Source of the DNA: Paludibacteraceae bacterium
Lineage (GTDB): Bacteria > Bacteroidota > Bacteroidia > Bacteroidales > Paludibacteraceae
Length of the DNA: 64,000 nt
NCBI GenBank assembly: GCA_017451525.1
Contig: JAFTOD010000005.1
Span: forward strand, 457,266-521,265
Reading direction: 5' to 3'
Part shown: piece by piece, positions 1 through 64,000 of the stretch
Numbering within the stretch: the stretch's first letter is position 1
How the letters are laid out: each line of letters opens with the position of its first letter
The notes under the pieces: model-generated
The model's database searches: none
What the model was told of the DNA's origin: nothing
Seen by the model: the letters and a program-made list of their open reading frames with translations, nothing else
Program-made: the position numbers and the translations under genes

Positions 1-2918
1 GCATCATAGAGAGCATGCGCAGCTTTTTTTGTCAACACCCCATTCTTAATGTTCATCCATTGGTTGTTTTCTAAAATCATAATTTCTGCTGGACGATTAT
101 ATTGTGATGCCCATCGTCCTCCAGGTAGCATGTATAATCGATTTCCAAAGATTTTTAATTTGTATGAATTGTTGTTAAGTGGTCCCTCAGGGTGGTATTC
201 CGTATTATATTCATTATGATGATGGACTACTCCATTTTCCCTTGTTCCAGACCAAAAAGATTTCTCCTCTTTTGTAATATCATTTATGTAACCATATGAA
301 ATAGCCATTGTAATAGAAAAGTCATGTTGTACTTCTGCTATACCATATTGATTTATAAGAGCAAACAGCTGGTTATCTGTTTTGCAGAGACCTCTTAGTT
401 TAAATTTGGAATTGTGCTTTTTCCAGATACCGTTGTTGAGTGACCACAATGTATTATCCTTGACTACACATAGTGTATTCCCGTGTGTTCTCATTCCTTG
501 TAAATCTTTTCCAGATGGAAGCGATTGTTTTTTCCAATAAGCGTAATCCACTAGATTGTCATTTAGGTGTGCAGAGTAAAGTGCAGTATTCGATGCCGCA
601 TATATGCTATCGCCTAAAATAGTTATATATGCCACATCTACTTCTGTTGATTGATTGCCAATATAATAAGTATCCTCTATTTCATAACGTTTCATGTCTA
701 AAACGATGATACCAAAACTCATCGCTAAATAAGCTTTTTGGTTGTACATACAAATGTCATGTACTTGTTTAGATATATTTAGCGGCTTGAGGAATAAATC
801 GGAAACATTATGTATGCTATTTTGTGCATTCATAATATCTAAATGCCCATTTTGATAGGTAATCAACATATTGTTAGTTGCTTTGTTTACCGCGATGTGA
901 TCAATAATTGAACTACTTAATCCTGTAGCTTTAGTATAGTACTCTATTTCTTCTGTTCGTTTATTTACAGAAAATAAAGAGTGATTAGACAATGCATAAA
1001 TATGCCCACCCAAATTCTCAACTTGATTAATCTCTGAAAATGCCAAATGTGATTTCCATTGGTACATTGTGCCATAACTGATGTCTTCATCTATAATACC
1101 AGAGTTGAGTGCGGTGTCTGCCGATAATTTATAAGAGACCAATCCTCCACCTGTTCCTATATACATACAATTTGTGTAATCATCAAAAGCCAATGAAATC
1201 ACGGTATTAGATGGCATTACTGTGTTTTCGCTTGTGTAATGCGCCACAATTTCTGTGGCTTCTTCATTCAGTACGTAAATGCCAGACTGTGCAGTTCCAA
1301 TCCATATTTTATTGTTATTGTCGAAAGCAAAAGTATTAACTCTTTCCTTTTCTAATAAATAATTACCATCAGCCATCGGTATTCGTAATCGTTGGCATTG
1401 AGTAGATTGCAAAAAATCTGTTGTATGAGGTATGATTATAGGTCCAGCAGAAGATCCTATCCAGATGTCTCCATTAGGCGCTTGGCACATTCCGTAATAG
1501 AACTCAGGTACAACAATGTCGCCATCTTGATCAAAAAATTCAGTTTGTATTTTAAATTTGTCATCGTCTTGACTAAAAGGAGTTCCTCCATCATCTATCA
1601 TGGCAACAGCTGGAATAGCACGGCACGACAAAATCCATTTTCTGCTCGGGTTGTTTTTGTCGACTATAAGTCCCCCTGGAGTATTAACAAAAAAACGAGA
1701 ATTATTTGAAAATAGATTTAGTCCTCGCTGTGTGCCATTTGGAAGAAATGCAACAATCGTTGTGTCTACATCACTAGCCACCAACGTCCACAAGCGGTTT
1801 TCATCATCATATACTGCATTACTAGTACGAGTATACATATCAGGTGAACTTGGAATAGCTGATCCTAAAATGCTATTGCTTGGTGTGTAGTGGTTGATTA
1901 AAACATCTTTTTTGAATTCATATAGCCCTGTACCATAACTTGTTACAAAAAAATGTTCGTGGTCTTCTGGATCAACTGTAACATTCATAAAATCCAACGC
2001 TTTTTTACCCGTTATACCCTGTATTTGTTTACTAGTTATGTTTAGCCATTCTCCATTCTCGTAAATCATAATGTGTCCCGCTGCATTATTTTGATTCGCC
2101 CATCTTCCTCCTGGAACGACATACAACCTACCTCGATCGAATGTCATATTGTACGGAGTATTTACTTGTGGACCGTCTGGCAAATAATGTGCCTCTTCGC
2201 CCGTTATGAATTTCCGAAAAACGCCCTTCTCACCTGCTACTTTCCACACATCACCATCTTGCATAGTGTATTCTTTTCCCTTTTTGGTGTCAAATGGACG
2301 AGGCAAGGCAGTACACACTTTCCAAAAATGAAAATCAACTACATTGTCATGTATGCATGCAGAATAATTCTTATTTTTGGTTTGAGCATAAATACTATCA
2401 CCATAGAACATCACATCTGTCACTTTCACTTCACTTGCTTCTTCCCCGATGTAGTATGTCTCTTTAAACTCATGCTTCTCCAAATCAAAAACAATAATAC
2501 CAAAATCCATTGATAAGTAAGCAAACTTATCATGAATAGTAATATTATTACATTTCTTGGACGATGTCATGCGCTTGTTATACAGGTCTGATATATAATG
2601 CATTGTACCATTATATTGTATATCCATTTTTCCGTCAGAATACATAATCAACAATTGTTCGCGCTCCTCGTCATACATCAAGAAGCACACACTTGTACCA
2701 TGCAATCCTGATTTATTGTTGTACAGCGTCATCGCTTCTGTCGTTTTATTGACAGAAAATATAGCGCCATTGGCAAGAGCATAAATCTCCTGTGGACAAT
2801 TTGCTATCACTTCTACGCTATTGTATGCAAAGTGTGTCTGCCAGTTGCTCTCCATTCCAACCATCGGCAAGGTCATCAGCATCAATAACAAACCTAATAT
2901 GTATTTCTTCATACTCAT
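1..2918 (-). CDS. PorZ-like double beta-propeller T9SS protein, tandem duplication (3' end outside window)
   Basis: An open frame of about 972 codons runs from ATG at 2918 to the window edge with no stop. The ATG overlaps the TGA of rdgB by 4 nt; a second ATG two codons on is also possible. The N-terminus is a signal peptide. The body contains PorZ-type propeller motifs such as FGIIVFDLEKHE, TYYIGEEASEV and KIWIGTAQSGIYV. Around residue 615 the pattern restarts: WKSHLAF echoes the first WQTHFAY, and FGIIVLDMKRYEIEDTYYIG echoes the first copy. PorZ is known as a surface component of the type IX secretion attachment complex that binds anionic LPS. Ordinary PorZ has one such unit plus a C-terminal sorting domain. 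Here the first unit ends without that domain and runs straight into a second. The family call is from memory of PorZ motifs; the missing 3' end hides whether a sorting domain exists. Confidence 0.8.
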   Translation of the reverse strand, partial: MSMKKYILGLLLMLMTLPMVGMESNWQTHFAYNSVEVIANCPQEIYALANGAIFSVNKTTEAMTLYNNKSGLHGTSVCFLMYDEEREQLLIMYSDGKMDIQYNGTMHYISDLYNKRMTSSKKCNNITIHDKFAYLSMDFGIIVFDLEKHEFKETYYIGEEASEVKVTDVMFYGDSIYAQTKNKNYSACIHDNVVDFHFWKVCTALPRPFDTKKGKEYTMQDGDVWKVAGEKGVFRKFITGEEAHYLPDGPQVNTPYNMTFDRGRLYVVPGGRWANQNNAAGHIMIYENGEWLNITSKQIQGITGKKALDFMNVTVDPEDHEHFFVTSYGTGLYEFKKDVLINHYTPSNSILGSAIPSSPDMYTRTSNAVYDDENRLWTLVASDVDTTIVAFLPNGTQRGLNLFSNNSRFFVNTPGGLIVDKNNPSRKWILSCRAIPAVAMIDDGGTPFSQDDDKFKIQTEFFDQDGDIVVPEFYYGMCQAPNGDIWIGSSAGPIIIPHTTDFLQSTQCQRLRIPMADGNYLLEKERVNTFAFDNNNKIWIGTAQSGIYVLNEEATEIVAHYTSENTVMPSNTVISLAFDDYTNCMYIGTGGGLVSYKLSADTALNSGIIDEDISYGTMYQWKSHLAFSEINQVENLGGHIYALSNHSLFSVNKRTEEIEYYTKATGLSSSIIDHIAVNKATNNMLITYQNGHLDIMNAQNSIHNVSDLFLKPLNISKQVHDICMYNQKAYLAMSFGIIVLDMKRYEIEDTYYIGNQSTEVDVAYITILGDSIYAASNTALYSAHLNDNLVDYAYWKKQSLPSGKDLQGMRTHGNTLCVVKDNTLWSLNNGIWKKHNSKFKLRGLCKTDNQLFALINQYGIAEVQHDFSITMAISYGYINDITKEEKSFWSGTRENGVVHHHNEYNTEYHPEGPLNNNSYKLKIFGNRLYMLPGGRWASQYNRPAEIMILENNQWMNIKNGVLTKKAAHALYD

Positions 2919-3523
2919 ATATTATTTTCTTTTTTCAGAATTTCGCATAATTTCTCCATCGCTCGTCCACGATGACTAATCGCATTTTTTACTTCTGTCG
3001 GCAAACTTGCAAATGTTTTCTCATAGCCCTCTGGAACAAAAACTGGGTCATATCCAAATCCGCCATTGCCTTCTTCCTGCAACGCAATCCTACCATTCAC
3101 TACACCTTCCACTTGTTGCGTTTTTCCTTGCACTATCAACGAAACAACGGTTCTAAAGCGCGCACTTCTATCTTCTTTACCCATCAACTCTCGCAACGCT
3201 TTTTGTCTATTATTCACATCACATGCCTCATCGCCTGCCCAACGAGCAGTACGTACTCCAGGGGCACCGCCTAATGCCGCAATCTCCAACCCCGTATCAT
3301 CTGCAAAGACGCCATCTACCGCGCCGAGCAGCCTATTTTTATCCAACCATTCCCATACCGCATTGGCCTTTAGCAACGAATTTTCCTCCAAAGTAGCCCC
3401 CGTCTCTTCAATCTCTTGCACAAAGCCAACGTCCTTCAGACTAACCACTTCTACTTGCTCTGGAAGAATCTGACGAACTTCAGACAATTTGTGTTTATTA
3501 TTTGATGCAAATACCAATTTCAT
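2915..3523 (-). CDS. rdgB: dITP/XTP pyrophosphatase (RdgB/HAM1)
   Basis: This 202-aa enzyme hydrolyses non-canonical purine nucleoside triphosphates (dITP, XTP) to monophosphates and keeps them out of DNA. The family signature SNNKHK lies at residues 7-12. The acidic DDTGLEI motif with the catalytic aspartate is near residue 75, GFGYDPVF near 157, and the SHR substrate-binding motif near 183. Length is normal. The stop codon overlaps the start of the downstream PorZ-like gene (ATGA), so the two are translationally coupled. A Bacteroidota promoter lies just upstream at 3550-3573. Confidence 0.96.
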   Translation of the reverse strand: MKLVFASNNKHKLSEVRQILPEQVEVVSLKDVGFVQEIEETGATLEENSLLKANAVWEWLDKNRLLGAVDGVFADDTGLEIAALGGAPGVRTARWAGDEACDVNNRQKALRELMGKEDRSARFRTVVSLIVQGKTQQVEGVVNGRIALQEEGNGGFGYDPVFVPEGYEKTFASLPTEVKNAISHRGRAMEKLCEILKKENNI

Positions 3524-3549
3524 TGCTATATTTGATGATTAAAAACTTG

Positions 3550-3573
3550 CAAAGTTAGTGTTTTTTGTGCAAA
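3550..3573 (-). promoter_or_regulatory. Promoter for rdgB-porZ-like operon
   Basis: On the minus strand a TTTG (-33) at 3570-3573 is followed by TAACTTTG (-7) at 3550-3557, about 30 nt upstream of the rdgB ATG. This matches the Bacteroidota sigma-ABfr consensus TTTG/TAnnTTTG, with somewhat short spacing. Confidence 0.6.
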
Positions 3574-3595
3574 TATCAAAATATTTTGTCTAAGA

Positions 3596-3628
3596 TTTGG
3601 TATATTCGACCATTTTTTTATAATTTTG
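3596..3628 (+). promoter_or_regulatory. Promoter for DUF2147 gene
   Basis: TTTG at 3596-3599 and TAATTTTG at 3621-3628 are spaced 21 nt apart, about 40 nt upstream of the chosen start codon. Confidence 0.6.
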
Positions 3629-3670
3629 CGCACAAATTACAATGATATAACAATTTTAATTTTCAAAATG

Positions 3671-4102
3671 ATGAAAAAACGTAATTTTATTCTTTCTGTG
3701 GTAATTTTATGTGTAACCACAGTTTTCGCTCAAACACCAATCTTGGGCGAGTGGATCACTGTTGATGATGCAACAGGAGAGCACAAGTCAGTTGTACGTA
3801 TTCACCAAGCAGACAATGGTAAATACTACGGCACAATTATCCAACTGCTTGGCGAGAATGGCGACGATGCGCTTTGTACGGAATGTACTGGCGAAGACCA
3901 CAACAAACCTGTTGTTGGACTGACGATTATCCGCGATATGCAGCTCAAAGATAGTGAATTGCGTGGAGGTAAGGTGCTCGACCCTGACAATGGTAAATTT
4001 TACTATGCCAAGGTCTATCTCAAAGATGGCAAACTCATTCTCCGAGGCTCACTTGACAAGGCTGGACTTCTCGGAAGAAGCCAAACATGGTTGCGTAAGT
4101 AA
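3671..4102 (+). CDS. DUF2147 family secreted protein
   Basis: This 143-aa protein has an N-terminal signal peptide (MKKRNFILSV...VFAQ) followed by a DUF2147-type domain that begins GEWITVDD and ends in RSQTWLR. Members are small exported proteins of unknown function, probably periplasmic beta-sheet folds. Two ATGs stand in tandem at 3668 and 3671. The longer frame, which opens with a TTG inside the promoter -7 element, is rejected. A strong bidirectional hairpin terminator follows. Confidence 0.85.
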   Translation: MKKRNFILSVVILCVTTVFAQTPILGEWITVDDATGEHKSVVRIHQADNGKYYGTIIQLLGENGDDALCTECTGEDHNKPVVGLTIIRDMQLKDSELRGGKVLDPDNGKFYYAKVYLKDGKLILRGSLDKAGLLGRSQTWLRK

Positions 4103-4110
4103 TTTAAAAC

Positions 4111-4143
4111 AAAAAATGACTGCCATCGCAGTCATTTTTTTTA
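4111..4143. terminator. Bidirectional intrinsic terminator
   Basis: A perfect 13-bp stem (4111-4123 with 4128-4140) with a 4-nt loop and A/T runs on both sides sits between two convergent genes, DUF2147 (+) and the HIT gene (-). It can serve both strands. Confidence 0.9.
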
Positions 4144-4146
4144 TTC

Positions 4147-4551
4147 TCAACATCCCATTGCTTCTGCAATCGAATTGGCTATCTCCGCCATTTCCTCCGA
4201 AGGCAATGTCATTTTCTTATTTGCAAACGACATATCTCCTTCCTTACTAATCGGAATCAGGTGCATATGCACGTGTGGTACCTCCAATCCTATCACGGCC
4301 ACTCCCACGCGTTTGCATTCCACTGCTCCTTTGATTCCTCGAGCTACTTGCTTTGCAAACACTAGCATCTCACTCAGCATATCATCCTCTAAATCAAAGA
4401 TATAGTCTGCTTCTGGCTCTGCCAACTTGGGCACCACTAATGTGTGTCCTTTTTGCAATGGATTGATATCTAAGAAAGCATAGAACTTGTCATTCTCTGC
4501 CACTTTGTAGCTTGGAATCTCGCCGTTAATGATCTTCGAAAAAATAGTCAT
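4147..4551 (-). CDS. HIT-family (HinT-like) nucleotide hydrolase
   Basis: This 134-aa protein belongs to the histidine-triad superfamily. The signature HVHMHLIPI lies near residue 93, preceded by the FLDINPLQKGHTLVVPK strand typical of bacterial HinT-like proteins. The family hydrolyses nucleoside phosphoramidates or dinucleotide substrates; the physiological substrate here is unknown. It is the last gene of a minus-strand group with the 37-codon ORF and greA. The 41-nt gap to greA contains three units of the CAACTGT heptamer repeat. Confidence 0.93.
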   Translation of the reverse strand: MTIFSKIINGEIPSYKVAENDKFYAFLDINPLQKGHTLVVPKLAEPEADYIFDLEDDMLSEMLVFAKQVARGIKGAVECKRVGVAVIGLEVPHVHMHLIPISKEGDMSFANKKMTLPSEEMAEIANSIAEAMGC

Positions 4552-4563
4552 AATATCAATTGT

Positions 4564-4584
4564 TAATTGTTAACTATCAACTGT
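4564..4584. repeat. Three-unit CAACTGT heptamer repeat, intergenic
   Basis: Three units (TAACTAT, CAACTGT, CAACTGC) lie between greA and the HIT gene. The same heptamer occurs inside the coding sequences of the queA paralogue and tatD further along. Confidence 0.8.
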
Positions 4585-4592
4585 CAACTGCA

Positions 4593-5063
4593 TTAAATGC
4601 TTATTTCCAATATCTTAAATTGCATCTTACCCGCAGGTACTACCACTTCAGCGGTATCACCCACTTTCTTGCCGAGCAAACCTTTTGCAATAGGAGTAGT
4701 TGTAGCAATCTTGCCCTCCAGGATATTTGCCTCACCCTCTGTAACCAATTGATATACTTTCTCTTGGTTAGTCTTGAGGTTCAACACGCGCACTTTAGTC
4801 AAGATTTGCACCTCATCGGTGTTGATATCTGTTTCATCAATGATTCGAGCGTCCACAATCTTGCCTTTGATTATCGCAATCTTGCTTTCCAAGATGCCTT
4901 GTTCTTCTTTAGCTGCATCATATTCTGCATTCTCGCTCAAATCGCCCTTCTCGCGTGCTTCGGCAATTGCTGCGATCACACGAGGACGCTCCACTGTCTC
5001 CAAGTATTGGAGTTCTTCTTTCAATTTCTGAAGACCTTCTACGGTCATGTAAGTTGTTGCCAT
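4593..5063 (-). CDS. greA: Transcription elongation factor GreA
   Basis: This 156-aa factor rescues arrested RNA polymerase by stimulating cleavage of the backtracked transcript. The N-terminal half (about 1-75) is the antiparallel coiled coil, with the tip motif DLSENAEYDAAKEEQ containing the two acidic residues that enter the polymerase channel. The C-terminal half is the FKBP-like domain, with SPIAKGLLGK-like sequence (TPIAKGLLGK). Length is normal. It starts 9 nt after a 37-codon ORF with which it is almost certainly co-transcribed. Confidence 0.97.
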   Translation of the reverse strand: MATTYMTVEGLQKLKEELQYLETVERPRVIAAIAEAREKGDLSENAEYDAAKEEQGILESKIAIIKGKIVDARIIDETDINTDEVQILTKVRVLNLKTNQEKVYQLVTEGEANILEGKIATTTPIAKGLLGKKVGDTAEVVVPAGKMQFKILEISI

Positions 5064-5072
5064 ATCTTATTT

Positions 5073-5186
5073 TTAGTATTTTCGATTAAAAATCTCACTC
5101 GCAATAAATGCCTTGCGAGCCTCATCCGCATCACTCAAATCTGCAAGCAGCGGATTTTCTTGTTTGTTTTTATCCAATTCGTTCAT
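5073..5186 (-). CDS. Small 37-residue ORF upstream of greA
   Basis: A short frame from ATG 5186 to TAA 5073 encodes 37 residues, ending FIASEIFNRKY. It sits between a good promoter (5319-5342) and greA, 9 nt from the greA start. Many Bacteroidota carry tiny acidic proteins with a similar ARKA-IIASEIL-RKY ending; I recall this pattern but cannot name a family or function. It could be a real small protein or a leader peptide that couples translation to greA. Confidence 0.6.
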   Translation of the reverse strand: MNELDKNKQENPLLADLSDADEARKAFIASEIFNRKY

Positions 5187-5318
5187 ATTTATGCAAAAAA
5201 AATAATGAAAACAATACCTTCCATTTTTTGCGATTGTTTAAGAAACAACGAGAAACTTCCCAGCCTCTCGTTGCCATTAAACCTAAACCTTAACTATGAA
5301 AATTTATTGTTTTCGCTG

Positions 5319-5342
5319 CAAAGGTACTACAAAAAATGCAAA
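5319..5342 (-). promoter_or_regulatory. Promoter of the small ORF-greA-HIT operon
   Basis: TTTG at 5339-5342 and TACCTTTG at 5319-5326 on the minus strand. The predicted start near 5312 leaves a leader of about 125 nt. The leader contains an 8-bp hairpin (CAACGAGA...TCTCGTTG, about 5245-5274), a possible regulatory element. Confidence 0.7.
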
Positions 5343-5530
5343 TACGCAAATTTTTTTAGGAAAAAATGTATTTTTGTATAAAAAATGTGCGTATTTGCAG
5401 CATTTAGCGAACGTAACTTCGGGGGAATGGTATGCAATTCGTTCGAACATCGTGAGATAAGAATTGTCATAACAGGCGGCGTCCGAAGGTACTACTGTTT
5501 CGCTTAATGCGAGGACAGAGTCCGCATGTA

Positions 5531-6886
5531 TTACACCAGTTTCCCCTTCAATGTTGCAGCACTTGCTTCCTCTATCTTTACCATCACCAACTCGCCTATT
5601 TTCCTTCCTTCTCGTGGGAAAACCACGGTCTTATACTGCGATGTCCTTCCGTACATATCCTCTTTGCTGCGTTTCGAATAGCCCTCCACCAGCACTTCCA
5701 CCACTTTGCCAATCTCTTTCTGATTACTCTCCAACGACAACTGATTTTGCAGTGCAATTATCTCGTTCAGTCGTCTCACCTTCTCCTCTTCTGAGATGTT
5801 ATCGGGCAGATGTTTCTGCGCATGAGTACCAGGACGCTCGCTATACTTAAACATAAACGCCGTGTCAAAACCCACCTCGCGCATCAACGACAATGTCTCC
5901 TGATGATCCTCCGCCGTCTCATCGTGGAAACCACAAAAAACATCCGTGCCTATCGCTGCATCAGGGATAATCCTACGTATAGCGGCTATCCTATCCAAAT
6001 ACCACTCACGCGTGTACTTGCGGTTCATCAGTTTCAGTATCTTATTCGAACCGCTCTGCACAGGCAGATGAATAAACTTACACAGATTCTTGTACTTCGC
6101 GATTACCTCCAACGTCTCATCCGACATATCTTTTGGGTGCGACGTAGTGAATCGCACACGCATATTTGGCACCGCCTCTGCTACTTGCGCCAACAACTGC
6201 GCAAAACCAATCACCTCTTCTGTCCCATCTTCTCGCACGCGCGCGTACCTATAACTATTGACGTTCTGTCCCAGCAATGTCACCTCTTTATATCCTTTCT
6301 CTTGCAAGTCGCGCACTTCATTCAAGATACTCTCCACATCTCGACTACGCTCTCTTCCGCGCGTATAGGGCACAATACAATACGAACAGAAATTATTACA
6401 TCCGCGCATAATGCTCACAAAACCAGACATTTGCTTACCTATTCTTGCGGGCATCACTTCGCGATATGTCTCTGTGGTACTCAACTCAATATTGATAGCA
6501 GGCAGCCCTTTTTCGCACATTGCCAGCAGGTTAGGTATATCCAAATACGCATCAGGTCCAGCTACAAAATCCACTCCCCACTCCTTTACTAGAGATTCTC
6601 CCATACGTTCCGCCATACAACCAATCACACCTATCATGCGCTCGCCTATCGCTTCATTGCCTTGTCGCCTTGTCGCCTTATAGCCTTTTCCTTTCAGTTC
6701 TTTCAATCGGTTTTGGACTTTTTGTTCGGCATTATCGCGAATCGAACAGGTGTTGAGAATGACAATATCTGCTTCTGCAATGTCATCAACCATCTCGCAA
6801 TCAGTTGTTTGCATGATGGCGGCCACCACTTCGCTATCTGCCACATTCATCTGACAGCCGTATGTCTCTATATAAAACTTTTTCAT
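5531..6886 (-). CDS. miaB: tRNA-2-methylthio-N6-dimethylallyladenosine synthase MiaB
   Basis: This 451-aa radical-SAM enzyme adds the 2-methylthio group to i6A37 of tRNAs reading UNN codons. The N-terminal UPF0004 domain carries auxiliary cluster cysteines C11, C47 and C90. The radical SAM CxxxCxxC motif is at C163, C167 and C170, within RGCNNFCSYC. A TRAM domain ends the protein (about 385-451). Residues about 66-83 (GYKATRRQGNEAIGER) are an extra loop encoded by an imperfect AAGGCGAC tandem repeat at 6638-6691, which ordinary MiaB proteins lack. Promoter TACCTTTG lies at 6975-6982 on the minus strand. Confidence 0.97.
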   Translation of the reverse strand: MKKFYIETYGCQMNVADSEVVAAIMQTTDCEMVDDIAEADIVILNTCSIRDNAEQKVQNRLKELKGKGYKATRRQGNEAIGERMIGVIGCMAERMGESLVKEWGVDFVAGPDAYLDIPNLLAMCEKGLPAINIELSTTETYREVMPARIGKQMSGFVSIMRGCNNFCSYCIVPYTRGRERSRDVESILNEVRDLQEKGYKEVTLLGQNVNSYRYARVREDGTEEVIGFAQLLAQVAEAVPNMRVRFTTSHPKDMSDETLEVIAKYKNLCKFIHLPVQSGSNKILKLMNRKYTREWYLDRIAAIRRIIPDAAIGTDVFCGFHDETAEDHQETLSLMREVGFDTAFMFKYSERPGTHAQKHLPDNISEEEKVRRLNEIIALQNQLSLESNQKEIGKVVEVLVEGYSKRSKEDMYGRTSQYKTVVFPREGRKIGELVMVKIEEASAATLKGKLV

Positions 6887-6974
6887 ATCAATCTTTTTAC
6901 TAAACTCGCTTCATGTGGTTCGCTTGATATGCAGCCTAGTAACCGCCTATCTTCAAGCACTTCAAACCACGCCA

Positions 6975-7006
6975 CAAAGGTACTATTTTTTTTAAATATA
7001 CACAAG
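6975..7006 (-). promoter_or_regulatory. Promoter of miaB
   Basis: TACCTTTG (-7) is at 6975-6982, with a weaker CTTG at the -33 position near 7003-7006. It lies about 90 nt upstream of the miaB ATG. Confidence 0.6.
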
Positions 7007-7026
7007 ATTTTCATTCAAAATTCACC

Positions 7027-7490
7027 ATTCTGCCTCCATAATTCTTAATTCATAATTCTTAATTCACCATTCTCCCTCCATCTTTCCGCTATCAATCCGC
7101 TGATAATTACGGTAGATATACGGTTGATATACGGTACATACACGGTAGATACACGGTACATTAGTATCTTGTTAATATAAGAATGCCCTATTTCCTTCCT
7201 GCCTCCAGCCTCTTTCTTTCCCGCTATCTTTCCCGAAACCACTCCGTTATCACTCCGATACCACTCTGTTACCACTGTATTACTATCCAGTACTTTCCCC
7301 GTACCCTGCTACCTGTCAAGTGCTCGGCGTTAATTCGCCGAGTAATATTCTTCTATTGCCTCGACTTGTAGTCGAGTATTCTGTTCTTTCTTTGTTCATT
7401 AGCCCCGAATCATATTCGGGTATTCACGCCCCTAAACCCTAAACAGTAGGCGCCTTGCGCCGTTCTCTAAACAAGACTTACCCTTAAAAC
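7027..7490. repeat. Gene-free repeat region upstream of the BspA-like gene
   Basis: No convincing gene is present. The stretch holds AT-rich direct repeats (about 7037-7070), five copies of an 11-mer of the form ACGGTAGATAT (7109-7163), pyrimidine-rich imperfect repeats (about 7195-7300), and four short perfect hairpins. The hairpins are 7323-7342, 7360-7376, 7404-7420 and 7449-7461. Their stems differ in sequence but keep perfect pairing. Confidence 0.8.
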
Positions 7491-7522
7491 TTTTAAAACT
7501 TCTAAAACTTTTTTACTCAAAA

Positions 7523-7554
7523 TTTGCAAATCCGCAAATTTTGTTGTACCTTTG
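7523..7554 (+). promoter_or_regulatory. Promoter of the structured leader and BspA-like gene
   Basis: TTTG at 7523-7526 and TACCTTTG at 7547-7554 are spaced exactly 20 nt apart. The predicted start is near 7560, right at the 5' hairpin of the structured RNA that follows. Confidence 0.8.
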
Positions 7555-7560
7555 TCCCCG

Positions 7561-7780
7561 ATTCGGTAAAGCGTTACCCATCACTACATATTTTATATAG
7601 CGTTATAAGCCCAGACTTGATTTTCTGAAAACTGGACACTTTCAAGAAATCAAACAACTCAAGTACGGTTTATGCACGCTCACGTTATCAGCGTGAGTTT
7701 TCCGTGCGTAGATTTGAGTTGTTTAGGTAGTCCAGAACCTCAGAAAATCAAATTGAAGCGAACGAAAGCGCACGCTTTTT
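7561..7780 (+). ncRNA. Structured RNA, copy 1 (leader of the BspA-like gene)
   Basis: About 220 nt of nested helices follow the promoter. P1 pairs 7565-7569 with 7574-7578. P2 pairs 7617-7628 with 7740-7751 (12 bp, perfect). P3 pairs 7632-7637 with 7730-7735, P4 7652-7662 with 7714-7724 (11 bp), P5 7663-7668 with 7702-7707, and P6 7679-7684 with 7692-7697. The tail AAGCG/CGCTT (7756-7777) plus a T-run resembles a terminator. A second copy at 46822-47033 (minus) keeps the loops and the tail but changes the helices with compensating bases. P5 holds a U-G pair that is valid only for the plus-strand transcript. The BspA-like ATG is 54 nt downstream. It could be a cis-regulatory leader or an independent small RNA. 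I do not recognise it as a known family. Confidence 0.72.
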
Positions 7781-7833
7781 CTGTCTATATACCAATAAAT
7801 AACAATAATACTAACAATTAAAATTCAATCAAC

Positions 7834-10800
7834 ATGAAAAAGATTTTATCTACAATCATTTCCTCCCCTCTAAAAGGGAGATTATGTGGGCTCCTCTTCG
7901 CCCTCCTCGCCACTACCACCCTCTGGGCGTATGACTTCCAATCTGGTGATCTCTACTACAACATCACCAGCAGTTCCGTACCTTATACTGTAGAGGTAAG
8001 TGATGCTGTATCATCTATCACCACTGCCACCATCCCAGAAACCGTTATCTACAACGGTACTACCTACAGCGTAACGAGCATTGGATTTATTGCTTTCTCT
8101 GGTTGCTCCTCCCTTACCTCCATCACCATCCCTAATAGCGTTACGAGTATTAGAGCTATGGCTTTCTATGGTTGCTCCTCCCTCACATCTATCACTATTC
8201 CTGACAGCGTAACGAGCATTGAATATGATGCTTTCTATGGTTGCTCCTCCCTCACCTCTATTACCATCCCCGAAAACGTAACGAGTATTGGATATAATGC
8301 TTTCTTGTATTGTATTTTCGCAAAAGAAAACTTTATCAACAATAGTGTATTAGATGCAGAAGAAAATAATTATTGGGGCGCAACAATAGTGGATACTGAA
8401 ATAGATGGGCTAATCATTCGAAACGACACGGTGATAGACTGTAGAAAACATGTAACCTCTGTGATTATCCCCGAAGGCGTAACGAGTATTGGAGATGATG
8501 CTTTCTATTATTGCTCCTCCCTCACCTCAGTCACTATCCCCAATAGCGTTAAGAGCATTGGAAGTTGGGCTTTTGAGTATTGCTCCTCTCTCACCTCCAT
8601 CACCATCCCTGAAAGCGTAACGAGCATTGGAGATTATGCTTTTGATGATTGTATATTTGTAAAAGAAAACTTTGTCAACAATAGTGTATTAGATGCAGAA
8701 GAAAATAATTATTGGGGCGCATCAATAGGGGACACTGAAATAGATGGACTACTCATCCGAAACGACACGGTGATAGATTGTAGAAGATATGTAACATCTG
8801 CGATTATTCCTGAAGGCGTGACGAGCATTGGAGATAGGGCTTTCTATGAATGCTCCTCCCTCACCTCCATCACTATCCCTAACAGCGTAACGAGCATTGG
8901 AGGTTCTGCTTTCTCGTGGTGCTCCTCCCTCACCTCAGTCGCCATCCCCAATAGCGTTACAAGCATTGGAGGTAGTGCTTTCTCTCATTGCTCCTCTCTC
9001 ACCTCCATTACCATCCCTAACAGCGTAACGAGCATCGGAAATGATGCTTTCTATGGATGTTCTTCTCTTGTACAAACTAATTATACAGGCGATATAGCAA
9101 GTTGGTGTAATATTAAATTAGGTAATCGTTATGCCAATCCAATATCATATTCACACAACTTCTATATCAACGATGTAGAAATAAAAGATTTGGTTATTCC
9201 TAACTCTGTGGATAGTATTCATAATTATGCTTTCGTTCGTTGCTCTTCGTTGACCTCCGTCACTATCCCTAACAGCGTAACGAGCATTGGAGATTATGCT
9301 TTCTCTTATTGCTCCTCCCTCACCTCTGTTACTATCCCTAACAGCGTAACGAGCATTGGAAATTATGCTTTCTATGGTTGCTCCTCCCTCACTGCTCCTG
9401 TTTACAATGCACATTGTTTTGCGTATATGCCCACTTCATATTCTAGCGCATATACAATTCCTGAAGGGATAAAACAGATTGCGGGTGCTGCTTTCTATGG
9501 TTGCTCTTCCCTCACCTCCGTCACAATCCCTAACAGCGTAACGAGTATTGGAGATTATGCTTTCTATGATTGCTCCTCCCTCACCTCTGTCACCATCCCA
9601 GAAAACGTAACGAGCATTGGAAGTAGTGCGTTCTCTGGTTGCTCCTCCCTCACCTTCATTAATCTACCATATAATATACCTGTAGCAAAGCAATCATCAT
9701 TTGATAACTCACATTTTGAAAAAGTCAAGCTTTATGTTCCTTTTGAAGCCTATGAGGCGTATAAAGTAGATAATGTATGGAGCAAATTTAAGAATATTCT
9801 ATATATTGATAACTTTTACGCCAATAATATACGTTATAGGTATATGGCAGAAGAAAACATACTGTCAATGTCTCTCTTAGTGGAAGAAAATTTCAATCAA
9901 TTCACATCAATATCGATTATTGGTAGTCAAGATTGGCATTATAATAGTAAATATGGAGCCTACATGAGTGGTTACCAAAATAATATAAACAATCCCAACG
10001 AAGATTGGTTGATATCTCCAGCAATGGATTTATCCAAACATTCAACTGTAACGCTTGAATTCTCACATGCTTTTGGTCCAGCAGCATCCGTTCCAACAAC
10101 CGCTACGCAAAAAGCACAATACACCTGTTGGATATCCAATGACTTTAATGGGGATGTTACTACTGCCACTTGGACTGAATTGCCCATAACATATGGCACC
10201 AGCGCATGGGATTTTATCACTACGACTGTAAATATACCCACAGAGAATCTAAAAGAAAATTGCCATATCGCATGGAAATATGTTTGTGATGATGAATCTG
10301 CAACTTGGGAAATTAATAATATCGAAGTTGCTGGAATACTTACAAAACCAGCCGTTGAAGTAATTGCTAAGTATGATAACTATTCTAATGACGTTGTCAT
10401 ACCATCGGTAGTTACACACAATTATGCAGACTATAATGTAGAAGCCATCGCTGCTAATGCTTTCTCCTCTTGCTCTTCCCTCACCTCTATCACCATCCCC
10501 AACAGTGTAACGAGTATTGGGAAATGGGCATTTGAAAATTGCACTTCGCTCAACGAGATTACACTACCTGCTTCTGTAAAATCAATTGATGAAGAGGCCT
10601 TTGCAGGTTGCACCAAGTTGTATGACATCTACTGCTTTGCAATGGAACCACCTACAGCATATGAATCCTCGTTTGCCAACTACAATGCCTTTTTGCATGT
10701 ACCATGCGACAACCAACGCGTATATCTCTTGGATGTAATCTTTGGCAATTTCAAATACATTGAGTGTATTGAAGCAGAAACCACTCCTACTGACACCGTT

Positions 10801-11460
10801 GTTGTTACTCCATCCTTCAACGATGCAGAGTTTATCTGGCCAAGCAATAGTTCTGCCGATAGTTATACCCTCGCTATCAGCAAAGATGGTGAAATATTCT
10901 GTACCCTAACTTTCAATGCCAATGGTCAATTGACAGGCATTGCCTTTGCACCTTCGCGCAATGGTCAGCACAATGCCCCTGCTGCTGCGCAAACGGCTAA
11001 TGGCTTTGCTTTCACTGTTACTGGATTGGATGAGGGTGCTAACTACACCTATGAACTGCTTATCCAAGACAGAAGTGGCAACACCCTGCAATCTTATTCT
11101 GGCGAGTTCCGCACACAGAGCACCAACGACCGCACCGTCACAGTAGAATACGACGCTGCGCAAGGTCAAGTCACTGGTGCAGGCACTTATCTCGTAGGTG
11201 ATACCGTTACCCTTACAGCTACTCCTAACGACGGCTATCGTTTTGTCCGTTGGAGCAACGAGGTTGAGGATAACCCTTACACCTTTGTCATTTCAGACAA
11301 CGTGACACTCTCTGCTGAGTTCGAGGAGGTTATAAGTACCTCTGTAGAAAACACTTCTCCATCTCAGCAATCTGACACCCACAAACTCCTTCGCGACGGT
11401 CAACTCCTCATCCTTCGCGATGGCAAGACATACAACATCATGGGCGCAGAAATCAAATAA
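7834..11460 (+). CDS. BspA-like leucine-rich repeat surface protein with T9SS-type tail
   Basis: This 1208-aa protein has a signal peptide, then many TpLRR/BspA-type repeats of about 23 residues (LTSITIPNSVTSIG..AF..CSS). An adhesin-like jelly-roll region (about 680-830, with WLISPAMDLS) follows. Then come a few more LRRs, a fibronectin-like stretch, and an InlB-B-like repeat near the C-terminus (VGDTVTLTATPNDGYRFVRW). The last residues (LLILRDGKTYNIMGAEIK) resemble a T9SS sorting tail, so the protein is probably exported by the PorKLMN system encoded in this window. BspA-type proteins mediate adhesion. A segment of about 55 codons containing VLDAEENNYWGA occurs twice (DNA from about 8325 and 8670), nearly identical. 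The signal peptide contains an unusual SSPLKGR insert encoded by a palindrome at 7863-7880. Confidence 0.92.
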   Translation: MKKILSTIISSPLKGRLCGLLFALLATTTLWAYDFQSGDLYYNITSSSVPYTVEVSDAVSSITTATIPETVIYNGTTYSVTSIGFIAFSGCSSLTSITIPNSVTSIRAMAFYGCSSLTSITIPDSVTSIEYDAFYGCSSLTSITIPENVTSIGYNAFLYCIFAKENFINNSVLDAEENNYWGATIVDTEIDGLIIRNDTVIDCRKHVTSVIIPEGVTSIGDDAFYYCSSLTSVTIPNSVKSIGSWAFEYCSSLTSITIPESVTSIGDYAFDDCIFVKENFVNNSVLDAEENNYWGASIGDTEIDGLLIRNDTVIDCRRYVTSAIIPEGVTSIGDRAFYECSSLTSITIPNSVTSIGGSAFSWCSSLTSVAIPNSVTSIGGSAFSHCSSLTSITIPNSVTSIGNDAFYGCSSLVQTNYTGDIASWCNIKLGNRYANPISYSHNFYINDVEIKDLVIPNSVDSIHNYAFVRCSSLTSVTIPNSVTSIGDYAFSYCSSLTSVTIPNSVTSIGNYAFYGCSSLTAPVYNAHCFAYMPTSYSSAYTIPEGIKQIAGAAFYGCSSLTSVTIPNSVTSIGDYAFYDCSSLTSVTIPENVTSIGSSAFSGCSSLTFINLPYNIPVAKQSSFDNSHFEKVKLYVPFEAYEAYKVDNVWSKFKNILYIDNFYANNIRYRYMAEENILSMSLLVEENFNQFTSISIIGSQDWHYNSKYGAYMSGYQNNINNPNEDWLISPAMDLSKHSTVTLEFSHAFGPAASVPTTATQKAQYTCWISNDFNGDVTTATWTELPITYGTSAWDFITTTVNIPTENLKENCHIAWKYVCDDESATWEINNIEVAGILTKPAVEVIAKYDNYSNDVVIPSVVTHNYADYNVEAIAANAFSSCSSLTSITIPNSVTSIGKWAFENCTSLNEITLPASVKSIDEEAFAGCTKLYDIYCFAMEPPTAYESSFANYNAFLHVPCDNQRVYLLDVIFGNFKYIECIEAETTPTDTVVVTPSFNDAEFIWPSNSSADSYTLAISKDGEIFCTLTFNANGQLTGIAFAPSRNGQHNAPAAAQTANGFAFTVTGLDEGANYTYELLIQDRSGNTLQSYSGEFRTQSTNDRTVTVEYDAAQGQVTGAGTYLVGDTVTLTATPNDGYRFVRWSNEVEDNPYTFVISDNVTLSAEFEEVISTSVENTSPSQQSDTHKLLRDGQLLILRDGKTYNIMGAEIK

Positions 11461-11483
11461 TAGCAAAACCACATTCCAACCCC

Positions 11484-11513
11484 AAACCGAGCGGCACCAC
11501 CGCTCGGTTTTTC
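11484..11513 (+). terminator. Intrinsic terminator after the BspA-like gene
   Basis: An 11-bp perfect stem (11484-11494 with 11500-11510) with a 5-nt loop is followed by T5. Confidence 0.9.
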
Positions 11514-11602
11514 ATTACCCCTTATCCCTTACCCAATAGCCCAACGGGCGTCCCATAGCGTAGCGTCCTTTATCCTGAAAATTGCGAAAAATTCGCTATT
11601 TT

Positions 11603-11634
11603 CTTGCACACCTGCAAATAATTTCGTACCTTTG
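11603..11634 (+). promoter_or_regulatory. Promoter of the rlmL-queA2-tatD group
   Basis: CTTG at 11603-11606 and TACCTTTG at 11627-11634 are spaced 20 nt apart. It fixes the downstream start at ATG 11656, because the alternative TTG start at 11632 lies inside the -7 element. Confidence 0.75.
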
Positions 11635-11655
11635 TCGAATATTTCTGCTGAAAAC

Positions 11656-12825
11656 ATGACTAAAGAATTTCAAATGTTGGCAAAGACTTTCAAGGGACTT
11701 GAACAAGTCCTCGCGAAAGAACTCATCGAACTAGGAGCCAACAACGTACAAATAGAACGCCGTGCTGTCTCCTTCACTGGTGACATGCGCATGCTATACA
11801 CCGCTAACTTCTGTTTGCGCACAGCTTCGCGCGTATTGGTACCAATCGCCACCTTCAAGGCGAAAAAGACTGACGACATCTACGAACAAGTCAAACTATT
11901 AGACTGGGCGCAATACATGACCGCCAAAACAACGTTCCAGATTGACGCTACTGTCTATTCCGACCTCTTTCGCCATTCACAATTCATCACCTACCGAGTC
12001 AAAGACGCTATCGTGGACTGGTGGATAGAACATGGCGGAGTGCGACCCAGTGTCCAACTCTCTAACCCTGACATCTACCTCAACGTACACATTGCAGGCG
12101 ACACAGTTACCCTTTCGCTGGATAGTTCAGGCGAAAGCTTACATAAGCGCGGTTATCGCGTAGCCAATACGCAAGCACCTATCAACGAGGCGCTTGCAGC
12201 AGGCATGCTACTGCTGGCAGGATGGCATGGACAAAGTGACTTCTACGACCCTATGTGCGGTTCAGGTACGCTTCTTATCGAAGCAGCACTCATTGCCCGC
12301 AACATTGCACCAGGCATCTACCGCAAAGGCTTTGCCTTCGAGAAATGGGCTTCCTTCGATGCCGACTTATTCGAAGATGTGTACAACGATGATAGTCGCG
12401 AGCGCGATTTCCAACACAAGATCTATGGTTCAGATGCGGGCTTCTATGCCGTGCAAGTAGCCAATAAGAATATCCAATCTGCTAATCTACAGCGAGATAT
12501 CGAAGTAAAGCAAATCCGCATAGAGGAACTAAAATTGGCAGACCAATCCATCGAGGGAGCACTCGTCATGATGAACCCTCCTTACGGCGAACGCCTGTCG
12601 CAAGACAAAGATGTGCTACGCCTCTATCAAGATATGGGTACCGCATTGAAGCACCAATTCTGTGGCGCAACCGCATGGATTATCTCCAGCAACGAGGAGG
12701 CGCTTAAGTGTGTGGGACTACGTCCCGCCAAGCGCATTCATCTCATCAATGGTGACTTAGACTGTCTGTTTAATCAATATGTGCTATTTAGTGGCGACAG
12801 AAAATCATGGAAGAAATCCTTATAG
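11656..12825 (+). CDS. THUMP-domain class I rRNA methyltransferase (RlmL-type)
   Basis: This 389-aa SAM-dependent RNA methyltransferase is related to the N-terminal (RlmL, m2G2445 of 23S rRNA) part of E. coli RlmKL. It has a ferredoxin-like plus THUMP region (about 1-155), then a Rossmann domain with the SAM motif DPMCGSGTLLIEAALIA and the catalytic NPPYGERL. It lacks the RlmK half, as is usual outside gammaproteobacteria. Its 3' end overlaps the next gene by 19 nt, so the genes form an operon. Confidence 0.92.
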   Translation: MTKEFQMLAKTFKGLEQVLAKELIELGANNVQIERRAVSFTGDMRMLYTANFCLRTASRVLVPIATFKAKKTDDIYEQVKLLDWAQYMTAKTTFQIDATVYSDLFRHSQFITYRVKDAIVDWWIEHGGVRPSVQLSNPDIYLNVHIAGDTVTLSLDSSGESLHKRGYRVANTQAPINEALAAGMLLLAGWHGQSDFYDPMCGSGTLLIEAALIARNIAPGIYRKGFAFEKWASFDADLFEDVYNDDSRERDFQHKIYGSDAGFYAVQVANKNIQSANLQRDIEVKQIRIEELKLADQSIEGALVMMNPPYGERLSQDKDVLRLYQDMGTALKHQFCGATAWIISSNEEALKCVGLRPAKRIHLINGDLDCLFNQYVLFSGDRKSWKKSL

Positions 12826-14114
12826 AAGAATATAATTATCCCTTGCCCGACGAACGCATTGCCAAATACCCATTGGCAAACCGTGACCAAAGCAAACTGC
12901 TCGTTTATCGCGATGGACAAGTGAGCGAAGACCGTTTTTACCATATCGGCGACTACCTGTCTGCCGATTCCCTCCTTATATATAATAACACGCGCGTAAT
13001 ACAAGCGCGCCTCGAGTTTCATAAAACTACCGCTACACAATCCTACACCACATCTATACCACCGCTACACAATACTCTCGGCGCCCGCATAGAGGTCTTC
13101 TGCCTCGAACCATTGCAGCCGCACGACTATCAGTTGGCTTTGGGTAGCACAGACGGCTGCACATGGAAGTGCATGATTGGCAATGCCAAGAAGTGGAAAA
13201 CAGGCGCATTGTCCCTGCCCGTACAACTCCCTTCGGGCGAAGAAATCACCCTTTTTGCCGAACGTGGCGAACAAACAGGCAATACCTTCGCGGTACATTT
13301 CTCTTGGTCTCCTAACTATCAACTGTCAACTGTTAACTGTCAACTGAATCTCAGCTTTGCTGAGATTCTCGATGCTGTAGGCGAGTTGCCCATCCCTCCA
13401 TATCTTAATCGCAAGACCGAAGAGAGCGACAAAACTACCTATCAGACCGTCTATTCACGTATCAAAGGTTCAGTAGCAGCCCCTACTGCAGGACTTCATT
13501 TTACAGATAATGTGCTCAACGGCTTACGTCAAAAGGGTATACAGACCGCCGAAGTCACCTTGCACGTAGGTGCAGGCACATTCCAACCAGTCAAGGTGGC
13601 GGATGCTAACCAACATACCATGCACACCGAGATTATCGCCGTACCACGCGAAACCATCGAAACAATCATTGCCAATCTCGGTCATATCGTAGCAGTAGGC
13701 ACCACCAGTATGCGCACATTGGAGAGTCTATATTTCCTCGGCACACAACTGCTATACCATTCTACACAACCACTACACAACGCTACACCACAACTTACTG
13801 TCGCCCAATTTGAGCCATACGAGAAAGAATATACACTTTCTACACACGAGGCATTGCAGGCGATAGTGGATTATCTGGACTGTACAGAGCAAGACGTCTT
13901 GCATGCCGAAACGCAGATAATGATTAAACCAGGATATAAGTTCCGCATAGTAGATCAACTGATTACGAATTTCCACCAACCCAAATCAACGCTGTTGTTG
14001 TTGGTAAGTGCGTTCGTAGGAGGCGATTGGCATACCATCTACGACTATGCTCTCTCGCACGACTTCCGCTTCCTCAGCTACGGCGACAGCAGCATTCTAA
14101 CGCGAAGCAAATAA
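12807..14114 (+). CDS. QueA paralogue (SAM:tRNA ribosyltransferase-isomerase family)
   Basis: This 435-aa protein belongs to the QueA family, which makes epoxyqueuosine in tRNA from a preQ1-tRNA precursor and SAM. Family motifs seen are YNNTRVIQARL, SVAAPTAGLHF, TLHVGAGTFQPVK and a C-terminal FHQPKSTLLLLVSAF. A second, more typical QueA (368 aa) is encoded at 34134-35240. Having two is common in Bacteroidota as I recall, and the role of this longer form is unclear. The extra segment around residues 169-181 (NYQLSTVNCQLN) is encoded by five CAACTGT-type heptamers (13313-13347). The last codons run into a repeat rich in GCGAAGC. Confidence 0.88.
   Translation: MEEILIEEYNYPLPDERIAKYPLANRDQSKLLVYRDGQVSEDRFYHIGDYLSADSLLIYNNTRVIQARLEFHKTTATQSYTTSIPPLHNTLGARIEVFCLEPLQPHDYQLALGSTDGCTWKCMIGNAKKWKTGALSLPVQLPSGEEITLFAERGEQTGNTFAVHFSWSPNYQLSTVNCQLNLSFAEILDAVGELPIPPYLNRKTEESDKTTYQTVYSRIKGSVAAPTAGLHFTDNVLNGLRQKGIQTAEVTLHVGAGTFQPVKVADANQHTMHTEIIAVPRETIETIIANLGHIVAVGTTSMRTLESLYFLGTQLLYHSTQPLHNATPQLTVAQFEPYEKEYTLSTHEALQAIVDYLDCTEQDVLHAETQIMIKPGYKFRIVDQLITNFHQPKSTLLLLVSAFVGGDWHTIYDYALSHDFRFLSYGDSSILTRSK
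13313..13347. repeat. In-frame CAACTGT heptamer repeat inside the queA paralogue
   Basis: Five 7-nt units (TAACTAT, CAACTGT twice, TAACTGT, CAACTGA) lie within the coding frame. One unit gained or lost would shift the frame. Confidence 0.9.
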
Positions 14115-14179
14115 CGTCGTACAGCGACAAATAACATAACAACGCGAAGCATACAACGTGAGCGCAGCGAACCAACAAT

Positions 14180-15010
14180 ATGATCGACACCCACTGCCAC
14201 ATAGATGACCCGCAGTATGCGGAAGAGTTAGCCGCATTTTTGGCTGACCAACAGGCGAATGGCGTAGAAGCCATTCTGGTGCCTGGTGTAGATAAGACTT
14301 CAGTAAAAGATGTGTTGGAGGTGTGTGATAAATACCCCCAATATCTCTTTCCTGCATTGGGTTTGCACCCAGAGAATGTAAAGGAAGATTGGCAAGAACA
14401 ACTGCAAGTGCTGAAAGCAGCAGTTGACGCCCGCATGCACCAACTGCCAACTGTCAACCGTCAACTATCAACTGCCAACTGTCAACTGTCAACTGTCAAC
14501 TCGAACCTCATCGCCATCGGCGAGATAGGCTTAGATTACCATTGGGATACCACCTTCAAGGAGCAGCAGCATGAGGCATTGCGTGAGCAGATGCGTTGGG
14601 CAGAGCAGTATGATTTGCCTGTGATGATTCATAGCCGCGATGCCACAGAAGACACCCTCAACATCCTTCGCGAGTTCCCTACTGTCAAGGGTGTGATGCA
14701 CTGCTTCAGTGGTAGTCATGAGGTAGCGAAGCAGGTGGTAGATATGGGGTATTATTTGGGCATAGGCGGTGTGCTGACCTTCAAGAACTGTAAGTTGGCG
14801 GAGCACTTGGTAGGTATTCCTTTGGAGCGATTGGTATTGGAGACGGATGCACCTTATATGGCACCTGTCCCTCATCGTGGCAAGCGCAACGAGAGCAAGT
14901 GGATGTGGCATGTAGCGGAGCGTTTGGCAGAGGTGTATCAATGCTCTGTAGAGCATGTGAATAAAGTAACAACAGCCAACGCAAAAGCACTTTTTGTTAT
15001 AAATTTGTGA
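14180..15010 (+). CDS. tatD: TatD-family metal-dependent DNase
   Basis: This 276-aa TIM-barrel hydrolase carries metal ligands in THCHID (H5, H7), EIGLDYHW, a central MIHSRD, HCFSG and TDAPYMAP. TatD enzymes are 3'-5' exonucleases linked to DNA repair. Usual TatD proteins are about 255-265 aa. The surplus is a loop before GEIGLDY (MHQLPTVNRQLSTANC...), encoded by eight 7-nt CAACTGT units at 14441-14496. The frame is intact here. Upstream, 14115-14170 is a short GCGAAGC-rich spacer. Confidence 0.94.
   Translation: MIDTHCHIDDPQYAEELAAFLADQQANGVEAILVPGVDKTSVKDVLEVCDKYPQYLFPALGLHPENVKEDWQEQLQVLKAAVDARMHQLPTVNRQLSTANCQLSTVNSNLIAIGEIGLDYHWDTTFKEQQHEALREQMRWAEQYDLPVMIHSRDATEDTLNILREFPTVKGVMHCFSGSHEVAKQVVDMGYYLGIGGVLTFKNCKLAEHLVGIPLERLVLETDAPYMAPVPHRGKRNESKWMWHVAERLAEVYQCSVEHVNKVTTANAKALFVINL
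14441..14502. repeat. In-frame (CAACTGT)8 microsatellite inside tatD
   Basis: Eight 7-nt units plus a partial ninth: CAACTGC, CAACTGT, CAACCGT, CAACTAT, CAACTGC, then three CAACTGT. The encoded 7-residue unit is QLSTVNC-like. The last three units are identical, so slippage is plausible. Confidence 0.95.
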
Positions 15011-15034
15011 AAAAAAACAAAAAAAGTGCAAATT

Positions 15035-15068
15035 ATTGTGTATATGTCAAATATTTTTTGTACCTTTG
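15035..15068 (+). promoter_or_regulatory. Promoter of the tRNA-Ser transcript
   Basis: TACCTTTG at 15061-15068 is preceded by an ATTG-type -33 element near 15035-15038. The predicted start is near 15075, about 250 nt before the tRNA. Confidence 0.65.
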
Positions 15069-15074
15069 CGGGTC

Positions 15075-15306
15075 ATTAGGCGTATTGTGTCGTCTCGCGA
15101 ACGAAAACGCATCCGCGCCTATGCCAAAAATGTTCATTGAAAATCCGAGTTAGGAGAAGGAATCGCGGTCGCCCCAAGGACGCTGACAAGCGTCGTTTAT
15201 GCGACAATCCTATAGTTCTTAAAAAACATCCGAGAAGCACGTGGCTTCGAGGATAGAGCGGAGGCATTGAGCGCCCTAACAACGATATTGTCGTTGGTCA
15301 ATGCGC
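15075..15306 (+). ncRNA. Candidate structured RNA preceding tRNA-Ser
   Basis: This non-coding stretch between a good promoter and tRNA-Ser has many hairpins. A perfect GACGCT/AGCGTC stem lies near 15179-15194, followed by GTCG/CGAC. A longer hairpin at about 15226-15254 has AGAAGC pairing GCTTC inside ATCC/GGAT. CAACGA pairs TCGTTG inside GCATTGA (15264-15270) with TCAATGC (15298-15304). The 5' GCGTATTG (15080-15087) can also pair with CAATGCGC (15299-15306), which excludes that last helix. I do not recognise it as 6S, RNase P, tmRNA or SRP RNA. It could be a separate small RNA or a long tRNA precursor leader. Confidence 0.45.
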
Positions 15307-15324
15307 GAAATTGCCGAACGCGAA

Positions 15325-15412
15325 GGAGAGATGCTCGAGTGGTTGAAGAGGCACGCCTGGAAAGCGTGTAAACTCCAAAAGGGTTTCGGGGGTTCGAATC
15401 CCCCTCTCTCCG
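15325..15412 (+). tRNA. tRNA-Ser (anticodon GGA)
   Basis: An 88-nt class II tRNA. The acceptor stem is GGAGAGA (15325-15331) with TCTCTCC (15405-15411), and G is the discriminator base. The anticodon stem CACGC/GCGTG encloses the loop CTGGAAA with anticodon GGA, reading UCC/UCU. A variable arm precedes the T arm, GGGGG-TTCGAAT-CCCCC. The CCA end is not encoded. Confidence 0.95.
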
Positions 15413-15414
15413 CA

Positions 15415-15474
15415 AAGATTTTCTAATATGAATGAGTCCAAGCTTGCTTGAGCGAATAAATTTTAGAAAATCTT
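15415..15474. repeat. 13-bp inverted repeat after tRNA-Ser
   Basis: AAAGATTTTCTAA (15415-15427) is the exact reverse complement of 15462-15474, with a 34-nt spacer. The spacer carries CCAAGCTTGCTTGAGCGA, which recurs at about 15536-15555. It is followed directly by the module array. Confidence 0.8.
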
Positions 15475-15479
15475 TGAAC

Positions 15480-15785
15480 AAGGTGCCAGCGGCAGCTTGT
15501 TGGGATTACGTAGAAATCCCCCTCCGAGAGACCTCATCCAAGCTTGCTTGAGCGAGAACGTGAGTAAAAGGATTTGCACAGGATGCCCGTGGCAGACTGT
15601 GGGGATTACGCAGAAATCCTCCTCTCTCCAAGGATGCCAGCAGCAGCTTGTGGGGATTACGAAGAAATAATCGTTCGAGGCGTAGCCGAGATAAGAAATC
15701 CCCCTCTCTCAAGGTGCTAGCGGCAGCTTGTGGGGATTACGCAGAAATAATCGTTCGAGGTGTAGCCGAGATAAGAAATCCCCCT
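15480..15785 (+). repeat. Tandem array of four tRNA-3'-end-like modules
   Basis: Four imperfect modules (15480-15524, 15580-15629, 15630-15710, 15711-15785) share one plan. Each has a first hairpin (AAGGTGCC-AGC-GGCAGCTT type), then a T-arm-like hairpin with a 7-nt loop (GGGGATT-ACGCAGA-AATCCCC). Modules 2 and 3 end in CTCTCTC, exactly like the 3' strand of the adjacent tRNA-Ser acceptor. Modules 3 and 4 carry an insert of about 30 nt (TAATCGTTCGAGG...CGAGATAAG) that also occurs at 46046-46075. No ORF here looks real. Confidence 0.75.
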
Positions 15786-15947
15786 GCAAAACGTGAGCGA
15801 AGCGAACCACTTTCGCAGCTCTGCTGCCATTAACGCTCGCACAGCGAGCCAACAACGCGAAGCCCAAAACGCTCGCACAGCGAGCCAACAACGTGAGTGA
15901 AACGAACAAAATAAATTATAAACAATTTAATACTAAAAACAAATCGT
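15786..15947. other. GCGAAGC-rich spacer before exbB
   Basis: This spacer is non-coding and made of short dyads such as GTGAGCGAAGCGAAC and GCTCGC/GCGAGC. It shares TTCGCAGCTCTGCTGCCATT (about 15811-15830) with the spacer between rnfB and rseC (about 56087-56106). No consensus promoter for exbB is visible. Confidence 0.6.
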
Positions 15948-16775
15948 ATGAAAAAAATTTTTGCAACCCTAACGGTGTTGGCAATGTTTTCTTTCGGAAG
16001 CGTTGCAGTAATGGCTCAAGACGCAGCTGAGGCTGCTCCTGTAGCTGAGGAAGTAACTGTAGATTCTGCAGCTGTTGAAGCTCCTGTAGTTGAGGCTGAA
16101 GAAGTAGTAGAAGAGGCTGAGGAAGGCGGTATCGTAGCTCTCCACAAGACTCTCAAAACTAAGTTCATTGAAGGTGGTGCTGGCTTTATGGCTGCAACCC
16201 TTATCTGCTTGGTATTTGGTTTGGCACTCTGTATTGAGCGTATTATCTATTTGAGCTTGAGCAAGACTAACACCAAAGCTCTTTTGGCTGAGGTTGAGAA
16301 AGCATTGAAGAACGGTGGTATCGAGGCTGCTCTCGAAGTTTGCCGCAACACTCGTGGTCCTGTAGCAAGTATCTTCTATCAAGGTTTGAGCCGCTACAAC
16401 GAAGGCGTTGACGTTGTTGAGAAAACCGTAGCTTCTTACGGTGGTGTTCAACTCGGTCTTTTGGAGAAGAACTTGTCTTGGATTTCTCTCTTCATCTCTA
16501 TCGCTCCATCTTTGGGATTCTTGGGTACCATTATCGGTATGATCCAAGCGTTCGATAAGATCCAACAAGTAGGTGATATCTCTGCTACCGTTGTGGCTGG
16601 TGGTATCAAGGTGGCTTTGTTGACAACCCTCCTCGGTTTGATCATCGCTATTATTCTTCAAGTATTCTATAACTACATTCTTAGCTTGATCGAGGGTCTC
16701 GTTAATGAGATGGAGGATAGTTCTATCAGCCTCCTCGACCTCGTGGTTGAATACGACGCAGCACAAAAGAAATAA
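15948..16775 (+). CDS. exbB: MotA/TolQ/ExbB proton channel family protein
   Basis: This 275-aa inner-membrane protein carries proton flow that energises TonB-dependent outer-membrane transport. It starts with a cleavable-looking leader (MKKIFATLTVLAMFSFGSVA) and an Ala/Glu/Val-rich segment (about 25-70), as in many Bacteroidota ExbB proteins. Membrane helices lie near 80-100, 175-195 and 220-245, with the family core SLGFLGTIIGMIQAF and the GGIKVALLTTLLGLIIAI helix. It is the first of four co-directional genes ending in two ExbD proteins. Confidence 0.93.
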   Translation: MKKIFATLTVLAMFSFGSVAVMAQDAAEAAPVAEEVTVDSAAVEAPVVEAEEVVEEAEEGGIVALHKTLKTKFIEGGAGFMAATLICLVFGLALCIERIIYLSLSKTNTKALLAEVEKALKNGGIEAALEVCRNTRGPVASIFYQGLSRYNEGVDVVEKTVASYGGVQLGLLEKNLSWISLFISIAPSLGFLGTIIGMIQAFDKIQQVGDISATVVAGGIKVALLTTLLGLIIAIILQVFYNYILSLIEGLVNEMEDSSISLLDLVVEYDAAQKK

Positions 16776-16831
16776 TCTATTTTGCATTGTGCAGAACGTG
16801 AATTGTTAAACTTGCAAAATTATAGATTATT

Positions 16832-17308
16832 ATGAAGAATTATAAATTATTCCCAAAAGTAACCCTCTGGGTACTCATGTTGGTAGGCATCGTAGCAACT
16901 GCGTTGTTCTTCCTTGGAGGCTCTGAAGGTTCGTTGGAGGTAGCTGGTGACTTCTTGGATATTCCTAAGTTCACCAACGTGCTCCTCTATTGGATTTACG
17001 CGCTCGTAGTACTTGTTATCCTTGTTACTTTCGGTTTCGTATTGGCTAAGCTTGTAGAGACCTTCAAGGTAGATCCTAAGCGCGGTCTCGTATCTGTAGC
17101 CGTAGTGTTGGGTGCTATTGCTCTCTGCGCACTCTGCTGGTTCTTGGGTAGCCCTGAGAAGGTGGAGATCCTTGGCTATGAAGGTACCGACAACGTAGGT
17201 AACATGGCTCGCATGAGCGATGCTATTATGTATCTTGTTTACATCCTTACCGCTTCTACTATAGCAGCTTTGGTTTGGGGTGTTATTTATACTAAAGTTA
17301 AAAAGTAA
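16832..17308 (+). CDS. Conserved four-helix membrane protein of the ExbB/ExbD operon
   Basis: A 158-aa protein with about four hydrophobic helices (roughly 12-30, 48-70, 87-107, 132-152) and no recognised catalytic motif. It lies 56 nt after exbB and 8 nt before exbD. Bacteroidota ExbB/ExbD operons often carry such a membrane protein between the channel and the ExbD genes. Its role is unknown; an accessory subunit of the energising complex is inferred from position only. Confidence 0.8.
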   Translation: MKNYKLFPKVTLWVLMLVGIVATALFFLGGSEGSLEVAGDFLDIPKFTNVLLYWIYALVVLVILVTFGFVLAKLVETFKVDPKRGLVSVAVVLGAIALCALCWFLGSPEKVEILGYEGTDNVGNMARMSDAIMYLVYILTASTIAALVWGVIYTKVKK

Positions 17309-17316
17309 TTGTAGTT

Positions 17317-17898
17317 ATGGCAAAGAAAATCCCGCAGATAAACGCCAGTTCCATGGCTGACATCTCGTTCTTGCTGCTCATCTTCTTCTTGGTAACCACC
17401 TCTATGGATGTGAATCAAGGTTTGGCACGTCGTTTGCCACCTCCTATTCCACCCGATCAAAAGATTGAGGACACCGATATCAACAAGCGTAACTTGTTTG
17501 TTGTGAAGATCAACTGGGAGAACAAACTCCTGGTGCAAGGTCAAGAACTCGATGTACGTCAACTGCGCGCTAAGGCGAAGGAGTTTATTGCTAACCCCAA
17601 CGACGATGCCAATATGCCTAAGTTGGTAGAGGAGGATTTTGGTGCTCCATTTGGCATGGTTAAATATGCAAAAGATCACGTTATCTCCGTTCAGAACGAC
17701 GCTGATACACAATATCAAGCATATTTGGAGGTGCAAAACGAACTCGTAGCCGCCTACAATGAATTGCGCGAAGAGTGCGCACAACAGTATTTCCACACGT
17801 CTTACAACGATCTTGATGAGGAGTGGCAAAAGAAGATTGCCAAGATTTATCCTCAAAAGATTTCTGAGGCTGAACCTAAAAATTATGGAGGAAAATAA
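17317..17898 (+). CDS. exbD: ExbD/TolR biopolymer transport protein 1
   Basis: A 193-aa protein with a short cytoplasmic start (KIPQINASSMADISFLLLIFFLVTTSMD). The aspartate at the start of the single transmembrane helix is the conserved proton-path residue of the family. A long periplasmic domain follows, larger than in classical ExbD (about 140 aa). It is followed 2 nt later by a second ExbD. Confidence 0.93.
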   Translation: MAKKIPQINASSMADISFLLLIFFLVTTSMDVNQGLARRLPPPIPPDQKIEDTDINKRNLFVVKINWENKLLVQGQELDVRQLRAKAKEFIANPNDDANMPKLVEEDFGAPFGMVKYAKDHVISVQNDADTQYQAYLEVQNELVAAYNELREECAQQYFHTSYNDLDEEWQKKIAKIYPQKISEAEPKNYGGK

Positions 17899-17900
17899 GT

Positions 17901-18371
17901 ATGGCAAAAATTCGTAGAAACGATAAACGTGAGATGCCTGCGCTGAACACCAGTTCATTGCCAGATATCATCTTCATGCTCTTGTTCTTCTTCATGTCTG
18001 TAACATCTATGAAGGAGGTTACTTACAAGGTTCAAATTCAGAATCCTCAAGCCACTGAGTTGACTAAGTTGGAGAAGAAATCATTGGTTCGTTACATCTA
18101 TGTAGGTACTCCTACTGCTGAGTTCCGCAAGCAATACGGTGCAGAGACACGTATCCAATTGGACGATGCTTTCGCTGACGCTAAGGAGATTGGTGATTAT
18201 ATCATCAACGAGCGTTCTTCTATGAAAGAGTCTGACCAAGGTTTGATGACAGTGTCAATCAAAGCAGACAAGGAGACTAAGATGGGTATTATCGCAGATA
18301 TTAAGCAAGAGCTTCGCCGTGCATACGCACTGAAGATCAGCTACGCTGCTACCCAACGCACATCCTACTAA
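17901..18371 (+). CDS. exbD: ExbD/TolR biopolymer transport protein 2
   Basis: A 156-aa ExbD paralogue with the N-terminal ALNTSSLPDIIFMLLFFFMS, again placing the conserved aspartate at the membrane helix, and a periplasmic domain ending in LKISYAATQRTSY. It is the last gene of the operon, followed by a strong terminator. Confidence 0.93.
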   Translation: MAKIRRNDKREMPALNTSSLPDIIFMLLFFFMSVTSMKEVTYKVQIQNPQATELTKLEKKSLVRYIYVGTPTAEFRKQYGAETRIQLDDAFADAKEIGDYIINERSSMKESDQGLMTVSIKADKETKMGIIADIKQELRRAYALKISYAATQRTSY

Positions 18372-18387
18372 TCAATAGATTGATATT

Positions 18388-18430
18388 AATAACAACTGCC
18401 TGACCATTTGGACAGGCAGTTGTTATTTTG
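18388..18430. terminator. Terminator of the exb operon
   Basis: A perfect 15-bp stem (18388-18402 with 18413-18427) with a 10-nt loop lies between convergent genes. It may act on both strands. Confidence 0.9.
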
Positions 18431-18445
18431 AGCATCTCTGCTTTC

Positions 18446-19471
18446 TTATTTATCCCAATAGATATATTGGGTATCGCTAACTTGTTTGGCTGCAGGCTCA
18501 ACGATAAAAGTGGGGGTCTCTTTATCCCAACCTTGGTAATCGCCATTCACGGAATCTTGGATGAATTGTTGTACATTCTCCCCCCATTGTAGCCAATGGC
18601 GCATATCGGAACATTGTGTATCAATGGTAGTAAACTCATCGTAGCGTGTTTGGCGACCGATGATGTTATTATGCAAGTCCATATAATGGTCGCAAGGAGC
18701 GTTGGGGGCTTTCCATTCCCAAAAGATATCCATAATTGCATACGATAGCCATTCTCCTACATAGGTACGTAGTAGCACATTCACATATATATGCTTGAAG
18801 GCATCGCCTGGGCGTCCGTTGTTGGTGGCTTCGCCATAGTAATACTGCGCTAGTTTTTCTGCGCGCGCCTTGCTCTGAAGCACGCGATAGAATAGGCGCG
18901 GACCACGCCACAGGAGTAGCGTGAGTAGGATATTCTCCTCTTCAAAATGCGATATATTGAGTGTATCAAATGTCTTACTCGTGAGGGGTTGGTCGCTCTG
19001 TGTCAATGCTTGCAGTTTTTGCCAATCTTCCTTTTCTTTTGGGGTAACTTCCAGTATCTGCAATTCATCTTCTACCGATAGTGAATCTAATATTGCATAC
19101 AATGTACCCTTAGGTGATTGATTGTGTATGAATAGTATCTCTTGTTGCTTGGGCACGAAGAGAGTAGGGGGGTGTACAGAACTAACTAACAGTCGGTCTG
19201 TGATTGAACATAGCTTGTTGATATACCCCTTATATGCCTTTTCTGGATAGATTCGTATGAGTTCTTGCTCAATATAATCTGCAATACTTTGTTCTTGTTG
19301 CAATAAACTATCTGCTTCCCATTTTGCCCCCAATACATATAGTGCTTCTGCTGGGAAAGTGGGAAGTAGCGTCGTGTCGGGTTGTTGTACAGCTATGGGC
19401 TGTTCTACCACTTGTTGGGTGCGACAACCTACCAGTACCAAACATAATGCTATCCAAACGTACTTACGCAT
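18446..19471 (-). CDS. Lipoprotein with DUF6973-like C-terminal domain
   Basis: A 341-aa protein with a lipoprotein signal (MRKYVWIALCLVLVGC, lipidated Cys16). The C-terminal half contains GRPGDAFKHIYVNVLLR...MDLHNNIIGRQ, which resembles the DUF6973 pattern GDAFRHAxWN...D.xNN..GR as I recall it. The conserved Asp, His and Asn suggest a metal or catalytic site, but no function is established. It stands alone between two terminators. Confidence 0.7.
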   Translation of the reverse strand: MRKYVWIALCLVLVGCRTQQVVEQPIAVQQPDTTLLPTFPAEALYVLGAKWEADSLLQQEQSIADYIEQELIRIYPEKAYKGYINKLCSITDRLLVSSVHPPTLFVPKQQEILFIHNQSPKGTLYAILDSLSVEDELQILEVTPKEKEDWQKLQALTQSDQPLTSKTFDTLNISHFEEENILLTLLLWRGPRLFYRVLQSKARAEKLAQYYYGEATNNGRPGDAFKHIYVNVLLRTYVGEWLSYAIMDIFWEWKAPNAPCDHYMDLHNNIIGRQTRYDEFTTIDTQCSDMRHWLQWGENVQQFIQDSVNGDYQGWDKETPTFIVEPAAKQVSDTQYIYWDK

Positions 19472-19522
19472 ATACCGTATTCTATTATTATATATTGTAA
19501 TATTACTATTTTACTTATTTAC

Positions 19523-19553
19523 AAACAAAGGACGGTTCAACCATCCTTTGTTT
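19523..19553 (-). terminator. Terminator after the EF-G-like gene
   Basis: Inverted repeat AAACAAAGGA-c-GG with CC-a-TCCTTTGTTT, ending in a T-run on the minus strand, between the EF-G-like gene and the lipoprotein gene. Confidence 0.75.
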
Positions 19554-19580
19554 GTTCTATTCAGTATATTGTGTATTGAC

Positions 19581-21743
19581 TTAATCCTCGTCCTTTTGTG
19601 TAGCTTCGTACTCTTTGATGAGTTTCTCTTGTACGTCAGCAGGTACGAGTTCGTAGCTCTTGAACTTCATGGTGAAGGTTGCACGACCACCTGTGAGACT
19701 TGACAATGTAGTAGAATAAGAAGCCATCTCTTTCAAAGGAACCAAAGCCTTCAAGGTGGTGAAGTTCTTCTCAGTTTCCATACCGAGCACCATACCACGG
19801 CGACCATTGATGTCAGACATCACATCACCCATGATTTCGCTTGGAACGAATACCTCCACCTCGTAGATAGGCTCGAGCAACTTAGGATTAGCATTGCGGA
19901 ATGCCTCTGCAAAGGCGTTACGTCCTGCGAGACGGAAAGAGATTTCGTTGGAATCAACTGGGTGCATCTTACCATCGTAGATGATTACGCGCACGTCGCG
20001 AGCGTAAGAACCAGTCAAAGGACCTTGCTCGATACGATCCATCAAACCTTTGAGGATAGCAGGGATGAAGCGTGCATCGATAGCACCACCCACGATAGAG
20101 TTGATGAGTACGAGCTTGCCACCCCAATCGAGAGGAATCTCTTGGGTGTCACGTACTGTGATACGATATTCTTGGTTACCAAACTTGTACACTTCCTTCA
20201 CTGGTTCGCCCTCTACGTAAGGCTCCACGATGAGGTGTACCTCACCAAATTGACCAGAACCACCTGATTGCTTCTTGTGGCGGTAGTCAGCGCGAGCAGA
20301 CTTGGTGATAGTCTCGCGATAAGGAATCTTTGGCTCCTCGAATTGAACCATCATCTTATCGTTGTTCTCGAGACGCCATTTGAGTGTGCGGAGGTGGAAC
20401 TCACCTTGACCAGAAACGATGACTTGCTTGAGCTCTTTGGATTGCTCTACTACCCAAGTAGCATCCTCTTCGTGCATACGGGTGAGGAGTGCAGATAGTT
20501 TCTCTGAATCGCTCTCGCTAACAGGCTTGATAGCACGGCGGTATTTAGGATCTGGGTAGGAGATAGCAGGATATTGATTCTCGCAATCTTTTGCGTTGAG
20601 GGTATTGCCAGTACGTGTATCTTTGAGTTTCACAGTAGCAGCGATGTCACCAGCAACCACTTCGTCCACAGGCACGCGGATGCTACCTGCTACCGAATAG
20701 AGTTGGCTGATACGCTCTTTGGTGCCACGGTCCACATTGAGTACGTCGTCGCCTGGGCGGAGTGTACCTTGCATCACCTTGAAATAGTTGACGTCGCCAA
20801 TATGTGGCTCAACCGATGTCTTGAAGATGAATGCAGAAGCAGGAGCTGCAGGATCAGGAGTAACCTCTTTAGCGTCCACTGTGATTGGTTTAGGAGCATC
20901 AGCTACAGATGGAGTCATCTCGCCAAGGAAGCCCATGAGGCGACGGATACCCATGTCCTTGAGACCGCTGGTGCAGATAACAGGGTACATGCTACCTTCT
21001 GCAAAGACGGTTTGAAGACCTTGCATGAGTTCTTCATCAGAGAGGGTGCCTTGCTCGAAGTACTTGTCCATGATGGTCTCGTCGGACTCAGCAGCCCACT
21101 CAAGGAGTTGTGCGCGGATTTCCTCAACAGTAGCTTTCTCGCTCTCAGGGATATCTTTTGCCTCAGGTGCGCCACCTTCTGCTTTCCAAACGAGCATTTT
21201 GCCTTGGAGCACGTCGATAGCCGCGTTGAAGTCCTTACCTGCGTTGACAGGGTATTGGAAGAGGGTACACTTGTTGCCAAATGCCTCTTTAAGTTCGTTG
21301 AAGGTACGCTCGAAGTCAGCGTTCTCGTGGTCGCACTTGTTGATAACGAAAGCGATAGGTTTTTTAGCTTTCTCAGCGCGACGGAAATTGTTTTGTGTGC
21401 CCACTTCCACACCGCCGTTAGCGGTGAGGGTGATGATAGCGGTGTCCGCTACGTGAAGTGCTGTGATGGCACCACCACAGAAGTCGTCTGAACCTGGGCA
21501 GTCGATGATATTGAGTTTTTTGTTATTGAACTCGATGTTACAAACTGTGGAAAATACGGAGTAGCCGTATTCCTTTTCAACTGGAAAATAGTCGCAGACG
21601 GTAGATTGTGTTTCTACAGTACCACGACGTTTGATGACCCCGCACTCGAAGAGCATGGATTCCATAAGGGTAGTCTTACCCGAGCCACTGCCACCCATGA
21701 GGGCAATGTTCTTAATCTCGTTAGCTTGATAAACTTTAGCCAT
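19581..21743 (-). CDS. Elongation factor G-like translational GTPase
   Basis: A 720-aa EF-G-family protein. The P-loop reads GGSGSGKTT (about 17-25) instead of the GHVDAGKTT of canonical EF-G. G3 is DCPGSDDF instead of DTPGHVDF, and G4 is NKCD. EF-G domains II to V follow, including a domain IV with GSGQFGEV. These variant motifs mark the Bacteroidota EF-G-like paralogue, distinct from the main translocase FusA. It might act in ribosome recycling or under stress, but that is unproven. Promoter TACCTTTG lies at 21818-21825. Confidence 0.9.
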   Translation of the reverse strand: MAKVYQANEIKNIALMGGSGSGKTTLMESMLFECGVIKRRGTVETQSTVCDYFPVEKEYGYSVFSTVCNIEFNNKKLNIIDCPGSDDFCGGAITALHVADTAIITLTANGGVEVGTQNNFRRAEKAKKPIAFVINKCDHENADFERTFNELKEAFGNKCTLFQYPVNAGKDFNAAIDVLQGKMLVWKAEGGAPEAKDIPESEKATVEEIRAQLLEWAAESDETIMDKYFEQGTLSDEELMQGLQTVFAEGSMYPVICTSGLKDMGIRRLMGFLGEMTPSVADAPKPITVDAKEVTPDPAAPASAFIFKTSVEPHIGDVNYFKVMQGTLRPGDDVLNVDRGTKERISQLYSVAGSIRVPVDEVVAGDIAATVKLKDTRTGNTLNAKDCENQYPAISYPDPKYRRAIKPVSESDSEKLSALLTRMHEEDATWVVEQSKELKQVIVSGQGEFHLRTLKWRLENNDKMMVQFEEPKIPYRETITKSARADYRHKKQSGGSGQFGEVHLIVEPYVEGEPVKEVYKFGNQEYRITVRDTQEIPLDWGGKLVLINSIVGGAIDARFIPAILKGLMDRIEQGPLTGSYARDVRVIIYDGKMHPVDSNEISFRLAGRNAFAEAFRNANPKLLEPIYEVEVFVPSEIMGDVMSDINGRRGMVLGMETEKNFTTLKALVPLKEMASYSTTLSSLTGGRATFTMKFKSYELVPADVQEKLIKEYEATQKDED

Positions 21744-21817
21744 AATTGTGTTTTATTTAGATATTAAGTATTTTTTCAGATATTGGTTATCGGTTATAGG
21801 ATAACGGATATCGGTTG

Positions 21818-21849
21818 CAAAGGTACGGAAAAAAAATTATATATGCAAG
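21818..21849 (-). promoter_or_regulatory. Promoter of the EF-G-like gene
   Basis: TACCTTTG at 21818-21825 with CTTGCA at the -33 position (21846-21849) on the minus strand. It is flanked by short TATCGGTTATAGG-type repeats (21783-21815). Confidence 0.65.
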
Positions 21850-21924
21850 TGATTGAGTGAAAAAGTGTATTTTTTTTAAGGAACGAACTACATGTTGGCA
21901 CTGCAATTATCACTATACAATAAC

Positions 21925-22165
21925 TAGCGAAAATGATGATTTGTTGTTTGATTTCGCCTTGAGATTCGGAAATTTTCTTCGGGCTACGTGACCACTTCGC
22001 GACCTGAAGGAGTGCGACGGAACGCACTCCGAGCGCAGCGCCCGAAGAGTCCCCACTCTGAGGAATCAGCGCAAGCATAGAACAAATAAGCACATCTGTC
22101 GCCTAAATGTGTCCTATCTATGAGCGAGATTTTGGCTGACGGTACCCATATAATGGGTAAAGGGA
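21925..22165. other. Hairpin-rich non-coding segment between ybeY and the EF-G-like gene
   Basis: I find no credible ORF. An outer 8-bp stem (21977-21984 with 22040-22047) encloses a perfect GGAGTGCG/CGCACTCC hairpin (22009-22030). Next to it is AGAGT-CCCC-ACTCT (22046-22059). A GCGAAA/TTTCGC dyad (about 21928-21960), a CACAT/ATGTG dyad (about 22092-22115) and TACCCAT/ATGGGTA (22143-22159) flank it. It could be a small RNA (strand undecided), a repeat element or a decayed mobile element. Confidence 0.5.
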
Positions 22166-22191
22166 GAAAAATAGAGTAGATAAATAAAACA

Positions 22192-22608
22192 CTAGAGGTG
22201 GAGTTGGCGGAGGGCGGCCTCCTCTTTGGCAGTCATCTGGGCTTTGGTTTCGGGGGTCTTATCCGCTTGGCCTGTGAGGTGGAGTAGGCCGTGGATGATG
22301 ATACGGTGCAGCTCGTGGATGAAAGGTGCGCCTACCTGTTCGGCATTGGTTGCAACGGTGTCGAGAGATATGTAAATATCGCCATTCACGCGTGTGCGCG
22401 TGGTATAATCAAAGGTGATGACGTCGGTATAGTAGTCGTGCTGGAGAAACTCTTGATTGACGGCGAGAATCTTCTCATCATCGCAGAAGATATAGTTGAG
22501 GTCGCCTACGGAATAGCCATATTGCGCAGCAGTGCTCTTGATCCATTGCTCGACTTTAGGAAAGTCAATGGCAGGCATGAGGATGTTGTCGGCGTGGAAG
22601 GTAATCAT
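22192..22608 (-). CDS. ybeY: Endoribonuclease YbeY
   Basis: A 138-aa metalloprotein of the YbeY/UPF0054 family, needed for 16S rRNA 3' maturation and ribosome quality control. The zinc motif reads HGLLHLTGQADK, the Bacteroidota variant that lacks the final His of the usual HGxLHLxGyDH. The catalytic Arg region is TDVITFDY. The longer frame would use a TTG at 22632; ATG 22608 fits the family start (MITFHADN). It sits downstream of the SpmA/B-like gene, probably in one operon. Confidence 0.93.
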   Translation of the reverse strand: MITFHADNILMPAIDFPKVEQWIKSTAAQYGYSVGDLNYIFCDDEKILAVNQEFLQHDYYTDVITFDYTTRTRVNGDIYISLDTVATNAEQVGAPFIHELHRIIIHGLLHLTGQADKTPETKAQMTAKEEAALRQLHL

Positions 22609-22660
22609 ATTCGTGTTTAGTGAACGCGGCAAAGCCGCTACTGTTTAGTGTTTAGTGTGG

Positions 22661-23893
22661 TTAGCCGAAGAAGATGTTGGCGACGGTGAAGGCGGCGATG
22701 ACACCGATGAGGTCGGCGATGAGGCAACAAACGACTGCGTGGCGGGTGTCCTTGATGCCGACGCTACCGAAGTAAACGGCTAAGACATAGAACGTGGTAT
22801 CGGTGGTGCCTTGCAGTATGCAGCAGAGGCGACCAACAAGCGAGTCGGCACCGTGGGTAGTCATCGCCTCAATCATCAGTCCGCGTGCGCCACTGCCCGA
22901 CAGGGGCTTCATGATGGCAGTAGGTACGGCTGCGGAGAGGTCGGGGTTGATGCCCACGAGAGCGAAGAGTTGCGCGAGCCCTTGTTCTAGCAAGCCCATA
23001 GCTCCGCTGGCGCGGAACATACCCACCGCTACGAGGATGGCGATGAGGTAGGGGATAATGCCTATGGCCGTCTTGAAGCCGTCTTTAGCTCCGTCGATAA
23101 ATGCCTCATATACATTGACTTTGCGGATGGATGCTTGGATGATAAACCAGCAGATGACACCGAGCAGAATGACCGCTGCGATGAGGGCAGAGAGCGCGGA
23201 GAGTTTTTCTTCGGGCAGGCGTTGTGCGAGGATAAGTAGCAATACCACGAGGGCGGTGAGAGCAAAGAGTACGCCCAACACGACTTTGTCCCATATCTTG
23301 ATTTTTTGCGCTGCACAGCAGGCGAGTAGTCCGCCGAGGGTAGCAAAATAGGTGGCTATGAGGAGTGGAAGAAAGACGTCTGCTGGGTTGGCAGCGCCCA
23401 GTTGTGCGCGGTATGCCATGATGGTGGTGGGGATGATGGTCAGTCCGCTGGCACCAAGTACGACGAACATAATCATGGCATTGGAAGCCTTGGATTTATC
23501 TGTGTTGAGCGTTTGAAGTTCGCCCATGGCTTTGAGCCCCATAGGTGTGGCGGCATTGTCGAGCCCGAGCATGTTGGCGGCGAAATTCATGAACATGGTG
23601 CCATAGACAGGGTGGTTGTTGGGTATCTCGGGGAAGATGCGGCGGAAGAAAGGTGCGACACCACGCGAGAGGGTGTTGACTACGCCACCTTGTTGTCCGA
23701 TATTAAGAATACCCATCCAGAGGGCGAGCACACCAGTAAGTCCGATGGAGATTTCAAAACCATTCTTGGCAGAGGCGAAGGTGGAGTTGAGTATCTCGGA
23801 GAAGATATCCGTTTGCCCAAAGGCAAAAAACTGTACGCAGCCCATGATGACCGCGAGGAGAATTAGTCCTATCCAAATGTAGTTAAGTACCAT
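22661..23893 (-). CDS. Nucleoside-recognition (Gate) domain membrane protein, SpmA-SpmB-like fusion
   Basis: A 410-aa polytopic membrane protein that joins two Gate domains corresponding to Bacillus SpmA and SpmB. Motifs include MNFAANMLGLDNAATPMGLKA in the first half and MKPLSGSGARGLMIE in the second. In non-sporulating Bacteroidota its substrate is unknown; transport of a nucleoside-like or other small molecule is only inferred from the family. A very good promoter (23902-23932) lies just before the start. Confidence 0.88.
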   Translation of the reverse strand: MVLNYIWIGLILLAVIMGCVQFFAFGQTDIFSEILNSTFASAKNGFEISIGLTGVLALWMGILNIGQQGGVVNTLSRGVAPFFRRIFPEIPNNHPVYGTMFMNFAANMLGLDNAATPMGLKAMGELQTLNTDKSKASNAMIMFVVLGASGLTIIPTTIMAYRAQLGAANPADVFLPLLIATYFATLGGLLACCAAQKIKIWDKVVLGVLFALTALVVLLLILAQRLPEEKLSALSALIAAVILLGVICWFIIQASIRKVNVYEAFIDGAKDGFKTAIGIIPYLIAILVAVGMFRASGAMGLLEQGLAQLFALVGINPDLSAAVPTAIMKPLSGSGARGLMIEAMTTHGADSLVGRLCCILQGTTDTTFYVLAVYFGSVGIKDTRHAVVCCLIADLIGVIAAFTVANIFFG

Positions 23894-23901
23894 ATTGGGT
23901 G

Positions 23902-23932
23902 CAAAGGTACGGAAAAATTTGCATATATCAAA
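23902..23932 (-). promoter_or_regulatory. Promoter of the SpmA/B-like-ybeY operon
   Basis: TTTG at 23929-23932 and TACCTTTG at 23902-23909 (minus). It overlaps and diverges from the plus-strand promoter at 23918-23949. Confidence 0.75.
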
Positions 23933-23949
23933 AAAAAATAGTACTTTTG
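23918..23949 (+). promoter_or_regulatory. Promoter of the methyltransferase-PduO operon
   Basis: TTTG at 23918-23921 and TACTTTTG at 23942-23949 are spaced 20 nt apart, 8 nt upstream of ATG 23958. The predicted leader is very short, which rules out the upstream in-frame start at 23895. Confidence 0.75.
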
Positions 23950-23957
23950 CACGCCTT

Positions 23958-24818
23958 ATGAAGAAAAATGTGTATTTATATCGCGTGTTGTCGTGGTTGA
24001 AGCACCGACTGACTGCCCGAAATACGGGTGGGCATGGTGTGCATTCGCCCTATTTGTTTGAGTGGGTGAGAATGGTAATGAGCGATAAGAATGCATACTA
24101 CGCGTGGCAAGCGATAGAGGATTTGAGGAGTGAGTTGCTGCATGACACGCGTGAGGTGGAGTTTGTGGATTTTGGTAGCGGGGGAAAGAATGGTGAAAAG
24201 GCGAAGAAGCGGCAATGCTACAAGACAAATAAGCGAGTGTGTGATATAGCCAAGGGGAGTTTGGCGAAGAAGAAATATGCGCAGTTGTTGGCGCGATTGG
24301 TGGGCTGGCTGAGAGAAAACGGAGAAAGGAATGGTGAGAGAGGGGGATTGACTGTTGTGGAACTGGGAACAAGTTTGGGTATCACTACGGCATATATGGC
24401 TGCGATGGATAGCAGGAATAGGATTGTGAGTTATGAGGGATGTCCCGCAGTGGCAGAAATAGCGATGGCGAATTGGGAGAAGTTGGGTTTGGAGAATGTG
24501 GAATGTCGCGTGGGAGAGTTGACTATTGATAGTTTTTTACAGGGGGCAGTTGACTGTTTGCAGAGGATAGATGTGGCATTTATTGATGCTAACCATACTT
24601 ATGAAGCGACATTGACCTATTTTAACGCGCTCGCGTCGCGTGTGCATGATAAAAGTGTAATCGTGCTGGATGATATTCATTACAACGAGGAAATGGAGCG
24701 CACATGGAAGGCAATTTGTGCGGATGAACGAGTAACAAGCACGATTGATTTGTATCAGATGGGGTTGGTGTTTTTTGACCCGCATTATTGGCATAGAAAC
24801 TACAAGATGAACATATGA
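23958..24818 (+). CDS. Class I SAM-dependent methyltransferase
   Basis: A 286-aa protein with an N-terminal HGVHSPYLFEWV motif, seen in a Bacteroidota methyltransferase family. Its Rossmann core includes VVELGTSLGITTAYMA (SAM motif I) and VAFIDANHTYEATLTY (DANH, like O-methyltransferase family 3). The substrate is unknown. Residues around 180-200 are encoded by DNA with traces of the heptamer repeat in reverse orientation (GTTGACT near 24520 and 24550). The stop overlaps the next start (ATGA). Confidence 0.85.
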   Translation: MKKNVYLYRVLSWLKHRLTARNTGGHGVHSPYLFEWVRMVMSDKNAYYAWQAIEDLRSELLHDTREVEFVDFGSGGKNGEKAKKRQCYKTNKRVCDIAKGSLAKKKYAQLLARLVGWLRENGERNGERGGLTVVELGTSLGITTAYMAAMDSRNRIVSYEGCPAVAEIAMANWEKLGLENVECRVGELTIDSFLQGAVDCLQRIDVAFIDANHTYEATLTYFNALASRVHDKSVIVLDDIHYNEEMERTWKAICADERVTSTIDLYQMGLVFFDPHYWHRNYKMNI

Positions 24819-25351
24819 AAATTTACACGAAATCAGGTGATAAAGGAAGGACTTCGCTTGCCACTGGTGAGCGGGTGAGTAAAGCAGATATTCGACTGGA
24901 TGCCTACGGCACAGCTGATGAGTTGAATAGCTTTGTCGGTTTGTTGCGTAATTCGCTCAAAAACAGTGGAGTAAGTGGCGCTGACAAATTGGATAAGGAC
25001 TTGTGTTGGGTGCAAAATCGGTTGTTTGATTTGGGTGCGGTATTGGCAGGATCGGACATGGAGTTTAAGGCTGAGAATGTGGGTAGATTGGAGGGCTGGA
25101 TAGATGAGATGGACGCGGAGTTGGAGCCTCTTCGTGCGTTCGTGTTGCCTGCTGGAAATGAGCAGGTGGCATTGTGTCATGTGTGCCGCACAGTAGCGCG
25201 CAGATTGGAGCGATTGATGGTGGCAATGGGTGGCGAATGTGATGGAGATGTGAAACTATGCTTTGTGAACAGATTGAGCGATTATTGCTTTGTTTTATCT
25301 CGATTTGTGGGCAAAGAAATGTTGATAAATCCATTAATTTGGGAAAAATAG
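24815..25351 (+). CDS. PduO-type cob(I)alamin adenosyltransferase
   Basis: A 178-aa ATP:corrinoid adenosyltransferase that makes adenosylcobalamin. The N-terminal motif KIYTKSGDKGRTSLATGERVSK and the internal GTADELNSFVG are diagnostic of the PduO family. The Arg/Asp pair of the active site lies in CRTVARRLER and LSDYCFVLSR. It is translationally coupled to the upstream methyltransferase. Confidence 0.94.
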   Translation: MKIYTKSGDKGRTSLATGERVSKADIRLDAYGTADELNSFVGLLRNSLKNSGVSGADKLDKDLCWVQNRLFDLGAVLAGSDMEFKAENVGRLEGWIDEMDAELEPLRAFVLPAGNEQVALCHVCRTVARRLERLMVAMGGECDGDVKLCFVNRLSDYCFVLSRFVGKEMLINPLIWEK

Positions 25352-25369
25352 TGAAAAAAAGTGAAAAAA

Positions 25370-25401
25370 TTTGCATATATGGGATTTTTTTACTACTTTT
25401 G
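25370..25401 (+). promoter_or_regulatory. Promoter upstream of the DUF2795-porP-gldKLMN cluster
   Basis: TTTG at 25370-25373 and TACTTTTG at 25394-25401 are spaced 20 nt apart. It is the only consensus promoter seen before the type IX secretion genes, so it may drive the whole cluster to the terminator at 31559. Confidence 0.75.
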
Positions 25402-25444
25402 CGCCCTATTTTGTAATATAGTGCATAGTATGCACCTTTGAGTT

Positions 25445-25666
25445 ATGTATTGGACTTTAGAATTAGCTACGAAAATTGAGGATGCTCCTTGGCCAGCAAC
25501 AAAGGATGAGTTGTTGGATTACGCTATGCGTACTGGTGCTCCATTAGAGGTGATAGAGAACCTACAAGAGATAGAGGATGATGAGGAGATTTATGAGTCG
25601 ATAGAAGATTTGTGGCCTGATTATCCAACGAAAGAGGACTTCTTTTTTGACGAAGAGGAGTATTGA
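25445..25666 (+). CDS. DUF2795 family small acidic protein
   Basis: A 73-aa acidic protein beginning MYWTLELATKIEDAPWPATKDELLDYA. It is strongly typical of a small DUF2795 protein conserved in Bacteroidota, of unknown function. Position just upstream of the T9SS genes may be coincidental. Confidence 0.88.
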   Translation: MYWTLELATKIEDAPWPATKDELLDYAMRTGAPLEVIENLQEIEDDEEIYESIEDLWPDYPTKEDFFFDEEEY

Positions 25667-25694
25667 TGCTTTGTTGAAAAGGAAGTAAGGCGGT

Positions 25695-26666
25695 ATGTTG
25701 AAGCGCTGTATTGTTCTTTGTTTTGGTTGGTTGGTGTGCGTCGGTGTGCTGAAGGCGCAGTTTGATCCTCTGATAGGGCAATACATGTTTATGCAGGCGA
25801 CCTACAACCCTGCTGCGGTGGGAGATGGTGAGTTGATGCGGGTTTATGGTAGTCACCGTATGGATTTTACGGGGATAGAAGATGCTCCGATGACGACATA
25901 TTTTTCGTTTTCTTCGCCATTTACGATTGGGAAAACGATGCATGGCGCAGGTGTGCGCTTTGTGAATGATCGATTTGGTTTGTTCTCGAATCAGAGTTTG
26001 TATGCGGGTTATGCTTACAAGTTGCGATTGGGGAAAGGGTATTTGAGCGTGGGTGCAGAGTTCGGTTTTTTGAACTTGAGTTTTGCGGCGGATAGCGTGG
26101 ATTTAGGCGACGGTAATGACGATTACCATGTGGGGAGTGATGAGGCAGTGCCCAATGCGGCTGGAGGAAATGAGAAAGGGGCTTCGGGAATGGGATTTGA
26201 TTTAGGAGTAGGCGTTTATTATTCAGCGACGAGTTGGTGGGCAGGTGCGAGTTATGGTCACGTGACAAATCCAACGCTGGAGTGGTCGGACAGGTCTTCG
26301 GTGAGAGTGAGAGGAACGTTGTATGTGGCTGGTGGGTATAATTGGCGGTTGAAGAATAGGGATTGGATGTTGATGCCGAGTGCCATGTTGCAGACGGATT
26401 TTAGGGGTTGGGATTTGAATTTGACAATGTTGGCTCAAGTGAAAGAGCGCTTTCGTTTTGGATTGGGCTACAGAATAGCGGGAAGTGTGAATGTGCTGTT
26501 GGGAGTGGATATCATCAGTGGATTGCAGTTGGGCTATACCTACGAATTACCTGCAAATAGTTTGTTGAAAGAGAGTTATGGCTCGCATGAGTTGTATTTG
26601 GCGTACGGATTTAATGTGCTGAAGCCAAAGCGAACGAACAAGTATAAAAGTGTAAGATATTTGTAA
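25695..26666 (+). CDS. PorP/SprF-family type IX secretion outer-membrane protein
   Basis: A 323-aa protein with a signal peptide followed by QFDPLIGQYMFMQATYNPAAVGD, the hallmark N-terminus of PorP/SprF proteins (usually read as YNPAxAG). An outer-membrane beta-barrel of about 14 strands follows. In Porphyromonas gingivalis PorP is essential for T9SS and binds the PorK/N ring or links substrates to it. Adjacency to gldK supports assignment as the core PorP rather than a cargo-linked SprF copy. Confidence 0.92.
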   Translation: MLKRCIVLCFGWLVCVGVLKAQFDPLIGQYMFMQATYNPAAVGDGELMRVYGSHRMDFTGIEDAPMTTYFSFSSPFTIGKTMHGAGVRFVNDRFGLFSNQSLYAGYAYKLRLGKGYLSVGAEFGFLNLSFAADSVDLGDGNDDYHVGSDEAVPNAAGGNEKGASGMGFDLGVGVYYSATSWWAGASYGHVTNPTLEWSDRSSVRVRGTLYVAGGYNWRLKNRDWMLMPSAMLQTDFRGWDLNLTMLAQVKERFRFGLGYRIAGSVNVLLGVDIISGLQLGYTYELPANSLLKESYGSHELYLAYGFNVLKPKRTNKYKSVRYL

Positions 26667-26687
26667 AAACATAAAAATAAATCATAT

Positions 26688-28052
26688 ATGAAATTGTTGA
26701 AATTATTGCCAATTTTAGTTGTAGTATGCTGTATGATAGGATGTAATCCTCCTGCAGGTGAATTGGTGGGAGCGACAAAGAGTTCTCATTTCCAAGAAGC
26801 TCATCCTTACGGCATGGTATTTATGCGTAAGGGCTCGTTTTTGATGGGCTCAAACTCGCAATCTGCGATATTTAGTCAAGACGACAACAATGTGATGGTT
26901 ACTGTACACGCATTTTGGATGGATGAGAGCGAGATTACAAACAACGAGTATCGCCAGTTCGTGAATTGGGTGCGCGATTCAATAGCATATACTTTGCTCA
27001 TTGAAGAGGAGGGCGAAGAGAGTGAGTATGCATTGCAAAGTGAATATGAGCAAGATGAGGAAACTCCTGTGCGCATCAACTGGAAGAAGAAAATTCCATG
27101 GGAAAATCGTTTTGTGCCAGAGGATCCTACAGCAGAGGCTTTGGCTCCTATGTTCTATGACAATGGACGTGGTGCGCTTCGTACAACAATGCTCCGATAC
27201 AACTACAGTTGGTTGAATATTGATGAGATTAAGAAGAATGCGAATCGTTTTGATGTGACAACAGGAACTTATCCAGAGGGATCTATGGTTCGCGTAGATA
27301 CTTTCTGGGTGGAGAATGGTGCTATTCAATCGAAGACTATAGAGCGTCCTTTGCGCGAGCCAAAAGATGCGATGACCAATGGAATAATCTGCGTGTATCC
27401 AGACACTATGGTATGGGCAAGAGATTTTCAAAATTCGTATAATGAGCCATTGTTGCATGGCTATTTCAGTATGCCTGGTTATGCCGAGTATCCTGTTGTG
27501 GGTGTGACTTGGGAGCAAGCAAACGCTTTCTGCTATTGGCGTACAAATCTGCTGAAGAACGTGGGTGGTTTGTCAACCAATGCATATCGTTTGCCAACAG
27601 AGGCAGAGTGGGAGTATGCCGCTCGTGGTGGTCGTAAGATGGCTATGTATCCATGGGGCGATAAATATGCTCGTGATTCAGAAGGTTGCTTTATGGCAAA
27701 CTTTAAACCTTATCGTGGTTCTTACTATGATGATTTGGGTGTTTCAACAATGGCGATTAAGCAATTTAGTCCAAATGATTTTGGATTGTATGATATGGCT
27801 GGTAATGTGGCGGAATGGACTGCTTCTGCATATTCGAGCGTAGCAAATACAAAAGTACATGATATGAACCCAGAGTATACCTACAACGCACGTAAGGATG
27901 ATCCTGATATTTTGAAGCGCAAGGTAGTCAAAGGTGGTAGTTGGAAAGATGTGAGCTACTATCTGCAATGTGGCGTTCGTACGTATGAATATCAATATGA
28001 GAGCCGTTCGTATATAGGCTTCCGTTGTGTTCGTTCGTATATTGGTAATTAA
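26688..28052 (+). CDS. gldK: T9SS ring lipoprotein GldK/PorK
   Basis: A 454-aa lipoprotein (signal ending VVVCCMIGC, lipidated Cys19) with a formylglycine-generating-enzyme-like (SUMF1) fold: FMRKGSFLMGSN, RLPTEAEWEYAARGG, YPWGD, DMAGNVAEWTAS and KVVKGGSW. GldK and GldN form the periplasmic ring under the outer membrane in type IX secretion. The catalytic cysteines of true FGE enzymes are not expected to be functional here. Confidence 0.96.
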   Translation: MKLLKLLPILVVVCCMIGCNPPAGELVGATKSSHFQEAHPYGMVFMRKGSFLMGSNSQSAIFSQDDNNVMVTVHAFWMDESEITNNEYRQFVNWVRDSIAYTLLIEEEGEESEYALQSEYEQDEETPVRINWKKKIPWENRFVPEDPTAEALAPMFYDNGRGALRTTMLRYNYSWLNIDEIKKNANRFDVTTGTYPEGSMVRVDTFWVENGAIQSKTIERPLREPKDAMTNGIICVYPDTMVWARDFQNSYNEPLLHGYFSMPGYAEYPVVGVTWEQANAFCYWRTNLLKNVGGLSTNAYRLPTEAEWEYAARGGRKMAMYPWGDKYARDSEGCFMANFKPYRGSYYDDLGVSTMAIKQFSPNDFGLYDMAGNVAEWTASAYSSVANTKVHDMNPEYTYNARKDDPDILKRKVVKGGSWKDVSYYLQCGVRTYEYQYESRSYIGFRCVRSYIGN

Positions 28053-28094
28053 TGTTAGGTATTAGTTTATATTTTTAATAACGAGAAAAGTGTT

Positions 28095-29027
28095 ATGTCA
28101 AGTAAGGTGAATGAAACAAATAAAAAAGGGGGCTTCGCTCGCTTTATGGAGTGGTATGGTTCATACCAAGGTAAACGTGTAGTAGGCATGGTGTACTCAA
28201 TTGGTGCAGCCGTTGTGATTGTGGGAGCGTTGTTTAAGATTATGCACTGGCCAGGAGCAAGTACGGTGCTGATTGCAGGTATGTGTACAGAGGCGTTGCT
28301 ATTTATGATTGGTTGTTTGGATAAACCACACCCAGAATTCCATTGGCATGAAGTGTTCCCACAACTGTTGGGACATGGTACAGAGCCAGGATTGTTGGCA
28401 GAAATGCAAGCACGTCCTAAACCAACCTTGATGGGAGGTGGAGCATCCGAAGGTGGTGCGCCTAAAGCAAATGTGCCAGCTTTGACAGATAAAGAGTTGG
28501 AATCTTTGAAGGGGGGGATTGCAGACTTGGCAAAAACAGCTGTTCAGTTGAGCGAGTTGAGTACTGTAGCAACTGCAACTAACAAGCTGACAAGCAAATT
28601 GGATGCTGCATCTGATGCCGCAGAGCAATTCGTGAGTGCTGGTAAGGTGATTAGTGAAAAAAGTGATGCACTTGGTTCTGTATATGCGCAAGTAACTGAA
28701 GATATGCAAAATGTAGCAAAGGGTACCAAGGAGTATGAAACTAAGGTGGCAGGTGTTGCTAAGCAATTGACAAGTCTCAATGCTGTATATGAGCTACAGC
28801 TTCAAACTCTGCAAAAGCAAGTAGAAGCATATAAAGCACAAACCGAGAAAGTGGTGGGTGCTACTGCACAAGTAGAGACTTTGACTGCTAGTGTTAAGCA
28901 AATGACTGATGCAGCAGGAAATGCTTTGAAGAGTCAAGAAGCATATGTTGCAGGTGCAAAGCAATTGGCTAATCAAGTAGCTGATTTGAACAAAGTATAT
29001 GGTAATATGTTGAATGCGTTGGCATAA
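28095..29027 (+). CDS. gldL: T9SS motor protein GldL/PorL
   Basis: A 310-aa inner-membrane protein. Two N-terminal transmembrane helices (about 30-50 and 55-75, RVVGMVYSIGAAVVIVGALFKI...) include the conserved region with a membrane-embedded glutamate (TEALLFMIG). A long cytoplasmic helical tail rich in Ala, Gln and Lys follows. GldL and GldM form the proton-driven rotary motor powering T9SS. Confidence 0.95.
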   Translation: MSSKVNETNKKGGFARFMEWYGSYQGKRVVGMVYSIGAAVVIVGALFKIMHWPGASTVLIAGMCTEALLFMIGCLDKPHPEFHWHEVFPQLLGHGTEPGLLAEMQARPKPTLMGGGASEGGAPKANVPALTDKELESLKGGIADLAKTAVQLSELSTVATATNKLTSKLDAASDAAEQFVSAGKVISEKSDALGSVYAQVTEDMQNVAKGTKEYETKVAGVAKQLTSLNAVYELQLQTLQKQVEAYKAQTEKVVGATAQVETLTASVKQMTDAAGNALKSQEAYVAGAKQLANQVADLNKVYGNMLNALA

Positions 29028-29059
29028 AGTCGCGCGTGTGATACCTTATTTAATATAGT

Positions 29060-30610
29060 ATGGGTGGAGCTACGAACTGTCCGGAAACCCCGAGACAAAA
29101 GATGATTGGTATGATGTACCTGGTGTTGACCGCCATGTTGGCGCTCAACGTCAGTGCAGCCATATTGAATGGATATATAGCTGTGGACGATAGTTTGCAT
29201 GCTACTATCAGTGCGACGGAAGAAAGTAACGCTGAATCATATGCTCAGTTTGAAGCTGCTCTTAGTCAAAATGCAGAGAAGACACAAGTATGGTATGACA
29301 AAGCAATGCAGGTAAAGCAAACGTCGGATGCCTTTTATGAATATGTGCAAAATTTCAAAGATGAAATGGTTGCCATTGCAGATGGTGCTGATGCGAAGAA
29401 AAATGCCACGCTTCATGAGATAAAGAAGCAGGATGATACGAATGTTCCTCAGCAATATGCTATTGAAGAGGGAAATGCAGCGAAGTTGAAAGATAAAATA
29501 CATGCATATCGTGACTTTATGATAGATATCACAGGCGAGAGTCCTGCGTTGGATAGAGAGTTTATGCAAACTTTCCATACTCCTCGTGGAACGAATACAA
29601 GTGGAGATTCCATCACTTGGGAGGAAAGTATGTTTCATGAAATGCCAATGTGTGCTTGTATTTCCGTGTTGACAAAGTTGCAAAATGATATTCGTCACAG
29701 TGAAGGTCGTGCAGTACGGTATTTGCTGACCCAAACTGATGCGGGTGACTTACGTGTGAATAAGTTTAGCGCACACATTATTCCTTCTGCTAAGAATGTG
29801 ATGAAAGGTCAAAAGTATTCAGCGCAAGTACTTTTTGCTGCCATTGACTCGACACAAGCACTAGAATATTATGTAAATGGTCAGAAGTTGAATAGCAATG
29901 GTGTATATGAGGTGATTGCAAACAATGTGGGTCTGCAAAAAGTAAAAGGTCAAATTGGTTATAAGGATCCACAGGGTGTGATGCAATATTTGCCATTTGA
30001 AGATGAATATATGGTGACCGAACCTGCTGCTACAATTTCAAATACAGAGTTGAACATCATTTATCGTACCCATCCCAATCCATTCTCTATCTCTGTGCCA
30101 GGTGTGAGTTCGGACTTGCTGGAAGTAAAGTGCTCTCACGCTAAAGTGATTAAGCAAGCAGATGGTCAGTGGATTATCAATCCTCCTAAGAATACTCCAG
30201 ATAGATTGACTATAGAGGTATATGCGAATGTGAATGGTACCATGTTAGCAATGGGAGCGCAAGAATATCGTGTGCGTGATTTGCCAAAACCAAGTGCATA
30301 TTTTGAAGTAGATGGTGAGCTGATAGATGAAGGAAAAGTATCGTTCGTCAAATTGAGAAATCCAAATAATAAGTTCATCGCTTCTTATGGTGCTGATGGT
30401 TTGGTACAAGCCAAATTTGAAATTGTAAGTTTTCAAGTGCGTTTGCCTTCTGGAACTTCTATATCAGTGCAAGGTAATCAGTTCAACAAGCGTGCGTTGG
30501 ATGCGATTAGCAAATTGCAGTTGGGTAGTACTATCATTATTATGTCCATTAAAGCAAAAGGACAGGATGGTGCAGAACAATCATTGAAAAGTCTTGTTAT
30601 AGAGTTATAA
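29060..30610 (+). CDS. gldM: T9SS motor protein GldM/PorM
   Basis: A 516-aa protein with one N-terminal transmembrane helix (MIGMMYLVLTAMLALNVSAA, about 14-33) preceded by ETPRQKM, then a long periplasmic region with the D1-D4 domains typical of GldM. It couples the GldL motor to the GldK/N ring. Length matches the family. Confidence 0.96.
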   Translation: MGGATNCPETPRQKMIGMMYLVLTAMLALNVSAAILNGYIAVDDSLHATISATEESNAESYAQFEAALSQNAEKTQVWYDKAMQVKQTSDAFYEYVQNFKDEMVAIADGADAKKNATLHEIKKQDDTNVPQQYAIEEGNAAKLKDKIHAYRDFMIDITGESPALDREFMQTFHTPRGTNTSGDSITWEESMFHEMPMCACISVLTKLQNDIRHSEGRAVRYLLTQTDAGDLRVNKFSAHIIPSAKNVMKGQKYSAQVLFAAIDSTQALEYYVNGQKLNSNGVYEVIANNVGLQKVKGQIGYKDPQGVMQYLPFEDEYMVTEPAATISNTELNIIYRTHPNPFSISVPGVSSDLLEVKCSHAKVIKQADGQWIINPPKNTPDRLTIEVYANVNGTMLAMGAQEYRVRDLPKPSAYFEVDGELIDEGKVSFVKLRNPNNKFIASYGADGLVQAKFEIVSFQVRLPSGTSISVQGNQFNKRALDAISKLQLGSTIIIMSIKAKGQDGAEQSLKSLVIEL

Positions 30611-30620
30611 AAATATTGTT

Positions 30621-31547
30621 ATGAAAAAATTAGTTTTTATTATCGTTGCACTTTTGGGTGTATCTACTGCCCAAGCTCAACACCAGATTAATTCATTTTT
30701 TGATGAAATGGGATTGATGCGTTTGGAAACCCAAGAATTGTCTGAGTCTGCAGATACATTAGTAAGTGTTTTTCATCGCTCCGATGATATTGTTTGGTCT
30801 CGAGTGGTATATCGTATTATTGATATGCGTTTTAAACAAAATTATCAATTATATACACCACAAACTAATGATCCAAATTATAATTCGTTGTTGAAGGTGA
30901 TGTTGCTTGCAATAGCCGATAGTTTACCTGTATATGCGAAGGATGAAAATGGTGATTTAAGACCATTTTACAACGAAGATACCAAGAGAGTGGGAGCTGA
31001 AGTGTTTTCGCTGTTGGATGTGTTAAATTTGACAGATTTTGATGCAGATGAGGAGACACGTGCTTATGAGCGTATTCTGCGATTGGATTCTACACAGTCT
31101 GTAGAACTTTATGAAGGAGCTTTTCCTCGTTTTGCAAAGAATCAGTTGAAGTATATGATTCAAGAAGTGGTGTTCTTTGACAAACACTATTCTAGGATGT
31201 ATTCCAAAATCTTGTCGATAGCTCCGATGCATGCTGATAACATTGAAAATGAAAATGTTTCTGTGATGTCTGCATTGTATAAACAAATACTTTTTTGGAT
31301 TCCGTTTGATTCTTTCCGCCCATACATGGCACAACAATATGTTATGCCTAAGGGGAATGATACTAAACGTGTGACCTTTGATGATTTCTTCACGCAGAAG
31401 TTATATACATCGTATGTAGTAGGTACAAACAATATCTATAATCGTTTGATACCTGAGTATGCAACTACTCCTGAAGAAATAAAGAAAGAACAAGAACGTA
31501 TTGAATGGGAGTTGCTCAGCGCAGAACAAGATCTCTGGGAGTATTAA
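30621..31547 (+). CDS. gldN: T9SS ring protein GldN/PorN
   Basis: A 308-aa periplasmic protein with a signal peptide (MKKLVFIIVALLGVSTAQAQ). Its PorN motifs include DIVWSRVVYRIIDMRFKQNYQLY and AEVFSLLDVLN. It forms the ring with GldK. It is the last gene of the T9SS operon, followed by a terminator. Confidence 0.95.
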   Translation: MKKLVFIIVALLGVSTAQAQHQINSFFDEMGLMRLETQELSESADTLVSVFHRSDDIVWSRVVYRIIDMRFKQNYQLYTPQTNDPNYNSLLKVMLLAIADSLPVYAKDENGDLRPFYNEDTKRVGAEVFSLLDVLNLTDFDADEETRAYERILRLDSTQSVELYEGAFPRFAKNQLKYMIQEVVFFDKHYSRMYSKILSIAPMHADNIENENVSVMSALYKQILFWIPFDSFRPYMAQQYVMPKGNDTKRVTFDDFFTQKLYTSYVVGTNNIYNRLIPEYATTPEEIKKEQERIEWELLSAEQDLWEY

Positions 31548-31558
31548 GAATTATTGTT

Positions 31559-31583
31559 GGGCAGGTTGATAAACCTGCCCTTT
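31559..31583 (+). terminator. Terminator of the T9SS operon
   Basis: GGGCAGGTT-GATA-AACCTGCCC (31559-31580) followed by TTT, 12 nt after the gldN stop region and directly before ftsX. Some read-through into ftsX is possible. Confidence 0.75.
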
Positions 31584-31593
31584 CTGCTATATA

Positions 31594-32454
31594 ATGAAGC
31601 GTCGAAGTCTTTTCAATATGTATTTTACCACAACGATTTCTATATCGTTGGTGTTGTTTCTGGTGGGATTGGAGAGCGTGGTACTAATGTCCGCGCATGA
31701 ATTGGTACGCCATGTTCGCGAAAGTGTGGTGCTGACGGTGGTTCTCAATGATACTGCATCGCAAGCGGATGTACAACGTTTGGATCGTCTGATGCAGGCC
31801 GCGCCATATACTTATACTGCTCGGTATATTTCTCGTGAAGAAGCCTTGCAGGAGCATATTGATAATTTAGGTGAAGATCCTCAAAAGTTTTTGGGATATA
31901 ATCCTTTAACAGACGCATTTGAGGTAAAATTGCATGCGCAATATGCACAGATTGACAGTATATCTACAATTGAGCAAAATTTGTTGGCATTGCCCTATGT
32001 GGATCAGGTGATTTATCAAGCCGATATTGTAAAGAAGTTAGACAATAATCTGCAAGAAGCATCGTTGGTGCTATTAGTGATTGCTTTGGCATTACTTGTG
32101 ATAGCTCTTGTACTGATTAGTAATACCATACAGTTGCAGGTTTATTCCAAACGTTTCTTGATTAATACGATGCGTTTGGTGGGGGCTACACCGTGGGTAA
32201 TAAAATGGCCTTTCATTCGCAGAAATATGTTGATGGGTATTGAGGCTGCTTGTATAGCGTTGTTGATGCTGGGAGCAGCATATTATTATTGTGCAGACAG
32301 ATTAGGTATAAGATTGTTTGCTTTAACAGGACAAAATATTGCAGTTATAGTAGGTGTTGTCGTTTTTGTGGGATGGTTTATCACTTTCTTTGCTTCGTTA
32401 GCAGCCACAAACCGATACATACGAATGAAAACAAGTAAGATGTATGAAATTTAA
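31594..32454 (+). CDS. ftsX: Cell-division protein FtsX
   Basis: A 286-aa permease-like protein. It has an N-terminal cytoplasmic stub, TM1 (about 12-32), an extracellular domain with the conserved FLGYNPLTDAFEV motif, and three C-terminal helices. With the ATPase FtsE (not in the window) it controls peptidoglycan hydrolases at the septum. It overlaps the next gene by 11 nt. Confidence 0.94.
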   Translation: MKRRSLFNMYFTTTISISLVLFLVGLESVVLMSAHELVRHVRESVVLTVVLNDTASQADVQRLDRLMQAAPYTYTARYISREEALQEHIDNLGEDPQKFLGYNPLTDAFEVKLHAQYAQIDSISTIEQNLLALPYVDQVIYQADIVKKLDNNLQEASLVLLVIALALLVIALVLISNTIQLQVYSKRFLINTMRLVGATPWVIKWPFIRRNMLMGIEAACIALLMLGAAYYYCADRLGIRLFALTGQNIAVIVGVVVFVGWFITFFASLAATNRYIRMKTSKMYEI

Positions 32455-32662
32455 TATTCCTAAATTAAATGCTGTTTTAATCGCAATTGCTTTGGTTGTG
32501 ATTGTTGTTGGATTTGCACTGATGTCAGGAGAGCCAAGTGGGGTTACTGAATACAATCCTGATATTTTTTCTGTTCGTCGAATCACAGTAGGCCCAATGA
32601 TTTCCTTGTTTGGATTTCTTGTAATGGTAGTAGCAATATTATATAAACCTCGCAGAAAATGA
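32444..32662 (+). CDS. DUF3098 family membrane protein
   Basis: A 72-aa protein with two transmembrane helices (about 11-30 and 48-66) separated by the conserved stretch [17 protein letters not shown]. It is a Bacteroidota protein of unknown function found between ftsX and uppP, overlapping both neighbours (11 nt and 4 nt). Confidence 0.88.
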
Positions 32663-33465
32663 GTTGGTGGGAAGCGTTATTGTTAGGTATTATTCAGGGA
32701 CTAACTGAATTTTTACCTGTTTCTTCGTCTGGTCATCTTGAGATTGGTCAGGCTTTGTTGGGTACTGCGGGAGAAGAAAATCTTACTTTTGCAATTGTAG
32801 TACATACAGCTACCGTATTATCAACATTAGTTGTCCTCTGGAAAGAGGTCGCTCAATTATTTAAGGGGACATTCACTACTTTCAAGTGGAACGAAGATAA
32901 GAATTATGTGGCAATGATTTTTGTGTCAATGATTCCTGTTTTTGTGGTGGGTATGTTTTTTAAGGAGCAAGTAGAAGCGTTTTTTGGTAGTGGTTTGTTG
33001 CTGGTTGGAATCTGTTTGTGTGTAACAGCTTGCTTGCTCTATATCAGCGAGTGGCTCAGCAAACGTCGTGCAGGTATAGGGCATGAGGTTGGCTATAAAG
33101 ATGCGATAATTATCGGATTGGCGCAAGCTGTGGCAGTGTTGCCAGGTCTTAGTCGCAGTGGAACTACCATAGCAACAGGATTGCTTTGTGGCGTAAAGAA
33201 AGAGAGTGTTACCAAGTTTTCTTTTTTGATGGTGTTGATTCCTATTTTAGGAGAAGCATTTCTAGAGTTGTTGGATATGTTGAGTGGTGAAGTGGTTAGT
33301 TCATTGGGACTTGTTCCAATGGTGGTAGGTTTCTTGGCTGCATTCATCTCTGGTTGCTTGGCGTGCAAGTTTATGATTGATATAGTGCGTCGTCAGAAAT
33401 TGATATACTTTGCAATATATTGCCTCTGTGCAGGTATCTTTGCTATTGTGTATGGACTTTGTTGA
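32659..33465 (+). CDS. uppP: Undecaprenyl-diphosphatase UppP (BacA)
   Basis: A 268-aa integral membrane enzyme that dephosphorylates undecaprenyl pyrophosphate to recycle the carrier lipid for cell-wall and glycan synthesis. The catalytic motif [15 protein letters not shown] is at about 14-28, and the second motif [11 protein letters not shown] contains the catalytic Arg and Ser. Confidence 0.97.
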
Positions 33466-34147
33466 GGGGGAGATAATAGCTTTTGATAAACCATATCGTT
33501 GGACTAGTTTTGATGTGGTTGGGAAAGCCCGTTGGTTGTTGTGTAAAAAACTGGGTGTAAAAAAGTTGAAGGTGGGTCATTCTGGTACACTTGACCCCTT
33601 GGCTACTGGTGTGGTGGTGGTTTGTACTGGTAAGAAAACTAAACTAATAGATCAACTTCAAGCACATCAAAAGGAATATATGGCTACATTGCAATTGGGG
33701 GCGACTACTCCGAGTTTTGACTTAGAAAAGGAAATAGACGCTACCTATCCAACCGCTCATATTACACGTGCATTGATAGATGAGGTAATTCCTACTTTCG
33801 AGGGGGAGCAATGGCAGGTGCCTCCGATGTTCTCGGCGGTTAAAGTGGATGGCAAACGAGCATATAAATTGGCACGTCAGGGGGAAGCGGTGGAGCTGAA
33901 AGCCAAATTATTGGTGATAGATGAGATTGAGATTTTGAACTTTGATCAATCAGCAATGCAATTGGTGTTGCGTATTGTTTGTTCAAAGGGGACGTATATT
34001 CGTGCTTTGGCGCGAGATATTGGTCAACGCTTAAATAGTGGCGCGCATTTGATTGCGTTGCGCCGTACTCGAGTAGGTGATATTAGCGTGGAGGATTGCA
34101 TGACATTCGAACAATTTACTAATTTGATAGATAATGAAATTAAGTAA
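33452..34147 (+). CDS. truB: tRNA pseudouridine(55) synthase TruB
   Basis: A 231-aa enzyme that makes pseudouridine 55 in the T loop of tRNAs. Catalytic motif [20 protein letters not shown], and [19 protein letters not shown] follows. The long frame opens upstream inside uppP; ATG 33452 ([14 protein letters not shown]) fits the family and overlaps the uppP end by 14 nt. The 3' end overlaps queA by 14 nt. Confidence 0.96.
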
Positions 34148-35240
34148 CTTCAAATTCAAATTACCAGAGGAGCAGATTGCTCAGTTTCCAAGTCGTTTTC
34201 GTGATGAAGCTCGCTTGCTTGTTCTTCATGCAAAAACGGGACAGATTGAGCATAAAATGATGAACGATTTGGCATCATATTTTGAAGAAGATGATATTCT
34301 GATAGCTAACGATACCAAGGTGTTCCCAGCTCGATTATATGCTCAAAAAGAAAAAACACTTGCCAATATTGAAGTGTTTTTGTTGCGAGAATTAAGTCAT
34401 GAAAATCGCTATTGGGATGTACTTGTTGATCCTGCTCGTAAAATTCGTATTGGCAATAAGTTGTTTTTTGATGAGGATGCCACTATTATTGCAGAAGTAA
34501 TTGATAACACGACTTCTCGTGGACGAACATTGCGTTTTTTGACTGATTATGAGGGCGATGAGTTTGTGCAACACCTTTACTCTATGGGTAACGCACCGCT
34601 GCCTAAGTATATTCGTCGTCCAATGACAGAGGAAACCTTAGAGCAATATGAAGCGGTTTTTGAAGATTTGCCAGTGAATGAAATGGATAACGAGCGCTAT
34701 CAAACTGTATTTGCTGACAAGATAGGTGCTGTGGCTGCGCCAGCAGCGGGTATGCACTTTTCCAAGAATCTTCTTAAACGTCTTGAAATTCGCGGTGTAG
34801 AAACTTATACGCTAACTTCTCATGTAGGTTTGGGTAACTTTAAGTCGGTGGATGTTGAGGATTTATCAAAGCATAAAGTAGATAGTGAACAGATTTCAAT
34901 ACCTCAAAACGTGGTCAATGCGGTAAATAAAGCTCAGCAAAACAATCGTCGGATATGTGCTATCGGCACGGAGGTAATGCGTGCGTTGGAACATGTGGTG
35001 GGTACCAATGGACAGATTAAAGCATACGAGGGTTGGACTAATAAGTTTATCTATCCTCCATACGATTTCACGGTGGCGAATGCATTCTTCGTGAATTTCT
35101 ATATGCCACTCTCTACTCAACTGATTATGGTGGCTACTTTCGGTGGTGTAGATGTGGTGATGAAAGCTTATCATGAGGCCGTCAAAACGGGGTATCGTTT
35201 TGGTGACTATGGTGATGCCATGCTTATCCTTATGGATTAA
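34134..35240 (+). CDS. queA: SAM:tRNA ribosyltransferase-isomerase QueA
   Basis: A 368-aa enzyme of queuosine biosynthesis that transfers and isomerises the ribose of SAM to 7-aminomethyl-7-deazaguanine in tRNA. Motifs: LIANDTKVFPARL, GAVAAPAAGMHFS, TLTSHVGLGNFKSV and the C-terminal GYRFGDYGDAMLI. It is the typical Bacteroidota QueA in the ftsX-uppP-truB-queA context, in contrast to the longer paralogue at 12807-14114. Confidence 0.96.
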   Translation: MKLSNFKFKLPEEQIAQFPSRFRDEARLLVLHAKTGQIEHKMMNDLASYFEEDDILIANDTKVFPARLYAQKEKTLANIEVFLLRELSHENRYWDVLVDPARKIRIGNKLFFDEDATIIAEVIDNTTSRGRTLRFLTDYEGDEFVQHLYSMGNAPLPKYIRRPMTEETLEQYEAVFEDLPVNEMDNERYQTVFADKIGAVAAPAAGMHFSKNLLKRLEIRGVETYTLTSHVGLGNFKSVDVEDLSKHKVDSEQISIPQNVVNAVNKAQQNNRRICAIGTEVMRALEHVVGTNGQIKAYEGWTNKFIYPPYDFTVANAFFVNFYMPLSTQLIMVATFGGVDVVMKAYHEAVKTGYRFGDYGDAMLILMD

Positions 35241-35302
35241 CCTTGAAAACTCTTACAAACCTTTAGAATTTTTATAATTACTGCGGCATGCCGCATAGCG
35301 AT

Positions 35303-35965
35303 ATGAACGTGCGTATTGACGAGAGCTGGCGACAAGTCTTACAACCCGAATTTGATAAACCCTACTTCGAGTTGCTGACTGATTTTGTGCGCCATGCCTA
35401 TCGTACTACTCAATGTTTTCCTCCAGCAGGGCAAATCTTCCGTGCCTTTGACCTTTGCCCCTTTGACAAAGTGCGTGTGGTGATTATTGGTCAAGATCCA
35501 TACCATGATGTCAATCAGGCACATGGCTTGTGTTTTTCAGTACAGGATGGAGTGCGTATTCCTCCTTCATTGGAGAATATATATAAGGAACTTAACCGTG
35601 ATTTAGGTAAGCCTATCCCAACTTCGGGTAATCTTACCCATTGGGCAGAACAAGGGGTGCTGCTGCTGAATGCAACACTGACAGTAGAGGCGCATCGCGC
35701 AGGTAGTCACCAAGGTAAAGGGTGGGAAGAACTTACCGATGCTGCGATACAAGCACTGAATAGTCAGCGTGAAAATATCGTTTTTATGCTTTGGGGAAGT
35801 TATGCACAGCGTAAAGGACAATTTATAGATCGAAGACGTCACTTGGTGCTAACTGCTGTTCACCCAAGTCCGTTGAGTGCATATCGCGGCTTCATTGGTT
35901 GTGGACACTTCTCCCAAGCCAATAATTATCTGCAACAACACGGACAAACGCCAATAAATTGGTAA
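35303..35965 (+). CDS. ung: Uracil-DNA glycosylase
   Basis: A 220-aa family 1 UDG that removes uracil from DNA. Catalytic motif GQDPYHD (aspartate as general base), then the AHGLCFSV and LLLNATLTVEAH stretches, and the HPSPLSAYRGF leucine loop. ATG 35303 (MNVRIDESW) matches the family start better than ATG 35288. It is followed 2 nt later by polA, so two repair genes are coupled. Confidence 0.95.
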   Translation: MNVRIDESWRQVLQPEFDKPYFELLTDFVRHAYRTTQCFPPAGQIFRAFDLCPFDKVRVVIIGQDPYHDVNQAHGLCFSVQDGVRIPPSLENIYKELNRDLGKPIPTSGNLTHWAEQGVLLLNATLTVEAHRAGSHQGKGWEELTDAAIQALNSQRENIVFMLWGSYAQRKGQFIDRRRHLVLTAVHPSPLSAYRGFIGCGHFSQANNYLQQHGQTPINW

Positions 35966-35967
35966 TC

Positions 35968-38316
35968 ATGAAAACTCTCCTTCTCATTGATGCATATGCG
36001 ATGATATATCGCGCTTATTATGCTTTTATTCGTGCACCGCGTATGAACTCGCGTGGGGAAAATACCTCGGCTATCTTTGGTTTTGTAGTTACTTTTGAAG
36101 ATTTGCTTAAACGTTTGAAACCTAGCCATATTGCGGTTGCTTTTGATCCTTCTGGTCCAACTTTTCGCCATGAAGCTTTTGAGCAATATAAGGCGCAACG
36201 TCAAGAAACGCCAGAAGATATACGTTGGGCTGTTCCTCGAATTAAACAGATTTTGAAGGCAATGAATGTGCCAGTCTTGGAAGTGGCTGGTTATGAGGCG
36301 GATGATGTGATAGGTACGATAGCGCACAAGGCTGAAAAAGAGGGATTCGAAGTGTATATGGCTACTCCAGACAAGGACTATGGTCAACTCGTTACTGAAC
36401 ATGTTTTCATGTATCGTCCTCGCCATACAGGAGGTTTTGAAAAATTAGGTCCCCAAGAGGTGTGTGAGAAATACGGCTTGCAAAACCAATTGCAAGTTAT
36501 TGATTTATTGGGCTTAATGGGTGATAGTAGCGATAACATTCCTGGTTGTAAAGGGGTAGGGGAGAAGACCGCTATCCAACTTCTACAGCAATTTGGTTCG
36601 ATTGATAATCTACTGGATAGTACGGATCAACTGAAGGGTGCTCTTCAGCGCAAAGTACAAGAACAAGTGGAGGAAATTCGTTTCTCTCGTTTCTTGGCTA
36701 CTATCAAGACTGATGTGCCCATCGAATTTGATGCACAATCGCTTGTTTATCAAGAGCGTGATTGGGAACAACTTGCTCCACTTTATCGTGAGTTGGAATT
36801 CAATTCGCTTCTCAAGCAAGCTCCAACATTGGTGGCAAATAGTCAAGTGTCATCCAAACCCACTAAGAAAGCAAAGCCACAAGAGGCTACACTGGACTTG
36901 TTTGCAGCAATCGAACCCGATATAACACCATCGTTACCGCTCCAAAAGGATACTGAAGGGATACAGAAGGTTGATGAAGACCGCCAAGAGTCGTTGGAGG
37001 GGCGTTTGGTAAGTTATCTGCTTAATCCCGAAGTGGCATATAATCCATTGCAACCTATCCAATGGGAAATGCTGAAGGCAGATACTTCTCTCTGGAATCT
37101 CTATCAAGAGGTGGAACTCCCGCTTTCGGCAATCCTTCGTGAAATGGAGCAGGCAGGGGTACGTATTGATGTAGATATGCTCAAGCTGGCAGAGGTGCAA
37201 CTTAACGAAGAGTTGCAGGTGTTGGAGCAACAGATATATACTGCTGCGGAAACGACCTTTAATATCAATTCTCCCAAGCAGGTGGGGGAGGTGCTTTTTG
37301 ACCAACTGAAATTGGATGCCAAAGCCAAAAAGTCGAAGACAGGTCAGTACTCCACTTCGGAGGAGGTGTTGCTTGCGCTCAAGCCCAAGCACCCTGTGGT
37401 GGGGATGATTCTTGCCTATCGCGAACTTAAGAAACTGATTTCTACCTATATTTCGGCATTACCCACCTATATCAATCCCGAAACGGGGAAGATTCACACG
37501 ACCTATAATCAGACGGTTACTGCAACTGGTCGTCTGTCTTCCTCTAACCCTAACCTACAGAACTTGCCTATTCGAAGTGAACGTGGGCAACTGATTCGTC
37601 AAGCGGTGATTCCAGATGAGGGCTGTATGTTCCTCTCTGCCGATTATTCGCAGATAGAGCTACGATTGATGGCACATTTTTCGCAAGATCCTCATCTGGT
37701 GGAGGCATTCCGTTCGGGGCAAGATATTCATGCGGCTACAGCGGCTAAGATATTCAATGTGCCTATTGAGCAGGTGACTAAAGACCAACGTCGTCAAGCT
37801 AAAACGGCTAATTTTGGTATCATTTATGGTATTTCTGCCTTTGGTTTGGCACAGCAATTGGATTGCTCACGCGCTGAAGCTAAAGCCCTCATTGATGGCT
37901 ATTTTGCGGCATTCCCTGGAGTGATAGATTATATCGAACGTCAAAAACAACTTGCTCGCGAGCAAGGGTATGCTGTGACACTTTTCGGTCGCAAGCGTTA
38001 TCTTCCTGATATTTTGTCGCATAATGCAACGGTACGTTCGTTTGCTGAGCGCAACGCTGTAAATTCGCCTATTCAGGGTACAGCTGCGGATATTATTAAA
38101 ATGGCAATGGTCACTATTCATCACCGTTTGAAGGCAGAGGGACTGAAGGCGCAGATGATTATGCAGGTGCATGATGAGTTGAACTTCAATGTGCCGATGG
38201 ACGAGGTGGATAGGGTGCGCGAAATTGTGGTTGGCGAAATGCAGAATGTGGTACATTTGACTGTGCCATTGATTGCTGACTGTGGAGTAGGGACTAATTG
38301 GTTAGAAGCTCATTAA
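35968..38316 (+). CDS. polA: DNA polymerase I without a 3'-5' exonuclease domain
   Basis: A 782-aa family A polymerase. The 5' nuclease domain spans about 1-285 (AFDPSGPTFRHEAFEQYKAQR, YEADDVIGT, GDSSDNIPGCKGVGEKTA). The polymerase domain covers about 375-782, with motif A FLSADYSQIELRLMAHFS, motif B RRQAKTANFGIIYGIS and motif C MQVHDELNF. Between them lie only about 90 residues. A Lys/Pro-rich linker leads to LEGRLVSYLLNPEVAYNP, a remnant of the exonuclease Exo III region; the rest of the proofreading domain of about 200 residues is absent. Bacteroidales PolA is usually over 900 aa. The start is ATG 35968; the longer frame begins with TTG in the ung stop region. Confidence 0.95.
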   Translation: MKTLLLIDAYAMIYRAYYAFIRAPRMNSRGENTSAIFGFVVTFEDLLKRLKPSHIAVAFDPSGPTFRHEAFEQYKAQRQETPEDIRWAVPRIKQILKAMNVPVLEVAGYEADDVIGTIAHKAEKEGFEVYMATPDKDYGQLVTEHVFMYRPRHTGGFEKLGPQEVCEKYGLQNQLQVIDLLGLMGDSSDNIPGCKGVGEKTAIQLLQQFGSIDNLLDSTDQLKGALQRKVQEQVEEIRFSRFLATIKTDVPIEFDAQSLVYQERDWEQLAPLYRELEFNSLLKQAPTLVANSQVSSKPTKKAKPQEATLDLFAAIEPDITPSLPLQKDTEGIQKVDEDRQESLEGRLVSYLLNPEVAYNPLQPIQWEMLKADTSLWNLYQEVELPLSAILREMEQAGVRIDVDMLKLAEVQLNEELQVLEQQIYTAAETTFNINSPKQVGEVLFDQLKLDAKAKKSKTGQYSTSEEVLLALKPKHPVVGMILAYRELKKLISTYISALPTYINPETGKIHTTYNQTVTATGRLSSSNPNLQNLPIRSERGQLIRQAVIPDEGCMFLSADYSQIELRLMAHFSQDPHLVEAFRSGQDIHAATAAKIFNVPIEQVTKDQRRQAKTANFGIIYGISAFGLAQQLDCSRAEAKALIDGYFAAFPGVIDYIERQKQLAREQGYAVTLFGRKRYLPDILSHNATVRSFAERNAVNSPIQGTAADIIKMAMVTIHHRLKAEGLKAQMIMQVHDELNFNVPMDEVDRVREIVVGEMQNVVHLTVPLIADCGVGTNWLEAH

Positions 38317-38337
38317 TATTAGATAATAATTATCACG

Positions 38338-40320
38338 ATGGGATACAGACTTTTAACATCCAATGAGATTACATTGTTGCAAAACCAAGGTTGTACGGCA
38401 ACTGACTGGCAGGCGATTGAGGTAGCAGAGAATTTTGACACACAATATATTCAAGATGCCCATTTCTCAGGACATAATCGCTTGGGACTTTTTATGAGCG
38501 AGACTATCTTGCCTGGTGGTTTGAAGGTACATGCAGGTATTTATCATGCCACGCTGCACAACTGTGAGGTCGGCGATGATGTGCGACTATATAATGTGCA
38601 TAATTACATAGCAAACTATCGTATAGGTCATAATACATGTATAGAAAATGTAAACGCTATTCTCGTAGATGGACGCACCGCTTTTGGCAATGGCGTGCGT
38701 GTACCTGTGATGAATGAGGGTGGAGGACGAGAGATTCCTATTTTTGACCACCTATCGGCTAGTCTTGCGTATATTCTAACGTTGTATCGACATCGTCCTA
38801 TGATGATTCGTCAATTGGAGTTGCTGATTGATGCTTATGCGGATAGTCAAACTGCCGAGATGGGCGAGATTGGTAATCATGTTCGCATTATCAATTGCGG
38901 TAGTATCAAAAATGTGAAGATAGGTGATTATGCAGAGTTGATTGGTGTCAGCCGTCTCAAGAATGGTTCTGTCAACTCCAATCTATATGCTCCAGTCCGC
39001 TTGGGTAGTGGTGTCAAGTGTTCTGATTTCATCGTTTGCTCAGGTGTTAAAATTGACGATTCTACGTTGGTAGACAAGTGTTTTGTAGGACAGGGCTGTG
39101 TGTTTGACAAGCATTATTCGGCGAGCGAGTCGTTGTTTTTTAGCAACTGTCAGGGAATGCACGGTGAAGCATGTGCAATCTTCGCTGGGCCATATACGGT
39201 TACGCACCACAAGTCAACCTTGCTGATTGCTGGTATGTTTTCGTTTTTAAATGCAGGTTCGGGCAGCAACCAGTCCAACCATATGTATAAACTTGGTCCT
39301 ATTCACCAAGGTATTGCTGAACGTGGAGCCAAGACAACGAGTGATAGTTACTTGCTATGGCCAAGTAAGATTGGTGCTTTTTCTCTCGTGATGGGTCGTC
39401 ATACTCACCATGCCGACACTTCGGATCTACCCTTCTCGTATCTCATAGAAAATAAAGCAGATAGTTATCTTGTGCCTTGTGCCAACCTCCGTACCGTAGG
39501 CACAATTCGTGATGCCCAGAAGTGGCCTAAACGTGATAATCGAAAAGACCCTCACAAATTGGATCAAATTAATTTTAATCTTCTTAGTCCATATACGGTC
39601 CAGAAAATGTGGCGTGGTGCGGAAATCTTAGACGAGTTGTGTGCTATTAGTGGCGAGAGTACAGATGTCTATGGGTATAAAAACTGCAAAATTCGCAATT
39701 CTTCGCTAAGACATGGTCGTGAGTTATATCGGATTGGTATTCAGAAGTTCTTGGGTAATAGTCTGATCAGTCGTTTGGAGCACCATACGCTTCGTACAAT
39801 GGAGGATGTACGTGCCGTATTGCGTCCAGATAGCGAGATTGGATTGGGAGATTGGGTAGATTTGGCAGGTATGATTGCACCTAAGCATGCGATAACAACA
39901 CTATTGAATGAGATAGAGCAAGGCAATCATACCATTCAAACCATCGAGTCGCGTTTGAACGACATGCATGCAAACTATTATTCCTACGAATGGACTTGGG
40001 CTTTGCAGCGATTAGAGCAAGTATGGGGATGTAGTGTGGAGCAAGTGACGTTACAGCAGATTCGATCGACGATATGCGAGTGGCAGGCTGCTGTTGTTGC
40101 TTTGGATAAGATGGTTTACAATGACGCTCGCAAAGAGTTTGATTTGAATAGCCAAACTGGTTTTGGTGTAGATGGTGACCGCAAGCAGATGGAGGCGGAT
40201 TTTGAGGAAGTTAGGGGGAATTTCGAATCGAATTCTTTTGTCAAAGCCGTCTTGGAGCATATTGCACGTAAAACAGAACTAGGTAATAAGATGCTGAAGA
40301 TTTTGGATACTATACAATAA
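38338..40320 (+). CDS. DUF4954 family protein (hexapeptide-like)
   Basis: A 660-aa protein conserved in Bacteroidales. Its left-handed beta-helix-like N-terminal part (GDDVRLYNVHNYIANYRIGHN..., VKIGDYAELIGVSRLKNGS) resembles hexapeptide acyl- or nucleotidyl-transferases, followed by a helical C-terminus. Strongly conserved segments include FFSNCQGMHGEACAIFAGPY and MFSFLNAGSGSNQSNHMYKL. The biochemical role is unknown. Confidence 0.88.
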   Translation: MGYRLLTSNEITLLQNQGCTATDWQAIEVAENFDTQYIQDAHFSGHNRLGLFMSETILPGGLKVHAGIYHATLHNCEVGDDVRLYNVHNYIANYRIGHNTCIENVNAILVDGRTAFGNGVRVPVMNEGGGREIPIFDHLSASLAYILTLYRHRPMMIRQLELLIDAYADSQTAEMGEIGNHVRIINCGSIKNVKIGDYAELIGVSRLKNGSVNSNLYAPVRLGSGVKCSDFIVCSGVKIDDSTLVDKCFVGQGCVFDKHYSASESLFFSNCQGMHGEACAIFAGPYTVTHHKSTLLIAGMFSFLNAGSGSNQSNHMYKLGPIHQGIAERGAKTTSDSYLLWPSKIGAFSLVMGRHTHHADTSDLPFSYLIENKADSYLVPCANLRTVGTIRDAQKWPKRDNRKDPHKLDQINFNLLSPYTVQKMWRGAEILDELCAISGESTDVYGYKNCKIRNSSLRHGRELYRIGIQKFLGNSLISRLEHHTLRTMEDVRAVLRPDSEIGLGDWVDLAGMIAPKHAITTLLNEIEQGNHTIQTIESRLNDMHANYYSYEWTWALQRLEQVWGCSVEQVTLQQIRSTICEWQAAVVALDKMVYNDARKEFDLNSQTGFGVDGDRKQMEADFEEVRGNFESNSFVKAVLEHIARKTELGNKMLKILDTIQ

Positions 40321-40380
40321 GATATTGTCTCTTATCTTTTGCTAAGCACAAAGAAATAGGATATAATCATTGGCATAAGT

Positions 40381-40430
40381 AATACAATAAAACAAGCACT
40401 CAGACGAGTGCTTGTTTTATTGTATTATTT
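40381..40430. terminator. Bidirectional terminator between DUF4954 and hflX
   Basis: A 21-bp perfect stem (40381-40401 with 40406-40426) with the 4-nt loop AGAC, AT-rich at its base, between convergent genes. Confidence 0.92.
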
Positions 40431-40502
40431 CTTGGGGAATAGTATACAACCAAGATTTTATAAGTATTCATATACAGAGTTCGTGGTGTGTTAACCATTG
40501 CA

Positions 40503-41819
40503 TCATTCGTAATGTTGAAACAAAAAGTCGTTGTATGGATAACGTTGGATATGAATGGCTTTGATGCGGTTGTAGAATAGTGATTTGAGTTCATCAATAT
40601 TCGTTTTCTGGCGCGCAGAAATGAAAATACAATCATCATGTAGTTTAGCCATCCAAGTACGTTGAAGTTCCTCAAGTGATATATTTTCTCGTTTAATTGG
40701 AGTGAGATCGTCTTCTTCTTTTGGGGTATATGTGAAGGCATCAATCTTGTTGAATACCACAATACGAGGGATTTGTGCGACCGTTTTCTCCATTTGTCGA
40801 TTGGTCTTTTGCTTCTTAGACCAAGGTTGTGATTCTTGTATTTCAGTCTGTTTTGTTAGTAATTCGTTGATGGTTTGCTCTACGACTTCGTATTGTTCTT
40901 CGAAATTAGGATGCGATATGTCCACTACATGGATAAGAAGGTCAGCCTCGCGCACCTCATCCAACGTGGACTTGAAAGATTCTACCAAATGATGGGGTAA
41001 TTTGCGGATGAATCCTACAGTATCAGAGAGTAAGAATGGAAGATTCTCTATTGTGACTTTGCGGACAGTAGTGTCAAGCGTTGCAAAAAGTTTGTTCTCA
41101 GCAAATACTTCGGATTTGCTAATGAGATTCATGATGGTGGATTTTCCCACATTGGTATATCCAACCAGTGCTACGCGTACCATCTTACCGCGATTTTGAC
41201 GTTGAGTAGCCATTTGGCGGTCAATCTTCTTTAGTTCCTCGCGTAGCAGGGCAATACGTTGTCCGATAATTCGTTTATCTGCTTCTATTTGCGTTTCACC
41301 CATACCACGACTGGTAGTGCCACCACCTCTTTGGCGGTCAAGGTGCGACCACATGCGGGTTAGACGGGGCAACATGTACTGTAAGTGTGCCATCTCCACT
41401 TGTGTTTTAGCGTAGGATGTTTGAGCGCGATGGAGGAAGATTTCAAGAATGAGAATTGTTCGGTCAATGACGCGAACGGGTTGTTTGTGGTTGTCCTTAA
41501 TCTCGTTTTGATTATGCGCATTAAGCGTCTTTTCTATATTACGCAGTTGGCGAGGAGATAACTCATCATCAAAGATGACCATGTCAATAAAATCATCGGT
41601 GTCAGCAAATCGTTGGATATATTCGTTGATTTCTTGCAGTTTACCTTCGCCTACATACGTAGAAGTGTTGGGGTAATCAAGGCGTTGTACGAAACGCTTG
41701 ACGCAGTTGGTGTTATTGGTATCAGCAAGGAAAGCCAATTCATCTAAGTATTCTTTTGTACGTTCTTCGTTTTGCGTAGGAGTGATGAGTCCTACCAATA
41801 TAGCATTTAATTTTCCCAT
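40503..41819 (-). CDS. hflX: GTPase HflX
   Basis: A 438-aa ribosome-associated GTPase that splits stalled or heat-damaged ribosomes. N-terminal HflX domain, then GGRGxGE-type motif RGGGTTSRGMGETQIEADKR, G1 VGYTNVGKST, G3 DTVGFI and G4 NKID. It ends in a short C-terminal domain. ATG 41819 (MGKLNAIL) is preferred; the frame extends upstream only through non-conserved codons. Confidence 0.95.
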   Translation of the reverse strand: MGKLNAILVGLITPTQNEERTKEYLDELAFLADTNNTNCVKRFVQRLDYPNTSTYVGEGKLQEINEYIQRFADTDDFIDMVIFDDELSPRQLRNIEKTLNAHNQNEIKDNHKQPVRVIDRTILILEIFLHRAQTSYAKTQVEMAHLQYMLPRLTRMWSHLDRQRGGGTTSRGMGETQIEADKRIIGQRIALLREELKKIDRQMATQRQNRGKMVRVALVGYTNVGKSTIMNLISKSEVFAENKLFATLDTTVRKVTIENLPFLLSDTVGFIRKLPHHLVESFKSTLDEVREADLLIHVVDISHPNFEEQYEVVEQTINELLTKQTEIQESQPWSKKQKTNRQMEKTVAQIPRIVVFNKIDAFTYTPKEEDDLTPIKRENISLEELQRTWMAKLHDDCIFISARQKTNIDELKSLFYNRIKAIHIQRYPYNDFLFQHYE

Positions 41820-41836
41820 ATTTAACCGTTTAATGT

Positions 41837-42667
41837 TTATAGTACCACTTGGCAACCGATATTCAAGTTCAGTTTTTGATTTCCCGCTTGCTCAATAGGA
41901 AGGATAAGGTTGTTTTTATTTACTTGGTATGGATTGAGCATTAGGTTGGCAAATGCGGTAAGATTAGGACTAAGTTTGGATGATGTTGAGAAATTCCATG
42001 TTTTCCGTAAGTTAAGTCCGATATGACAAATAGCAAAGTTTCCTTGGTAGGCTGTATAAAGGCTCTTGGCAGGAGTCATACCCAATCGGGTAGCTAACAA
42101 CCAGTTCTTTCCCCAAGTAAAATCATATCCTAGTTCGATATAAGTAGAATAAGCTCGACGCAAGTTGCCTTGTTGGTCAATATATCCATCGCGTCCGAAA
42201 GTGCGGGTGGCGAGCAGCATAGAAAGAGGAATCTTGTCGCTTATGCGATAGGCAATTCGCCATTCGCCTGTTGTTCCACCTCCTCCAGGAACGTAGTTGT
42301 GCATATCGAAAAAGCGAGAGCGTGTACCATCTGCGTAATGATCAAAGTAATACATGTGGATGTAATACACGCTCAATCCCCAACGACTAAAGCCGATGGA
42401 TAAGTCAACTTCGGGGTTTAGATGTTGGAAAGTCCAATCTGTAGCCCCAACATTCCACCACATATTGGCAAATATGCCTGCATAACTGATAGTGGCATCA
42501 GCTTGTAAACTCAATCCTCCGCAGTATAATCCTCGCCAAATATAGTTGCTATTGATTGCAGCAGAAGCCGACCAATCAAAGCGAGAGTCGGTGTTTTGAG
42601 CACAAAGCGATATTGCAAATATGAATAGATGTGCGCATAAGAGAATGCGTAAGACAGAGTTGCGCAT
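41837..42667 (-). CDS. Predicted outer-membrane beta-barrel protein
   Basis: A 276-aa protein with a signal peptide (MRNSVLRILLCAHLFIFAISLCAQ). Alternating aromatic strands follow (NSNYIWRGLYCGG, AYSTYIELGYDFTWG), consistent with a barrel of roughly 12 strands like TorF-type putative porins. No specific substrate can be read. It is separated from xseB by 2 nt. Confidence 0.75.
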   Translation of the reverse strand: MRNSVLRILLCAHLFIFAISLCAQNTDSRFDWSASAAINSNYIWRGLYCGGLSLQADATISYAGIFANMWWNVGATDWTFQHLNPEVDLSIGFSRWGLSVYYIHMYYFDHYADGTRSRFFDMHNYVPGGGGTTGEWRIAYRISDKIPLSMLLATRTFGRDGYIDQQGNLRRAYSTYIELGYDFTWGKNWLLATRLGMTPAKSLYTAYQGNFAICHIGLNLRKTWNFSTSSKLSPNLTAFANLMLNPYQVNKNNLILPIEQAGNQKLNLNIGCQVVL

Positions 42668-42669
42668 GT

Positions 42670-42864
42670 TTAATCGAGGATAACGTCGTTCATTTTATTT
42701 TCCCAATCCGTGAGTTGTTTTTGGCAGAAGGCGAGTAGTTGTTTTGCTTCTTTTGCCTTGGCTTGGTAGGGGTCCATGCTGAGAGCTTCAGCTTGCTCTA
42801 ATTCGGTGACAATCTGTTCTATACGTTTGATTGCCTGATCGTATGTGTTATTTTCCTTTGCCAT
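42670..42864 (-). CDS. xseB: Exodeoxyribonuclease VII small subunit
   Basis: A 64-aa helical protein with the XseB pattern YDQAIKRIEQIVTELEQAE...DPYQAKAKEAKQLLAFCQKQL. It binds the large subunit XseA to make exonuclease VII. XseA is not adjacent and not in the window, although the two genes often neighbour each other. It overlaps the sugar transferase gene by 17 nt. Confidence 0.93.
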   Translation of the reverse strand: MAKENNTYDQAIKRIEQIVTELEQAEALSMDPYQAKAKEAKQLLAFCQKQLTDWENKMNDVILD

Positions 42865-44143
42865 TGAAGATGACGCCTATAGTGTGAAACATAATTTTGA
42901 TGTCTAGTCTGATAGACATATTTTCGATATATACGATGTCGTAGTTGAGGCGACGAATCATCTTGTCAAGTGTATCGGTATAACCTACTTTAATAGGTCC
43001 CCAACTGGTTAATCCTGGACGGATTTTGTAAATCATACAGTAGTATGGTGCTTTTTCTTCAATCTGATTGATAAAATAGCGACGCTCAGGACGTGGACCA
43101 ACAATAGACATTTCACCACGCAATATATTCCAGAACTGTGGGAGTTCGTCTAATCGGTATTTGCGCATCCATTTTCCTACCTTGGTAATACGAGGATCAT
43201 CATCTGCGCTGAGTTGAGGTGTTGCTTCTTCGGCATGTACACACATGGTGCGAAATTTGATGATATTAAAGGGTAATCCGTGTAACCCGATGCGCTCTTG
43301 TTTGTAGAAAACGGGTCCCTTGGAGGAATACCAAACCAATAGTGACAGAATAAGATATAGTGGCGATAAAAGAATCAACATCATAGCAGAAACAACTACA
43401 TCAAAAGCACGCTTGATACATAATCCTGTATCACTCATCTTGTGTTCGGATATGCGAATAAGTGGTTGGTCCGATACATCATCAATCATGGCTGCACCTG
43501 TGAGCATGTCATAGAGACTAGGAACCACCGAAATTTCTACATTGCAAGGATAAAGTCGGTTGATGAGCGTGTAAATATCGTTTTCTTTGCTTTTCGATTT
43601 GAAATCCAAGATGACTTCATCGTAAGGCTCTAATTGGTGAGCAAGTTCGAATTGCTCTACCTCATTCATGGAGTGGATGGTATAAACGCGCGGTTCATCG
43701 TGGTCGAACTTGTGAGAGATATAAGTGACCAACAAACGTGGGATATAACTGCCTATGAATTGCAAAACAAACAACACAATAAGAGACGTAATATAGCGTT
43801 CGTATTGTGTGACGGGATCATCAATAATGAAGATGAAGAAAGCTCCAAATGAAATAATCAATGCCGAAATGAAAGTTCGGCGTAACTCGCGCAGATATGG
43901 TTTGCGCAACGGACGAAGGTAATATCCTGAGAGGTAATAAATAATCAAACAACCTATAGGATATGCTATTAGAGGGGTATAAAAATTGAACATAGGAATG
44001 AGTACCGAGTCAACAGAAAATACCCTGCCGTCGTATACTAACCAACGAAAAATCAGGAAACTACCCCAAACCAACAAAGAAGAGAGGATATCAACAAGTA
44101 TATATAGTAATTGTTGTTTTTTGCGTCTGTTCCAAAAGGTCAT
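42848..44143 (-). CDS. Polyprenyl-phosphate sugar phosphotransferase (WcaJ/WbaP-type)
   Basis: A 431-aa membrane enzyme that starts glycan assembly by moving a sugar-1-phosphate to undecaprenyl phosphate. N-terminal membrane helices (about 10-30, 47-70, 85-105, 115-135) are followed by a nucleotide-binding-like region. The C-terminal catalytic domain has the transmembrane or re-entrant stretch AFDVVVSAMMLILLSPLYL, GPVFYKQERIG, FRTMC and SIVGPRPERRYF. The sugar specificity is unknown. Confidence 0.93.
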   Translation of the reverse strand: MTFWNRRKKQQLLYILVDILSSLLVWGSFLIFRWLVYDGRVFSVDSVLIPMFNFYTPLIAYPIGCLIIYYLSGYYLRPLRKPYLRELRRTFISALIISFGAFFIFIIDDPVTQYERYITSLIVLFVLQFIGSYIPRLLVTYISHKFDHDEPRVYTIHSMNEVEQFELAHQLEPYDEVILDFKSKSKENDIYTLINRLYPCNVEISVVPSLYDMLTGAAMIDDVSDQPLIRISEHKMSDTGLCIKRAFDVVVSAMMLILLSPLYLILSLLVWYSSKGPVFYKQERIGLHGLPFNIIKFRTMCVHAEEATPQLSADDDPRITKVGKWMRKYRLDELPQFWNILRGEMSIVGPRPERRYFINQIEEKAPYYCMIYKIRPGLTSWGPIKVGYTDTLDKMIRRLNYDIVYIENMSIRLDIKIMFHTIGVIFNGKGK

Positions 44144-44147
44144 ATTA

Positions 44148-44732
44148 TTATTTACGGATAATAGTTATACGTTCTTTTTCATCAATCTTGATGATGGATG
44201 AGGGTTGGTGAATGGTAGTGTCGTTTCTGCGAAAATGACATACATAGTCCACTGCATCAATAAGTTCAGGCATAATGTCTTGAAAAGTTCTTGCAGCAGG
44301 TTCTCCACTAAAGTTAGCTGATGTAGATACTATGGGGTGGCGCAGTTGCTCGCAAAGAGCTTTAGTAAAAGGCTCCGAGGTAATACGAATACCTACACTA
44401 CCATCTTCTGCCAATAGATTGCTCGCAAGGTTGCGAGCATTGGGGTAGATGATTGTCATAGGACGTTGTCCTTCTGTCGCTTCAAGGAGCATCCATGCTG
44501 TCTCTGGCATTTTTTCCATATATCCTTGCAGTTTACCTGCACCATCCAGAAGTACTAACATAGCCTTGCTATCCACACGCTTTTTTATTTCATACACGCG
44601 CGCGACAGCATCAGCGTTCGTTGCATCACAACCTATCCCCCATATAGTGTCAGTAGGGTAGAGTATTACTCCACCTTCACGAAGCACTTTGAGTGCACAT
44701 TGTATGTCTTGTTTTTCGTAGTGTATTTCCAT
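44148..44732 (-). CDS. tsaC: Threonylcarbamoyl-AMP synthase (TsaC/Sua5/YrdC family)
   Basis: A 194-aa enzyme that makes threonylcarbamoyl-AMP for the t6A37 modification of tRNAs reading ANN codons. Motifs: ILYPTDTIWGIGCDATN, KKRVDSKAMLVLL (KRxxxK), and the SxSAN-type STSANFSGEPAA. Its 5' end overlaps the degenerate 3' end of the upstream yfhO remnant. Confidence 0.95.
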   Translation of the reverse strand: MEIHYEKQDIQCALKVLREGGVILYPTDTIWGIGCDATNADAVARVYEIKKRVDSKAMLVLLDGAGKLQGYMEKMPETAWMLLEATEGQRPMTIIYPNARNLASNLLAEDGSVGIRITSEPFTKALCEQLRHPIVSTSANFSGEPAARTFQDIMPELIDAVDYVCHFRRNDTTIHQPSSIIKIDEKERITIIRK

Positions 44733-45496
44733 CTTTATTATCTTTTTTCCATAAAGGATATGCTAATCCAACAAGCGAGAGAAGAATGGATAGTATCATT
44801 ATACTTAAACTCCATTTATCTAATTGCAACGCATGTGGTTGGAACTCCATCACGAGTTGGTGATGACCCGCAGGAATAACCGCTGCGCATAAAGATATAA
44901 TAAGTCATCTGTGGGTGGAGATTAATACTCATAATACCGTAGAGCATTACGAGCGGAGCTCCAAGCCAATATTGCTTGCGGAATATGGCATAAAATCCAC
45001 CGATCACAGGCGCCAAGAATCCTAGTGCCATAGCTTTGGTGATATGCCCTGCTGGGATAATCAAGAAGAAGTAGGTCGAGAATCCTGTGGCTAAGCCACC
45101 AATAATGCTCAGCCAAGGATTGACCTTGAAACAACGAAGCATCAGGAAGAAACCGAAGAAATAGGCAAAGATAATGCCGATGGCTTCCCAACCGCCTTCC
45201 ATACCGAGGTGAGCGACTTTAGCCATACTATTGCGCATTTCGCCCGATGGCAGACTACCTGTGATTTGGTAGGTAGGCATACCGCCAAACATGGAGTTGG
45301 TCCACCATGTACGTGTACCATTTTCATCATAGAAAGCGCGTGCCTCTTGTGCAGCACCTTTCCAATTGTTCACATCACCTTGCACCAACACTTTGCCTTC
45401 TAATAAAGGCGCACAATAAATCATTGCTATCGCCACAAATGCCACAATTGCCACGGCATAGGGCAGCAGTTTCTTCCAATCTATTTTCATGTTCAT
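44677..45496 (-). pseudogene. YfhO-family membrane protein, internally deleted and frameshifted
   Basis: The first frame (starts at ATG 45496 or 45490, stop 44816) gives the YfhO N-terminus, ending LHPQMTYYIFM, then about 20 unrelated residues. In the next frame from about position 44894 the sequence reads AAVIPAGHHQLVMEFQPHAL, then a transmembrane helix and KKDNKD, the usual C-terminus of YfhO proteins. Full proteins exceed 800 aa, so several hundred residues including most membrane helices are missing. YfhO-type proteins are multi-spanning and linked to glycosylation of cell-wall or lipid polymers. A real deletion or an assembly error would both explain it. Promoter at 45521-45552. Confidence 0.75.
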
Positions 45497-45520
45497 ATCG
45501 TTTACATTATTTTCTGCCTG

Positions 45521-45552
45521 CAAAGGTAGTGATTTTTCTTGACATATGCAAA
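45521..45552 (-). promoter_or_regulatory. Promoter of the yfhO-tsaC-sugar transferase-xseB-omp-hflX group
   Basis: TTTG at 45549-45552 and TACCTTTG at 45521-45528 (minus), spaced 20 nt. It overlaps the ATG at 45523, so translation must start at 45496 or 45490. Confidence 0.75.
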
Positions 45553-45695
45553 TGTTGGGTAAACAAATACACTATTCGGATTACTGGCTCTTAAAGTTAC
45601 GAATCATTTACCTTATATATGATATAGTGGTGCTGAATACTCAGCGTTTTGGTGCTTTTGTGCTGGAAATTGGTGATTTTTCTGGTTAAGAAGAC

Positions 45696-46033
45696 GTATA
45701 TAGCATGTGGAAGTTGCTATATTATAAGCACTTCCAAGTGGTTGCGTTTTTTTTGAAAAAAAGTTTTTGGGCGCTGAATATTGTGCTGAAAGTTACCTGC
45801 AAGTTTCGGGACCACCATAGGAGATCTCTAGCACATCTGTGGGCTTTTTGTAGCTTTCTATAAACGTGTCTCTATAATAATGCTGCAAAAATCTTCGGCA
45901 CGGAAGGGGTTTTGTGCCGAAGGTTGGAGAATGTGGAGGGTAAAAAGGTATATATAGCACACGGGAAGTGTAGTATTTACTATCCTTCCTGCGTGAGTGT
46001 ATTTTTTTGAAAAAAAGTTTTTGTGTGCCGAAA
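45696..46033. repeat. Repeat-rich spacer: two hairpin units and one dispersed repeat
   Basis: Two imperfect direct copies (45696-45779 and 45948-46033) begin GTATATAGCA/GTATATATAGCA. Each has a GGAAG...CTTCC hairpin with different flanking arms, then T-rich DNA reading TTTTTTGAAAAAAAGTTTTTG, and ends GCTGAA/GCCGAA. Between them lies a copy of a dispersed repeat (45800-45922) ending in a 9-bp CTTCGGCAC/GTGCCGAAG hairpin. No gene is seen in 45,553-46,044. Confidence 0.8.
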
Positions 46034-46044
46034 CTCGCTTGCGA

Positions 46045-46278
46045 TTAATCGTTCAAGCCCATTGGGCGAGATAAGACGATTGTGCCGAAGGATGTATTTT
46101 TCATCCCCCCATCTCTTGCTGCTTTCCATATCGTACGCATGATACTCACTAAAATAGCTATAACCAATAATCCTCCACCATGTGACCATCCTGCTGCTGT
46201 AGTTATGGCGATATAAATTGCATACACAATCACGCAGATAATCACTGCGACGATCCTCATTTTTGTTTTGGATCTCAT
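46045..46278 (-). CDS. Small predicted membrane protein
   Basis: A 77-aa frame from ATG 46278 (an alternative is ATG 46260) has two hydrophobic segments (RIVAVIICVIVYAIYIAITT and LLVIAILVSIMRTIW). No family is recognised. It follows a DUF805 gene after 31 nt. The last residues (LSRPMGLND) are encoded by a dispersed hairpin repeat (46046-46075) also present in the tRNA-Ser module array. Confidence 0.5.
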   Translation of the reverse strand: MRSKTKMRIVAVIICVIVYAIYIAITTAAGWSHGGGLLVIAILVSIMRTIWKAARDGGMKNTSFGTIVLSRPMGLND

Positions 46279-46309
46279 ATAAATTTTGATTGCATATGTA
46301 TAAAACAAC

Positions 46310-46714
46310 TTATAAAATAGGATATTCTCCGTATTTATTATCATTCTGTTCTGATTCCTTAAGAAGTAATACCACTAAGATCAAACTTCCAATAGGAATC
46401 AGAACAAGTGCAAACCACCATCCATTTAACCCGATATCATGCAAACGTCGTATCGCAACGCAAACAGATGATAATAATAAGAGAATCTGACAAAGCGATA
46501 ATATAACCATCACGACTGCCAATAATGATTGAAAGATGCCATTATCAATAGAAGTTATTGCACTAATAGAGCAGGAAAAAACTACTAAAATTAGTGGTTG
46601 TACCAAATTAGTAAATAAAACATACCACCAATACTCAGAACGTGTTGCACGACCATTTGTTGTCATCATTTTCTCTAATAGACATGTTGAAATAGACTCG
46701 GTGAAGGACATCAT
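46310..46714 (-). CDS. DUF805 family membrane protein
   Basis: A 134-aa protein with the DUF805 hallmarks: NGRATRSEYWWYVLF near the start, IRRLHDIGLNGWWFALVLIP, and a final NKYGEYP. It has four hydrophobic helices. Function unknown; DUF805 genes are common in accessory regions. A copy of the structured RNA ends 108 nt upstream on the same strand. Confidence 0.9.
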   Translation of the reverse strand: MMSFTESISTCLLEKMMTTNGRATRSEYWWYVLFTNLVQPLILVVFSCSISAITSIDNGIFQSLLAVVMVILSLCQILLLLSSVCVAIRRLHDIGLNGWWFALVLIPIGSLILVVLLLKESEQNDNKYGEYPIL

Positions 46715-46821
46715 AATAATTAAAATTAAATATTCAGCCTACTCTTTTACGGATTTTCAGCATACTCCGTTGGTTAATTGTTTGATTTATTTTATATTAA
46801 TTAGATTGCTTATACTCATAT

Positions 46822-47033
46822 AAAAAGCGTGAACTTTCGTTCGCTTCATTTGAGTTATTGAGGTCTTCGACTACCTAAAGCATTCAAAATCTGCACAAAA
46901 GCCCACGCCAAAAGCGTGAGCGTTCATAGGCTGTGCTTGAATGCTTAATAGTCTTGAAAGTGTCGAAGTTTCAATAACTCAAGTTTGGCTTATAACGCTA
47001 TATTAAATATGTAGTGCATCGCCTTTACGATGC
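46822..47033 (-). ncRNA. Structured RNA, copy 2 (upstream of DUF805)
   Basis: This is the same fold as 7561-7780, read on the minus strand. P1 pairs 47028-47033 with 47016-47021. P2 pairs 46971-46982 with 46850-46861 (12 bp), P3 46962-46968 with 46865-46871, P4 46937-46946 with 46878-46887, P5 46932-46936 with 46893-46897, and P6 46915-46921 with 46901-46907. P6 needs a U-G pair that exists only in the minus-strand transcript. Loop blocks such as ACACTTTCAAGA, TTTAGGTAGTC and GAAGCGAACGAAAG are shared with copy 1, while the helix bases are different. No clear promoter precedes it; it may be transcribed from the sce7726 operon. Confidence 0.7.
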
Positions 47034-47098
47034 TGGTGATTAAATATTCTTTCTGGGTTGTGAGGTTATGTTTTGGGGTAATTGATACTATTCTTGTC

Positions 47099-47404
47099 TT
47101 AATCCATTTTCTCCTGTGATTTTTGTTGTTGATATGTGTTAGCTTGTTTTAGAAATTCTCCCATATAGTGGCTGAGATGTTGTATCGTTGTCTCTTGTTT
47201 CTGCTTATATTCATAATCTTCATCAGGTAATGATTCTAAGTTTGCTTTATAACTGCTTTCAATACCCATCATTGCTCTATCAATCTCCTGATTAGTAATA
47301 TTCACAGGAACAGAACTAAACAATGCTTCAATTAATTTTATAATATCTGGCAATGTCGCAGCAGTAATAGCTTTGTTGGTATTTATTTTATAGTAATCTG
47401 GCAT
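47099..47404 (-). CDS. Hypothetical protein, last gene of the sce7726/sce7725/RES operon
   Basis: A 101-aa mostly helical, charged protein (MPDYYKINTNKAITAATLPDI...FLKQANTYQQQKSQEKMD) with no recognised motif. It starts 28 nt after the RES gene on the same strand. A small partner, adaptor or antitoxin role for the RES protein is possible from position only. Confidence 0.6.
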   Translation of the reverse strand: MPDYYKINTNKAITAATLPDIIKLIEALFSSVPVNITNQEIDRAMMGIESSYKANLESLPDEDYEYKQKQETTIQHLSHYMGEFLKQANTYQQQKSQEKMD

Positions 47405-47432
47405 AAGGACAATCTATATTGTACTATCATTA

Positions 47433-48437
47433 TTACTCTTCTATGATTACTTTATTGATTCTATGGATTTGCACATCATCTTGACATTCAAAATTAGACG
47501 GATCAAATATTACATAATTTACTCCCGTGTCATATAATGAACTGCCGAATGCAATTCCTTTTGCATCTGCTACATATTTAATATATTCACAAATAAACTG
47601 AGTTGGTACATAATCAACAACAGAGTCATGCCTTCTCATAGGTCGAGATAAATCTTCACTGATTTCTTTGGCTATAAATTCACTTATAATACCACTTTGC
47701 ACTCCTGATTCTGAATAAATAGTATCAAAAGGACTACCATATTTAGTGAAGTCTACAATCTTAATATCATCTAATGCCTTAAAGACTCCAGTACTGACAT
47801 TATCCAAATAAACCGCTCTTATTTCATAGAATGTAGTCTCAACATTATTACTTAAGTATAAAAATGCTATGCCTTGCGGATTTGCTCGTCCTGCCGTTGC
47901 AACTTTTTGAGGTGGTGCAGACATTTCATCCTTTTTGAAAGGAATCTCACTATTTTTATCATTTATACGAGAACGATAAAGTATAGTATCTCTGTTTATG
48001 GTAGAGGCATGTACGGCAAATGCTTCGTTGTAGTAGGTCTCGTTTTTCCAATCCCGAATAGAAAGATAACGATATTTATTAATTAAATTATCTTTCAACA
48101 TATTCCAATCTCGCACAGCGTGTTTTATTTTGTCAGAATAATCAACCGAAGTATCAAGGGTCAATGCACTTTCCCTCTCTTTGAGAAGTGCATCAAAAAT
48201 TATACGACCATATTGTTCATTAAAGATATTCCAATCCCGCTGAATTTTACTATAAAAAGGCACACCTTCATTTGACTCTACAAATGACGATATGAAACTA
48301 TCGAAGGAATCAGACAAATCTACTGTATCTATAACTTTCGTTTCTTCGTTTGTCACATCACAAATGCCATCTACACCATTTTGACGGATATACAATATGA
48401 GGGATGGGTCATTAAAACATTTCTCGCATATTTTCAT
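47433..48437 (-). CDS. RES-domain protein with zinc-ribbon/HEPN-like N-terminus
   Basis: A 334-aa protein. An N-terminal Cys pair (CEKCFND) and helical region (about 1-150) resemble the HEPN/RES N-terminal domain. The C-terminal RES domain (about 165-330) has LYRSRI (Arg), AGRANPQGIAFLYLSNN, TTFYEIRA (Glu), YVPTQFICEYIK and FGSSLYD (Ser), the residues that name the family. RES domains of toxin-antitoxin systems degrade NAD+. Its start overlaps the sce7725-type stop (ATGA), so the two are coupled. No Xre-type antitoxin is adjacent, which argues for a role inside a larger system. Confidence 0.82.
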   Translation of the reverse strand: MKICEKCFNDPSLILYIRQNGVDGICDVTNEETKVIDTVDLSDSFDSFISSFVESNEGVPFYSKIQRDWNIFNEQYGRIIFDALLKERESALTLDTSVDYSDKIKHAVRDWNMLKDNLINKYRYLSIRDWKNETYYNEAFAVHASTINRDTILYRSRINDKNSEIPFKKDEMSAPPQKVATAGRANPQGIAFLYLSNNVETTFYEIRAVYLDNVSTGVFKALDDIKIVDFTKYGSPFDTIYSESGVQSGIISEFIAKEISEDLSRPMRRHDSVVDYVPTQFICEYIKYVADAKGIAFGSSLYDTGVNYVIFDPSNFECQDDVQIHRINKVIIEE

Positions 48438-49369
48438 GGTATCAATATCCGCTGAATTAATAACAAATGATGCAGAATGGATATCTTTTTTATCATTCCG
48501 AGTCCAGGGAAAGAAGTGTTTGCTAAATAATTGCGTAACATATCAATTGCAACACTATTTTCATGTTGGTGTTCATCAAAAAACTCTTTCGCTTTTTGTG
48601 CAGCCTCTGCAAATTTACCTTGTATGTTAGAATTATTATCTTTGTTAGAGTGAGAACAAAAATGCTTAACATAGATTTGGTCTTCTTCTTTCTGATATGT
48701 CAAGTGAATAGCAACGACTTTTGGTAATACTCCGCCCTCCTTGAATTCATTAGGAACAACAGTATAATCTGCGAAACCATTATAATTTTCTTCTTTGAAA
48801 TAAGCAAATTCTTCAGAGAATAATTCCTCATCTATTTTGCTGTAATCATCGTTAGCTGATTTAGCTTCAAAATTATCACTTAAAGTTATGATTTCTTTCT
48901 GTTCGTCTGCAACAACATGTCTTACTCTCCGACGAGGAGTATCTGTAACAACTTTAGAAACAGAATTATTGTGAATGAGTGTAATAATATCTTCTTCTGC
49001 ATCTGCTGTGGATTTGAGAAGAATCAATATTACATTGCGGTATTGTTTTTCTGCAATTTCTTCATGAATCTTAGCAATATTATTCTTTACAATAAATACA
49101 GGAGACCAAGCAGATTGATCAGGAAAATCTTGTTCAAGTGAAAAGTCTAACCATTTGCCTTTATGGTCTCCATTTTCAGGATTGATAATAATTCCATAAG
49201 GAATTCCTGCAGCCGTTAAAGTTGCAGCCGCTTTTTTTAAAGAGTTTTTGTTCTCTCTTACAGGCTCAATAATCGGAAAAACTTGTGATGCACTACCCTG
49301 CAATGACTCCGCAAAATCACGCAAAGCAAGCAACTCAAATTGTCGTCCTCTAAGATATGGATAATACAT
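48434..49369 (-). CDS. sce7725-like / T4 beta-protein family protein
   Basis: A 311-aa protein starting YYPYLRGRQFELLALRDFAE, followed by VFPIIEPVREN and YGIIINPENGDHKG. This is the pattern of the beta-protein (T4 beta-like) family that includes sce7725-type proteins, predicted to have a TIM-barrel-like fold. Function is not established. It lies 2 nt after the sce7726-type nuclease gene, the usual partner as I recall. Confidence 0.8.
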   Translation of the reverse strand: MYYPYLRGRQFELLALRDFAESLQGSASQVFPIIEPVRENKNSLKKAAATLTAAGIPYGIIINPENGDHKGKWLDFSLEQDFPDQSAWSPVFIVKNNIAKIHEEIAEKQYRNVILILLKSTADAEEDIITLIHNNSVSKVVTDTPRRRVRHVVADEQKEIITLSDNFEAKSANDDYSKIDEELFSEEFAYFKEENYNGFADYTVVPNEFKEGGVLPKVVAIHLTYQKEEDQIYVKHFCSHSNKDNNSNIQGKFAEAAQKAKEFFDEHQHENSVAIDMLRNYLANTSFPGLGMIKKISILHHLLLIQRILIP

Positions 49370-49371
49370 GA

Positions 49372-50250
49372 CTAGATGGTTATATTTGTTAATAATTTTG
49401 AGTAGAGAATATCATATTCTCTTGGCATAATATGCATGCTCAAGCACAACTGTCGCAAATACGATTCATATTCCTTCAAGTATTTCATATTACTTCGTCG
49501 CTCTTTCATTGTAGAAATAAAGAATTCATGTAATTTGCTTGCTGGAACATTTGCCATAAGTTCTTCGCATATTTCAAATGCAGTAAAAGCATTCATTTCT
49601 GGCAAAGAGTCATAATATAAACTAACTATTCTCTTATATTCTTCGGTTCGTAAACAGCGCATTAAAAGATAGGGATTAATATTTGTATTCTCTGTTGCAG
49701 GTTGTTTCTCTTCAAAATGTATGTGCCCCCTGTCAAGCGAATAAATAATAACTCCTACATTAGAATTAATATCTTTGTGATATTTTTCATAATATTGTTC
49801 ATGAACCACTAAATAGCAGAATTGGAACAATTCGTTGTAATCTATCATTTGTGTTTCTAATCGTTTAGGAGAATCATATTCCGTCTTGATTTCATACGCC
49901 CTACTGTTTCCATTGAATAGGACTAAATCTGCTATTGATTTGCCTACTCTAAATTCATTAAAGGCAACTGTCTGACTAGTGCCATGGTGTTTTATTAGAT
50001 TATTCAGTAAGGCATTTTTTACTATGTATTCATTGCGATAATTGCGCATTAGATAACGGAATGCATAGCAAAAATAATTTTTATAGTTGATGATATCTTG
50101 CCCTACAATTTGTTTATCATAAGTTTGTATCAATTCGTCAAATAATGTAAAATCATCACAGAAAATACTTTCGATATTTCGACGAGAGAATATAGAAGCA
50201 TACCTTACGCCTCTCCATTTATCCTGTTGCTCTTTATGACGAATTGACAT
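49372..50250 (-). CDS. sce7726-type PD-(D/E)XK nuclease-like protein
   Basis: A 292-aa protein with a restriction-nuclease-like core: EFRVGKSIADLVLFNG...AYEIKTEYDS, giving the acidic residue and the ExK pair of PD-(D/E)XK enzymes at about 130-150. The remainder is helical. ATG 50250 (MSIRHKEQQ) is used because the upstream in-frame ATG at 50271 overlaps the promoter -7 element (50269-50276). It is the first gene of a compact operon with the sce7725-like, RES and 101-aa genes. Confidence 0.8.
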   Translation of the reverse strand: MSIRHKEQQDKWRGVRYASIFSRRNIESIFCDDFTLFDELIQTYDKQIVGQDIINYKNYFCYAFRYLMRNYRNEYIVKNALLNNLIKHHGTSQTVAFNEFRVGKSIADLVLFNGNSRAYEIKTEYDSPKRLETQMIDYNELFQFCYLVVHEQYYEKYHKDINSNVGVIIYSLDRGHIHFEEKQPATENTNINPYLLMRCLRTEEYKRIVSLYYDSLPEMNAFTAFEICEELMANVPASKLHEFFISTMKERRSNMKYLKEYESYLRQLCLSMHIMPREYDILYSKLLTNITI

Positions 50251-50268
50251 AATTACAAAATTTGCATG

Positions 50269-50300
50269 CAAAGTTACGCTTATTTCTTGATTTATGCAAA
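50269..50300 (-). promoter_or_regulatory. Promoter of the sce7726/sce7725/RES operon
   Basis: TTTG at 50297-50300 and TAACTTTG at 50269-50276 (minus), spaced 20 nt, with a predicted leader of about 10-15 nt. Confidence 0.75.
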
Positions 50301-50340
50301 TAATTCTTTGATTTTTATGTGTTTTTCTGCAATTTTTATG

Positions 50341-50629
50341 CCAGCTTCACTAAATATGCACTTCGGGGTGGTTAGATCCCTACTTTTATCTTCCAATCCG
50401 CAGAGATACTACATTTTGCTGAATTATGCAAAACAAAACGCCAGAAGGCAATTTTTTGTGTAAGGTGTAAAGGCAAGCAGCAGAGCTATAGTTTAGAGGA
50501 CGGCAATGCCTATAGGACGCCGCAAGCGGCTATAGGTTATAGGCAAGAATACCGAATAGGATTCAGGGCTAAAAAACAAAGAAAAGTACGAGTGGCGCAC
50601 TCAAAAATGAGCGCGAAATGCACAAATAG
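50341..50629. other. Non-coding spacer between the nuclease operon and rnfA
   Basis: No credible gene. It contains short repeats of the CTATAGG/CCTATAG kind (about 50,488-50,545) with GCCGCAAGCGGC hairpin-like dyads, and no promoter that I can support. Confidence 0.5.
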
Positions 50630-50670
50630 CAACAAAAAAGCACCTACCTTAAGTAAGTGCTTTTTTGTTG
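50630..50670 (-). terminator. Terminator of the rnf operon
   Basis: CAACAAAAAAGCAC (50630-50643) pairs with 50657-50670, with further pairing in the loop. On the minus strand it ends in a T-run, 18 nt after the rnfA stop. Confidence 0.85.
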
Positions 50671-50688
50671 AAATATACATTTACGAGA

Positions 50689-51282
50689 TTATACCACGCC
50701 GCTGAAGCCCATGAATGCCATAGCCAAGAGGCCGGCGGTCAAAAGGGCGATAGGTGTACCTTGCATAGCTTTTGGCACTTTAGCCAATGCCAATTGCTCG
50801 CGCATACCTGCGAACAATACCAATGCCAACGCAAAACCAATAGCTGTTGCGATAGCAAACAACATACCTGTCAACAAACCTGGTTCTGCGCCCATAGGCA
50901 ACTTATATGTGCCGCTAGCTACCATGATAGCCACACCCAACAAACAGCAGTTTGTGGTGATCAATGGCAAGAATACACCCAATGCTTGGTACAAAGATGG
51001 AGAGATCTTCTTGAGGATAATCTCAATCATCTGCACGAGAGCAGCAATCACCAAGATAAACAAGATGGTTTGCAAGAAGCCCAAGCCCCATGCGTTCAAG
51101 AATTGTTGCAAGAGGTAGGTCACCAATGTTGCCAATGTCATGACAAACAACACGGCAGCACCCATACCCAGCGCAGTATTGATTTTCTTACTTACGCCCA
51201 AGAATGGACAGATACCCAAGAACTGACTCAATACGATATTATTCACGAATATCGCAGAGATAAATATCAAGAAATATACCAT
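50689..51282 (-). CDS. rnfA: Rnf complex subunit RnfA
   Basis: A 197-aa inner-membrane subunit with six helices, starting MVYFLIFISAIFVNNIVLSQ and containing LPLITTNCCLLGVAIM with the conserved Cys that helps bind an intramembrane iron-sulfur centre shared with RnfE. The Rnf complex couples ferredoxin:NAD+ electron transfer to Na+ or H+ pumping. It is the last gene of rseC-rnfBCDGEA. Confidence 0.96.
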   Translation of the reverse strand: MVYFLIFISAIFVNNIVLSQFLGICPFLGVSKKINTALGMGAAVLFVMTLATLVTYLLQQFLNAWGLGFLQTILFILVIAALVQMIEIILKKISPSLYQALGVFLPLITTNCCLLGVAIMVASGTYKLPMGAEPGLLTGMLFAIATAIGFALALVLFAGMREQLALAKVPKAMQGTPIALLTAGLLAMAFMGFSGVV

Positions 51283-51313
51283 AATTCTAATTTACAATTT
51301 GACGATTTACCAT

Positions 51314-51904
51314 TTACTTCTTCAAGAGTTTCTGTACCAATGCCATCAAGTAGCCCAATACGATGAAGGCGCCTGGTGCCAATACGAAGATGAGCATACC
51401 GTAAGTCTCGCTATAGAGGTTCAGTCCGAAGACGCAACCTGTACCCAGCAACTCACGCACTGCACCAATCAAAGTCAATGCCAGCGTAAAGCCAATACCC
51501 ATACCCAGACCGTCCAAAGCAGACAAGCCCACGGTGTTCTTAGCAGCAAACGCCTCTGCACGACCAAGTACGATACAGTTCACTACAATCAGCGGGATAA
51601 ACAAACCAAGTACCTCATAGATAGCAGGCAGATAGGCTTGCATCAAGAGTTGTACCATGGTCACGAAAGTAGCAATCACCACGATAAACGCAGGGATACG
51701 CACTTTATCAGGGATCAAATTCTTCAAGAGCGAAATCACCACATTCGAGCAGATAAGCACGAAAGTAGTAGCGAGTCCCATGGACATACCATTGATAGCA
51801 GAAGTGGTAGTCGCCAAGGTAGGACACATACCCAGCACGAGAGCAAACACAGGATTCTCGCGCAAGATACCATTAAGAACGGTGTTTAATGCTTTATTTT
51901 TCAT
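51314..51904 (-). CDS. rnfE: Rnf complex subunit RnfE
   Basis: A 196-aa homologue of RnfA with six helices. It has NPVFALVLGMCPTLA near the start and IPLIVVNCIVLGRAEAFA, with the conserved Cys. ATG 51904 overlaps the rnfG stop (ATGA) and fits the family start (MKNKALN); the longer frame inside rnfG is rejected. Confidence 0.96.
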   Translation of the reverse strand: MKNKALNTVLNGILRENPVFALVLGMCPTLATTTSAINGMSMGLATTFVLICSNVVISLLKNLIPDKVRIPAFIVVIATFVTMVQLLMQAYLPAIYEVLGLFIPLIVVNCIVLGRAEAFAAKNTVGLSALDGLGMGIGFTLALTLIGAVRELLGTGCVFGLNLYSETYGMLIFVLAPGAFIVLGYLMALVQKLLKK

Positions 51905-52626
51905 TGTTGGCCTCCTTTCTTTTGACAATGTTTCTCACTGCAGTCTGGGCATGTAGCAGGGTCGTTACCATAAGGGCAAGCGCCTTCTGCAACAGGTGCG
52001 GCAGGTGCTTCCACTTGTGTTGCACCGCTCACTGCCTCGATTAGCATTGGCTGTTGTGCTATACCGTTATATGCTTTGACTACTACTTCGAGGAACGCGC
52101 GCGAGGTGATGGTAGATGCGGTGATTGCATCTACATCGCCACCGTCTTTGCTTACGCTGAAGTTGGTAGTAGCAGGGTTCTTGCCCAAAATGTTTGATTT
52201 TGGTTTATCAGGGTTGCAGAACCATGTGCTCATCAGTGCACCTAGACCTGGGGTCTCTGCTTGCTCTAATACCACATAGCGAACCACATCGCCTACCTTA
52301 TTGAAACCAACCATCAGGCGGAAAGTACCGCCGAATGGCATATTTTGGTTACCCTCGGTAGTTGCCTCTACGGCTGTACCGATCCACTCCTCGCCTACAT
52401 ACGCTTTGTGCAGGGTGATACCATTCACCTCTTCTGCCTCAGCGATAGTCATGCCTTCCATCTCAGGAAGCACTTGCATGATAGCGCTCTGTTGCTTAGC
52501 CACTTTGGCTGCCTCGATAGGTGCCATGGTCAGCATATACACGCCAGCCAATGCAGCCGCAGCCACCAACGCGATGAGCGTCAGCGATAGCAACATATTC
52601 TTAAATGAACTTTGTAATTTTGCCAT
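51901..52626 (-). CDS. rnfG: Rnf complex subunit RnfG
   Basis: A 241-aa membrane-anchored periplasmic flavoprotein: one N-terminal helix (about 10-33) and an FMN-binding domain. The flavinylation motif is DAITASTITS; the Thr carries covalent FMN. The C-terminus has an unusual Cys/His-rich tail, CPYGNDPATCPDCSEKHC, which might bind metal. ATG 52626 gives no overlap with rnfD; the upstream ATG at 52662 lies inside rnfD. Confidence 0.94.
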   Translation of the reverse strand: MAKLQSSFKNMLLSLTLIALVAAAALAGVYMLTMAPIEAAKVAKQQSAIMQVLPEMEGMTIAEAEEVNGITLHKAYVGEEWIGTAVEATTEGNQNMPFGGTFRLMVGFNKVGDVVRYVVLEQAETPGLGALMSTWFCNPDKPKSNILGKNPATTNFSVSKDGGDVDAITASTITSRAFLEVVVKAYNGIAQQPMLIEAVSGATQVEAPAAPVAEGACPYGNDPATCPDCSEKHCQKKGGQQ

Positions 52627-52639
52627 AGTCCTGTCCTCC

Positions 52640-53638
52640 TTATGCTTTTTTCTTCTCGCCAAAACGTTTTGGACGAATGAGGTTCAACAATGGAGCACAT
52701 GCATTCATGATTAGGATAGCGAACGACATACCCTCTGGGTAAGCACCCCAAGTACGAATCACCATCACAATCACACCGATACCCACACCGAAGATGATCT
52801 TTCCCCAATTGCTCATAGGTGAAGTCACATAGTCGGTAGCCATGAACCATGCACCCAGCATCATACCACCAGTGCAAAGACTCAGCATCACATACTCGCC
52901 TGTAGCCACGCTCTCTGGCAACATTCCAGCCCAACCAGTCACCGCAGCAAACAATGCCACGGTAGCCATGATGCTCACTGGGATATGCCATGTGATGACG
53001 CGGGTAGCAATGAGGAAGATACCACCTGCGAGCAGGAGCAATGCGCTCACCTCGCCAAGACTACCGCCCATCTTACCGATGAGGATATCCCACATCTCAG
53101 GCACTGCGCTCATCATGCTGTCGCTACCTGTCAGCGCCACTTTCATGGCAGCCAAAGGAGTAGCACCTGTAGCAGCATCCACATACGAGGTAGCAAAACC
53201 TTGTGGCACAGGCCATGTAGTCATCTGAGCAGGGAAAGAGATCAAGAGGAACACACGACCCACAAGAGCAGGGTTGAAGATGTTTTGTCCCAATCCGCCG
53301 AAACTCATTTTCGCTACGCCGATAGCCACCAACGCACCGATAATCACGATCCACCAAGGCAAGTTGCTTGGCAAGTTGAATGCCAACAACAGACCTGTCA
53401 GTACAGCAGAGAGGTCGCCGATAGTGGACTTTTGTTTCAAGATATATTTCGCAATCAGCCACTCAAACAGCACGCATGCTGCCACGCTGATGGCGGTGGT
53501 GATGAGTGCGCCCCAACCGAATTGCCAAACGCTGACTGCGTAAGCTGGCAGGAGGGCGATAATCACCAACAGCATATTTTTCCGCACGCTATCACCGCTA
53601 TGGAAGTGTGGTGCGGGAGATACTATAAATTGTTTCAT
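52640..53638 (-). CDS. rnfD: Rnf complex subunit RnfD
   Basis: A 332-aa membrane flavoprotein of the NqrB/RnfD family with about ten helices. It starts with PAPHFHSGDSVRKNM. The covalent FMN site lies in AATGATPLAAMK. It is separated from rnfC by 60 nt that hold a GTCGGAC-type repeat (53656-53697). Confidence 0.96.
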   Translation of the reverse strand: MKQFIVSPAPHFHSGDSVRKNMLLVIIALLPAYAVSVWQFGWGALITTAISVAACVLFEWLIAKYILKQKSTIGDLSAVLTGLLLAFNLPSNLPWWIVIIGALVAIGVAKMSFGGLGQNIFNPALVGRVFLLISFPAQMTTWPVPQGFATSYVDAATGATPLAAMKVALTGSDSMMSAVPEMWDILIGKMGGSLGEVSALLLLAGGIFLIATRVITWHIPVSIMATVALFAAVTGWAGMLPESVATGEYVMLSLCTGGMMLGAWFMATDYVTSPMSNWGKIIFGVGIGVIVMVIRTWGAYPEGMSFAILIMNACAPLLNLIRPKRFGEKKKA

Positions 53639-53655
53639 ATTTGTTTGTTTTTATT

Positions 53656-53697
53656 GTCGGACATGTCAGACGAGTCGGACAAGTCAGACAGTCTGAC
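53656..53697. repeat. GTCGGAC/GTCAGAC short repeat between rnfC and rnfD
   Basis: Imperfect units such as GTCGGACATGTCAGAC and GTCGGACAAGTCAGAC fill nearly the whole spacer inside the operon. Confidence 0.8.
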
Positions 53698-53698
53698 A

Positions 53699-55039
53699 TT
53701 ATTGTTTAGCAGCTCTGCTGCGGATTATTCCTCCCACTTTCGCTTTACCCATGCGCACATAGTCGAGCAGTGGCAAGTGGCTTGGGCAGGTGAATTGGCA
53801 GCAACCGCACTCGATGCAGTCCATGATATTGTGGTCCTCCATCTCGTCCCACATGCTGTGCCATGCTTGTTTGGACAAGAGCCATGGCTCCAAGCCCATT
53901 GGGCAAGCCCCAATACATTTGCCGCAGCGCACGCAGTTCGTAATCTCTTGACGCATACTCTCTGCCTCTGGCAAGAACAGCAAACCGCTCACGCGTTTGT
54001 TGCTTGGCATATCAATATTGCTCATCGCGCGACCCATCATAGGACCACCGCCAATCACTTTACCTGTATCCTCTGGCACGCCGCCCGCAAGAGCTACTAC
54101 CTCGGTCAATGGTGTACCGAAACGCACATCGTAGTTGCCTGGTTTAGCGAGGCTCTTACCTGTGACGGTCATCACGCGCGAGATGAGTGGTTTATTCTTT
54201 TGCACTGCCTCATATACAGTATAGATAGTAGCCACGTTGTCCACCACAGCACCTACCTCAATTGGCAGAGCACCGCTTGGCACTTGGCGACGGATACATG
54301 CGTCGATGAGTTGTTTCTCGCCACCTTGTGGGTATTTCAATTTCAATGCTTTCACCTCAATGCCGAGCACTTTGCTTGCAAGAGCAGTCATGTGCTTGAT
54401 AGCATCAGGTTTGTTGGCTTCGATACCGATGATAGCTTTCTCAATGTTGAGCGCACGCATCAGCAGTTGAATACCGATGATAATCTCCTCACCGTGCTCG
54501 AGCATAAGTTGGTGATCGCAAGTCAAGTACGGCTCGCACTCCACGCCATTCACGATCAGCACTTCCGCTTTCTTGCCTGGAGGAGGAAGGAGTTTCACGT
54601 GGGTTGGGAAACATGCGCCACCCAAACCTACGATACCTGCCTCTTGTACCTTATCTATGATATGCTTAGGTTCGTAGTCCAATTTGCGAATAATGTCATT
54701 GCTGCGGTCGATGGTCTCAAGCCACTCGTCGCCCTCCACATCCATGAAGATGGCTGGCATTTTCATGCCCCATGCATCGATGGTTGAGTCGATCTTGGTG
54801 ATCGTACCACTGAAAGGAGCGTGGATATTCGCACTCACGAAACCACCTGCTTTAGCAATCAGTTCGCCTACTTTCACTTTCTGTCCTTTCTCCACTACTG
54901 CTTGCGCAGGCGCACCGATGTGTTGTACCAACGGAATGATTGCTTTCGCTGGCAATGGGCACTCGGTGATAGGTTGATGAACAGAGTATTGCTTATTATC
55001 ATGTGGATGAACTCCACCTATTCTAAATGTTGCTTTCAT
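53699..55039 (-). CDS. rnfC: Rnf complex subunit RnfC
   Basis: A 446-aa peripheral subunit that binds NAD(H) and FMN and two [4Fe-4S] clusters. The cluster motifs are CVRCGKCIGACP (about 370-381) and CIECGCCQFTCP (about 409-420). The nucleotide-binding part has GLGGACFPTHVK. Its start overlaps the rnfB stop by 4 nt. Confidence 0.97.
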   Translation of the reverse strand: MKATFRIGGVHPHDNKQYSVHQPITECPLPAKAIIPLVQHIGAPAQAVVEKGQKVKVGELIAKAGGFVSANIHAPFSGTITKIDSTIDAWGMKMPAIFMDVEGDEWLETIDRSNDIIRKLDYEPKHIIDKVQEAGIVGLGGACFPTHVKLLPPPGKKAEVLIVNGVECEPYLTCDHQLMLEHGEEIIIGIQLLMRALNIEKAIIGIEANKPDAIKHMTALASKVLGIEVKALKLKYPQGGEKQLIDACIRRQVPSGALPIEVGAVVDNVATIYTVYEAVQKNKPLISRVMTVTGKSLAKPGNYDVRFGTPLTEVVALAGGVPEDTGKVIGGGPMMGRAMSNIDMPSNKRVSGLLFLPEAESMRQEITNCVRCGKCIGACPMGLEPWLLSKQAWHSMWDEMEDHNIMDCIECGCCQFTCPSHLPLLDYVRMGKAKVGGIIRSRAAKQ

Positions 55040-55971
55040 GCCTTTGCCTCCTCTTGCTTAGTTTCTACGCCTTTAACCTCTAACCTCTCACCTTTAACCT
55101 CAGCAGCTACAGGCGCAGCCTTTGGTGCTGCTGGTGCTTCTGCCTTTGGCTTGCGTGGTGGGAAATTCACCGCATGAATAGCACCTGTTGGGCAAGCATC
55201 CTCGCACTTACGGCAGAGGCGGCACTTGTTGTAGTCGATGTACGCCAAGTTATTCTCGATGGTGATTGCATCGAACTCGCAGACTTTCTGACACTTGCTA
55301 CAACCGATACATGCGTTTGTACATGCTTTGCGTGCTACAGCACCTTTGTCTTTGTTCACGCACATCACCACCATTCGGCGGCTCTTTGGACCTTTCTTGC
55401 GGAGCTCGATGATATTGCGTGGACACGCTTTCACACACTTACCGCAACTGGTACATTTCTCGTCGTCCACTTCTGGCAACCCTGTCTCGGGGTTCATGTG
55501 GATGGCATCAAACTCGCAGGCAGCCACACAGTCGCCGCAGCCCAAGCATCCGAATGGACAAGCCGACTCGCCCACATAGCAGTTATGCAGGATTTGGCAG
55601 CTCTTAGCACCATCGTAGGTGCTTGTTTTTGGGCGTGCTTCGCACGTACCGTTGCAGCGTACTACTGCTACTTTGGGGTCGATGTTTCCGACCGCCATTC
55701 CAAGAATCTCACCCACTGTCTTCATCGTAGGTGCACCGCCTACAGGGCAGAGAAGTCCATCCAGCGAGTCCGCTTTCACGCAACTCTCGGCAAAAGCGCG
55801 ACAGCCCGCAAAACCGCATCCACCGCAGTTTGCGCCAGGCAACGCCTCTTGCACCTCATCGATGCGTGGATCTTCTTCCACCTTGAATTTTTGGGCAACA
55901 AGATACAGCAGCACCGCTGCCACTAATCCTGTCACACCCAAAACGGCTAAAGAAATCAGAATTAAATTCAT
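55036..55971 (-). CDS. rnfB: Rnf complex ferredoxin subunit RnfB
   Basis: A 311-aa protein with an N-terminal anchor helix (about 3-24), then CGGCGFAGCRAFAESC and three or more ferredoxin-type motifs such as CTSCGKCVKACP and CRLCRKCEDACP. It accepts electrons from ferredoxin. The C-terminal tail is Ala/Pro/Lys-rich and ends GERLEVKGVETKQEEAKA, encoded by an imperfect GAGGTTAAAGGT repeat at 55068-55101. Confidence 0.96.
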   Translation of the reverse strand: MNLILISLAVLGVTGLVAAVLLYLVAQKFKVEEDPRIDEVQEALPGANCGGCGFAGCRAFAESCVKADSLDGLLCPVGGAPTMKTVGEILGMAVGNIDPKVAVVRCNGTCEARPKTSTYDGAKSCQILHNCYVGESACPFGCLGCGDCVAACEFDAIHMNPETGLPEVDDEKCTSCGKCVKACPRNIIELRKKGPKSRRMVVMCVNKDKGAVARKACTNACIGCSKCQKVCEFDAITIENNLAYIDYNKCRLCRKCEDACPTGAIHAVNFPPRKPKAEAPAAPKAAPVAAEVKGERLEVKGVETKQEEAKA

Positions 55972-56127
55972 TGTGTTTTTATATTTTTTGTTTCACTTCG
56001 TTTCACGTTTGTGGTTCGCTATCGCTCACGAAAGTGGTTCCGCTACGTTTCACGAAAGTGGCTTCGCGTTGGTGTTGTTCGCAGCTCTGCTGCCATTTTC
56101 GCTTTAGCCATTTTCGTCGCAGACCAT
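55972..56127. other. Dyad-rich spacer between rseC and rnfB
   Basis: This 156-nt spacer is made of short repeats of GTTTCACG/CGAAAGTGG type and shares TTCGCAGCTCTGCTGCCATT with the spacer before exbB. No gene or promoter is recognised in it. Confidence 0.6.
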
Positions 56128-56592
56128 TTACGCTCGCTTACGAGCTGTAAAAGAGAATTCTTTTTGCAGCTTATCTTTGAACATGCCCAGCACAAGGTAG
56201 TAGAGTGCCATGGCGCAGAGTGCTGCTGTGCCGAGGATCTCCTCGCGCACATTCCACAACGCATTGCCCATAAATATCACCGCCAACATCACAAAGAACG
56301 GCAGCAGATATGCCAATACCACGGCTTTCCATCCCATTTTCTGCTGCACCATCACTTCCACCTCATCGCCGACTTTGTACTCCAATAGCGGTTTGTCCGC
56401 GTCCAATACCCCATAGCCCGCAGGGCGTCCATTATCCATTAAGAGGGTCACCCTCATCTCCTTCTCAGCACTTTCTGCGCTGGCGCACATGGCTTTGGCT
56501 TTGCATGCGGCGCAAGCGCTTGTTTGCACGATACGCACGAGGGCGGTTCCGTCCTCATTCAACGCGATTATTATGCCGTCATGTTTGATCAT
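56128..56592 (-). CDS. rseC: RseC/SoxR-reducing-system family protein
   Basis: A 154-aa protein: an N-terminal domain with the four-cysteine pattern CAACKAKAMC, then two transmembrane helices (about 90-110 and 118-137). RseC homologues commonly precede rnfB in Bacteroidota and are thought to be linked to Rnf or redox sensing. It starts the operon; promoter at 56641-56673. Confidence 0.92.
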   Translation of the reverse strand: MIKHDGIIIALNEDGTALVRIVQTSACAACKAKAMCASAESAEKEMRVTLLMDNGRPAGYGVLDADKPLLEYKVGDEVEVMVQQKMGWKAVVLAYLLPFFVMLAVIFMGNALWNVREEILGTAALCAMALYYLVLGMFKDKLQKEFSFTARKRA

Positions 56593-56640
56593 ATCTATGT
56601 GCGAAAAGCAATGGCTTAGAAATAAAATCTAAACAGCCTG

Positions 56641-56673
56641 CAAAATTAGTAAATTTTTCTCATATATACAAGA
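56641..56673 (-). promoter_or_regulatory. Promoter of the rseC-rnf operon
   Basis: CTTG at 56670-56673 and TAATTTTG at 56641-56648 (minus), about 50 nt upstream of the rseC start. Confidence 0.65.
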
Positions 56674-56723
56674 AAAATCGCAGATTTTAACAGAGAAAAG
56701 GTGCTTATTAATAATCTAACCTC

Positions 56724-57140
56724 TTATATGTCTTTTTTTGTGGCTAACGCGCGAAAGATAGCGGCACGGATGAAGCAGTCGAGACGGAAATATATTTTGG
56801 GATTATGAGTGCGTGGGTCAATAGGCGCATCTGCTTCGCCATGGGTGAGTTGAGCTTCAAAACGCTGCTTCCATTGAGCGAGTAACTCTGGATCTTTTTT
56901 AATTTTTTGCACTTGTTTACAAGCATTTGCCCAATTGTCAATGCGTTGCTTCTCAGCACCTTTTGGAGGATTCTTCTTCCAATCACGAGGATTTTTTACC
57001 ACGTAAGCTTCTTGCGCTAATTGTCCGATGACGTGTCCGTTAGCATCGAAAACACGTTTGCGACGGAAAATGGTTTTGTCGCGGTTTTGAAGTTTGCCCT
57101 TAATTGTTTCTACGGGGGCGATAAAAGTTATTTTTGCCAT
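56724..57140 (-). CDS. Hypothetical protein, 138 aa
   Basis: A basic, Lys/Arg-rich protein (MAKITFIAPVETIKGKLQ..., KNPRDWKKNPPKGAEKQRIDNW) with no signal peptide or membrane segment. I recognise no family. The composition is compatible with nucleic-acid binding, but this is only a guess. The transcript probably starts near 57,313 (promoter 57320-57351), giving a long leader that contains an 11-bp repeat array. Confidence 0.7.
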   Translation of the reverse strand: MAKITFIAPVETIKGKLQNRDKTIFRRKRVFDANGHVIGQLAQEAYVVKNPRDWKKNPPKGAEKQRIDNWANACKQVQKIKKDPELLAQWKQRFEAQLTHGEADAPIDPRTHNPKIYFRLDCFIRAAIFRALATKKDI

Positions 57141-57240
57141 AAACTAAGATATTTTTATACAAAAAAAGATTACGATTTATCCAAAACGAACCAAAATAGT
57201 TCTTAGAATGGATTATACTTTGATTACTGAGTGATTTGTA

Positions 57241-57295
57241 TCACTAATTTATCACTAATTAATCACTAATTAATCACTAACTTATCACTAATATA
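57241..57295. repeat. Five-copy 11-bp tandem repeat in the leader of the 138-aa gene
   Basis: Five consecutive 11-mers (TCACTAATTTA, TCACTAATTAA twice, TCACTAACTTA, TCACTAATATA). Another five-copy 11-mer array of different sequence lies at 7109-7163. Confidence 0.95.
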
Positions 57296-57319
57296 CAGTT
57301 AATAATCTAAAAGACACCA

Positions 57320-57351
57320 CAAAGGTACGGATTTTAGATGGATAATGCAAA
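57320..57351 (-). promoter_or_regulatory. Promoter of the 138-aa hypothetical gene
   Basis: TTTG at about 57348-57351 and TACCTTTG at 57320-57327 (minus), spaced 20 nt. Confidence 0.7.
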
Positions 57352-57526
57352 TTTTTAGGTAGAAAAATACGAAAAAAATAAATATGGGGCTTTGGCATAA
57401 TTTTTGATAGTTGTTTGGTATAGTGCTAAAGAGTTATTGAATAAACTAGGAATAGGTATTGGATATACTGTGAGGAGAGTGCTTTGAAGGAAATAATACA
57501 AACAATAATTATCAAAAGAGAAAGTT

Positions 57527-57961
57527 ATGAAAAAGATTTTAGCCATAGCGGCAACATTGGTATTTTCGCTGACAGCATGTGCAGATCGTCAGCAGTTGAT
57601 TTCTTTTAACGACTTGCCTGCGGCAGCACAAACATTTGTAAAACAGTATTTTAACCCTTCTGATATTGCTTATGTTGGCAGTGAGAGAGATGGATTACAT
57701 ACCGAATACAATGTTCGATTGAACGATGCTACGGAATTGGAGTTTGACCACAAAGGCAATGTGGAAAAAGTGGACTGCAAGCAAAAAGCAGTGCCAGAAG
57801 GTATCGTGCCTGCGAAGATAGTGAATTATGTGGCAACGCATTTTCCTAATCAATTTATAGTAGAGTATCAAGTGGATTCTCGCCGTATTCAAATTGAGTT
57901 GAACAACCAATTGGAATTGGAATTTGACCTCAAAGGCAATTTGAGAGAGTTTGATGATTGA
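57527..57961 (+). CDS. PepSY-like periplasmic (lipo)protein
   Basis: A 144-aa protein with a signal ending SLTAC (possible lipobox). Two PepSY-like/BLIP-type repeats follow: LPAAAQTFVKQYF...ELEFDHKGNVEKVD and VPAKIVNYVATHFP...ELEFDLKGNLREFD. Members are small secreted proteins of unknown role, some thought to act as inhibitors or sensors. A hairpin terminator follows. Confidence 0.85.
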   Translation: MKKILAIAATLVFSLTACADRQQLISFNDLPAAAQTFVKQYFNPSDIAYVGSERDGLHTEYNVRLNDATELEFDHKGNVEKVDCKQKAVPEGIVPAKIVNYVATHFPNQFIVEYQVDSRRIQIELNNQLELEFDLKGNLREFDD

Positions 57962-57995
57962 TAAGAAAGGATTGATTGTCTATATTTATACAGAG

Positions 57996-58026
57996 AAATG
58001 CATTCCCGTAGTGGAGTGCATTTTTG
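57996..58026 (+). terminator. Terminator after the PepSY-like gene
   Basis: AAATGCATTCC pairs with GGAGTGCATTT (one U-G pair), followed by TTTG. Confidence 0.75.
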
Positions 58027-58071
58027 TTGCATATATAACTTGCAGATAATCAGATTGTTACAAAGTAAAAT

Positions 58072-58121
58072 GGGGGGGGGTAAAATTTATTTGCATATAT
58101 GAGAAAAAAGTAGTACCTTTG
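58072..58121 (+). promoter_or_regulatory. Promoter with an adjacent G9 tract
   Basis: TTTG at 58090-58093 and TACCTTTG at 58114-58121, spaced 20 nt, precede the DUF6567-like gene. A run of nine G (58072-58080) ends 9 nt upstream of the -33 box. Confidence 0.75.
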
Positions 58122-58187
58122 CAGAAAATTTGCGGAGAAAGCCGAAAAGCCGATGAAGAGTAGGCAAGAAATGATTTACGAAAAAGA

Positions 58188-58553
58188 ATGAAGGTAATTA
58201 AGTGTTTATTTATCAGCGTGTTGGCTGTGATTTTTACGGGTTGTGCAGGATTGAATATGACCCCCTATGCGAATGATCCAGTAGAGACAAAAGTGGTTTT
58301 GTCTGAGTCTAACTACCACATTGTGAAAGAAGTAAGTGGCGAATGGAGTGCTATTTATGTGTTTGGCATTGGTGGTCTGTCTAAGAAGGCACTGGAAAAC
58401 AATGCGGTAAGCGAAATGTACAAAAACGCAGGACTGACTGGTAATCAACAGATTATTAACATCACCACCACACAGTCTGTGGAGACATGGGCACTGGTTT
58501 ATTCGAAAGTACGCGCCATTGCTCACGGCTATGTGATTGAGTTTGAAGAATAA
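58188..58553 (+). CDS. DUF6567-like lipoprotein
   Basis: A 121-aa lipoprotein (lipobox FTGC, Cys19) with VVLSESNYHIVKEVSGEWSAIYVFGIGGLSKKAL and a C-terminal ending GYVIEFEE. The arrangement matches DUF6567 proteins as I recall them (GIGGLSKKALxxNA motif). Function unknown. It is co-directional with the next small outer-membrane protein. Confidence 0.78.
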   Translation: MKVIKCLFISVLAVIFTGCAGLNMTPYANDPVETKVVLSESNYHIVKEVSGEWSAIYVFGIGGLSKKALENNAVSEMYKNAGLTGNQQIINITTTQSVETWALVYSKVRAIAHGYVIEFEE

Positions 58554-58579
58554 TCGATGCTGTAATAAAATAAATAGAA

Positions 58580-59107
58580 ATGAAAAAAATCATTCTTTGC
58601 CTCATGGTATTGGGGCTTTCAGTAGGTGCTTTTGCACAAAATAACGAAGTGGGTCTTGTAGTTGGTGGTTTCAACGGTTTAAGCTACAAGAAGATGATGA
58701 GTGAGAATTTCGCTATTCAAACGGATTTGGCGGTAGGTTTCCAACGCACCTCAATAGATTGGTTAGGTGATAGCGAATTGATAACAACTACTGGAGATTT
58801 GCTTGATTTTGTAATTAACCCTAACTTTTTGTACAACAAAGAGTTGAAATATGGAATATATGCTTTTGCAGGTGGTGGTGCAAGTGTAGGTTTGGCACAA
58901 GGACTGCCTACTGGTTATAATCCAATCACATTTGGTAAGTTTGGTTTGAATGGCATGATTGGTGCAGGGTATAAGTTGGCTGACTTGCCACTGACATTTG
59001 CATTAGATTTCCGTCCTGGTTATGCTATGTTGCTGAATGTCAAAACGGAAACATTACTTAGTATCTTTGATTGGCACTTAGCAGCAAGTGTAAGATATTG
59101 TTTCTAA
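58580..59107 (+). CDS. Small outer-membrane beta-barrel protein
   Basis: A 175-aa protein with a signal peptide (MKKIILCLMVLGLSVGAFAQ). Beta strands such as EVGLVVGGFNGLSYK, YGIYAFAGGGASVGLA and FALDFRPGYAML end in a terminal aromatic residue (VRYCF), typical of an eight-stranded barrel. It begins 26 nt after the DUF6567-like gene. Confidence 0.8.
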   Translation: MKKIILCLMVLGLSVGAFAQNNEVGLVVGGFNGLSYKKMMSENFAIQTDLAVGFQRTSIDWLGDSELITTTGDLLDFVINPNFLYNKELKYGIYAFAGGGASVGLAQGLPTGYNPITFGKFGLNGMIGAGYKLADLPLTFALDFRPGYAMLLNVKTETLLSIFDWHLAASVRYCF

Positions 59108-59126
59108 ATAAACAACGCATACAAAT

Positions 59127-59158
59127 AAAATGCACTCTCTTTTGGGAGTGCATTTTCT
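59127..59158. terminator. Terminator between the small OMP gene and leuS
   Basis: AAAATGCACTC (59127-59137) pairs with GAGTGCATTTT (59146-59156), with A/T runs on both sides, between convergent genes. Confidence 0.88.
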
Positions 59159-59180
59159 ATATTATATATAAGGTGTCACC

Positions 59181-61988
59181 TTACATTACGATGTTTACGA
59201 TGCGACCAGGGACAACGATGACTTTCTTTGGAGCGGAGCCGTTCAATTGTTTAGCGGTCAGTTCGTGAGCCATGACAATCTTCTCAACCTCCTCGCGTGG
59301 AGTGTCCTTTGCTACTTCGATAGTAAAGCGAACTTTACCATTGAATTGAACAGGGTACTTTTGCGTTGATTCAACTAAGTATGCCTCGTTGCATTCAGGC
59401 CATTGGGCGTGGCAAACAGAACCTGTTTCGCCACAGAGATGCCATGCTTCTTCTGCAATATGAGGAGCGTATGGAGCAAGCAAGATAGCGAAGGTCTTGA
59501 GGATAGCGACCTTGTTGCACTTGAGGGCTTGCAACTCGTTTTGCGCAATCATGAAGGCAGGGATAGAGGTGTTGAATGAGAAGTTCTCAATATCCCAAGT
59601 GATCTTCTTGATGAGTTTGTGCAAGCTGCGCAACTCTTCTGCGGTTGGCTCGTCGTTGGAGAGGGTCTCGAACATGTTCCACCACTTGCGCAAGAAGCGG
59701 TGTACGCCATCAATACCGTTGGTATCCCAAGGTTTAGACATCTCCAAAGGACCAAGGAACATTTCGTACAAGCGCAAGGTATCCGCACCATACTTAGCTA
59801 CCACATCGTCTGGATTCACGACATTGAACATAGACTTGGACATCTTCTCAACCGCCCAACCGCAGATATATTGCTTGTCGGTAGGAGTGCCCATGTAAGG
59901 GTTGTCGATGTCGGTAGTACCATCCGAATAGATGAACTCCGCATTCTTGAACTCTGGCATCCAGTTACGGAAGGCATCGATGTCAAGGACATCGTTCTTG
60001 ACGATATTCACGTTCACATGGATAGGTTGAACTTTATCTTTGTACTCTGGGTTGTCGATGAGGTTGTAGCTGATAAAGAGATTGCCCGTTGCGCCTTCGC
60101 CGATATAGCGATATACGAAGTTAGAGCGACCTTGGATCATACCTTGGTTGATGAGCTTGCGGAAAGGCTCGTCCTCGCAGATATAGCCGAGGTCAAAGAG
60201 GAACTTATTCCAGAAACGGCTATAGATAAGGTGACCCGTGGCATGCTCGGTACCACCGATATAGAGATTAACTTGACGCCAATATTCATTGGCCTCTTTG
60301 CCCACGAGAGCAGCATCGTTGTGGTTGTCCATATAGCGGAGGTAGTACGCCGATGAACCTGCGAAACCAGGCATGGTGCAAAGCTCCAATGGGAAGACAG
60401 ACACGTTATCAATCAGGGACTTGCTGACAACTTTATTATTAGTGGTGTCCCATGCCCAGAGGTCGGCATTGCCAAGTGGTGGCTCGCCTGTGGTGGTAGG
60501 TTTGAAGTCAGACACCTCAGGCAAGAGGAGTGGCAAGCACTCTTCTGGGAGCATATATGGCATACCATCCTTGTAATAAACAGGGAATGGTTCGCCCCAA
60601 TAGCGTTGACGGCTGAAGACCGCATCGCGGAGGCGGTAGTTCACTTTCACACGACCGAGGCCTGTGTTGGTGATATGCTCCTTCATCGCTTGGATAGCAT
60701 CTTTCACTTGCATGCCATTGAGGAAGCCCGAATTGATCATCACACCCTCTTTGGCATCGAAACTTTGCTCGCTGACATCGGCACCCTCGATGAGTGGGAT
60801 GATAGGCAAGTTGAAGTGCTTAGCGAAGGCATAGTCACGGCTATCGTGTGCAGGCACCGCCATGATAGCGCCTGTGCCGTAACCGCTAAGTACATAATCA
60901 CTTATATAGATAGGTATCTCGGCTTTGGTGAGCGGATTGATAGCATACGAACCTGTGAACACACCTGTCACACGGCGGTCGGCAATACGCTCGCGCTCGG
61001 TACGGTTCTTCACCATTTGCAGGTATGCCTCTACCTCGGCTTTTTGCTCCTCGGTAGTCACACGAGCTACATACTCGCTCTCAGGAGCCAATACCATGAA
61101 GGTCACGCCATACACTGTATCTGCACGAGTAGTGAAGATAGTGAAAGGTTCGTCTTGACCCTTGATAGCAAAACGCATCTCTGCACCTTCGCTGCGGCCA
61201 ATCCAGTTGCGTTGGGTCTCTTTGAGGGAGTCGGTCCAATCCACGGTATCAAGGCCTTGGAGCAGGCGTGGTGCGTAGGCACTCACGCGGAGGTTCCATT
61301 GGCGCATGACGCGTTGCTCTACAGGGTAGCCGCCGCGCACGGAAAGACCCTCGCTGACCTCATCGTTGGCAAGTACACAACCGAGTTCTGGGCACCAGTT
61401 TACCTTCGTATCTGCCAGATAAGCAATACGATAGTTCATCAGGCGTTCTTGTTGTTCGCGCTCGGAGAGGGTAGCCCAAGTAGGGTCGGTTTGCTCAAAC
61501 TTCTCAATCAGTTTGCTGATAGGTTGTGCCTTCTGCAAAGAGGCATCAAAGTAGGAGTTGAACATTTGGATAAATGCCCATTGTGTCCACTTATAGAAGT
61601 CAGGGTTGCAAGTCTTTACCTCGCGATCCCAATCGTAGTTGAAACCAATCTTTTGGAGTTGCTCAATGTAGTGAGCGATATTCTCCATAGTGGTTTTCTC
61701 TGGGTGTTGACCTGTTTGGATAGCATATTGCTCAGCAGGCAGACCATAAGAGTCAAAGCCCATTGGGTGGAGGACATTAAAGCCCTGTAGGCGTTTGTAG
61801 CGGCTATAGATATCGCTGGCGATATAGCCGAGAGGGTGACCTACGTGCAAACCTGCGCCCGATGGATAAGGGAACATATCAAGCACATAGAATGGCTTTT
61901 TGTCGCTTTGGTTACTTACGCGGTAAGTACCAGCTTTCGCCCATTCGGTTTGCCATTTCTTTTCAATTTCACTGAAATTGTAATCCAT
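59181..61988 (-). CDS. leuS: Leucyl-tRNA synthetase
   Basis: A 935-aa class I synthetase. The HIGH-type motif [16 protein letters not shown] is at about 36-51, an editing (CP1) domain occupies the middle, KMSKS is near 700 (EKMSKSMFN), and an anticodon-binding domain ends the protein. Length is usual for Bacteroidota. Promoter at 62095-62126. Confidence 0.98.
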
Positions 61989-62094
61989 AAAACTATTTAT
62001 GATTTAATTATTTATTTGTTCATTTCCTATTTCGGCTTGGCAGCCTCAAACAATCTGCCTACACCGTGGTCATTTAGGCGCGACCTTTGCGCTG

Positions 62095-62126
62095 CAAAGG
62101 TACTACAAAAATTGCATATATGCAAA
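62095..62126 (-). promoter_or_regulatory. Promoter of leuS
   Basis: TTTG at 62123-62126 and TACCTTTG at 62095-62102 (minus), spaced 20 nt, about 105 nt upstream of the ATG. Confidence 0.75.
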
Positions 62127-62174
62127 TTTTTTCAAAAAGAAAGAGGAATGACCGTTTTTTTTTCCTCAATGCCA

Positions 62175-62299
62175 CAAGTTTCGGGAGCACCATAGGAGAT
62201 CTGTGGGAGTTCTGTGGGCTTTCGGTGGCTTTCTACAAACGCGTTTCTACAATAATGCTGCAAAAATCTTCGGCGCGGAAGGGGTTTTTGTACCGAAAG
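62175..62299 (+). repeat. Dispersed intergenic repeat, copy B
   Basis: About 125 nt starting CAAGTTTCGGGAGCACCATA and ending near TACCGAAAG. Nearly identical core copies lie at 45800-45922 (copy A) and 63552-63644 (copy C). The TTTCGG start and CCGAAA end could pair. Confidence 0.85.
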
Positions 62300-62328
62300 T
62301 TTAAGGTCTAGTATTCCTGCAGCTCAAA

Positions 62329-63402
62329 CTATTCTTGCTCTTGAATAGCCATGCGTTCGCGCGCATAAGAGATGGCTTTTTGTAATTTCAGTTCCAACAC
62401 TTTCTTGTCTGGCAACATCGTCATGTATTCAGCCACACGGATATTGCTTTCCTCTAAGTGCATCAATTCTACATGTTCATCATTCTTGCCAGCACAAAGA
62501 ATTAAACCAATTGGTGCATTCTCACCTTCTACACGCTCGTATTTTTCCAACCAACGCAAGTACAATTCCATTTGCCCTTTGTGTGCAGCTTTGAACGAAT
62601 CGATTTTCAAATCAATAGCCACTAAACAACGTAAGCGACGATGATAGAAAAGCAAGTCTATATAGTAATCCTCATTGTCAATAGTAATACGTTTTTGTCG
62701 TGCGAGGAAAGCAAAGTCAGTACCCAATTCCTCAATGAACCGCTGCATTTCTGCGACAATGGCACTTTCCAGATCTTTCTCAGAATATGTATCTTTTAGT
62801 CCAAACAAATGCAGCAGATACGGATCGCGGAAGACCAGATTAGGTGTCATTTTATTTTCCTCTCGCAAAAGAGCAAGGTCGTGCTTAATCGTCTCTTCTG
62901 GTTGGCGGCTGATGGCTGTACGCTCAAATAGTTGGGAACTGATTTTCTCACGCAGCGTGCGTACACTCCAGTGCTCTGTGATAGCCATTTGCTCATAGAA
63001 CGAGCGTTTGAGTGGTTCACGAATAGGGATAAGAAGCGTAAAGTGCGACCATGGCAATTGTCGCATCAGTGTTGCGACAATTTTAAAGTCTTGATATTCT
63101 GTTGCAAACTGCATCATACGGCGAACATTCTTCTCTTCAAAACCACTTCCAAATTCTTGTGCCAATTGTCGCGACACTGTTGCGACAATTTGTTTGCCAT
63201 ACTCCGCACGGTTGCCTTGCAACACAAATGTATTGATAGCATATCCTACATTCCAATACAGTTGCGTTGTCTCATCGCTAACGACAGACGCTACGCGTTT
63301 GCGAGTGTTCTCAATAAGTTCTCGCAAATGCTTAATCAACGGCTCTGTCATAATCGCCACCTGCGATAATATCTCTTGACCTTTTCTCTCTATGTTTGCC
63401 AT
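62329..63402 (-). CDS. YhcG-type PD-(D/E)XK nuclease family protein (DUF1016)
   Basis: A 357-aa protein with an N-terminal DUF1016 helical DNA-binding region (about 20-165: YGKQIVATVSRQLAQEFG, NVRRMMQFA) and a C-terminal nuclease domain (about 200-340: YIDLLFYHRRLRCLVAIDLK). The family is predicted to be a DNA-processing nuclease, often in accessory or defence-rich regions. It stands alone, flanked on both sides by copies of the dispersed repeat. Promoter at 63453-63484. Confidence 0.92.
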   Translation of the reverse strand: MANIERKGQEILSQVAIMTEPLIKHLRELIENTRKRVASVVSDETTQLYWNVGYAINTFVLQGNRAEYGKQIVATVSRQLAQEFGSGFEEKNVRRMMQFATEYQDFKIVATLMRQLPWSHFTLLIPIREPLKRSFYEQMAITEHWSVRTLREKISSQLFERTAISRQPEETIKHDLALLREENKMTPNLVFRDPYLLHLFGLKDTYSEKDLESAIVAEMQRFIEELGTDFAFLARQKRITIDNEDYYIDLLFYHRRLRCLVAIDLKIDSFKAAHKGQMELYLRWLEKYERVEGENAPIGLILCAGKNDEHVELMHLEESNIRVAEYMTMLPDKKVLELKLQKAISYARERMAIQEQE

Positions 63403-63452
63403 AATGATTGTATTTGTTTGTTGTTGAGGATTTTGGATAACAAAAACGCATG

Positions 63453-63484
63453 CAAAGATACTACATTTTTTTCACACCTGCAAA
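63453..63484 (-). promoter_or_regulatory. Promoter of the YhcG-type gene
   Basis: TTTG at 63481-63484 and TATCTTTG at 63453-63460 (minus), spaced 20 nt. Confidence 0.7.
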
Positions 63485-63551
63485 TGTATTATATCTTTTC
63501 ATACCAAATAGAATTAATGAGGGAGTTATTATTGATGAAAGAAAGGAATTA

Positions 63552-63644
63552 CAAGTTTCGGGAGCACCATAGGAGATCTGTGGGAGTTCTGTGGCTTTCT
63601 ACAAACGCGTTTCTACAATAATGCTGCAAAAATCTTCAGCGCGA
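63552..63644 (+). repeat. Dispersed intergenic repeat, copy C
   Basis: This copy matches copy B closely for the first 90 nt but lacks an internal stretch of about 11 nt and the terminal hairpin part. It is followed by GATTATTAAGATTT, which recurs about 106 nt further on (near 63750). Confidence 0.8.
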
Positions 63645-63845
63645 TTATTAAGATTTGGACGTTATACTAATATATGTCTAAAAGAAGCGCAAGAGTGGCG
63701 CGAGATATGCTGTTTGGGAGGTTTTTGGAAGGAAGTTGAAAGTTATACGATTATTAAGATTTCAGTGGTTGTTCCACTCGCCAAATTGTAGCAGTCAAAC
63801 AGCCACTCTCAAGCCACTTTCGCGCTACTATCAGAGATGGTACAA

Positions 63846-64000
63846 TTATATCCAATACTTCTTCCATTGCAGAGCCTGCTCGGTAGTAACACCGTATAGA
63901 GTACAATATCTTTCCAATTGGGACTGAGTATAACGAGAGCCAAGCAGTTTCCAAACACAACCGGCTTTGTGTTTGGTCTCGGTTTCTGCATCGACAGTCA
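63846..64000 (-). CDS. Unidentified protein, C-terminal fragment (5' end outside window)
   Basis: An open frame enters from the window end and stops at 63846, giving at least 51 residues: ...ETKHKAGCVWKLLGSRYTQSQLERY...TTEQALQWKKYWI. The composition looks like a real helical C-terminus rather than random sequence. I cannot assign a family. Two shorter ATG-started frames on this strand overlap it and are less convincing. Confidence 0.4.
   Translation of the reverse strand, partial: TVDAETETKHKAGCVWKLLGSRYTQSQLERYCTLYGVTTEQALQWKKYWI

Follow-up and report, generated by a model that had tools for sequence, protein, structure and literature searches.

The c-di-GMP riboswitches (GEMM) are multi-copy cis elements that precede diverse surface genes. 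The element described here is like them in being multi-copy, in its apparent action in cis and in its association with diverse surface genes, whereas its size and fold are different and the riboswitches have no minimal ORF. Within the same phylum, the FopS/GibS small RNAs of Bacteroides are likewise multi-copy and tied to surface functions; in the account given of them (PMC11697453), however, they act in trans, with a single-stranded 5' stretch carrying a seed and a terminator hairpin, while the element is predicted to be a closed leader acting in cis. The uORF leaders known as the ilvB and fthC motifs are described as having a conserved start and an in-frame stop upstream of the main gene, beside RNA helices, as in the element, but each of these motifs serves one gene, with regulatory codons in the case of ilvB (PMC11109978), whereas the ORF of the element is mostly one to four arbitrary codons and its targets are diverse secreted proteins. 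Closest in anatomy are the ribosome shunt leaders of plant pararetroviruses, as portrayed in PMC5902531: in RTBV and RTSV a short uORF comes to its stop 7-8 nt ahead of the basal helix of a large closed structure and, as in the element, an A/U-rich stretch lies behind the structure and before the main start. These leaders differ in serving eukaryotic scanning ribosomes and in uORFs that span 6-7 codons in RTBV and RTSV (PMC5902531); the likeness is an analogy of anatomy only. Set beside these systems, the element is most probably a structured leader with a minimal ORF, and it matches no Rfam 15 family.

The window, by which we mean the whole stretch of 64,000 nucleotides that was analysed, contains two copies of this one structured RNA, confirmed at the positions where an earlier note on this DNA had placed them. 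Their parts and neighbours are as follows.

7523..7554, + strand: promoter of copy 1, TTTG at 7523-7526 and TACCTTTG at 7547-7554, with a spacing of 20 nt
7560..7582, + strand: 5' hairpin of copy 1 in the computed fold, GGTAA (7565-7569) with TTACC (7574-7578)
7580..7781, + strand: core leader RNA, copy 1; 194.9 bits with the second covariance model, which includes the copy itself
7599..7603, + strand: inner closing stem, 5' strand AGCGT, which can pair with 7772-7776
7617-7628/7740-7751, + strand: P2, copy 1
7632-7637/7730-7735, + strand: P3, copy 1
7652-7663/7713-7724, + strand: P4, copy 1
7678-7686/7690-7698, + strand: P5, copy 1
7772..7776, + strand: inner closing stem, 3' strand ACGCT, with a U-run directly behind
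7834..11460, + strand: gene behind copy 1, a secreted BspA-type leucine-rich-repeat protein of 1208 aa with choice-of-anchor J and an InlB-like repeat
46310..46714, - strand: gene behind copy 2, a DUF805 protein of 134 aa (PF05656, E 1.1e-26)
46736..46770, - strand: DUF805b RNA (RF02914), located between copy 2 and the DUF805 gene; 43.1 bits, the family's gathering score being 35.6
46821..47018, - strand: core leader RNA, copy 2; 193.0 bits with the second covariance model, which includes the copy itself
47016..47033, - strand: 5' hairpin of copy 2 in the computed fold, GCATCG with CGATGC

The bit scores of the two copies are high by construction, both being part of the model. Each copy nevertheless folds far better than its own shuffles, with z of -6.9 for copy 1 and -6.3 for copy 2 and none of 200 shuffles as good in either case. 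Copy 1 had been described as lying between a promoter and a BspA-like surface gene, and both neighbours were recovered: the gene carries PF13306 (E 1.5e-156), together with PF18998 (8.8e-15) and NF038128 (8.8e-10), and the promoter is present as sequence, its TTTG and TACCTTTG standing 20 nt apart in what we take to be the Bacteroidetes consensus. Among 115 copies, TAnnTTTG occurs within 120 nt upstream in 41, compared with 3.4 expected from shuffles. The 5' hairpin of copy 1, which by eye has a GAT...ATC extension, sits at the predicted transcript start directly behind the promoter, a site taken by the minimal ORF in most order-level copies; no ATG is found within this hairpin region (7560..7582). 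A hairpin resembling that of copy 2 sits inside a short upstream ORF in one relative (L053). Upstream of copy 2, on the same strand, lies a gene for a RES-domain protein (47433-48437; PF08808, E 2.1e-11), which we take to be possibly part of a toxin-antitoxin pair.

The comparative evidence for the fold comes from two covariance models, the first built from six copies of the genome to which the window belongs and the second from 50 copies of that and related genomes. In the 50-copy alignment, which was fitted to the first model with the same structure and therefore favours that structure, 94.5% of 2352 cells are paired, against 73.4% in shuffles and 32-45% with slid partners; two-sided changes occur at 41 of 49 pairs, and the covariation score is 0.598, against 0.212 in shuffles and 0.06-0.11 with slid partners. 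A partner-swap test, which makes no comparison of aligned columns, was applied to 91 non-redundant copies drawn from 110 (five of the 115 having been dropped), and gave mean energies for own and swapped partners of -12.7 and -3.8 kcal/mol in P2, -9.1 and -5.2 in P3, and -11.3 and -2.8 in P4. The contention that P2, P3, P4 and P5 change on both strands with pairing kept, made from two copies, is thereby extended to further homologues by the alignment, with which the swaps of P2, P3 and P4 agree. The coding-strand orientation read from a single U-G pair also proves right, since G-U pairs outnumber A-C mismatches by 229 to 21 in the 50-copy alignment, which identifies the functional molecule as RNA of that orientation. 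The comparison shows a closed multi-helix RNA of about 170-220 nt, present in multiple copies.

Conserved internal-loop sequences (GAAA..TTTC and AGGT..ACCT) flank the variable helices, and alternative pairings can be drawn. One of these, designated X:Y, is sequence-specific (-6.78 own vs -3.73 swapped), as is the 5' flank in the analysis of the GAAA/TTTC and AGG/CCT pairings. The AGG/CCT flank, in which GGG/CCC and TGGT/ACCA variants occur, is not sequence-specific by mean run length (3.71 own vs 3.74 swapped). All three pairings (X:Y, GAAA/TTTC and AGG/CCT) are compatible with a second state and with a fixed fold alike.

Some sequences of the same genome resemble only part of the element. 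Near position 1501 of three further loci (L007, L009 and L010), short 5' modules with a like hairpin and ACATATTTAATATAGCGTTAT continue into a simple hairpin and T-run in place of P2-P5, and these may be truncated remnants or a short form of the element. At another locus (L008:1501-1800) a like 5' hairpin and promoter introduce an RNA with otherwise very different helices that by eye keeps the stacked-helix plan, possibly a far relative.

The comparison of both copies with Rfam that the earlier note had proposed was carried out, and no family matches the element. In a cmscan of the window no Rfam 15 family reached its gathering score on the element, and when the two copies were scanned with the threshold relaxed to E 10, only weak unrelated matches fell on the element (best E 1.4 and 3.1). 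In the window and in 37 distinct loci scanned against Rfam 15, the latter comprising 18 related loci (mostly order-level) and 20 from the own genome, genus and order, with one common to both lists and two being the window's own copies, only tRNA and DUF805b were matched, neither of them on the element. The DUF805b match beside copy 2 is a 35-nt neighbour with no overlap. This RNA (RF02914, clan CL00115), a cis-regulatory RNA in Rfam, lies between element and gene in three of the six strong copies of the own genome, and differs in its length of 35 nt and in being a separate match outside the element. It was found in 11 of the 20 loci of the own genome, genus and order, most of which were picked as likely carriers, and GRGTAGG, part of its sequence, lies within 160 nt downstream in 28 of 215 copies, with 1.7 expected. 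A serial arrangement of the element and DUF805b is frequent and is not confined to the genes of DUF805 proteins. Absence from known families is here as judged by Rfam 15; the GUCCY-hairpin and Bacteroides-2 motifs, which appear without an Rfam number in a 2010 list (PMC2864571), lie outside its numbering. No description of the element was seen in the open-access journal literature searched, which included main text of PMC8040213, PMC11697453, PMC5902531, PMC11109978, PMC2864571 and PMC8632094; the supplement of PMC8040213 holds thousands of candidates, among which an overlapping earlier prediction is possible.

A search of Bacteroidales genomes with the covariance model, likewise envisaged in the earlier note, revealed the family widely in the order and in the class. 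The own genome, represented by an assembly of 1.84 Mb that is 84% complete, contains 18 matches at E<=0.001, of which six are strong, and ten other genomes, picked for strong matches, give 5-27 matches each. At E<=1, matches occur in 34 of 37 genomes of the genus and in five of 24 from the rest of the order. A broader order sample, in which only six candidates were scored per genome, yielded matches at E<=0.01 in 154 of 393 genomes and 94 of 206 genera; the class sample yielded 63 of 295 genomes at E<=0.001, and the phylum sample 23 of 247, two of these outside the class. When named contigs were searched with an exact 18-base pattern, 75 of the 80 matches listed fit the covariance model, and the listed contigs bear titles including Paludibacteraceae, Alistipes, Muribaculaceae, Prevotella, Bacteroides, Odoribacter, Tannerellaceae and Dysgonamonadaceae; one titled Synergistales is probably misbinned. 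Copy 1 has no blastn match in plasmid or phage records, and only one of 14 viral contigs with the short pattern fits the covariance model.

The position of the element relative to genes is steady. Of 115 copies, 101 are followed within 330 nt by a co-directional ORF (median 74 nt), as are 92 of the 104 copies of a second, partly overlapping set (median 72.5 nt). By a crude rule, a signal-like or lipoprotein-like start was assigned to 84 of the 101 downstream ORFs of the first set, and a signal-like start to 80 of the 92 of the second, while under nearly the same rule the controls gave 18 of 53 for the genes of the window, 28 of 166 for those upstream of the element and 20 of 52 for those further downstream. 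The proteins are otherwise diverse: BspA repeats occur in 14 of 100 scanned, and Big_2, InlB-like repeats, C10 peptidases, OmpA and CsgG are represented. The 17 of 101 ORFs without a signal-like start include those of a glycosyltransferase, DUF805 and HSDR_N-like proteins, and three class-level copies lie ahead of DNA methyltransferase or restriction genes. These last (L347, L349 and L352) appear as a subfamily with CCCACGCAG or CCCACGCAG-like tails about 20 nt ahead of those genes. Two class-level copies precede SusC-like receptors, by 229 nt (L353) and 276 nt (L360), and three more downstream proteins resemble such receptors at the N terminus. In five class-level loci (L355, L356, L359, L360 and L361) GCYTATG with an early stop lies downstream of the element, with a SusC-like gene further on in three of the five; this combination is perhaps a separable leader module. 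By inspection, several relatives have the same downstream gene. One copy outside the window, near 286 kb of C4 in the own genome, is followed by a gene (L003:1767-3226) whose product looks secreted and combines a ubiquitin domain (PF00240, E 3.8e-17) with an InlB-like repeat.

The 3' end of copy 1 had been viewed as a terminator, and the sequence elements on which that view relied are indeed there: an AAGCG/CGCTT stem with a 12-nt loop, followed by a T-run. A pattern scan confined to loops of 3-8, and hence blind to this one, found no other terminator at the tail; on the strand of copy 2 only P5 itself fits the terminator pattern, a second site being on the other strand. The terminator role is unconfirmed, and is weakened by what the relatives display behind the U-run. 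In the window's genus the AAGCG/CGCTT stem shares bases with the inner closing stem, so that the two would be alternative pairings, while order-level copies, by inspection, have no AAGCG partner of the tail. The inner closing stem, in which AGCGT and ACGCT can pair and thereby close the element, has no covariation of its own because its strands are nearly constant across the family, and for the same reason the pairing of lead and tail is not sequence-specific (-8.15 own vs -8.69 swapped); the case for it comes from conservation and from a class-level change seen by eye, in which the A-U neighbouring the stem appears as U-A.

At the order level the closure would extend further. There the U-run can pair with an A-run adjoining AGCG/CGCU (96.6% paired, hardly varying), and behind the U-run a second, outer helix can be formed, for example by GATACGCGCAA with TTGTGCGTATC. 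Judged on 26 copies, most of them chosen because the match was long, pairing in the outer helix amounts to 94.6%, and nine of ten pairs have two-sided changes, including UA to CG in 12 copies at one position; in unselected order-level copies, runs of at least 7 occur in 39 of 97, compared with 18.7% after swapping. Within the window's genus no such signal was seen (10 of 95, compared with 11.6% for swapped partners). Order-level transcripts should extend past the U-run, given the covarying helix behind it; since no outer helix is seen in the genus of the window, the argument against a terminator in the window itself comes from relatives. In order-level copies such as L143 and L164, a 5' AAAAGC has two possible partners, a local GCTTTT and the 3' CGCTTTTT, the pairings being mutually exclusive. 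An ORF beginning at an ATG behind the U-run was considered and rejected, there being no frame signal (32, 26 and 25).

Upstream of the element, GCYTATG occurs in 90 of 216 regions, compared with 1.3 in shuffles, and introduces a minimal ORF consisting of AUG, up to four codons and a stop, as in AUG-GCA-UAA, AUG-AAA-UAA and AUG-GUA-UAG. This ORF is found in 73 of 88 order-level copies outside the window's genus (25 and 34 in the other frames) and in 45 of 127 inside it (9 and 15 in control frames). It is absent from both window copies and present in a minority of the copies of the genus, and is therefore not needed everywhere. If the sequence around the start is disregarded, 64 of 185 non-redundant copies contain ATG-NNN-stop, while the shifted frames give 11 and 15. 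All of 54 non-redundant starts have an in-frame stop within ten codons, 29 of them within one codon, and the earliest stop falls in frame 0 for 46 of the 54 (3 and 5 in frames 1 and 2; binomial p 5e-15, with ties counted as frame 0 and copies treated as independent). The second codon varies freely. An A-rich stretch stands at about -15 to -11 before the minimal AUG and the main start alike, and 48 of 94 copies have a promoter motif upstream of the minimal ORF, at a distance of 22-69 nt (median 31.5; 3.9 copies expected). Where the outer match is long, the distance from stop to outer helix has a median of 11 nt (range -7 to 46, n=31), and the minimal ORF accompanies 28 of 29 order-level copies with such a match and 45 of 59 without it (p=0.017). 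The local hairpin that would compete for the outer helix shows little specificity (run 5.06 own vs 4.40 swapped), and it is the weak point of the ribosome gate proposed below. As a general genomic motif the minimal ORF was rejected, the strict TTGCCTATGNNNTAA giving 14 matches in 11 whole genomes against 19 for the reversed pattern. The arrangement that marks uORF leaders, an in-frame start and stop at a conserved position, is thus found at the order level and not in the window copies, and that of shunt leaders, a uORF ending a few nucleotides before a basal helix, only in copies with a long outer match, again not in those of the window.

Sequence comparison shows, in sum, an element co-directional with genes of mostly predicted secreted proteins; in most order-level copies a start-stop ORF lies at the base of the element. 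That it is a cis-acting 5' leader of the downstream mRNA is, on these grounds, very probable. A fuller reading, in which a leader family of Bacteroidia, placed mainly before genes for secreted proteins, lipoproteins and outer-membrane proteins, is also a gate worked by a ribosome on the minimal ORF, is plausible though still a little short of probable. The leader would be transcribed from the promoter just upstream; a minimal ORF, presumably ancestral and often lost in the window's genus, would be where a ribosome starts and stops, covering the region just before the closing helix. Depending on its presence there, the closing helix's 5' strand would either stay in a local hairpin or join the 3' strand behind the U-run, and the efficiency of the main start codon would follow from the closed or open state of the domain. 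Closure or opening may be aided by a ligand or protein bound at the conserved internal loops. The free variation of the second codon points away from any particular amino acid as the cue, which would instead be initiation itself or occupancy by a ribosome.

Other explanations draw on some of the same features. A ligand-binding riboswitch, through which a small signal, perhaps a second messenger, would run a surface-protein regulon while the minimal ORF only loads or protects the mRNA, could account for the multiple copies ahead of very diverse surface genes, for the conserved GAAA..TTTC and AGGT..ACCT loops and for the specificity of alternative pairings such as X:Y; we consider it unlikely, since no clear expression platform was found in the element, no common pathway is seen among the downstream genes, and a riboswitch alone does not account for a start-stop ORF conserved in frame. 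The common feature of the targets is an envelope destination and not metabolism, which would equally suit a protein-binding tag on secretome mRNAs, directing their localization, their stability or their control by a global RNA-binding protein such as an RRM protein of the RbpB type. Bacteroides thetaiotaomicron is described as having a global RRM protein with a multi-copy RNA family, but the FopS RNAs of that account, with their single-stranded 5' stretch and terminator hairpin, are shaped otherwise (PMC11697453), and such a tag appears clearly unlikely to us.

The proposal of the earlier note, a terminator-type attenuator or an independent small RNA ending at the U-run, stands in so far as the RNA is structured and has no Rfam match, while both the terminator attenuator and the free small RNA have been weakened and now seem quite improbable. 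In the window's genus the AAGCG...CGCTT stem, with a 12-nt loop that falls outside the scanned range of 3-8, is followed by a U-run with no outer helix seen behind it. The tail has a further possible partner in the 3' strand of P5 (-14.0 kcal/mol own vs -12.6 swapped), and a possible new promoter lies behind 12 of 115 copies, compared with 6.9 expected. These points favour the proposal; it is opposed by the outer helix that covaries behind the U-run in order-level (mostly selected) copies, by the missing AAGCG partner in such copies on inspection, and by a steady direction and distance to the gene, a co-directional ORF in 101 of 115 copies at a median of 74 nt being more than a free small RNA would need. 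Finally, a selfish or mobile repeat of MITE-like character, its fold serving its own spread, might be read from the number of matches in 11 genomes (5-27 in each, ten of the genomes having been picked for strong matches), from several copies near contig ends in fragmented genomes and from the three possibly truncated 5' modules of the own genome. We regard this as highly improbable in view of the steady polarity before secreted-protein genes, the compensatory change between copies, the same downstream gene in several relatives on inspection, and the near absence of the element from the mobile records searched, namely no blastn match of copy 1 among plasmids or phages and a single fit among the 14 viral contigs.

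The gated leader that we prefer to these alternatives admits one more radical variant, suggested by the pararetroviral analogy, in which a ribosome on AUG and as little as one codon would rest against the base of the closed domain and be passed or released across it to the main start of a secreted-protein gene. We know of no case of ribosome shunt in bacterial leaders, and judge this variant distinctly improbable; if it were true, it would be categorically new, and envelope protein synthesis in many Bacteroidia would be gated by translation initiation itself. Irrespective of that variant, the element offers a clear case of an ORF reduced to a start, one or a few codons and a stop, and kept in frame, which would suggest that the signal is the starting and stopping of the ribosome and not the peptide. 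Bacteroidia are a major group of gut bacteria. If the role as a leader is true, a single RNA family, absent from Rfam 15, is the common mark of a group of secreted and surface proteins in many of them, and the coordination of envelope proteins in Bacteroidia becomes testable.
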